Assembly: GCA_020726335.1 (NCBI GenBank)
Contig: DYSU01000017.1
Coordinates: forward strand, 6,720 to 39,578
DNA from: Thiomargarita sp.
GTDB taxonomy: Bacteria > Pseudomonadota > Gammaproteobacteria > Beggiatoales > Beggiatoaceae
Direction: 5' to 3'
Length of the DNA stretch: 32,859 bases
The notes beneath the pieces are model-generated. The model saw nothing but the letters and a program-made list of their open reading frames with translations. It searched no databases and was not told the DNA's origin. Made by a program: the position numbers and the translations under genes. Below, in pieces: positions 1-32,859 of this stretch. Numbering within the stretch: the stretch's first letter is position 1; the number at the start of each line of letters is the position of its first letter.

Positions 1-7
1 TTTTTAT

Positions 8-3000
8 TTAACTTTGTAATTCCCATGCCAACAATTCATCCACATCATCTTCCAGTAAAATTTTACGAAAAACAGGGACACAATAGGCATATTGACCATG
101 TTGAACCCGCTTGAGGACAAAACTTAAGGTCAAGCGCAACAACGCATGTTTTAAATCTTCTGGTGTATAGTTAAAGCCTTTTTTCTCCAAAATGGCCATC
201 ACATCGGCCATGGTGAAGCGGTTTTGTTTGACGGTGGCATAGACAATGATGCGGTCTAAACGGCTGGCATTTTCATCGTTGGTCAACGATTCCCAACCCG
301 CCAACGCATCATAAATCGCATCGCTGGCCAAAGCATGCAATAAATCATTGTTTTCCAATACGCGGCGTTCGTTGCCTAAATTTTTCAACATTTCATTGCA
401 GGCGATGGCAATCAAGTTGGCGCGCCGTCCTGTGGCATAAATCAAGGTATTGAATTGAAAATCACCACGGTATCTGATGTGCAACACGTCCATCGGTTTG
501 GTGATGAGTTCCAAACAGGCTTCTTTTTCCAACGCGCCGATGATCACAGGCTCGCCAAAGTTTTTCAACGGCGACTGGTATTCCAACACTGACGCTTGGT
601 ATAAATTCCAAAAGCCTGCCAACACAAAAAAGCACCGTCCTTCTTCGCTGAGACTGCGAAATTGGTTCAAAGTTTGGTATTGGTGTTCCATTTCGCATTT
701 AATGAACATATCGGCTTCATCAATCAATAACAAATAGCGTTTCTTGTGGCCGTTATAGCGAAAATAATCAAGCAAATCAATCAATTGCCCATCTGTTTTT
801 AAGCCCAACGCAGCGGCCAATTGGCTGTGAATCGTGTCACCGTGCAAAGTGATGTAATGGCATTCGATGTCGGAATGGCCTTGATAACGTCGATGTAAAT
901 GCTTGAGTATGCTGGATTTTCCCAATTGACGGCCACCAACCACCAAATAATTGCTGGGTTCACGGTTGAGAATATGCGCCAATGTTTGGGCGCGGCCAAA
1001 AAACACCGCGTCTTTGTTGACCCCGCTGCGGGTTTGATAGGGCGAAATTTGGGTGATTTTCAATTGTGCTGACAACACTTTGGCAAACGCAGGAATCGGA
1101 TTGGACAACAACAGCCATTGGCTGAGTTCAACACAATCGGGAACGATGAACAAGGTGGTGGAGTCTAAGCCATAAGGGCGCAGTTCTTGTTGTTGCTGTT
1201 TGTGCAGGGAAATGATCACCACTTTTTGCAATGCCACGGTTTCCCATTGGCGCAATTGGCTGATGATGTCTTTGGCAGGTAAATCGGCGACAGGGAAACA
1301 CAACAAACACGATTCCAAATTCAGCGGAAAGTTTTCATGCAAATGCAAAGTGAACAATTGCCCATGATCGGGGGAAACTTCTGACAGCAATAACGGGGCA
1401 ATCGGTTCGCGGCTTTTGTTGCCCAAACGTTGACCCAGCATTTTGGCTTGTTTGGCGGGGCTTTGGCTTAAAAAAGCAATGGCTTCGTCCAGCGTTTTAT
1501 GATGCACTTGGCTGTCGGTTAAAATCGTGGACAAGCGTTGGGTTTTGCGCAAGAGTTGGCGCGCTTGCGGCAGTTGATACAGCGGCAGTTTGAGCAAATG
1601 ATGGGCATCGTTGGACAACAATGTCACCAGCGGATGGCGGTACAAGCGGTAATAATAAATGAAAATCAGCAAAAACAGCCCAAAAATCACGGGAATATAA
1701 TAATATTTGGACATCCCCAAGGTTTCGATTGAATCCACTGACAATTGCCACACATGACTGGGGTAGGATGTTTTGCGAATATGCAGTAAAACTTGTTGAT
1801 AATCATCCAGTTGAAACGAATCATTCAGCACAAAAGAAATCAGTTCAGTTTTGCCCGCAGCCACAGATGGGCGGGTCACCTCGCTGGTCAATGGTTTTTG
1901 TTCACCACTGACAATGTTTTGCAAATAACTTCTGAAAATACTTTGGCTTAAATCCACTTGGCTTTGATTGGTCAAACCGACCCCCAAGACAGGGTTGTTT
2001 TGTTCAGTCAACACCGCTTTGGCTAATTTTAATTGGGGCAGTTGTGCGGTGACTTTAATATCTAAAATAATCGGGTCAGCTTGCGCGCTGTTGATGTGCA
2101 AGCGCAAATTTTGCTGTTCATTTTTGGGGTTAAGGTAATCGGTTTTAATGCTCACATTCAGGTTAAATTGGTATTTTTGTCCCGCTTCCAACACCGCCAA
2201 GGCATCGGGTGCGTGTAATACCAAACGGTTATCGGTGCTGGGAACATGCACCACTTGCGTCCAATACACCCGTTGTTGGCTGACGTTTTTCACCGTAACT
2301 TGTAATGGTGTGAGTTCACCATCGACGACATTGATTTTATTGGCAAAGTCTTCTACGCTCAAACTGCCGGTGCGTTGTAATTCAGGTGGCGTTAGGCGTT
2401 TGGTGCAATAGCCTTTGGTTTTGCTCCAAACGGTGTCGTTGTCAAAGCATAAACATTGTTTTTCCTCACACGATAGCCACCGCCCCGTTTCATCGCCCAA
2501 CAAGACGCGGCGCAACTGACCTGTGGCCACATTCCACAAACGCACGGTGTTATCGCGTGAACCCGAAGCCAAAATACGGCCATCGGGGCTGAAAGTGACA
2601 GCGGTCACAGGTTCTGAATGGCCTTGATAGCGGTCCATTTCATGGCCTGTTGTGACTTGCCATAAAATCACCGCATTGTCGCGTGAACCCGAAGCCAAAA
2701 TATCACCTTGCGGACTGAAGGCCACAGAAAACACGGGGTCGGTTTCTTGTTCCATTTTTTTCAAAATGTGACCTGTGGCCACATCCCATAAAATCACGGT
2801 GTTGTCGCGTGAACCTGAAGCCAACGTTTTGCCATTGGGGCTGAAGGCCACACTGCGGACAAAAGTGGTATGGCCTTGAAAATTCTTGATTTCTTTGCCA
2901 GAAGCTATGTCCCATAAACGCACGTTGCCATCCCATGAACCCGAAGCCATGATTTTGCCATCGGGACTGAAAGCAATGGCCAACACTTGGTTGGTAAAAT

Positions 3001-4432
3001 CGCCCAAAACGGCCAGTTCTTGGCCATCAGAAACCCGCCACAAACGAATGGTGCTGTCGCTGGAACCTGAGGCTAAAATTTGGCCATCAGGGCTAAAAGC
3101 AACGGTAAACACAGGGTCGGTGTGGCCTTCTAAACGGCGCAAAGTCGTGCCTGTGGCCACGTCCCATAGATAAATATTGCGGTCGCTAGAGCCTGAGGCC
3201 AAATATTGACCTTCGGGGCTGAAGGCCACTGCAAACACGCCTTCCGTGTGTTTTTTCATTTTCTTCAGTTCTTTGCCTGTTTTACTGTCCCATAAACGGA
3301 CAGAGCCATCCAAAGAGCCTGTGGCCAACGCATCGCCTTTGGAATTAAAGACCACAGACAACACTTGGTTGGGGCGCGCACCCAAGGTGCGAATAGCATG
3401 GGCGGTGTTGACATCCCACAAGCCAACCGATGTATCGGTTGACCCTGAGGCTAAAACAGTGCCATCGCCATTAAACACCAAGGTTTTGACCACACCATGA
3501 TGGGCTTTGAAGCGTTTCAATACTTTGCTGACAGTGACATCCCAAAACAACAGCGTGCCATCTGCATCGCCTGTGACCAATAAATTGCTTTCAGGGGAAA
3601 ACGCCAGCGAATGCACCACTTTGTTATCGCTTTTCAGCTCGTATTGCTGGTTTTGCAACAATGCCCACAAGCGAATTTGGCCGCTTTCTGAACTGGTGGC
3701 CAATAAATCGCCTTTGGGATTAAAGCGTACTGCTAAAATCGGTGCGTTGTCTTGGTTAAAACAGCGAAACAAAGTCATGTCTTGCAGTTGCAACACGCAC
3801 ACTTTGCCATCTTCCAAACCATAAGCCAAATAACGGCCATCATGGCTGATGTCGATGGTGCTGGTGACATAAGTGGCTTCACCTGTGTGGCTTTTACCGT
3901 CGTAGTGGTTGATGATTTCGCGGGTTTTTAAATCGCGTACCAGCACTTGCCCTTCATAAGTGGCAGAAACCAAGGTTTGATTGTCGGGGGTGATGGCCAA
4001 GGATTTCACAGGGTCATCATCGTGGTCGCTGTTGTCAAGAAAGCGGTCGATTTCTTGGCCTGATTTGACATCCCAAACCCGCACGCTGTTATCGCCCGCG
4101 CTGGAAATCAAGCGTTTGCCCGTGGCATCAAAAGTCAAACTGACCACGGGAAATTCATGGCCATGTAAGCGGCGAATTTCGCGGCCCGTGTAGGTTTCCC
4201 ACAGTCGAATACTGCTGTCGGTATGGCCTGCGGCGAGAATTTTGCCATCAGGGCTGAGGGTGACGATGTTGATTGGATCGCGTTGGCTGATATGATGAAT
4301 CAAGCGTTCTGCATCTTCAAAATCTTTTTTTTCTAATGGGGTTAATAAATCAAAGGGTTGCGCATAACTCAATGCGGTGTAAAATAAAAACAAACACCCT
4401 GTTAGGGTGAATAATGGGTTGGGCTTTGACAT
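8..4432 (-). CDS. Exported 14-blade WD40 / Ig-like / transmembrane / P-loop ATPase protein
   Basis: Encodes 1474 residues from the ATG at 4432, which has an AAGGA ribosome site 5 bases upstream; an in-frame ATG at 4453 lacks one. Residues 1 to about 25 form a signal peptide ending SYA before QPF. Residues 55-640 contain 14 WD40 repeats of about 42 residues, enough for two seven-bladed propellers; the last seven are the most regular (AFSPDG, LASGS, LWDVATG). A Cys-rich linker (SCEEKQCLC, near 657) and Ig-like beta segments (about 690-895) lead to one membrane helix (about 910-930, FGLFLLIFIYYY). The C-terminal part carries FFGRAQ, Walker A GGRQLGKSS (about 1170), Walker B YLLLIDEAD (about 1236) and a likely winged-helix tail, as in STAND/AAA-type ATPases. 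Inferred topology is sensor outside and ATPase inside. Ligand and output are unknown. The hybrid kinase gene upstream is co-directional. Confidence 0.9.
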   Translation of the reverse strand: MSKPNPLFTLTGCLFLFYTALSYAQPFDLLTPLEKKDFEDAERLIHHISQRDPINIVTLSPDGKILAAGHTDSSIRLWETYTGREIRRLHGHEFPVVSLTFDATGKRLISSAGDNSVRVWDVKSGQEIDRFLDNSDHDDDPVKSLAITPDNQTLVSATYEGQVLVRDLKTREIINHYDGKSHTGEATYVTSTIDISHDGRYLAYGLEDGKVCVLQLQDMTLFRCFNQDNAPILAVRFNPKGDLLATSSESGQIRLWALLQNQQYELKSDNKVVHSLAFSPESNLLVTGDADGTLLFWDVTVSKVLKRFKAHHGVVKTLVFNGDGTVLASGSTDTSVGLWDVNTAHAIRTLGARPNQVLSVVFNSKGDALATGSLDGSVRLWDSKTGKELKKMKKHTEGVFAVAFSPEGQYLASGSSDRNIYLWDVATGTTLRRLEGHTDPVFTVAFSPDGQILASGSSDSTIRLWRVSDGQELAVLGDFTNQVLAIAFSPDGKIMASGSWDGNVRLWDIASGKEIKNFQGHTTFVRSVAFSPNGKTLASGSRDNTVILWDVATGHILKKMEQETDPVFSVAFSPQGDILASGSRDNAVILWQVTTGHEMDRYQGHSEPVTAVTFSPDGRILASGSRDNTVRLWNVATGQLRRVLLGDETGRWLSCEEKQCLCFDNDTVWSKTKGYCTKRLTPPELQRTGSLSVEDFANKINVVDGELTPLQVTVKNVSQQRVYWTQVVHVPSTDNRLVLHAPDALAVLEAGQKYQFNLNVSIKTDYLNPKNEQQNLRLHINSAQADPIILDIKVTAQLPQLKLAKAVLTEQNNPVLGVGLTNQSQVDLSQSIFRSYLQNIVSGEQKPLTSEVTRPSVAAGKTELISFVLNDSFQLDDYQQVLLHIRKTSYPSHVWQLSVDSIETLGMSKYYYIPVIFGLFLLIFIYYYRLYRHPLVTLLSNDAHHLLKLPLYQLPQARQLLRKTQRLSTILTDSQVHHKTLDEAIAFLSQSPAKQAKMLGQRLGNKSREPIAPLLLSEVSPDHGQLFTLHLHENFPLNLESCLLCFPVADLPAKDIISQLRQWETVALQKVVIISLHKQQQQELRPYGLDSTTLFIVPDCVELSQWLLLSNPIPAFAKVLSAQLKITQISPYQTRSGVNKDAVFFGRAQTLAHILNREPSNYLVVGGRQLGKSSILKHLHRRYQGHSDIECHYITLHGDTIHSQLAAALGLKTDGQLIDLLDYFRYNGHKKRYLLLIDEADMFIKCEMEHQYQTLNQFRSLSEEGRCFFVLAGFWNLYQASVLEYQSPLKNFGEPVIIGALEKEACLELITKPMDVLHIRYRGDFQFNTLIYATGRRANLIAIACNEMLKNLGNERRVLENNDLLHALASDAIYDALAGWESLTNDENASRLDRIIVYATVKQNRFTMADVMAILEKKGFNYTPEDLKHALLRLTLSFVLKRVQHGQYAYCVPVFRKILLEDDVDELLAWELQS
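2500..4270 (-). repeat. 14 tandem WD40-coding repeats (about 126 bases each)
   Basis: Fourteen in-frame repeats encode the propeller blades. Those at about 2500-3350 are similar at the DNA level: the stretch encoding SGSRDN recurs at about 2550, 2680 and 2805 with few changes. The repeats at 3400-4270 are more diverged. This suggests that one seven-blade block was amplified or homogenised more recently than the other. Confidence 0.85.
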
Positions 4433-4514
4433 GATAATCCTTGCTAAACGCATGGTTTATTGAATAAACCCGCGTGCATTACTGATACTTAAAGAATGTA
4501 CGCCAACCCAACTT

Positions 4515-4553
4515 ATTATATTTACTGAAAATTTAAAATACTTCAATAGTATT
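4515..4553 (-). promoter_or_regulatory. Possible promoter with inverted repeat at the -35 position of the WD40-ATPase gene
   Basis: On the minus strand a perfect TATAAT lies at 4520-4515. A perfect inverted repeat, AATACT-N5-AGTATT, lies at 4553-4537, so its inner arm falls where a -35 hexamer would be (16 bases from the TATAAT) although it does not match TTGACA. The element is 83 bases upstream of the start at 4432. Weak -35 plus overlapping dyad would suit an activator- or repressor-controlled promoter. The site is very AT-rich, so chance is possible. Confidence 0.35.
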
Positions 4554-4608
4554 GTTTTTTTATGGGCTGTATTTTAGCAACAAAGCAGGTGTTTTCCAAC
4601 AACACACA

Positions 4609-6309
4609 TCAAACAGAGCAGTATAAACCAATCATCCGTGCCAAGGATTCGCGCCGCACGGGTTTGCTGATAAAATCATCCATCCCTGCTTGCAAACAGC
4701 GTTCTTTGTCACTGTTCAATACACTGGCTGTCATGGCAATAATCGCTGAACGGGGTTGATTTTGCTGTAATTGACGAATCGCACGGGTGGCGGCCAAACC
4801 ATCCATTTTTGGCATATGAATGTCCATAAAAATCAAATCATAAAAATGGCGTTCGACTTCAGCAAGGGCTTGCAAACCATTGTCCACGGTTTTAATTTGT
4901 TCAGAAAAATTTTTTAACAGTAAATTCAATACCTTTTGATTTACTTTGTTATCTTCAGCCAATAAAATGCGCGGCATTTTTTTAGTGTTATCCGTTAGTT
5001 GCGCGGGTGTTTGTAGTAATTTTTGTATGCCATTATAAAGTCGCAAGGGTTTAATCGGTTTATTGATGCAAATGATGTGGTCTTGTTGACAAATTTCAGG
5101 GTTATAGCCGAATAAAATTAAATTTTTAACTTGTCGGCATGGGTACAACGGTTCAGGCAAGGCATTGTTTTCAATAAAATCACAAAGACCAATATCCCAT
5201 ACTTGTTGGTTCAACAAACGCAACAGTTCCGTTTTGTCTGTGACCAAAGTCAATTGACCGCCCCATTGTTGAAGACAATGTCGCAACAAATTACGGCTAA
5301 AATTGTCTGGGCTGTAGATTAAAATCTGTTTACCTTGCAATGAGGGCAATGGCGCAGACAACAATTGATAAGGATTGCCAACAGAAGCCAATGCTTTGAT
5401 ATTAAAATGAAAACAACTGCCTTGGCCCAACTGGCTGTCTAACCAAATTTGCCCGCGCATCATTTCAATCAATTGCTTGCTGATTAACAAACCCAAACCC
5501 GAACCACCGTATTGGCGTTGCACCGTGCTGTGAACTTGGCTAAAAGGTTGAAATAACGCATGAATTTTATCTTTCGCAATGCCGATGCCTGTGTCATGGA
5601 TTTTAAACGACAATGTATAATTTTGTTCTTTAATTTCAGACACTTGCACATCCAGCCACACATGGCCTTGGTCGGTGAATTTAATGGCGTTGTTGAGTAA
5701 ATTAACAAAAATTTGCCGCAAACGGGTTCTATCGCCCATGATGAGCGGCGGCACATCATCCGCCATTTGATACCCCAAATTTAAGCCTTTTTGTGCGGCT
5801 TGCGCAGTGATCAAATCCAGCGATTCTTCAATACACAAGCGCAAGTCAAACACATGGGTTTCCAACACCACTTTGTCCGCACCCAAACGCGAATATTCAA
5901 GAATGTCATTGATTAAATTGAGTAAAATTTCTGAACTGCTGCGGATAATTTTCAAATAATCTTGTTGTTCAGGACTCAAAGGCGTATCGGCTAAAATCAC
6001 CGTCATACCCAGCACGCCATTTAACGGGGTGCGAATTTCGTGGCTCATGTGGGTTAAAAAATTGACTTTATTTTTTGCTTCATGCAAAGCGGTTTGTTGT
6101 TGGCTAACTTGTTGTTCTAATTGATGTTGTCGCTGTTTGTAATTGACAATAACTTGTTGCAATTCGTGAATTTGCTTTTGTTTGCTTTGCAAGGAAAAAG
6201 GGCATTGAGTCAGATTTTTTTCTAAAAAAAACAATAAATTGGCCGATAGTTTGTGAATACGCGCATACAAGCTCATAAAAGATGCCTGAATGGGCTTGCC
6301 ATTGTCCAT
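4609..6309 (-). CDS. Soluble hybrid histidine kinase with two receiver-like domains
   Basis: Encodes 566 residues of a two-component hybrid kinase. There is no membrane helix and no recognisable sensor; residues 45-85 are a glutamine-rich coiled coil. The HisKA box follows (FLTHMSHEIRTPLNG, His90), then the HATPase domain with N box NLLNNAIKFTD, DTGIGIA and GGSGLGL. A first receiver-like domain (about 330-435) keeps a central Asp (LCDF) and Lys (NKPIKP) but lacks the usual acidic pair. A complete receiver is C-terminal (about 447-560, LLAEDNKVNQK, phospho-acceptor Asp in FMDIHMPKMDG near 495). The architecture resembles BarA-like or orphan hybrid kinases, so it probably receives its signal from a partner protein. 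No ribosome site is obvious at the ATG at 6309; an ATG at 6276 is an alternative start. Confidence 0.9.
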   Translation of the reverse strand: MDNGKPIQASFMSLYARIHKLSANLLFFLEKNLTQCPFSLQSKQKQIHELQQVIVNYKQRQHQLEQQVSQQQTALHEAKNKVNFLTHMSHEIRTPLNGVLGMTVILADTPLSPEQQDYLKIIRSSSEILLNLINDILEYSRLGADKVVLETHVFDLRLCIEESLDLITAQAAQKGLNLGYQMADDVPPLIMGDRTRLRQIFVNLLNNAIKFTDQGHVWLDVQVSEIKEQNYTLSFKIHDTGIGIAKDKIHALFQPFSQVHSTVQRQYGGSGLGLLISKQLIEMMRGQIWLDSQLGQGSCFHFNIKALASVGNPYQLLSAPLPSLQGKQILIYSPDNFSRNLLRHCLQQWGGQLTLVTDKTELLRLLNQQVWDIGLCDFIENNALPEPLYPCRQVKNLILFGYNPEICQQDHIICINKPIKPLRLYNGIQKLLQTPAQLTDNTKKMPRILLAEDNKVNQKVLNLLLKNFSEQIKTVDNGLQALAEVERHFYDLIFMDIHMPKMDGLAATRAIRQLQQNQPRSAIIAMTASVLNSDKERCLQAGMDDFISKPVRRESLARMIGLYCSV

Positions 6310-6426
6310 CGCACGGGTTTATTCGCATTTTGCATCGCTTTATGCAGGGCTACAAAAATCACAAGCAAATCCTAAAAAATTGTGGCATCATAATTTTTGA
6401 TTTTCATCCAAGTACAGAACTTTATT

Positions 6427-7071
6427 ATGAAAAATAACTTATCTATTGTTTTTGAAGGACTTTGGCATAACAATCCGGGCTTTGTTCAATTGCTGGGCTT
6501 GTGTCCTTTATTGGCGGTAAGCAACACGGCTATCAATGCGTTGGGGTTGGGTATTGCCACTTTATTGACTCTTGTTGCAAGCAATGTGACAGTTTCATTG
6601 TTTCGCCAACACATTCCCAACGCGGTGCGTATTCCCATTTTTGTGTTAATCATCGCTTCATTGGTCACGGCCATTGAATTATTGATAAAAGCTTACTATT
6701 ACCCGTTATATATGGTTTTGGGGATTTTCATTCCATTAATTGTCACCAATTGCACCATCATTGGTCGCGCTGAAGCGTTTGCGATTAAAAACAATGTGAT
6801 GCAGTCCTTTCTCGATGGTTTGGCCAATGGTTTGGGTTCTGTCCTGGCATTGTTTAGCTTGGGTGCGGTGCGCGAAATTTTGGGCCAAGGCTCGTTGTTT
6901 GCCGATGCCAGCATCATGTTTGGTGAATCGGCATCATGGATGAGCATTCAAGTAATTGAAAATTATCATGGTTTTTTATTGGCTTTGTTGCCTTCAGGCG
7001 CGTTTCTGGGTTTAGGCTTATTGATTGCAATGAAGAACAGCTTAGATCGACTATCAATTAAAAAATATTAA
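6427..7071 (+). CDS. rnfE: Electron transport complex subunit RnfE/RsxE
   Basis: Encodes 214 residues of a multi-spanning inner-membrane protein of the RnfE/NqrD family. Characteristic segments include [35 protein letters not shown] followed by GRAEAFA, and [13 protein letters not shown]. Length and motifs match RnfE better than NqrD. Rnf complexes couple ferredoxin/NADH electron transfer to ion movement, and the RsxABCDGE form keeps SoxR reduced. The gene is normally last in rnfABCDGE, but no other rnf gene lies beside it here: the hybrid kinase is divergent upstream and a sensor kinase follows. The ATG at 6427 begins [13 protein letters not shown], which aligns with the usual N-terminus; an upstream in-frame start adds ten unlikely residues. 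Confidence 0.9.
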
Positions 7072-7105
7072 ATCCAAGGTGTTATGCGCTTCTGTCACAG
7101 GGGCG

Positions 7106-7126
7106 TAATGATAAAAAGTCATTATC
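7106..7126. promoter_or_regulatory. Small inverted repeat just before the Cache histidine kinase
   Basis: TAATGA (7106-7111) and TCATTA (7119-7124) are exact reverse complements separated by 7 bases, and an offset GATAA/TTATC pair ends at 7126. The repeat ends 5 bases before the kinase ATG and could act as an operator or a translational hairpin. The arms are short and AT-rich. Confidence 0.25.
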
Positions 7127-7130
7127 TATC

Positions 7131-8582
7131 ATGAAGTTACAAACAAAAATTAATGTTTTTGTCTTAAGCTTGTTGTCCTTGTTTGGCTTGTTAGTGGTAT
7201 TGGCAGGCGTGATGATGATGGATCAGGTGATTAAACAATTAAACAGCAAACTGTTGCGTGCTGAAGCGCAGAGTTTACAAAACCAAATTTATCAAACATA
7301 TAACCAAGCTTTTGTCCAAAATACCCTCAGTAAAAGCCGTCAACAACTGCTGGATAAATTGGCAATTTATCGCTATGGTGATACGGGTAAGGTGTTTGTG
7401 TTGAATTTTGCGCAAGAAGTGGTGATGCACCCCGATTATAGCGCGGGTCAAGCTTATCCTGTGGCAGAAATTCATGACATGTCACGCAAGCAAGAAGGCA
7501 GCTTGTTTTTTCGTGATAAAAATCAACGTTATATGGGCTATTATTTCATCAGCAAAGAATGGCAATGGTGGGTGGTACTGACCGTTGAAGCCGATGAAAT
7601 TTTTGCTGCCAGAAATCAATATTTGATTTTAACCTCGACAGTCGCGTTGGTTGTATTGTTGTTGTTGTTTTATTTTAGTTACAACTTAACCGAAAAAATC
7701 ACTTACCGCATCCACAACACTTTGCACGATTTGAGAAAAATTGCCCAAGGCGATTATCGCTTGTGTATTCCCGTGGAAAAAAAAGATGAACTGGGTTTGA
7801 TTCAAGAAGGCATTAATTCCATGACCGCACAAATTGCCGTTGCCACTGAAATCTTAAGTTTTGCCAAAGAACAGGCCGAGCTGGCCAACAAAACCAAAAG
7901 CCATTTTATCGCCAACATGAGCCACGAACTGCGCACACCGTTGAATGCCATCATAGGTTACAGCGAAATGCTCAGCGAAGACATTGACAATAAAACCCAA
8001 CGAGATGATTTAGATAAAATTAACCGCTCAGCCCATTATTTGCTCAATTTAATCAACAGTGTATTGGATATTTCCAAATTAGAAGCAGGCAAAATGGAGT
8101 TATATCAAGAAGTGGTTTCTTTGCCACAGTTGTCATCTGAAATCACAGAAATGGTTAAACCATTGATTATCAAAAAAAATAACCACATAATGTGTCATTA
8201 TGAAGAGAATTTAGGGACATTTTATACGGATGTCACCAAATTAAGACAGATTTTATTTAATTTGTTGAGCAATGCCGCAAAATTTACCCAAAATGGCGAC
8301 ATCACTTTGTCAGTCTATCACAGCACCAACGCATGGCAAACATGGTTACATTTCGATGTCCAAGACACAGGCATTGGCATTGATTTATTGCAGCAAGATC
8401 ATCTATTTAATGCGTTTAGTCAAGCGGAAGTCTCAACCAGTCACCATTACGGTGGCACAGGTTTGGGTTTGGCCATCAGTCGCCAATTTGCCAAAATGAT
8501 GGGTGGTGACATTACCGTAACCAGTGAACCCAATCACGGCAGTACGTTTTGCCTGAAATTACCCAATAAATTGCCTGAATAA
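7131..8582 (+). CDS. Membrane sensor histidine kinase, Cache-HAMP-HisKA-HATPase
   Basis: Encodes 483 residues. A membrane helix (about 8-30) and a second (about 164-184) flank a periplasmic single-Cache domain with the typical [20 protein letters not shown] stretch. A HAMP domain follows (about 185-240), then HisKA ([17 protein letters not shown], His265) and HATPase ([28 protein letters not shown]). Cache domains usually bind small extracellular ligands such as carboxylates or amino acids; the ligand here cannot be read. No response regulator is adjacent, and the next gene is a bacteriohemerythrin 15 bases downstream that is probably co-transcribed. The ATG at 7131 begins a convincing N-terminal membrane anchor, although no strong ribosome site precedes it. 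Confidence 0.92.
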
Positions 8583-8597
8583 CCCGAGGAAACGAAC

Positions 8598-9068
8598 ATG
8601 TCAAAAATTAAGCCCTTAATTGAATGGAATGATAAATTGAGTGTTAAAATTGATGAAATTGATGAACAGCATAAAATTCTAGTCAGTCTTATCAATAGTT
8701 TGTATGAATCCATTGTTACGCAAACAACTGATTTAGAAGTGAATAATATTTTAGAGCAATTGGTGCAATACACCATTATCCACTTCGCAGTTGAAGAAAG
8801 TTTAATGCGCATTTTTCATTATCCCGAACACGATGCGCATAAAAAACACCATGAAGAATTGACCAACCAAGTGATTTCCTTGCGCACCAAAGTGAAAAAC
8901 AAAGAAACCGAAATCAGTATGGAATTGCTCAATTTTCTGCGCAGTTGGCTGACCAATCACATCATGGTTGAAGACCAACTTTACAGCCCATTCTTTTTGC
9001 AACAAGGCATTAAACCAACGTGGCATAACAGCAGTTGGCGCGGCAAAATCTGGAAATTATTTCATTAA
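8598..9068 (+). CDS. Bacteriohemerythrin (di-iron O2-binding protein)
   Basis: Encodes 156 residues of the hemerythrin family. All seven predicted di-iron ligands are present: His25 (DEQH), His62 and Glu66 (HFAVEE), His81 and His85 (HKKHH), His121 and Asp126 (HIMVED). Their spacing matches bacteriohemerythrins such as that of Methylococcus. These proteins reversibly bind O2 for storage, delivery to oxidases or sensing. The N-terminal LIEWNDKLSVKIDEIDEQH is typical, and about 25 extra basic and aromatic residues follow the last ligand. GAGGAA lies 7 bases before the ATG. Placement right behind a sensor kinase suggests shared regulation and a low-oxygen role, which is inference. Confidence 0.95.
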   Translation: MSKIKPLIEWNDKLSVKIDEIDEQHKILVSLINSLYESIVTQTTDLEVNNILEQLVQYTIIHFAVEESLMRIFHYPEHDAHKKHHEELTNQVISLRTKVKNKETEISMELLNFLRSWLTNHIMVEDQLYSPFFLQQGIKPTWHNSSWRGKIWKLFH

Positions 9069-9073
9069 ACAGT

Positions 9074-10558
9074 GTGTTGGTCACTTTGCACCCCACACAA
9101 CAAGGTGCCGTATTGTTGGTTTTATTGCTGGTGTTTTTTTCGGTGTCATTTTATTTTTATCCCAACCGTGCGTCTTTAACCATCGCCCAAATGCAATTAA
9201 ACTTGCAAACCCAACGGCAACAACGTTTATTGCAAGCCAAAGCCGCTTTATTGGGACGGGCCTTGAGCGACAACAACCGCCACGGCAGTTTGCCTTGTCC
9301 TGATAACAACGGCGATGGCTTGGCCGATTTATTACACGGCAAACAATGTCCCAGCGATTTTGGGCCTTTACCATGGCGCACATTGGGTTTAGACAACCAC
9401 TATCGTGATTTATGGTATGGTTTGGCCAAAGATTTTTATGATGCCGATACAGGCAAAACTTTAAACAGTGATGAAAATTTTACCTTATTAAAGGTAAACG
9501 GCAAAACTGACGTGATCGCGCTGGTGATTGAACCTGCAACCGATTCGCCATTGCTCAAGGCAAATATACCGTTAGCCGACTATCTACAAATGGCCAGCAA
9601 CGATTCATCGCGTTATATCCGTTTAACCGAAATGATGCAATGGCTGGAACAACAAGTTTTAACCACTTATCGCCAAGCCTACAGCAATTATTGCCAAAGT
9701 TTTGATCAACCTGAGCCGCATTTATGGCTGATGCCGTTCGGCAATGGCACAAAAGCCACGCTTGGCAACCGCTATGGCCATTTGCCTCATTATGTGCTGG
9801 GGGAAAATTTTACCACCGCTGTAGACCTTCATTGGCAAATCGGCACGCCAACAGGTGAAATCAACGACAATTTTCATCTGGCCAACACCAAAGATTGCAT
9901 TTATCAGGGATTGGATGCGGTTGATTGCGAAATAACCGAAACCGTGACCCAAGCCAATGAATCAACTGAAAAAAAGTTAGCGTTGCGTTATTGGGGCAAT
10001 GACACTTTACACCCCGCTACGCTCAACACCTTGGCCAACCGCGACGTGGTTTTTGACTTAAATCATCGTAAAAATAAAGATTTTCTGTTTAAATTAACCG
10101 TTAAAAAACAGCGCGATGGCGTGCTGATTGACCAAACAACGGTTGTGGCTCAAGCGAAAGACATCATTCAATTAGCCGCACAAAATATAGCGGTTAATGT
10201 CTTGTTGCCCGCGTGGTTGGTGGCGGCTGATTGGCCGAAACAGGTGGTGGCGGTGTTTGCCCCCGAGGAAACGCCTGCGGGTGCAGGTTGTATCAAAGAA
10301 ATCAATTGCTTACAATTATTGAACAGCGCACAACCGAATAATGATAAAAAAGCCTTGCTGTTATTGGCGGGAAAAAAACTTGATGGACAAGTCAGACCCT
10401 CAAACAATGCCAGCGATTATTTTGAACAAGCAAACGCTGATTTGTCAGGCCTAATTTTTCAACAAAATGCGGCAAACATTGATTTTAATGATAAAATAAC
10501 CGTCCTCAAGGCGCGACAAGTCGGTTTGAATCAAAAAAATGGAGAAGTTTGTGAGTAA
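9074..10558 (+). CDS. Type IV pilin-like (PilX/minor-pseudopilin-like) secreted protein
   Basis: Encodes about 494 residues with no close functional assignment. The N-terminus has a short leader, then [17 protein letters not shown], a hydrophobic helix, and an amphipathic continuation ([18 protein letters not shown]). This is the layout of type IV pilin or PilX/MshP-like minor pilins, although the classical prepilin Glu5 is not obvious. A segment [15 protein letters not shown] follows, as in a group of uncharacterised proteobacterial pilin-like proteins. The globular part is probably extracytoplasmic, with several Cys. No ATG is available: GTG at 9074 or TTG at 9077 or 9086 must be used, 5 or more bases after the hemerythrin stop. 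The gene overlaps argC by 8 bases, an odd pairing with an arginine enzyme. Confidence 0.7.
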
Positions 10559-11591
10559 AATAAAGGTAGGTATTGTCGGTGGCACAGGTTATACAGGGGT
10601 TGAATTGTTGCGCCTGTTAATCAGCCATCCACAGGTCACGATTGAAGCCATCACTTCCCGTTCTCAAGCGGGAACGGCAGTGGCTGATTTGTTTCCCAAT
10701 TTACGCGGCCATATTGATTTAAATTTTTCTCAACCTGATGCCGATATTTTGGCACAATGTGATGTGTTGTTTTTTGCCACACCCAATGGCACCGCCATGC
10801 AATTGGCACCTGCTTTATTGGCCGCTGGGGTTAAAATCATTGATTTAGCGGCAGATTTTCGCTTGAAAGACCCACAAGTTTGGCAACATTGGTATGGCAT
10901 TGAACACAGTTGCCCCAATTTATTGGCACAAGCGGTTTATGGTTTGCCTGAAATCAACCGCGCACACATTAAAAAAGCTCAATTGGTGGCCAACCCCGGT
11001 TGCTATCCCACGGCGGTGTTGGTGGGTTTTATCCCTTTGTTGGAGCAAGGTTGGATCACCCAGCCGCAACAATTGATTGCGGATGCCAAATCAGGGGTGA
11101 CGGGCGCGGGACGTAAAGCGGCAGTGCATACTTTATTGGGTGAAGCCAGTGAAAATTTCAAAGCTTATGCCGTCAACGGCCACCGCCATTTGCCTGAAAT
11201 TAAACAAGGTCTGAATTGGGTCAGCAACAGCGCGGTTGATTTAACCTTTGTCCCCCATTTAACCCCGATGATTCGCGGTATTCACGCCACGTTATATGCG
11301 CAAACTGACCACAGTGCCAAAGAGATTCATGCTTTGTTTGTGCAACGTTATCAAAATGAACCGTTTATTGATGTGTTGCCTGCCAATGTCAACGCCGAAA
11401 CCCGCAGTGTGCGCGGCAGCAATGTGTGCCGTTTGACGGTGCATAAACCACAAAATGCGTCAGTGTTGGTGATTTGTGCGGTGATTGATAATTTGGTCAA
11501 AGGTGCCGCAGGCCAAGCCGTACAAAATATGAATATTCTGTTCGATTTAGAGGAAACTTCAGGTCTGCAACATCTGGCTTTGTTGCCATAA
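10551..11591 (+). CDS. argC: N-acetyl-gamma-glutamyl-phosphate reductase
   Basis: Encodes 346 residues. ArgC carries out the NADPH-dependent reduction of N-acetyl-glutamyl phosphate to the semialdehyde, the third step of arginine biosynthesis. The N-terminal Rossmann motif is [24 protein letters not shown] and DLFPNLRGH follow, and the catalytic Cys151 is in [26 protein letters not shown] and [11 protein letters not shown] are further family signatures. I chose GTG at 10551 because GGAG lies 6 bases upstream of it; the ATG at 10539 has no site and would add four residues. The start lies inside the end of the pilin-like gene, so translation may be coupled. Other arg genes are not in the window. 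Confidence 0.96.
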
Positions 11592-11687
11592 AATCCTATA
11601 AAACGGTTTTTCAATGGTGACGCTTGGTAGGACAACGTTGATCCATTGCTCAAGATTTCATCCCTCAACATAAAAGACGATAGTATA

Positions 11688-11963
11688 ATGAGTAAACCAA
11701 AAATAATGGCATCGGACAACAAGAACACGGATATTGCCCCTGTTAAAGTGATTCGTGATTCGTTCACCTTGCCCGAAGATGACCACCAGTTGATTGCGCA
11801 ATTACAAGACCGCAGTTTAGGCTTGCGCATTTATTCAACCAAAGGTGAAATTTTACGCGCAGGGCTGCACGCATTGGCCAAAATGAACAGCAAAGATTTT
11901 TTGTTTTATATCAACAGTGTGGAAAAGCTCAAACCCGGTAGACCCAAAACGGCTAAAAATTGA
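11688..11963 (+). CDS. Small basic-tailed protein, possible ribbon-helix-helix-like DNA-binding protein
   Basis: Encodes 91 residues from the ATG at 11688. A disordered charged start is followed by a core, VIRDSFTLPEDDHQLIAQL, then KGEILRAGLHALAKM and a C-terminal PGRPKTAKN. The core resembles a family of uncharacterised short proteobacterial proteins with a strand followed by helices (DSFT.P and ELLRAGLHAL). The GRPK tail resembles an AT-hook, which hints at nucleic-acid binding; neither function is proven. It stands alone 96 bases after argC, and its 3' end overlaps convergent ampD by 11 bases. The upstream in-frame ATG at 11646 would add 14 unlikely residues. Confidence 0.7.
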   Translation: MSKPKIMASDNKNTDIAPVKVIRDSFTLPEDDHQLIAQLQDRSLGLRIYSTKGEILRAGLHALAKMNSKDFLFYINSVEKLKPGRPKTAKN

Positions 11964-12504
11964 GCAACTGTCCTAAATAGGCCCAATCAAAAGCGGCACC
12001 TGGGTCGGTTTTACGTTGGGGTGCGATGTGTTGGTGGCCGACAATGCGTTGGCGCGTGATGGCAGACCAGCGGTCTCGTAAGACGTGAATGATTTGACTC
12101 AATACTTGATATTGTATTGTATTATAAGCCAAATCATCCGTGCCTTCCAGCTCAATACCAATCGAATAATCATTGCAATTATCGCGTCCTTCAAAGTGTG
12201 ATGCCCCCGCGTGCCAAGCGCGGTGATGACAACTGACAAATTGCGTGACTGCGCCTTGACGGCTGATTAAAAAATGCGCCGATACCTTTAAACCGCGCAA
12301 TGACACAAAACTGGGGTGAGCGGTATAATCTAAACGATGACAAAACAAGTCACAAACATGGGTTTGTCCAAACTGCCCTGCGGGCAAACTGATGTTGTGA
12401 ATGACCACCAAACTGATGTCATTGACATCAAGACGATGATTAAAATGAGGAGAAGGTTGATAAAAAACCTTGCTAAACCAGCCATTTGCTTGCAATAAGA
12501 CCAT
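11953..12504 (-). CDS. ampD: 1,6-anhydro-N-acetylmuramyl-L-alanine amidase AmpD
   Basis: Encodes 183 residues of the cytoplasmic zinc amidase that removes the stem peptide from anhydro-muropeptides during wall recycling; in enterobacteria its loss induces AmpC. Zinc ligands and catalytic residues are all at family positions: His36 (VVIHNISLP), Glu118 (SIGIELEGTD), His157 (GHQHIAP), Lys165 and Asp167 (RKTDPG). RAWHAGASHFEGRDNCND is diagnostic of AmpD over other amidase_2 proteins. The gene is divergent from the lytic transglycosylase at 12579, so the two probably share the intervening promoter region and form a peptidoglycan turnover pair. No strong ribosome site precedes the ATG. Confidence 0.96.
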   Translation of the reverse strand: MVLLQANGWFSKVFYQPSPHFNHRLDVNDISLVVIHNISLPAGQFGQTHVCDLFCHRLDYTAHPSFVSLRGLKVSAHFLISRQGAVTQFVSCHHRAWHAGASHFEGRDNCNDYSIGIELEGTDDLAYNTIQYQVLSQIIHVLRDRWSAITRQRIVGHQHIAPQRKTDPGAAFDWAYLGQLLNF

Positions 12505-12578
12505 TGGTTTATTTTTTGCGTTAGTTGAAATAAAGCACCATGATACACCATCACCTTCTAAAAATTGATCATGTCACT

Positions 12579-13313
12579 ATGAAAACAATACAACGCTGTT
12601 TAATCGCTGTCTGTAGCGGTTATTTGTTATATATCAGCCCATTAGCGGCAACTGAAATTTATCGTTATGTGGATGAAGAAGGGCAGTTGCATTTAAGCAA
12701 CAAACCGTTTGATGAGCCACAAGCGCGAAAAAAAACCATTCATATTTATCAATACACTGCACCGACAGAAAACAACACCGCAAGCATTGAAATTTATAAA
12801 TATATTGACCCCGATGGCGTGGTGCATTTTGCTGACCATCAACAAGATGCCCGTTATCAACTGGCCTATGTGGGTCATAACACGCATCAAAAGCAATACC
12901 GCAAGGCCAAAGGCAAACTGACCCGTGAATATCAACAATTGGTCACCCAAGCGGCCAGTTTAAATCGACTCGAACCTTCGCTGTTGTATGCAGTGATTAA
13001 AGCTGAATCGGCGTATAATCCCAATGCCACCTCGGTTAAAGGGGCGGCGGGTTTGATGCAACTGATGCCTGATACCGCCGAACGTTATGGCGTGGTTGAC
13101 CGCTATGACCCTGCGGACAATATCCAAGGCGGGGCGCGTTATTTGCGCGATTTATTGGCTTTATTTAACAATAACATGGAATTGGCTGTGGCGGCCTACA
13201 ATGCGGGCGAAAATGCGGTGATTCGTTATGGCAACCAAATTCCACCCTATGCCGAAACCAAATATTATGTCAGCCGCGTGATGTCGTTGTATCAAGCCTA
13301 TAAAAGCTTATAG
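12579..13313 (+). CDS. Periplasmic lytic transglycosylase (SLT) with two DUF4124-like repeats
   Basis: Encodes 244 residues. A signal peptide (MKTIQRCLIAVCSGYLLYIS, cleavage near PLAA) precedes two short repeats with the form EIYRYVDEEGQLHLSN (about 26-41) and EIYKYIDPDGVVHFAD (about 71-86), as in DUF4124. The C-terminal goose-lysozyme-like SLT domain has catalytic Glu143 (IKAESAYNP), GLMQLMP and AAYNAGENAV. The enzyme should cleave MurNAc-GlcNAc bonds to release the 1,6-anhydro products on which AmpD acts after import. The ATG at 12579 is preferred because it starts the signal peptide; the one at 12540 adds 13 polar residues. Its last 6 bases overlap zur on the opposite strand. Confidence 0.9.
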   Translation: MKTIQRCLIAVCSGYLLYISPLAATEIYRYVDEEGQLHLSNKPFDEPQARKKTIHIYQYTAPTENNTASIEIYKYIDPDGVVHFADHQQDARYQLAYVGHNTHQKQYRKAKGKLTREYQQLVTQAASLNRLEPSLLYAVIKAESAYNPNATSVKGAAGLMQLMPDTAERYGVVDRYDPADNIQGGARYLRDLLALFNNNMELAVAAYNAGENAVIRYGNQIPPYAETKYYVSRVMSLYQAYKSL

Positions 13314-13835
13314 CGTAGGTTGTTCTTCCCTTTGCGGCAGATGGCAATGGCAATGGGTACACTGGCCAGACACTTCTACCACTTGTTCTTCAATTTCAAA
13401 CTGCATTTCTTGGGCGCGGTTTAAAATGGTTTCGCTGATCATCGGGGAATTTAATTCCAGCGCGTTGCCACAGGCTTTGCAAATAAAAAATTGCGGCACA
13501 TGGACTGTATCAGGCTGGGTGCAAGCGATGAACGCATTAAGCGATGAAATTTTATGAATCAAGCCTTGTTCTATTAAAAATTCCAATGCCCGATAAACGG
13601 TGGGCGGCGCGGCGCGGCGTTCTTGTTGTTTTTGCAATTGATCTAAAATCAAATACGCGCCCGCAGGTTTTTGATTTTGCCACACCAAACCCAACACTTG
13701 TCGCCTAAGCGGGGTTAAACGCACATTTTTGCGTTTGCACAATAAATCAGCCTGTTTTAAAGCATTGTTGACAAAAACTTCGCGTTCTTCTTTAGAAATC
13801 ATGGCATTACAACGGTGTAAAATTAAGTCACTCAT
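13308..13835 (-). CDS. zur: Zinc uptake regulator Zur (Fur family)
   Basis: Encodes 175 residues of a Fur-family repressor, closest to Zur. The N-terminal winged helix contains NVRLTPLRRQVLGLVW and PPTVYRALEFLIEQGLIHKI, as in E. coli Zur. Structural zinc cysteines appear as CKACG and CTHCHCH, and HVPQFFIC is the regulatory-site region. With zinc bound, Zur represses zinc importers and zinc-sparing paralogues. It is the last gene of the apparent purM-purN-deaminase-zur unit, 15 bases after the deaminase stop, with AAGG 6 bases before the ATG at 13835. The znuABC genes normally next to zur are absent, and I saw no good Zur box in this window. Confidence 0.88.
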   Translation of the reverse strand: MSDLILHRCNAMISKEEREVFVNNALKQADLLCKRKNVRLTPLRRQVLGLVWQNQKPAGAYLILDQLQKQQERRAAPPTVYRALEFLIEQGLIHKISSLNAFIACTQPDTVHVPQFFICKACGNALELNSPMISETILNRAQEMQFEIEEQVVEVSGQCTHCHCHLPQREEQPTL

Positions 13836-13850
13836 AGTTTGCCTTTACCT

Positions 13851-14339
13851 TTAATAGGTCGGCATGGTGGGCAGATTCTTCCATTGGGTCAACAACTGAT
13901 AACAAGCCTCATATAAAAAATGCGGAGTCAATTGCACCGAGCTTTGTCCCCATTCAATCATTTGCTGATTGGAAATGGTCAATTCATTAAAACCCAATTT
14001 TTGCACATCCGCAATGTCCGTCCCATAAACGATACGGTCAATTTTCGCCCAATGAATGGCAGAAAAACACATGGGACAAGGTTCCGTGGTCGAATAAATC
14101 ACACAGCCTGATAAATCATGGGTTTGAAAACGTTGGCTGGCCAAACGGATGGCATTCACTTCTGCATGACAAGTGGCATCAATACCGCACAACACGTTGT
14201 TAGCCGCCACGGCGATGATTTCATCATTTTTGACAATACATGCCCCAAAAGGCCCCCCGTTTAAAGTGCGCAAATTATGCGCAGCGGCGGCAATCGCCTG
14301 TCGCATAAAGATTTCTTGGGGTTGGTATTGCGCCATCAT
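13851..14339 (-). CDS. Zinc nucleobase/nucleoside deaminase, guanine deaminase-like
   Basis: Encodes 162 residues of the cytidine/deoxycytidylate deaminase fold. Zinc ligands and catalytic Glu are His58 and Glu60 (CHAEVNAI) and Cys88 and Cys91 (TTEPCPMCFSAIHW). NGGPFGACIV and GTDIADVQKLGFNE favour the guanine deaminase (GuaD-like) branch over tRNA adenosine deaminase TadA, so the likely reaction is guanine to xanthine plus ammonia; substrate should be treated as unproven. The start overlaps the purN stop as ATGA, indicating coupled translation with the purine pathway genes. A second ATG directly follows the first. Confidence 0.85.
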   Translation of the reverse strand: MMAQYQPQEIFMRQAIAAAAHNLRTLNGGPFGACIVKNDEIIAVAANNVLCGIDATCHAEVNAIRLASQRFQTHDLSGCVIYSTTEPCPMCFSAIHWAKIDRIVYGTDIADVQKLGFNELTISNQQMIEWGQSSVQLTPHFLYEACYQLLTQWKNLPTMPTY

Positions 14340-14932
14340 TCGTCTATATCATCCACCAAAAGTTGCGTTGACCATTTCACCTTGCCTTGGGCAAATTCGC
14401 GCAACACTTGTGGATAAAGTTGATGTTCTTGTACCAACACCCGCATGGCCAGTGTGTGTTCATCATCATCAGCCAAAACAGGCACTTGCGCTTGTTTGAT
14501 GATGGGACCTGCGTCCAATTTTGGGGTGACAAAATGCACTGTCACACCATGAACCGCATCGCCTGCATCCAACGCCCGTTGATGGGTGTTCAAGCCTTTG
14601 TATTTGGGCAATAAAGACGGGTGAATATTGAGCAAGCGGCCTAAATAGTGTTGCACAAATGCGCGGGTGAGAATGCGCATAAACCCCGCCAAAACCACCA
14701 CATCGGGTTGAAATTCATCAATTTTTTCCCTCAATTGTTGATCAAAGGCCTCACGGCTAAAACCCTTGCTGGCCACCACGGCGGTGGGAATGTGGTGGGC
14801 TTTGGCAAATTCCAGACCCAAGGCATCGGCTTGATTGCTGATGACCGCCACCACTTGATACAAGTTTTGGCTGTTGGCGACAATCGCTTGTAAATTACTG
14901 CCCCGTCCTGAAATCAAAACCACCACGTTCAT
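14336..14932 (-). CDS. purN: Phosphoribosylglycinamide formyltransferase (10-formyl-THF dependent)
   Basis: Encodes 198 residues. PurN transfers a formyl group from 10-formyltetrahydrofolate to GAR in de novo purine synthesis. The N-terminal [13 protein letters not shown] binds the phosphoribosyl substrate. Catalytic residues are Asn102, His104 ([12 protein letters not shown]) and Asp140 ([10 protein letters not shown]), and GLNTHQRAL is diagnostic. The start at 14932 forms an ATGA overlap with the purM stop, the usual coupling of purMN. An upstream in-frame ATG would extend into purM and is rejected. Confidence 0.96.
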
Positions 14933-15930
14933 GCGTTGACACAAACCCCCATAATCCACACGGTTTCACCTGCGGCGGTTAAAATTTCAAGGGTTTTGTC
15001 CACATCATCGGGTGCGACACACAACACCATGCCCACGCCACAATTGAAAGTGCGCAACATTTCCACTTCAGCCACGCCGCCTTGCTGTTGTAGCCAAGTA
15101 AAAATGGGGGGCCGTTGCCAACGGGTATAATCAATGTGTGCTTTGATGTTGGCAGGCAAAACACGCGGTAAATTCTCAGGCAAGCCCCCGCCTGTGATGT
15201 GCGCCAACGCTTTGACCTTGATTTGTTTGAATAAATTCAACAGCGGCTTGACATAAATGCGGGTGGGGGTCAGCAAAGTTTCCCCCAAGGTTTGGCCGTC
15301 AAAAGCCATCGCTAAATCGGCATGGCTGTGGTCTAAAATTTTGCGAATCAATGAATAGCCGTTAGAATGCGTACCGCTGGAAGCCATGCCCAACAACACA
15401 TCGCCCGCTTGAATGCTTGAACCATCAATGATCTGGCTTTTTTCCACCACACCCACACAAAAACCTGCCAAGTCATAATCACCGTGTTGATACATGCCGG
15501 GCATTTCTGCGGTTTCACCGCCAACCAAAGCCGCGCCCGCTTGTTCACACCCTGCGGCAATGCCCTCAATCACTTGGGTTGCTTGGTCAACATGCAACTG
15601 GCCTGTGGCATAATAATCAAGGAAAAACAACGGCTCAGCCCCTTGTACCACCAAATCGTTGACACACATGGCCACCAAATCAATGCCGATGGTTTGGTGT
15701 TGGTTCATTTGCATGGCCAGTTTTAATTTGGTTCCCACGCCATCGGTGGCAGAAACCAAGACAGGCTGTTGATAGCGGCCAGCGGGCAATTCAAACAACG
15801 CCCCAAAACCGCCCAAACCAGCCAACACCTCTGCACGGCGGGTGCGTGCGGCCAAAGGTTTGATTTGCTCAACTAAACGGTTGCCACTGTCAATATCCAC
15901 ACCCGCATCACGGTAACTGAGAGAAGTCAT
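14929..15930 (-). CDS. purM: Phosphoribosylformylglycinamidine cyclo-ligase (AIR synthetase)
   Basis: Encodes 333 residues. PurM closes the imidazole ring, converting FGAM plus ATP to [23 protein letters not shown] starts the protein as in E. coli; [43 protein letters not shown] and [16 protein letters not shown] are strong family motifs. The ATG at 15930 gives the usual length; the longer reading from 15996 would run through the promoter described at 15964-15992. First gene of the purM-purN-deaminase-zur unit. No folate gene is in this unit, although GTP from this pathway feeds FolE2 encoded upstream. Confidence 0.96.
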
Positions 15931-15963
15931 GTTGTCGTTTAACACCTTGTTGCAAAAAGGGCG

Positions 15964-15992
15964 ATTGTGAAGGGCAGGGGCATAATTGTCAA
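15964..15992 (-). promoter_or_regulatory. Sigma70-type promoter for purM
   Basis: On the minus strand a perfect TTGACA (15992-15987) is followed after exactly 17 bases by CACAAT (15969-15964), 34 bases before the purM ATG. The -35 lies in an imperfect dyad with arms TGTCA and TGACA (15987-16004) that could bind a regulator. It does not resemble a PurR or Zur box. Confidence 0.55.
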
Positions 15993-16042
15993 TCACTTGT
16001 GACAGGCAATGATATAGCCTAACACAAATAAGGTCATTTTGG

Positions 16043-16075
16043 GAAAAAACTTCCCAAGCTCAAAGGCTTGGGGAT
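16043..16075 (-). terminator. Intrinsic terminator after folE2
   Basis: On the minus strand the stem CCCAAGC / GCTTGGG (16072-16066 with 16059-16053, 6-base loop) is followed by AAG and six T. It begins about 13 bases after the folE2 stop. This separates dxs-folE2 from the purM unit. A second, overlapping GGGAA/TTCCC pairing at 16041-16055 could compete. Confidence 0.7.
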
Positions 16076-16084
16076 TTAGGCGGG

Positions 16085-16891
16085 CTATGTGATTTTTTTG
16101 TTTTTTGCAATCAAAGCGTAGGCTGAATGGTTGTGAATGGATTCAAAGTTTTCTGATTCAACCACATAGGCATCAATGCGTTTGTCCACATTCAATTCAG
16201 CGGCGACATCGCGCACAATATCTTCGACGAATTTAGGGTTTTGATAGGCGCGCTCAGTCACTAATTTTTCATCGGCGCGTTTGAGCAAACTGAACAATTC
16301 ACACGATGCTTGGCGTTCAGCGACATCAATCAAATCTTCAATCCAGACAAAACTGTTGGTTTTTGCGCTGATAGTGACATGTGAACGTTGGTTGTGCGCG
16401 CCATGGTCGGCGATTTTTTTGGAGCAAGGACACAAACTGGTGACAGGCACCACCACTTTAACCGTGATTTTTGGTTGCTTGTCTTCAATTTCACCGATGA
16501 ACGTCACTTCATAATCCAACAGGCTTTTCACCCCAGAAACAGGCGCGGTTTTATTGACGAAATAGGGAAAGCGCATTTCAATATGGCCTGATTGGGCTTC
16601 CAAACGCTCCACCATTTCCACCAACATCACTTTGAAGGATTTAATGGTCAATTCATATTCATTGCTGTTGAGAATCTCAACAAACCGCGACATATGCGTT
16701 CCCTTAAAATCATGGGGCAAATTGACATACATATTAAAATTGGCAATCGTGTGTTGTTCCCGTCCCGAACGGTCGCTGACTTGCACGGGATGTTTGACAT
16801 CTTTAATCCCCACTTTATCAATGGCAATTCGACGGATGTCGATTGAACTTTGTACATCTGCAATGATGTCACAACGCGCTTCTTGGCGCAT
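16085..16891 (-). CDS. folE2: GTP cyclohydrolase FolE2 (type IB)
   Basis: Encodes 268 residues of GCYH-IB, which converts GTP to dihydroneopterin triphosphate, the first step of folate (and queuosine/biopterin) synthesis. Metal ligands by comparison with the Neisseria enzyme are Cys154 (TSLCPCSK), His166 (GAHNQRSH), Glu208 (RADEKL) and His253 (SIHNHSAYA). The enzyme tolerates metals other than zinc, and in several bacteria it is a Zur-regulated backup for the zinc enzyme FolE. Here it starts 9 bases after the dxs stop with GGAG 6 bases before the ATG, so it is co-transcribed with dxs, and I see no Zur site. It may therefore be the housekeeping enzyme in this organism. Confidence 0.95.
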
Positions 16892-16900
16892 GGCTTGCTC

Positions 16901-18784
16901 CTAAGTATCTATAAAATGTTGAATATTTTGCAACATGCCCGCAGCATCTAAACCGTGTTGTTTCAATAAATCCTCACGTTTGCCCTGTTCAATAAACAAA
17001 TCAGGCAAAGCCAAATTCAAAATTTTGGGTCGTCCTTGTTGAGTCAACAAAAATTCATTCACCGCACTGCCTGCGCCGCCTGCCAATACATTTTCTTCAA
17101 CAGTCACTAAAATTTCTTCATGGGCTTGCAATTGTTCAAGTAATTCAATGTCTAACGGTTTAACAAACCGCATGTCAATCACATGGGCATTCAACCGTTG
17201 ACCCACTTGCAACGCTTCAGACAACAGCGTGCCAAACACCAACAAACTGATTTTGGCCACACAAGGCAGGTTCTCATCGCGTTGCAAAACCCATTGCGCC
17301 TTGCCCAGTGGCAACAAAGGCGCGGTTTTATCAATGTCCACCCCCGTGCCATGGGCGCGTGGATAACGCACTGCACAAGGCAGGTTCAAAGCCAATCCCG
17401 TGGACAACATGCGATAACACTCGTTTTCATCGCTGGGAGTCATCACCACCATATTGGGAATACAACGCAGATAACTCAAGTCAAACAAACCCACATGGGT
17501 CGCACCATCTGCGCCGACAATGCCCGCACGGTCAATGGCAAACAACACAGGCAGTTGTTGCAAAGCGACATCGTGAATCAATTGGTCATAAGCGCGTTGC
17601 AAAAAAGTGGAATAAATCGCCACCACAGGTTTAATGCCTTCGCACGCCAGACCTGCGGCCAGCGTCACACTGTGCTGTTCGGCAATCCCCACATCAATAT
17701 AACGTTCAGGGTGACGTTTGGCAAACTCAACCAAGCCCGAACCTTCACACATCGCAGGCGTAATGGCAAACAGCTTGGGTTCAAGCATCGCTTGATCACA
17801 CAACCATTGGGAAAAAACTTGGGTATAGGTCAACGCGGCTTTCGGCTTGGGGCTGAATTGACCCGTGTCGCAATCAAACGCACTCACACCGTGATAAGCC
17901 AACGGGTTGTTTTCCGCAGGCAAAAAACCTTTGCCTTTTTGCGTCACCACATGCAAAAATTGCGGCCCCGTCAACCCCTGCATATTGGTCAACGTTTTGA
18001 TTAATAACGGTAAATTGTGGCCATCAATCGGCCCGATATAATTAAACCCCAGCTCTTCAAACAGCGTCCCGGGTGCAATCATGCCCTTAAAATGCTCTTC
18101 GGTGCGTTTGGCCAATTCCCGAAAAGTGGGCATGTGTTTTAATGCTTTTTTACTGCTTTCGCGCAAACTGGTGTAAAAATGGCTGGATAAAATACTGCTC
18201 AAATAATTGGACAACGCGCCGACATTTTCCGAAATCGACATGTCATTGTCATTCAGCACCACCAATAAATTCGCTTTTACGCCGCCTGCGTGGTTCAAAG
18301 CTTCGAACGCCATGCCTGCGGTCATTGCGCCATCGCCAATAATCGCCACTGTTTTGCGCGTTTGCTTTAAAAAATCATGCGCCAACGACATGCCCAACGC
18401 CGCGCTGATGGATGTGCTGGAATGGCCGACCCCAAACGCATCATAGGGGCTTTCATTGCGGCGCGGAAAACCCGAAATTCCACCTTGTTGGCGAATATGC
18501 GCCATCGCTTCGCGCCGTTCGGTTAAAATTTTATGGGTGTATGCTTGGTGGCCAACATCCCAAACCAAGCGGTCATGGGGGGTGTTGAAGACATAATGCA
18601 AAGCCAGCGTTAATTCGACTGTGCCTAAATTGGAAGCCAAATGCCCCCCCGTTTTGCTCAATGTGGTTAATAAAAACTGACGAATTTGTTGGGCTAAAGC
18701 CAACAATTGGGCTTCGTTCACAGACCGCAATTGTTGAGGGGTGTTTAGGGTTTTAAGCAGGGTATCATCGCGGTGTTGTTTCAT
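16901..18784 (-). CDS. dxs: 1-deoxy-D-xylulose-5-phosphate synthase
   Basis: Encodes 627 residues, the usual length. Dxs condenses pyruvate and glyceraldehyde-3-phosphate in the first step of the MEP isoprenoid pathway, using thiamine diphosphate. Visible signatures are [33 protein letters not shown], the ThDP motif [19 protein letters not shown] continuing to [15 protein letters not shown], and the transketolase-like [16 protein letters not shown] and [15 protein letters not shown]. It heads a dxs-folE2 unit. No ispA or xseB is adjacent, unlike enterobacteria. Confidence 0.97.
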
Positions 18785-18807
18785 AAGACGATTTCAAAAA
18801 TCCGTTG

Positions 18808-18813
18808 ATTATA
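18808..18813 (-). promoter_or_regulatory. Possible -10 element for dxs
   Basis: A perfect TATAAT on the minus strand ends 24 bases before the dxs ATG. The -35 position at 17-base spacing (TTATTT) is poor, so only the -10 is convincing. Confidence 0.35.
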
Positions 18814-18872
18814 CGCTGGAATGGCGACAGAAATAAACTTATCATAAAGGGATGATGAATGCAGGCTGTTGA

Positions 18873-19934
18873 TTAAAACAACAAAGCCACGGTTTTGACT
18901 TGGGCATAAACCCTTTTTTTTGGAACTAAATCCAATAAAACCATTGATTTACGGGTAATGCGCGCTAAAATTAGCACTGAATTGAGCAACAAGCGCACCA
19001 CCACTTGTGCGTTGTCCAATACTTGAATGGCTTCCACTTGGGCGGGAAAAATATTGAGGATGCTGGTGTGTGGCTGTTGGGTTAAAGTCAAGCTGACATC
19101 ACGCGCCAACAGCCGCAAGCGCACCGGTTGGCCAATGGCCAGATTTTTATGCGCCACGCTGAAACGCCCGCCTGCAAAATCAAGATAAGTCAGGTGATAA
19201 TCTGTGTCGTGTGCCGCCACCGTGGCTTCAATCAAACTTTCGGCTTCTTGACTTTGTGCCAAAGGTAAAGCCAAACAAGTGAGCAAGTCATTGATTTTTC
19301 CGACAGCTTGAATTTTTCCTGCGGCCATTAAAGCCAAATAATCGGCAATTTGAGCCACTTCATCGGCACAATGGCTGACATAAATCACGGGAATGGCCAG
19401 TTCTTTGGCCAATGTTTGGATATAGGGCAAAATCTCTTGTTTGCGCGTGGCATCCAACGCCGCCAGCGGTTCATCCATCAACAACACCGACGGACTGACC
19501 GCCAATGCCCGCGCAATCGCCACCCGTTGGCGTTCGCCGCCTGACAATTGCACAGGTTTGCGGGTCAACAGCGGTTCGATGTCCAGCAAAGCAATCACTT
19601 GCGCCAAGCTGATTTTGCGTTGTTTTTTAGCAATACGTTCAAAGCCATAGCACAGATTGCGATAAACGGTTAAATGCGGGAATAAACGGGCTTCTTGAAA
19701 CACATAGCCCAAAGGCCGCCGATGGGTGGGCAAAAAATAACCCGCTTGTTGCCAAACGCAATCACCCAATTGAATATGACCGCTGGCAGGGCGTTCTAAA
19801 CCTGCCAATACGCGCAACAGCGTGGTTTTGCCACAGCCTGACGCGCCAAACAACGCGCTGATACCCGCATCGGGCAAGGTTAAATCAATATCCAGCTTAA
19901 AATCATCGCGTTGCAATTGAAACTGCACAATCAT
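18873..19934 (-). CDS. modC: Molybdate ABC transporter ATP-binding protein ModC (isolated)
   Basis: Encodes 353 residues. The ATPase domain has Walker A GASGCGKTT (30-38), the Q loop VFQEARLFPHLTV, signature LSGGERQRVAIARAL (130-144), Walker B LLMDEPLAALD and switch His in VSHCADE. The C-terminal region from about 230 reads as a MOP/TOBE-like molybdate-binding domain. ModC energises molybdate import with ModB and ModA, but neither gene adjoins: dxs is downstream and a divergent methyltransferase upstream. Of two adjacent ATG codons I chose 19934, because GGGGAG is 5 bases from it and only 2 from the first. A general CysA/PotA-like ATPase is the alternative; length and MOP region favour ModC. 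Confidence 0.85.
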   Translation of the reverse strand: MIVQFQLQRDDFKLDIDLTLPDAGISALFGASGCGKTTLLRVLAGLERPASGHIQLGDCVWQQAGYFLPTHRRPLGYVFQEARLFPHLTVYRNLCYGFERIAKKQRKISLAQVIALLDIEPLLTRKPVQLSGGERQRVAIARALAVSPSVLLMDEPLAALDATRKQEILPYIQTLAKELAIPVIYVSHCADEVAQIADYLALMAAGKIQAVGKINDLLTCLALPLAQSQEAESLIEATVAAHDTDYHLTYLDFAGGRFSVAHKNLAIGQPVRLRLLARDVSLTLTQQPHTSILNIFPAQVEAIQVLDNAQVVVRLLLNSVLILARITRKSMVLLDLVPKKRVYAQVKTVALLF

Positions 19935-20032
19935 CATGGCTCCCCCGCAAAAAGTATTCTTTCCGTTTGGAATAATTATCGCATACCCGTTTTGCCTTAA
20001 TTATTTAACACACAAGAACATGGACGTAAACA

Positions 20033-20887
20033 ATGGCCAAACGAACTGCAAAACAAGAGACAAGAACACCTGAAAGATTAAAAATACATTATCAAATTGA
20101 GAAACAACTGGCCAACCGCTTACACCAAGCGAGCAAAGAACAGCGGAAAACATTATACACCGAAGTTTATAATGAACTGTTTCAACAGGTTGAGGATCAT
20201 CCGCAATTGACCCGCAAAAAAACCGCTGAGGAACAATTTAAAGAAACCGTCAGCGACCCGATTAAAATGCTGCGCCCTTTTTTAACCCGCGACAGCCATT
20301 TTTTGGAAGTGGGTGCGGGTGATTGCGCGTTGTCATTGTATGTTGCCCAACAAGTGCGCCAAGTGTATGCGGTTGATGTCAGCGACACCATTACGAATGG
20401 TATTGAAATTCCTGACAATTTTAAATTAATTTTATCCGATGGTTGCAATATTCCTGTTGTAGAAAACAGCATTGATGTGGTGTATTCCAATCAATTGATG
20501 GAACATTTGCACCCAGACGACGCTTTGGAACAATTATACAATATTTTCAATGTGTTAAAGCCAAACGGGGTTTATTTGTGCATCACCCCCAACCGCTTGA
20601 ATGGGCCACATGATATTTCACGGTATTTTGACCGTGAAGCCACAGGCTTTCACTTAAAAGAATACACGGTAACAGAGCTTAAAGCCTTATTTCAACAAGC
20701 GGGTTTTGCCAAAACCAAGCTGTATGTTGGCGGCGCAAGTCATTATTTTCAATGGCCTGTCTGGCCCACCATTTTTTGCGAAAAGATTTTGCAAAAACTG
20801 CCCTTCAATGGGCGAAAAAAAATTGCCACCCGTCGATTAATCCGTGGTTTCATCAACGTGCGTTTGATCGCGTTTAAATTAAAATGA
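20033..20887 (+). CDS. Class I SAM-dependent methyltransferase
   Basis: Encodes 284 residues. A basic N-terminal helical region of about 85 residues, rich in Lys, Arg and Gln, precedes a Rossmann-type methyltransferase domain. Motif I is FLEVGAGDCALSLY (90-103), post-I VYAVDVS, and a later acidic VVYSNQLMEHLHPDD fits motifs IV-V of the UbiE/type-11 group. The C-terminal part has FNGRKKIATRRLIRG. The substrate cannot be determined; homologues occur near glycan and lipid genes as well as alone. It is a single gene, divergent from modC. Confidence 0.85.
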   Translation: MAKRTAKQETRTPERLKIHYQIEKQLANRLHQASKEQRKTLYTEVYNELFQQVEDHPQLTRKKTAEEQFKETVSDPIKMLRPFLTRDSHFLEVGAGDCALSLYVAQQVRQVYAVDVSDTITNGIEIPDNFKLILSDGCNIPVVENSIDVVYSNQLMEHLHPDDALEQLYNIFNVLKPNGVYLCITPNRLNGPHDISRYFDREATGFHLKEYTVTELKALFQQAGFAKTKLYVGGASHYFQWPVWPTIFCEKILQKLPFNGRKKIATRRLIRGFINVRLIAFKLK

Positions 20888-20943
20888 CTTTGTGCCTTTG
20901 ATGTTCTACACTTAAAAACACCGTTAAACACAGGAGAAAACTC

Positions 20944-21963
20944 ATGCGATACGTTTTAAAATTATTGATGGCAATCAGTGTGTTATTTATCCCTACCGCT
21001 TATGGCTTGGATAAATTTATCGATTTTGCCGACACCAGCGCATTACAATTGAATGGCGCAGCCCAAGTTTTGGCCACGACGGATGGCCAAGTGTTGCGGC
21101 TAACCCCCGCAATCATGTCACAATCAGGCAGCGCGTTCAGCAAAGCCATGGTCAATGCGGCGGATTTCAGCACTTTTTTTAAATTCAGAATCACCGAAGC
21201 AGGCGGCTCGTTGTTTGATTGCAATAAAGACGCGGGTGCAGACGGCATTGTGTTTGTGGTGCAATCGGTCAGCTCCAGCATCGGCGGCGGTGGTGAAGGC
21301 ATTGGCTATAAAGGCATTGGGCAAAGTGTTGGGGTTGAGTTTGATACATGGTGCAATGAAGCCAACCATGACCCCAGTTCCAACCATGTGGCGATTGACC
21401 TCAACGGCGTGGTTGACCACGGCGAAGGTTCGCCTGTCGCGGCCAATGTCGCAGGTCGCTTTGATGACGGCGATGTTTGGTATGCGTGGATTGACTACAA
21501 AGACCGCACCTTAGAAATTCGTGTCAGCCCAAATTTGCAACGCCCTGTTCACGCTACGCTCAGCAATGTGTTGGATATTCCTCAAATTTTAGGTGTAAAC
21601 GATGCTTATGTTGGCTTCACTTCAGGCACGGGCTTGGATTATGGTCATCATGACATCTTGGCTTGGGAATACCGTGATCACTTTGCCCCTGTTGCAGGCG
21701 AATGCAGTGAAGAAATTTTAGCCCAAGTGCGCGAAGAAACCCGCGCCGCTTGTCGTGCAGACCCTGCCTCTTGTGATATTGAAGTCGCAGGCCAAGCCGT
21801 CACCTTAAGCCAAGATTTAAAATTACACATTCCATTGGTGTTATATGATATTGGTTTTGGCATCACCTTGCCCTTGTCAGCAGATTTGTCGTTTGTGCCA
21901 CAAGGCAATAATACCTTCTGGTTCCGCTTGGATGATTTCAAAATATTGGCTACGCCCAAATAA
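20944..21963 (+). CDS. Secreted L-type (legume-like) lectin-domain protein
   Basis: Encodes 339 residues. A signal peptide (cleavage near TAYG before LDKF) is followed by a lectin fold region (about 25-235): DFADTSALQLNGAAQVL, ADGIVFVVQ, VGVEFDTWCN, NHVAIDLNG, YAWIDYKDRTLEIRVS and AYVGFTSGTG are the usual L-type lectin landmarks, including the acidic residues that bind Ca. A second, unassigned C-terminal region contains ECSEEILAQV and CRADPASCDIEV, a CxxDPASC motif seen in proteins of sulfur-oxidising gammaproteobacteria as I recall. The product is probably periplasmic or extracellular and binds carbohydrate. AGGAGA lies 7 bases before the ATG, and a terminator follows at once, so it is a single-gene unit. 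Confidence 0.85.
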   Translation: MRYVLKLLMAISVLFIPTAYGLDKFIDFADTSALQLNGAAQVLATTDGQVLRLTPAIMSQSGSAFSKAMVNAADFSTFFKFRITEAGGSLFDCNKDAGADGIVFVVQSVSSSIGGGGEGIGYKGIGQSVGVEFDTWCNEANHDPSSNHVAIDLNGVVDHGEGSPVAANVAGRFDDGDVWYAWIDYKDRTLEIRVSPNLQRPVHATLSNVLDIPQILGVNDAYVGFTSGTGLDYGHHDILAWEYRDHFAPVAGECSEEILAQVREETRAACRADPASCDIEVAGQAVTLSQDLKLHIPLVLYDIGFGITLPLSADLSFVPQGNNTFWFRLDDFKILATPK

Positions 21964-21982
21964 ACACAGAATGGACTGGCCA

Positions 21983-22019
21983 AAAGCCTGTCAGGTCATC
22001 AGCTTGACAGGTTTTTTTT
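21983..22019 (+). terminator. Intrinsic terminator after the lectin gene
   Basis: Stem CCTGTCA (21987-21993) pairs with TGACAGG (22005-22011) across an 11-base loop, and eight T follow directly. It starts about 20 bases after the lectin stop and ends less than 50 bases before hisC. Confidence 0.9.
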
Positions 22020-22066
22020 GGTCTGTCCTTTTGCTACAATGCCCCTTTTATTTTTGGGTAACAACC

Positions 22067-23140
22067 ATGAATGTGTCGCAATGGATTCGCCCTGAAATAC
22101 GGGACTTATCCGCTTATCATGTTCCCGATGCACAACACCTGATTAAACTGGATGCCATGGAAAATCCGTATCATTGGGATGAACCAACCCTCAAATTGTG
22201 GTTGCAGACCATGGCCAAAACCGCTGTTAATCGTTACCCTGATGCCCATGCGATTGAATTAAAACAACAGCTTAAAAAAAGCATGGTCGTGCCAGAGGGT
22301 TCGGCGACGATTTTAGGCAATGGCTCAGATGAATTGATTCAGATATTGATGCTGGCGATGGCGGGCGATGGCCATAAAATTTTGACCCTAGAACCCAGTT
22401 TTGTGATGTATAAAATGCTGGCCACCATCACAGGCATGGAATACCTTGGCATCTCTTTGAATCAACAAGATTTTTCACTCAATTTGCCTGCGTTTTTGCA
22501 GGCGATTGAACAACACCAACCCGCGTTGATTTTTCTTGCCTACCCCAACAACCCGACAGGCAACTTGTTTGATGTGAGCGCGATTGAACGCATTTTGCGC
22601 GCCGCGCACGGTTTTGTGGTCATTGATGAAGCGTATGCCGCGTTTGCTGACCACAGTTTTATCGACAAATTGCCGTTGTATTCAAATTTATTGGTGATGC
22701 GTACCGTTTCCAAAATAGGGTTGGCGGGTTTGCGTATCGGCTTGTTGGCGGGCGCGCCCGATGTTATTGCCGAATTGGAAAAAGTGCGCTTACCCTATAA
22801 TATCAATGTGTTATCTCAAGTCACCGCATTGTTTGCCTTACAACAAGCCCCTTTAGCACAACAAACGGCACAAATTTGCCACGACCGACAACAGCTTTTT
22901 GCCGAACTGACTCAACTCAGAGGTGTTGCGGTTTGGCCAAGCCAAGCCAATTTTTTGTTGTTGCGCGTCAACCACGCACAACAGGTTTTTAACCAATTGA
23001 AACAACAGGGTATTTTGATCAAAAATTTACACGGCAGTCATCCGCTGTTAGACAACTGCTTGCGGGTGACTGTGGGTAAACCTGAAGAAAATCAACAATT
23101 TTTAACCGCTTTACGCGAAATTGTGGCCAACCATGGTTGA
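22067..23140 (+). CDS. hisC: Histidinol-phosphate aminotransferase
   Basis: Encodes 357 residues of a PLP class II aminotransferase. HisC converts imidazole-acetol phosphate and glutamate to histidinol phosphate. IRDLSAYHVP, LDAMENPY and NRYPDAHA begin the protein as in HisC; ILGNGSDELIQ, YPNNPTGN (Asn161), VIDEAYAAF (Asp187, Tyr190) and the Schiff-base Lys216 (RTVSKIGLAGLRIG) complete the active site. The ATG at 22067 lies past the lectin terminator; the same frame stays open further upstream but runs through the lectin gene. A weak -10 (TACAAT, 22035-22040) precedes it. Overlap with kdsD is short or absent depending on the kdsD start. Confidence 0.94.
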   Translation: MNVSQWIRPEIRDLSAYHVPDAQHLIKLDAMENPYHWDEPTLKLWLQTMAKTAVNRYPDAHAIELKQQLKKSMVVPEGSATILGNGSDELIQILMLAMAGDGHKILTLEPSFVMYKMLATITGMEYLGISLNQQDFSLNLPAFLQAIEQHQPALIFLAYPNNPTGNLFDVSAIERILRAAHGFVVIDEAYAAFADHSFIDKLPLYSNLLVMRTVSKIGLAGLRIGLLAGAPDVIAELEKVRLPYNINVLSQVTALFALQQAPLAQQTAQICHDRQQLFAELTQLRGVAVWPSQANFLLLRVNHAQQVFNQLKQQGILIKNLHGSHPLLDNCLRVTVGKPEENQQFLTALREIVANHG

Positions 23141-23153
23141 CAGGCAACAACTC

Positions 23154-24137
23154 ATGACGTTGACCGCCATACAAAAAGAAAAATTGATTCAAGTGGGTTT
23201 GTCGGTCATCGACATCGAAAGCCAAGCGGTGGCGCGCTTGCGTCGCTCAATTGATGACCATTTTGCCCAAGCGTGTCAATATCTGTTGGCTTGTCAAGGT
23301 CGGGTGGTGGTCATCGGCATGGGTAAATCAGGCCACATCGGCGGGAAAATCGCCGCCACCTTGGCCAGCACAGGCACGCCTGCGTTTTTTGTGCATCCTG
23401 CCGAAGCGTGTCATGGCGATTTGGGCATGATTACCGATCAAGATGTGGTGTTGGCCTTGTCCAATTCAGGCAATACCAGTGAAATTTTGCAATTATTGCC
23501 CTTAATCAAACGCTTAGCCATTCCGCTTATCAGTTTGACGGGCGATGTGCAATCAACTTTGGCGCGTGCCGCCACGGTCAATATGGATGTCGGGGTAGAA
23601 AAAGAAGCCTGCCCTTTGGGGCTTGCGCCAACTGCCAGCACCACCGCCGCCTTGGTGATGGGCGATGCGTTGGCGGTTGCCTTGCTCAAAATTCGTGGTT
23701 TCAGCGCGGATGACTTTGCTTTTTCGCATCCTGCGGGTCGCTTGGGTAAACGTTTGTGGTTGCAGGTGGGCGATTTGATGCACCATGGTGAGCGCGTGCC
23801 GAAAGTGTTGGATAACACGCCGCTGGATGAAACCTTGCTGGAAATGAGCCGCAAAGGCTTGGGATTGAGCGCGGTTGTCGATGCGGATAATCGGTTGCTG
23901 GGCATTTTCACCGATGGCGATTTACGCCGCACGCTGGATTTTGGCTATAATGTTCATCAAACCACCATCAATCAAGTGATGAGCCAAAAACCCAAAACGG
24001 TCAAAGCCAACGAATTGGCGATTAATGCGCTGGATTTGATGCAACGCCATAAAATCAGCGGTTTATTGGTGGTTGATGACAGGCACCATTTAATCGGCGC
24101 GCTACACATGCACGATTTGTTGCGGGCAGGGTTGTGA
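23154..24137 (+). CDS. kdsD: D-arabinose 5-phosphate isomerase KdsD
   Basis: Encodes 327 residues from the ATG at 23154, the same size as E. coli KdsD. It interconverts ribulose 5-phosphate and arabinose 5-phosphate for KDO synthesis in lipopolysaccharide. The SIS domain (1-190) has VVVIGMGKSGHIGGKIAATL, STGTPAFFVHPAEACHGDLG, LSNSGNTSEILQL and KEACPLGLAPTAST. Two CBS domains follow (about 205-325), with IFTDGDLRRTLD and ALHMHDLLRAG. An in-frame ATG at 23133 overlaps hisC but has no ribosome site, whereas AGG lies 9 bases before 23154. Other kds and lpt genes are not adjacent. Confidence 0.95.
   Translation: MTLTAIQKEKLIQVGLSVIDIESQAVARLRRSIDDHFAQACQYLLACQGRVVVIGMGKSGHIGGKIAATLASTGTPAFFVHPAEACHGDLGMITDQDVVLALSNSGNTSEILQLLPLIKRLAIPLISLTGDVQSTLARAATVNMDVGVEKEACPLGLAPTASTTAALVMGDALAVALLKIRGFSADDFAFSHPAGRLGKRLWLQVGDLMHHGERVPKVLDNTPLDETLLEMSRKGLGLSAVVDADNRLLGIFTDGDLRRTLDFGYNVHQTTINQVMSQKPKTVKANELAINALDLMQRHKISGLLVVDDRHHLIGALHMHDLLRAGL
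24042..24061. other. No feature: plain kdsD coding sequence (placeholder correction; see 24142-24161)
   Basis: This stretch lies inside kdsD and holds nothing beyond its coding sequence. The palindrome discussed below is at 24142-24161. Confidence 0.05.
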
Positions 24138-24141
24138 AGCA

Positions 24142-24161
24142 TTCCCGCTCACGCGGGAAAA
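24142..24161. repeat. Perfect GC-rich hairpin between convergent kdsD and the GldG-like gene
   Basis: TTCCCGC (24143-24149) and GCGGGAA (24154-24160) are exact complements around a TCAC loop. It sits 5 bases after the kdsD stop and 14 before the end of the convergent GldG-like gene. There is no T run on either strand, so it may be a bidirectional mRNA 3'-end stabiliser or attenuating hairpin, or a copy of a dispersed repeat. The form ATTCCC-N8-GGGAA is close to the neisserial dRS3 pattern, which may be chance. Confidence 0.6.
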
Positions 24162-24173
24162 GGGCGGCCCAGC

Positions 24174-26099
24174 TTATGTTTGTCTGCGCCGTCCGCTGCT
24201 GTAGATGCCGAGAAAAATGCCACCAAAACTGATCAGCAAGGGCATTAAACCGATGTTGATAAATTTCATGGTGCCTTCCAAACCTTCGATGTCTTTTTGC
24301 AATTCGTGTTGCACTTGACGCAGTTCTTTGCGAATTTTCAGTTGTTCCGCACGAAAACCGCTGATGGCTTGCTGTTGTTCTAAGCTCAGTTTGAGTAGGC
24401 CACTGTCTTGTTTTTGGTTTTGCAACTCATTGATTTTCTGTTCAGTTTGGGTTAAACGCGCTTGCAGTTCTTTTTCTTTGGCACGAAATTTTTGTTCTGC
24501 CGCCCGTTTGATTTCCGCCACTTTGGTGAACGGACGGTCGGCATTGCCGCGATTGCGCACGCTGATTAAGTCACTGCTACCGCTCAAGTTGTCCAGCGCG
24601 TTGACCACAAAACTGGCGTTGGCGGCGTTGGGAATGGCGACGCGTTGGCCAAGGAAGTTTTGTACTTGCACCCAAAATTGATCTTCCAGCATATCGGTGT
24701 CGGCAATGACAATCACGCTGGCATTTTCTTTGGCTTCTTTCAAAGCAGGTGTTTTGTCGTCTTCTTTGCTTTCTTTGTCTTTGTCATCGGCTTTTTCAGC
24801 TTTGGGTTTGCCATCAGGAAACGCAGTTTTGAATTTGCCTGTCACTCTGGCCGCAATGATAAAATCTTGGCCTTCGGCTTTGAAATCTTGCGCCAAAGCA
24901 ACAGGGTCAGCCAACATGCCCAGTTTGCTGGTGTCAACTTGCATTGCGCTATCGCCTGAATGCAACAGCGGTGTGACGGTAAAGCCCGTGTTTTCTTTGG
25001 CGATTAAACGGCCTGCCGAAGCCACGCCGATGGCTTCTAAATGGGCGGTGATGATGTCTTCGCTGTTCATGTTGTCTTCATTCAAAGTCAGCCACACAGG
25101 GTAATCAATGACCACACTGCGCCCGTCTTTATTGGCACGCACTTTTTTCGCGGTTTTCATGTCGCCCACCACTTTGCCCGATACCAGTTCTAAACCCCAA
25201 GCCGTCAGCAATTTATCCAGCTCGGAATTGCGTGGGGCTTGCATGGCGGCAAACGGATTTTTTGGGTCGCTCGTGGGTTGGTCGGCTTCAGAATAGGGGT
25301 CAACAAACACCAAGGTGTGGCCGCCTTTCAATACATATTGGTCAATCGCATATAACGTGCGCTCGGTCAAACCTTTGGGATGCACCAGCATCAACACATC
25401 AATGTCGGCAGGAATTTGCTCGCTGTCGGTTGCCAAAGTCTGCACGTCAAACAACTCATTGATTTGACTTACAATCATCCAAGGTTGTTGTGTTTCGCTT
25501 TGTTGCATGAAAGAGGCGGGATCGCCTTGAATGGGCAAAGCACTCATGATGCCGACCACCCGTTTTTTGGGATAAGCCAAGCGGTAAATCAATTGGGTGA
25601 TGTCATATTCTAAAAATTCTTCGCGGTTGGGTTGGAAGAAAGTGATGGTTTCTTCATCATCAATGGCATTGTTGCCAACCAAACCAAAATAAAACGTGGT
25701 GTTGGCTGTATCCACGGCTACGCCTTGTAAACCATAGCCCACGGCGCGGTCTTCTTCTTCGGAAAAAGGTTCTGGGTCAAGGATTTGCAATACGATTTTG
25801 CCTTGGGCTTCGCGTTGGTATTCTTCCAACAGCTCTTTGACCCGAACAGTATAATTGCTGATACCCGTCAACGTGGTGGCCAGTTTTTCCGACACATAAA
25901 AGCGCAACGTGATGGGTTCAGGCAAACTTTGCACGATGTTTTTTGAGCCTTGCGACAACGTATAAATGTTGCCGTCGGTTAAATCCGCCCGTACCGATTT
26001 GAACAACACATTGCTGAGGATGTTGACCGTCAAAAATAAAGCGAGTGCCACCAGTAAGCCACTGCCTGCCAACAGTTTTTTCATTGCTATTGTTTTCAT
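24174..26099 (-). CDS. GldG-like auxiliary subunit of an ABC transporter
   Basis: Encodes 641 residues. A membrane anchor (about 8-28) is followed by RADLTDGNIYTLSQGSKNIV, the typical opening of the Gld/ABC_transp_aux family, and a large extracytoplasmic domain with LRFYVSEKL, KEVV-like beta segments and VLMLVHPKGLTERTLYAIDQ. A Lys/Asp/Glu-rich insert (about 435-460) interrupts it. A coiled coil (about 540-605) and a final membrane helix (about 612-632) end the protein. The family, named from gliding GldG, accompanies a two-gene ABC exporter in many non-gliding bacteria, with unknown substrate. The ATG is one base after the permease stop; a second ATG at 26084 is possible. Confidence 0.85.
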   Translation of the reverse strand: MKTIAMKKLLAGSGLLVALALFLTVNILSNVLFKSVRADLTDGNIYTLSQGSKNIVQSLPEPITLRFYVSEKLATTLTGISNYTVRVKELLEEYQREAQGKIVLQILDPEPFSEEEDRAVGYGLQGVAVDTANTTFYFGLVGNNAIDDEETITFFQPNREEFLEYDITQLIYRLAYPKKRVVGIMSALPIQGDPASFMQQSETQQPWMIVSQINELFDVQTLATDSEQIPADIDVLMLVHPKGLTERTLYAIDQYVLKGGHTLVFVDPYSEADQPTSDPKNPFAAMQAPRNSELDKLLTAWGLELVSGKVVGDMKTAKKVRANKDGRSVVIDYPVWLTLNEDNMNSEDIITAHLEAIGVASAGRLIAKENTGFTVTPLLHSGDSAMQVDTSKLGMLADPVALAQDFKAEGQDFIIAARVTGKFKTAFPDGKPKAEKADDKDKESKEDDKTPALKEAKENASVIVIADTDMLEDQFWVQVQNFLGQRVAIPNAANASFVVNALDNLSGSSDLISVRNRGNADRPFTKVAEIKRAAEQKFRAKEKELQARLTQTEQKINELQNQKQDSGLLKLSLEQQQAISGFRAEQLKIRKELRQVQHELQKDIEGLEGTMKFINIGLMPLLISFGGIFLGIYSSGRRRQT

Positions 26100-26100
26100 G

Positions 26101-26838
26101 CTAATCTGCCTTTTTCATTTCAATCATCAATACGGTTGCGAACAACCAAAACGCCATCAACGAAACAAAATAAATGAGGTCGCGCACATCAATCACCCCT
26201 TTGCTGATGGCATTAAAATGGGTGAGAAAACTCAAAGAACTGATGGCGTTTAACAAAATTTGCGGCAACCAGCCTGTGAAAAAATCCAACACCATCGGGA
26301 AACCGCTGAGAATGAACAACAAACACACCACTACGCTGAGAATAAACGCAATCACTTGGTTTTTGGTCAATGCCGACATACACGAACCGATGGCCAAAAA
26401 ACCGCCCGCCATCAACAAACTGCCCAAATAACCCGCGAAAATCACCGAATTATCAGGATCACCCAAATAATTGACCGTTATCCACATCGGGAAGGTTAAA
26501 AACAACGCAATCGCGGTAAATGCCCATGCGGCCAAAAATTTGCCCAACACCGCATCCCAGAGCGTGATGGGCAAGGTCAACAACAATTCAATTGAGCCGC
26601 TTTTGCGCTCCTCTGCCCACAAACGCATGGCCAACGCGGGAATCAAAAACAAGTATAACCACGGATGAAAATTAAAAAATGGCATTAAATCCGCCTGTCC
26701 GTGGGCAAAAAAACTGCCCAGATAAAACGTAAAAATACCGCTGAGCAGCAGAAAAATCACAATAAAAACATAGGCAATCGGCGTGGCGAAATAACTGAAT
26801 AATTCACGCTGAAAAAGCACGGTTAGGTTGTTTTGCAT
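26101..26838 (-). CDS. ABC-2 type permease, GldF-like
   Basis: Encodes 245 residues with about six hydrophobic helices. The opening (NLTVLFQRELFSYFATPIAY) and WAEERKSGSIELLLTLPI are hallmarks of ABC-2 permeases of the GldF/NosY group. It should pair with the ATPase encoded at 27489-28439 and with the GldG-like subunit downstream. The ATG at 26838 is supported by GAGG 11 bases upstream, which lies just after the PIN toxin stop. The longer in-frame reading to 26907 would overlap the toxin gene. The substrate is not known. Confidence 0.88.
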   Translation of the reverse strand: MQNNLTVLFQRELFSYFATPIAYVFIVIFLLLSGIFTFYLGSFFAHGQADLMPFFNFHPWLYLFLIPALAMRLWAEERKSGSIELLLTLPITLWDAVLGKFLAAWAFTAIALFLTFPMWITVNYLGDPDNSVIFAGYLGSLLMAGGFLAIGSCMSALTKNQVIAFILSVVVCLLFILSGFPMVLDFFTGWLPQILLNAISSLSFLTHFNAISKGVIDVRDLIYFVSLMAFWLFATVLMIEMKKAD

Positions 26839-26857
26839 ATTAAATAAATCCTCGTTA

Positions 26858-27229
26858 TTACAATGATATAACTGGGTTGATGACATTGAAGTTTTCAATC
26901 CAGTCAAAATCTTTAGTATTGGCAGTGACCAATGTATATTTATGAATTAATGCAGTTGCACCAATTAAGGCATCGCCTAAAGACATTTTACGTTGTTGAC
27001 GTAATTGAATTGCCTGTTCAATAATTGTGTCAGACAATGGTAATATTGGGAAACTATTAAAAAACAGTTCCAATTTTTGTTGTTTATCCCTGGTTAATTG
27101 ATGATAACCTAAAACTTCAATTTTACTGATTATAGAAATAATGGGTAGCTGCTGCTGTGCCAAAAAAGACCGCACCATATCATATTCAGGCTCTGTCGCA
27201 TAAATAATAATATTACTGTCTAATAACAT
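26858..27229 (-). CDS. PIN-domain toxin, VapC-like
   Basis: Encodes 123 residues of the PIN RNase fold. The acidic catalytic residues are present: Asp4 (LLDSNIIIYA), Glu38 (ISKIEVLGY), Asp86 (SLGDALIGATAL) and Asp107 (TANTKDFDW). VapC toxins cleave tRNA or rRNA until neutralised by a VapB-type antitoxin; the small gene 3 bases upstream fits that role. The pair lies inside the ABC exporter operon, 19 bases before the permease start. The protein looks intact and likely active. Base use is more AT-rich than the flanking ABC genes, consistent with acquisition. Confidence 0.88.
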   Translation of the reverse strand: MLLDSNIIIYATEPEYDMVRSFLAQQQLPIISIISKIEVLGYHQLTRDKQQKLELFFNSFPILPLSDTIIEQAIQLRQQRKMSLGDALIGATALIHKYTLVTANTKDFDWIENFNVINPVISL

Positions 27230-27232
27230 TAT

Positions 27233-27481
27233 TTAACCATTTCTAAATGGAAGTTTACGGTCTTGGCGCATTTCACGTTGCCATGCAATGGGATCTTTAA
27301 TGCCCAAACCACCATTATCAGCAATGTCTTGTAGCATTTTTACCATTTTTTGCCCTTGTGACAATGTTGATTTTTCTTTTTTCTGCACATGAGGAAATTG
27401 GCAAATAATGTTAAAAACCAAGTCCAAATATTTTTCATCAAGTTGATCAATTTCAGCCTTTAATTGCGTTCTTGCAATCAT
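27233..27481 (-). CDS. Antitoxin of the PIN-domain toxin
   Basis: Encodes 82 residues, not matched confidently to a named antitoxin family. The N-terminal part (IARTQLKAEIDQLDEKYLDL, then VFNIICQF) is helical and resembles the N-terminal domain of DUF2281-like antitoxins. A basic stretch and a C-terminal tail (WQREMRQDRKLPFRNG) could occupy the toxin active site. AGGTGAG lies just before the ATG at 27481, partly inside the 7-base gap after the ABC ATPase stop. It therefore reads as a regular operon member. Antitoxin identity rests mainly on size and position before the PIN gene. Confidence 0.75.
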   Translation of the reverse strand: MIARTQLKAEIDQLDEKYLDLVFNIICQFPHVQKKEKSTLSQGQKMVKMLQDIADNGGLGIKDPIAWQREMRQDRKLPFRNG

Positions 27482-27488
27482 ATCTCAC

Positions 27489-28439
27489 CTAAATGATTTG
27501 GGTAATTTTATGAAACACTTCATCCAATCGGCCGCGTTCAACGTGCATTTCCAACACATTCCATTGTTGGTCACGGCTGCATTGGCTGATGTCTTTGATA
27601 ATGCTGCAGTTATTTTGTGGAAACAGGCGGTATTGTAAAATGTCATCGTTTTCGATTAAGGTTTCCCAGCAAGCTATATCGTTGATTTTAAGTAAGTTTT
27701 CCCGTACTTTTTCTGCTTGTTCGGTTTTGGCGTTTAAGGTTAAGGTCACTGCATTGTGGTATTTAGACTGTGCTTCTAATTCAGCAGGCGTGCCGTCAAC
27801 GACGATTTTGCCATTGGCGATGATGATGGCACGGCTACAAACGGCCTGGACTTCTTCTAAAATGTGGGTGGATAAAATGATGACTTTTTCTTTGGCCATG
27901 TCACGGATCAGTTGGCGCACTTCGTATTTTTGGTTGGGGTCTAAACCGTCGGTCGGTTCGTCTAAAATCAATACATCGGGGTCGTGTAAAATCGCTTGCG
28001 CCAAGCCCACGCGGCGTTTGTAGCCTTTGGATAAGGTGTCAATGGTTTGGTTGGCCACGCTGTGTAGATTGACCTGTTCAATGATTTTGTTGACCCGTTG
28101 TTTTTTGTGTTCGCCGTGAAACCCGCGAATTTCGGCGATGAAATCTAAAAATTGTTTGGCCGTCATGTCAGGATAAGCGGGCGCACCTTCGGGCAAATAG
28201 CCAATTTGGCGTTTAACCGCCAAGGGATTGTTGCCAATGTCTGCCCCGCCCACGGTGATTTGGCCACCGCTGGGTGATAAAAACCCTGTGATCATTTTCA
28301 TTGTGGTGGATTTGCCCGCGCCATTGGGGCCTAGAAAGCCCAAAACTTCGCCGCGTTTGACTTCAAATGAAATGTTGTCAACTGCGGTAAATACACCAAA
28401 CAGTTTGCTTAAATTCTGAATTTTTACCATGGTTTCCAT
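27489..28439 (-). CDS. ABC transporter ATP-binding protein, GldA-like
   Basis: Encodes 316 residues. Walker A is GPNGAGKST (37-45), signature LSKGYKRRVGLAQAIL (136-151), Walker B VLILDEPTDGLDP, and switch His in ILSTHILEEV. This pattern belongs to the CcmA/NatA-like exporters, and the C-terminal 90 residues are the usual accessory extension. It should energise the GldF-like permease, from which it is separated by the toxin-antitoxin pair. I chose the ATG at 28439; an ATG at 28430 is almost as good, and the open frame back to 28511 lacks an ATG start. The CorC-like gene ends 74 bases upstream. Confidence 0.92.
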   Translation of the reverse strand: METMVKIQNLSKLFGVFTAVDNISFEVKRGEVLGFLGPNGAGKSTTMKMITGFLSPSGGQITVGGADIGNNPLAVKRQIGYLPEGAPAYPDMTAKQFLDFIAEIRGFHGEHKKQRVNKIIEQVNLHSVANQTIDTLSKGYKRRVGLAQAILHDPDVLILDEPTDGLDPNQKYEVRQLIRDMAKEKVIILSTHILEEVQAVCSRAIIIANGKIVVDGTPAELEAQSKYHNAVTLTLNAKTEQAEKVRENLLKINDIACWETLIENDDILQYRLFPQNNCSIIKDISQCSRDQQWNVLEMHVERGRLDEVFHKITQII

Positions 28440-28513
28440 TGGGTTGTCTCTTTTTTCTGTTGGATTGGAAAAATAATCATAGATTGATAGGGCTGATTTT
28501 TTGAATATCAAGT

Positions 28514-29800
28514 TCAGTGGGTCGTTTTGATTTCAGGTTCAACCCGCAGTTTGATGATCGCCCGTTCGCTGGCTTTTTCCACGGTGAAACACCAGCCGTG
28601 CATGACAATGTTTTCGCCTTCTTTGGGGATGTGGCGAATGCGCGACAACACCAAACCGCCGATGGTGTGGGCTTCATGGGTGGGCAATTGAATGTTCAAC
28701 ACGTCGTTGGTTTCGGAAATGGGTACACGCGAATCAATGATATAGGTGTCTTTGTCGAGCATTTCAAAAATGCGCCGCCGTTTGGGCAAATATTCTTCAA
28801 AATCATAGCCCACATCAATTTCACCCACCACTTCTTCTAAAATGTCTTCCAGTGTGATTAAACCGATGGCTGAGCCAAATTCATCGACCACAATGGACAT
28901 ATGGTCATCGCGTTCGCGCAAAATGGGCAATAATTCATCGACTGTTTGCAATGGCGAGACATAATGAGCGGGCTGCATCAGTTTTTTGATGTGTAAATCG
29001 GACAATGTTTTGTCCATTAAATCCCATGTGGTGATGGTTAAAACGCCAATCACGTTGCTGATATTGCCTTGATAAACAGGCAGGCGATTATAACCGTGGC
29101 GACGAATCATGCTGATGGCATCACTGGTGGACATGTTGCGGTTTAATGCGACGATTTCCGCAACGGGAATCATTACTTCACCGACAGGGGTGTCGGCAAA
29201 ACGAATGGCGCGGCGAATACGGCCACGGTCGAACGCATCGACATGGGAACCGCGTTCGGCCATGTCGACAATGCTGCGCAATTGTTCGCGGGTGATGTAC
29301 ATGTCTTTGCTGCTGCCTTTATCGCCGACTAAAAACGTGGCCATGCGCGCCACTTTGGAAAAAATAAACACGATAGGGTACAACAACATTGAGGCAAAAC
29401 GCAAAGGATAAATGATGATGGTGACCAATTGGTCAGACAGTTGTTGATAAACACTTTTGGGAACAATTTCACCAAAAATCAACAAGAAGGGCGTGAAAAG
29501 TAAAAATGACAACAAATCGCCTTTTGCACCAAAGTGGTCAATCATCCAAATGGTTCCCAATGAAGTCAAAGTGACTGTGGAAATATTAGTGCCAACCAAC
29601 GTGGTGCCAAGCAACACATGGGGCTGATTTAACTGCTCAATCACCAGTTTCGCGCCTTTATCGCCTTGGCGTGATTTGTGCCTAAGCTTGAGCTTGTCGG
29701 CATTGACCATGGCGATTTCCGAGCCTGAAAAAAAGCCTTTAAGCAGCAATAAAAACAGCATAAGAAAGCCGCCCCATAAAATATCCACGATGGATGCCAT
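28514..29800 (-). CDS. CNNM/CorC-family CBS-domain membrane protein (HlyC/CorC type)
   Basis: Encodes 428 residues. The N-terminal CNNM (DUF21) membrane domain (1 to about 180) includes LLLLKGFFSGSEIAMVNADK and LLIFGEIVPKSVYQ. Two CBS domains follow (about 200-325; TPVGEVMIPVAEIVAL, YNRLPVYQ, SIVVDEFGSAIGLITLEDIL), then a CorC_HlyC domain (about 340-425). Members act in Mg2+/Co2+ efflux or tolerance; the hemolysin label is historical. AAGGAA lies 6 bases before the ATG. It precedes the ABC operon on the same strand and may share transcription, though the 74-base gap is loose. Confidence 0.92.
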   Translation of the reverse strand: MASIVDILWGGFLMLFLLLLKGFFSGSEIAMVNADKLKLRHKSRQGDKGAKLVIEQLNQPHVLLGTTLVGTNISTVTLTSLGTIWMIDHFGAKGDLLSFLLFTPFLLIFGEIVPKSVYQQLSDQLVTIIIYPLRFASMLLYPIVFIFSKVARMATFLVGDKGSSKDMYITREQLRSIVDMAERGSHVDAFDRGRIRRAIRFADTPVGEVMIPVAEIVALNRNMSTSDAISMIRRHGYNRLPVYQGNISNVIGVLTITTWDLMDKTLSDLHIKKLMQPAHYVSPLQTVDELLPILRERDDHMSIVVDEFGSAIGLITLEDILEEVVGEIDVGYDFEEYLPKRRRIFEMLDKDTYIIDSRVPISETNDVLNIQLPTHEAHTIGGLVLSRIRHIPKEGENIVMHGWCFTVEKASERAIIKLRVEPEIKTTH

Positions 29801-30075
29801 GTTTTTTCCTTAAGGTTAATTAAATAGCAGTATAACTTTATTCTGTCTTCCATTATTTGGAGATGTGGTATTATAGCCTTTCTTTCACCATTGGATGTTG
29901 TCATCAATTCGTCATATTCGCTTGTTATGCTTAATTTTACCTGATTAAGTGCTATCGTTTTAACTCTCAATCACCTACACATTTATTTAAATTTTATCAT
30001 TCGCTTAAAATAAACAATAAAACCAAAAGATTATAAACCCTCATGTCAGTATTAACCCAAGAAAAGGATATTTTA
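29801..30075. other. AT-rich divergent intergenic region
   Basis: This 275-base region separates the divergent CorC-like and ppdK genes and should hold both promoters. Minus-strand TATAAT occurs at 29875-29870 and TATACT at 29834-29829, both without a good -35. On the plus strand a TATAAA-like hexamer lies near 30034, also unsupported. I see no RNA gene or strong hairpin. Confidence 0.4.
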
Positions 30076-32811
30076 ATGCAGTACGTTTTTTCATTTAACG
30101 AAGGTGACGGCAAAGACAAACAATTGTTGGGTGGCAAAGGAGCCAATTTATGCGAAATGACGCAAATTGGTTTGAATGTTCCCCCCGGTTTTGTCATCAG
30201 CACCGCCACTTGTTTGAAATATTTAGAAAAAAAAGAATTGCCTAAAAGTTTAATGAAACAAGTCAAACAACAAATTGACGATTTAGAGCAAAAAACAGGC
30301 AAAAGTTTTGGCAAAGGCCACAACCCGCTGTTGGTGTCGGTGCGTTCAGGTTCAGCCATGTCCATGCCGGGCATGATGGACACCATTTTAAATTTGGGTT
30401 TAAACCAAAAAACCTTGCCCGCGCTCATCAAACAAACAGGTGATGAACGCTTTGCTTATGATGCTTTTCGCCGTTTTATCCAATTGTTTGGCAAAGTGGT
30501 GCTGGGCATTGGCGATGAACGCTTTGATTTAGAATTTTCTAAAGTCAAAAAACAAGCCAAAGTCAGCAAAGACGTGGAGTTATCCGCCAAACATCTGAAA
30601 AAAATCAGTGAGTTATTTTTATCGGTGGTGGAACAAGAAACAGGCGAACCCTTTCCCGAAGATGTACATGTGCAATTAGAATTGGCGATTCAAGCGGTGT
30701 TCAAATCATGGATGGGCAAACGCGCCATTGACTACCGCCGCGAATTCAAAATCACCCCCGCCATGGCCAATGGCACAGCGGTCAACGTGGTCACCATGGT
30801 GTTTGGCAACATGGGAAACGATTCTGCCACAGGCGTGGCGTTTACCCGCAACCCTGCAACAGGTGAAAACACCTTGTTTGGCGAATATTTGACCAATGCC
30901 CAAGGTGAAGACGTGGTGGCAGGCATTCGCACCCCCAAACCTGTGATGGAAATGGCCACCGAAATGCCTGAAATGTATTGCCAATTGGTGGATTTGCGCG
31001 ACAAATTAGAAGCCCATTATCATGAAGTGCAAGACTTTGAATTTACAATTGAAAAAGGCATTTTATACTGTTTGCAAACCCGCAACGGCAAAATGAACAC
31101 CACCGCCATGGTGCGCACGTCAGTGGAAATGGTCAACGACGGCTTAATCAGCAAAAAAGACGCGATCAAACGGGTGAAAGCCGAATCTTTAGACCAAGTG
31201 TTACACCCTTGTATTGACCCCAGCCACAAAGCCACACCCTTGGCCACAGGCTTGGCCGCCTCCCCCGGGGCAGCTTCGGGCCAATGCGTGTTTGATGCCG
31301 ACAAAGCCGAACTGTTGGGGCGTGCGGGTAAAAAAGTGATTTTGGTGCGCGAAGAAACCAAACCCGAAGACATTCACGGCTTTTTCGCTTCACAAGGCAT
31401 TTTAACCTCACGCGGCGGCAAAACCTCACACGCCGCTGTGGTGGCACGCGGCATGGGCAAAGCTTGCGTGGCAGGGGCAGAAGGCATTGAAGTGGATGTG
31501 GTCAAACGTCAAGCCATCATCGGCGACAACGTGCTGAACGAAGGCGACATCATCACCATCGACGGCGGCACGGGCGCGGTGTATTTGGGCGAATTACCCA
31601 TGATTGAAGCCCACTTTTCCACAGAGCTGAAAACATTGTTGTCGTGGGCGGATGAATATGCCAGTTTGAAAATCATGGCCAATGCCGACACCCCAGAAGC
31701 CGCATTACAAGCCAAAGAATACGGTGCCATGGGCATTGGTTTGTGTCGCACCGAGCGCATGTTCAATGCGTCAGAGCGGTTGCCTGTGGTGGTTGACATG
31801 ATTTTGGCCAACAACTTGGAAGAACGCCAACATGCTTTGGATTTATTATTGCCGATGCAACGCGAAGATTTCAAACAATTGTATACCACGATGTCGCCCA
31901 ACAGCGTGACCATTCGCCTATTGGATCCGCCGATTCACGAGTTTTTGCCCAATGAAAAAACCTTGGAAGCGGAATTGACCATCTTGGCCAAATACCGCGA
32001 AGATTTACAAGGCAAACGCATTGTGTGCAACACCTTGCCGTTGTTAAACCACAGCTTGAGTTTGTCCAATGACCAATTGGCTGGCTTGGACAAAGAAGTT
32101 GACACAGTGGATGCGACCATCGCCAAAAAACAACAAATGCTGCAAAAAGTGCGGGAATTATTTGAAGTCAATCCGATGCTGGGCCACCGTGGCGTGCGCT
32201 TGGGCATGACGTATCCCGAAATTTATGTGATGCAAATTCGCGCCGCATTGGAAGCAGAAGCGGAGTGCATCAAAGAAGGCATTGAAGTGCATCCTGAATT
32301 AATGATTCCCCAAGTGTGTACCGCGCATGAATTGATGCCCATCAAAGAAAACGTTGATGCGATTAAAAAACAAGTCGAAAACTATTATGGGATTGAACTC
32401 AATTTTAAATTCGGCACCATGATTGAAGTGGTGCGCGCTTGTATGCGTTCCAAAGAATTGGCGGGTATTGCTGAATTTTTCTCGTTTGGTACCAATGACT
32501 TAACCCAAGCCACTTTTTCATTTTCGCGTGAAGATGCCGAAAATAAATTCTTGCCCTTGTACAACGAAATGGGCATCCTACAAGACAACCCGTTTGAAGT
32601 GCTGGACACATTGGGGGTTGGTCGCTTGATGAAACTCAGCGTTGAATGGGGACGCAAAGTGCGCCCTGATTTGAAAGTGGGCATTTGTGGCGAACAAGGT
32701 GGACATCCACAATCCATTGAATTTTGTAATAAAATTGGCTTGAACTACGTTTCTTGCTCCGCCCCTCGCATTCCCATCGCCCGTTTAGCCGCCGCGCAAG
32801 CTGCGTTATAA
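30076..32811 (+). CDS. ppdK: Pyruvate, phosphate dikinase
   Basis: Encodes 911 residues. PPDK reversibly converts pyruvate, ATP and phosphate to PEP, AMP and pyrophosphate, serving gluconeogenesis or PPi-linked glycolysis. GGKGANLCEMTQIGLNVPPG and VRSGSAMSMPGMMDTILNLG mark the nucleotide-binding domain. The phosphoryl-carrier His452 is in GGKTSHAAVVARG, and the PEP/pyruvate domain has Cys871 in GICGEQGGHP plus SFGTNDLTQATF and PIARLAAAQAAL at the end. It is about 35 residues longer than the Clostridium symbiosum enzyme, with a helical insert near 670-690. AAGGA lies 7 bases before the ATG at 30076, which is why the upstream ATG at 30043 was not used. No PPDK regulatory protein gene is visible. 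Confidence 0.96.
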   Translation: MQYVFSFNEGDGKDKQLLGGKGANLCEMTQIGLNVPPGFVISTATCLKYLEKKELPKSLMKQVKQQIDDLEQKTGKSFGKGHNPLLVSVRSGSAMSMPGMMDTILNLGLNQKTLPALIKQTGDERFAYDAFRRFIQLFGKVVLGIGDERFDLEFSKVKKQAKVSKDVELSAKHLKKISELFLSVVEQETGEPFPEDVHVQLELAIQAVFKSWMGKRAIDYRREFKITPAMANGTAVNVVTMVFGNMGNDSATGVAFTRNPATGENTLFGEYLTNAQGEDVVAGIRTPKPVMEMATEMPEMYCQLVDLRDKLEAHYHEVQDFEFTIEKGILYCLQTRNGKMNTTAMVRTSVEMVNDGLISKKDAIKRVKAESLDQVLHPCIDPSHKATPLATGLAASPGAASGQCVFDADKAELLGRAGKKVILVREETKPEDIHGFFASQGILTSRGGKTSHAAVVARGMGKACVAGAEGIEVDVVKRQAIIGDNVLNEGDIITIDGGTGAVYLGELPMIEAHFSTELKTLLSWADEYASLKIMANADTPEAALQAKEYGAMGIGLCRTERMFNASERLPVVVDMILANNLEERQHALDLLLPMQREDFKQLYTTMSPNSVTIRLLDPPIHEFLPNEKTLEAELTILAKYREDLQGKRIVCNTLPLLNHSLSLSNDQLAGLDKEVDTVDATIAKKQQMLQKVRELFEVNPMLGHRGVRLGMTYPEIYVMQIRAALEAEAECIKEGIEVHPELMIPQVCTAHELMPIKENVDAIKKQVENYYGIELNFKFGTMIEVVRACMRSKELAGIAEFFSFGTNDLTQATFSFSREDAENKFLPLYNEMGILQDNPFEVLDTLGVGRLMKLSVEWGRKVRPDLKVGICGEQGGHPQSIEFCNKIGLNYVSCSAPRIPIARLAAAQAAL

Positions 32812-32859
32812 CCCTGCCTTGGCGCGTTCATAGCGCGCCAATAAATTTTCGCTTTTTCT
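32806..32859 (-). CDS. Possible C-terminal fragment of a gene cut by the window edge
   Basis: An open minus-strand frame enters from the right edge and ends at TAA (32808-32806), overlapping the ppdK stop. Its 17 visible residues (ending ENLLARYERAKAGL) look like an amphipathic protein C-terminus. It is too short to identify and coincides with a strong palindrome that could be a terminator instead. Confidence 0.35.
   Translation of the reverse strand, partial: RKSENLLARYERAKAGL
32819..32841 (+). terminator. GC-rich hairpin after ppdK, probable terminator
   Basis: TTGGCGCG (32819-32826) and CGCGCCAA (32834-32841) form a perfect 8-bp stem with a 7-base loop, starting 8 bases after the ppdK stop. 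The following sequence (TAAATTTT, then CTTTTT) is T-rich but the run is not immediate. Confidence 0.5.

What the first reader, a model, noticed from the sequence alone, without database searches (positions are those of the whole stretch)
8..4432. Transmembrane WD40-sensor fused to a cytoplasmic P-loop ATPase
Seen: signal peptide, 14 WD40 repeats, Cys-rich linker, Ig-like region, one membrane helix, then Walker A and B motifs. Known: bacterial WD40-STAND proteins usually keep ATPase and WD40 sensor together in the cytoplasm, with the WD40 part C-terminal. Here the order is reversed and a membrane separates them, which suggests an outside-in signalling NTPase. Role (stress, contact, phage or surface sensing) is open.
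Basis: partly seen in the sequence, partly recalled or inferred. Interest (0 to 1): 0.8.

Follow-up and report, generated by a model that had tools for sequence, protein, structure and literature searches.

The report
Membrane-spanning propeller sensor with TIR partner
The gene encodes a receptor-like protein with a two-propeller sensor outside the inner membrane and an ATPase inside; in related bacteria it is almost always encoded beside a second protein carrying a TIR, DNA-binding or membrane effector domain, so the pair looks like an undescribed outside-in alarm or signalling system resembling plant and animal immune receptors.

Summary
Window 8-4453, minus strand, encodes 1,481 aa: signal peptide, 14 WD40 blades, Cys-pair hairpin, beta-rich linker, one TM helix, then an intact P-loop ATPase of the archaeal ATPase_2/Orc type (AlphaFold pLDDT 88). 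Homologues occur in 24 of 43 genomes of the order, and in Acidovorax, Pseudomonas, Xanthomonadaceae, Chromatiales and Aminicenantes. The ectodomain is swapped between WD40, NHL, Reg_prop/Y_Y_Y, a short two-TM form, or none. In 68 of 80 loci a partner gene lies directly upstream on the same strand; 11 of the 12 exceptions lack enough upstream DNA. The partner is a paralogous NTPase-like domain without Walker A (0 of 28), fused to TIR, HTH or TM segments. This genome has exactly one partner, on another contig: a TIR protein whose closest relatives are the linked partners of this protein's closest relatives. Most likely the ectodomain senses something outside the inner membrane and the ATPase assembles with the TIR pseudo-ATPase, triggering NAD+ cleavage. 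Anatomy and pairing are shown; ligand, complex and NADase activity are inferred. Closest published kind: two-gene nSTAND2 systems.

The parts
8..4453 (-). whole gene B: propeller ectodomain - TM - ATPase, 1,481 aa (likely start M8 at 4432)
   Evidence: ORF; homologues with the same core
4361..4432 (-). signal peptide, residues 8-31 (SYA|Q)
   Evidence: sequence, hydropathy; signal-like N-termini in relatives and a lipobox in L049
2498..4282 (-). 14 WD40 blades (two propellers), residues about 58-652
   Evidence: Pfam WD40 E 1.2e-126; blade motifs
2405..2476 (-). Cys-rich hairpin WLSCEEKQCLCF...C after the last blade, residues 660-683
   Evidence: Cys pair conserved in most WD40-type relatives
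1718..2386 (-). beta-rich linker, looks CARDB/Ig-like, residues 690-912
   Evidence: by eye, shared by WD40-type relatives; no significant Pfam hit
1643..1705 (-). transmembrane helix, residues 917-937
   Evidence: hydropathy; helix in model
1049..1642 (-). helical juxtamembrane part and Rossmann-like subdomain, residues 938-1135, conserved in the family
   Evidence: alignment A1, model
272..1045 (-). P-loop ATPase (AAA_22/ATPase_2/Orc-like)
911..937 (-). Walker A GGRQLGKSS
   Evidence: G281, K282 and S284 invariant in A1; GK[ST] in 24 of 24
710..733 (-). Walker B LLLIDEAD
   Evidence: alignment A1
11..271 (-). C-terminal winged-helix-like domain
   Evidence: helix/strand order in model; conserved in A1

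Best explanation
The window gene (B) is the sensor-ATPase half of a two-protein, membrane-spanning STAND-type signalling system. Shown: a signal-peptide-led ectodomain of two WD40 propellers, one TM, and a cytosolic ATPase with intact Walker motifs; a conserved partner (A) with a paralogous NTPase-like fold that has lost Walker A, carrying an exchangeable N-terminal effector; and in this genome one such partner, with a TIR domain, on another contig. Inferred: the propellers bind or monitor something outside the inner membrane (phage or contact, cell-surface damage, an envelope protein). The signal passes through the TM helix and changes the nucleotide state of the ATPase ring. B and A then co-assemble through their homologous NTPase domains, as NLR, Apaf-1 and ORC rings do. 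Assembly brings TIR domains together, switching on NAD+ cleavage or signal-nucleotide production and giving dormancy or suicide. Versions with HTH or TM partners would give a transcriptional or membrane response through the same core.
For: Partner directly upstream on the same strand in 68 of 80 loci; 11 of the 12 others have under 2.7 kb of upstream DNA, only L077 is a real exception. In 43 genomes of the order: B and A together 20, B only 4, A only 2, neither 17, Fisher p 2e-6. Own genome: one B, one A, A = L185:9269-10687, TIR_2 E 1.7e-26. Best relatives of own A and own B are the two same linked, TIR-bearing pairs of Ca. Parabeggiatoa, L072 and L073, about 52% identity each; trees agree. 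Walker A in 24 of 24 B, 0 of 28 A; profile match A1-A2 E 1.3e-4. Partner model (pLDDT 89.6) matches plant TIR-NLR RPP1 best, then Apaf-1, CED-4 and Avs4/Avs5. Putative TIR catalytic Glu present in most, including own (GWVREEYE). Ectodomain and effector slots both swap.
Against: No experiment or complex model; the A-B interaction rests on gene pairing, co-occurrence and homology. In this genome the two genes are unlinked. Most partners in the wider set carry HTH, not TIR, so the ancestral role may be transcriptional rather than suicidal. PADLOC gives TIR-only matches and no matching system. Outside this genome no conserved defence neighbours were seen. The ligand is unknown. Across all pairs A and B similarity to the window's proteins is not correlated (Spearman 0.10, p 0.44), only the closest relatives agree.
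Confidence: 0.55

Rival explanations
1. It is a membrane sensor-regulator pair whose usual output is gene expression: B senses envelope or surface state and releases or activates A as a DNA-binding regulator; TIR in the minority acts as scaffold or signal maker, not as a suicide enzyme.
For: HTH is the commonest partner N-terminus in the loci fetched; HTH pairs in Undibacterium, Pseudomonas and Pseudoxanthomonas sit between ordinary genes with no defence island; both proteins look winged-helix-like at the C-terminus.
Against: The window genome and its nearest relatives carry TIR, and one lineage carries TM segments in the same slot. Exchange of effectors on one NTPase core is typical of conflict systems (PMC7159879, PMC8195603).
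Confidence: 0.3
2. B alone is a receptor or ATP-driven envelope machine (for example moving or assembling surface proteins on the propeller scaffold), and the partner is only a regulator of its expression or activity.
For: B has the only intact Walker motifs; WD40, NHL and Reg_prop are common scaffolds; 5-7 copies in some Parabeggiatoa genomes.
Against: The partner is a paralogue of B's own ATPase and nearly always adjacent; it carries effector-type domains; some B proteins have little or no ectodomain (L035, L042, L046).
Confidence: 0.1
3. The propellers are cytoplasmic and the hydrophobic segments are mis-read, so it is an ordinary WD40-NTPase.
For: Many bacterial WD40-STAND proteins are cytoplasmic (general knowledge).
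Against: Signal peptide, single strong TM, K/R excess on the C-terminal flank (186 against 108 in 77 proteins), conserved Cys pair and a lipobox in L049; other ectodomain types are typical periplasmic ones.
Confidence: 0.05

Closest known systems
nSTAND2 two-gene counter-invader systems (Kaur et al. 2021, PMC8195603, Fig. 6C)
   Same: Two adjacent genes, each with a STAND-type NTPase core, one active and one with eroded motifs fused to a variable effector; proposed hetero-ring.
   Different: Effectors there are mostly GT4 or HEPN; here TIR, HTH or TM. The text read mentions no TM helix or exported propeller on the active partner. No sequence comparison was possible.
vWA-MoxR iSTAND ternary systems (Kaur et al. 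2020, PMC7159879)
   Same: Inactive STAND carrying N-terminal TIR or other effectors; part of them near the membrane.
   Different: Three genes with MoxR and vWA; no such gene pair recurred among the neighbours clustered here.
TIR-NLR receptors (plant RPP1; bacterial TIR-STAND, Avs)
   Same: TIR plus NB-ARC-like fold; RPP1 is the best structural match of partner A.
   Different: Sensor and TIR-NTPase are one cytoplasmic chain with an active P-loop there; here sensor and effector are on two proteins and the sensor is exported.
Apaf-1 and bacterial WD40-STAND proteins
   Same: WD40 double propeller with a STAND-like ATPase.
   Different: Order reversed, membrane in between, effector on a separate protein.
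Hybrid two-component sensors with Reg_prop/Y_Y_Y ectodomain
   Same: Periplasmic propeller + TM + cytosolic output; L090 even shares Reg_prop/Y_Y_Y.
   Different: Output is a P-loop ATPase, not a histidine kinase.

Membership tests
P-loop STAND / ATPase_2 / Orc-type ATPases (protein B) | P-loop fold with Walker A, Walker B and winged helix | tested here: met
   invariant GK[ST] and LIDEAD-type Walker B; Foldseek best 2qen and 2fna (ATPase_2), then Orc/Cdc6
P-loop STAND / ATPase_2 / Orc-type ATPases (protein B) | passes a curated STAND family cut-off | tested here: not met
   nSTAND1 E 1.4e-5 but 25.4 bits under the 27.1 cut-off; AAA_22 and TniB pass
WD40-STAND (Apaf-1-like) | cytoplasmic chain with NTPase followed by WD40 sensor | tested here: not met
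   WD40 is N-terminal behind a signal peptide and before a TM
nSTAND2 two-gene system | adjacent pair of active and eroded STAND modules | tested here: met
   in relatives; unlinked in the window genome
nSTAND2 two-gene system | GT4 or HEPN effector on the eroded module | tested here: not met
   TIR, HTH or TM found instead
nSTAND2 two-gene system | sequence membership in nSTAND2 | not testable with these tools
   no nSTAND2 sequences or profile at hand; published text only
TIR NADases (own partner A) | TIR fold above curated cut-off | tested here: met
   TIR_2 93.5 bits against cut-off 28
TIR NADases (own partner A) | putative catalytic Glu in the W-x3-4-E region | tested here: met
   GWVREEYE in own partner; by the same motif apparently replaced in L072 and L080; activity not tested
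Known anti-phage systems in PADLOC-DB | full-length match to a listed system protein | tested here: not met
   only TIR-segment, WD40-segment and Walker A-segment (mad8) matches
vWA-MoxR ternary systems | MoxR and vWA genes adjacent | tested here: inconclusive
   not among the most recurrent neighbour clusters; neighbours were not all scanned for vWA or MoxR

The most novel reading that the evidence does not exclude
A receptor-type bacterial immune system: a transmembrane, exported beta-propeller sensor whose cytosolic STAND-like ATPase nucleates a hetero-ring with a TIR-bearing pseudo-ATPase, so that a trigger outside the inner membrane starts NAD+ depletion, with sensor and effector modules both exchangeable. 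It would be the outside-in counterpart of cytosolic TIR-NLR/Avs defence.
Probability: 0.35. Interest if true: 0.9.

Novelty: new variant of a known kind. Interest (0 to 1): 0.76.

Why it matters
The bacterial NLR-like systems known to me sense intruders inside the cell. Here the sensor is outside the membrane, the effector (TIR) is on a second protein with a dead NTPase, and both slots are swapped between lineages. That makes a question testable: can a STAND-type switch be fired across a membrane, and does a bacterial TIR response follow envelope events? The family is concentrated in filamentous or giant sulfur bacteria but also occurs in cultured Acidovorax, Delftia and Pseudomonas, where it can be tested.

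Tried and rejected
Genome-contig scan with the single protein found nothing; the alignment did. PDB sequence search with the ATPase alone found nothing and with the profile only DnaA at E 0.004. The upstream hybrid histidine kinase (4609-6309) was considered as partner and dropped: a real partner exists elsewhere and the kinase does not recur in homologous loci. A pilin-like identity for the short two-TM ectodomain (Pfam Pilin E 0.08-0.18) was not supported by a PDB profile search. Plasmid search: only weak partial matches. Whole-protein folding was not possible (over 1,200 aa; both fold jobs used on B core and partner A). Correlation of A and B similarity over all pairs was not significant. 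Promoter and terminator scan no better than shuffles. Literature searches found no description of this pair (open-access papers only).

Full report
THE OBSERVATION. The gene lies on the minus strand, 8-4453, and encodes 1,481 aa without interruption. The order is: signal peptide (SYA|Q), 14 WD40 blades (Pfam WD40 E 1.2e-126, 13 stretches; blade motifs at 42-residue spacing), a Cys hairpin, a beta-rich linker without a significant Pfam match, one TM helix 917-937, and a 540-residue C-terminus with Walker A GGRQLGKSS and Walker B LLLIDEAD (AAA_22 1.3e-9, TniB 1.5e-8, nSTAND1 sub-threshold). AlphaFold on alignment A1 gives pLDDT 88.1. Foldseek finds archaeal ATPase_2 proteins 2qen and 2fna first, then Orc/Cdc6, so it is a P-loop ATPase of the STAND/ATPase_2/Orc type with a C-terminal winged-helix-like part.

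THE FAMILY. The TM-plus-ATPase module is the conserved unit. Strong matches occur in 24 of 43 genomes of the same order, up to 5-7 copies per genome, but in only 3 of 369 genomes drawn evenly from the class, the window's own included. Named hits include Ca. Parabeggiatoa, Thiomargarita, Thioploca, Chromatiaceae, Acidovorax, Delftia, Hydrogenophaga, Pseudomonas, Stenotrophomonas, Lysobacter, Undibacterium and Aminicenantes. The ectodomain is not conserved: WD40 with the same Cys pair and linker; NHL propellers (Pfam NHL 1.5e-31 for L083); Reg_prop plus Y_Y_Y (L090, Reg_prop 1.9e-48); a short domain between two TM helices in the Acidovorax/Pseudomonas/Xanthomonadaceae branch; or none. Parsimony counts 7 ectodomain changes on the B tree (quick tree, automatic labels).

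TOPOLOGY. Signal peptide, single TM, K/R excess on the C-terminal flank (186 against 108 in 77 proteins), a recurrent Cys pair and one lipobox (L049) place the ectodomain outside the inner membrane. No dedicated predictor was available, so this is strong but not formal.

THE PARTNER. Clustering of neighbours showed one recurrent family next to B (cluster 1). With a profile of it, 68 of 80 named loci carry it upstream on the same strand; 11 of the 12 others have under 2.7 kb of upstream DNA, and only L077 is a real exception. The 80 loci are the best of 141 and include close relatives, so they are not independent. The partner's C-terminal domain is paralogous to B's ATPase (hhalign E 1.3e-4 though probability 54%; shared RSLSE and L-N motifs in the alignments) but has lost Walker A in all 28 aligned, while B has it in 24 of 24. 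Its N-terminus is TIR (TIR_2 up to 1.7e-26), XRE-type HTH (weak Pfam hits, clear by eye), or two TM segments.

THE WINDOW'S OWN PARTNER. None lies in the window or the 6.7 kb before it. The genome has exactly one, on contig C7: L185:9269-10687, 472 aa, TIR plus pseudo-ATPase. Its best relatives are the linked partners of L072 and L073, whose B proteins are also the best relatives of the window's B (about 52% for A, 53% and 51% for B), and both trees agree. Over all pairs the similarities are not correlated. In the order, B and A co-occur in 20 genomes, B alone 4, A alone 2, neither 17 (thresholds set by me, E 1e-40 and 1e-20; Fisher p 2e-6). The partner model (pLDDT 89.6) matches the plant TIR-NLR RPP1 first, then Apaf-1, CED-4, Avs4 and Avs5 among others. 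The putative TIR catalytic Glu is present.

MECHANISM. Shown: architecture, intact versus lost Walker motifs, gene pairing, exchangeable sensors and effectors. Inferred: outside signal, nucleotide-dependent co-assembly of B and A through homologous NTPase domains, TIR clustering, NAD+ cleavage and dormancy or death in the TIR form; a transcriptional response in the HTH form. The main rival is a regulatory rather than suicidal role, because HTH partners are the commonest in the fetched set.

KNOWN KINDS. Nearest are the two-gene nSTAND2 systems (active plus eroded STAND, effector on the eroded one; GT4 or HEPN; PMC8195603) and iSTAND ternary systems (PMC7159879). Neither section read describes an exported propeller on the active member, and sequence membership could not be tested. 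PADLOC and NCBIfam hold no matching full-length family. I file it as a new variant of STAND-type two-component conflict/signalling systems, distinguished by a transmembrane, outside-facing sensor.

Noticed in passing
L031:161-3858 (G000:C54, outside the window, about 3-6.5 kb past the gene's end): Nucleotidyltransferase (Polbeta 1e-16) + HepT-like (2.3e-26) toxin-antitoxin-type pair and a type I restriction HsdR gene: defence-type genes near the finding, with two metabolic-type genes between.
   Followed up: partly
L055:11926-12978 (also L094, L089/L051): In the TM-partner version a YhcG/DUF1016 PDDEXK nuclease gene (YhcG_C 1.6e-66) sits between partner and sensor-ATPase genes.
   Followed up: partly
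L035:5881-7032, L042:6970-8457, L046:7160-8287: Where B has no ectodomain, a conserved coiled-coil-type ORF on the opposite strand lies between partner and B; it may supply a missing piece.
   Followed up: no
L102, L106, L112, L131 and other Acidovorax/Pseudomonas/Xanthomonadaceae loci: Short two-TM ectodomain with conserved W-P and C..G.P....P..C pattern, reminiscent of type IV pilin C-termini (Pfam Pilin E 0.08-0.18); not confirmed by PDB profile search.
   Followed up: partly
window 20944-21963 (+): Signal-peptide protein with a legume-type lectin domain (Lectin_legB 4.4e-26), unusual in a bacterium.
   Followed up: partly
window 26858-27229 (-): PIN-domain (VapC-like) ORF (1.3e-12) between ABC transporter genes.
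   Followed up: partly
window 4609-6309 (-): Soluble-looking hybrid histidine kinase with receiver domain, same strand, 155 bp upstream of the gene; not conserved next to homologues.
   Followed up: yes
L072:1774-3996: TIR partner of a Parabeggiatoa has a long tandem repeat (SPPKPAQLE) between an N-terminal hydrophobic helix and TIR, suggesting a membrane tether.
   Followed up: no
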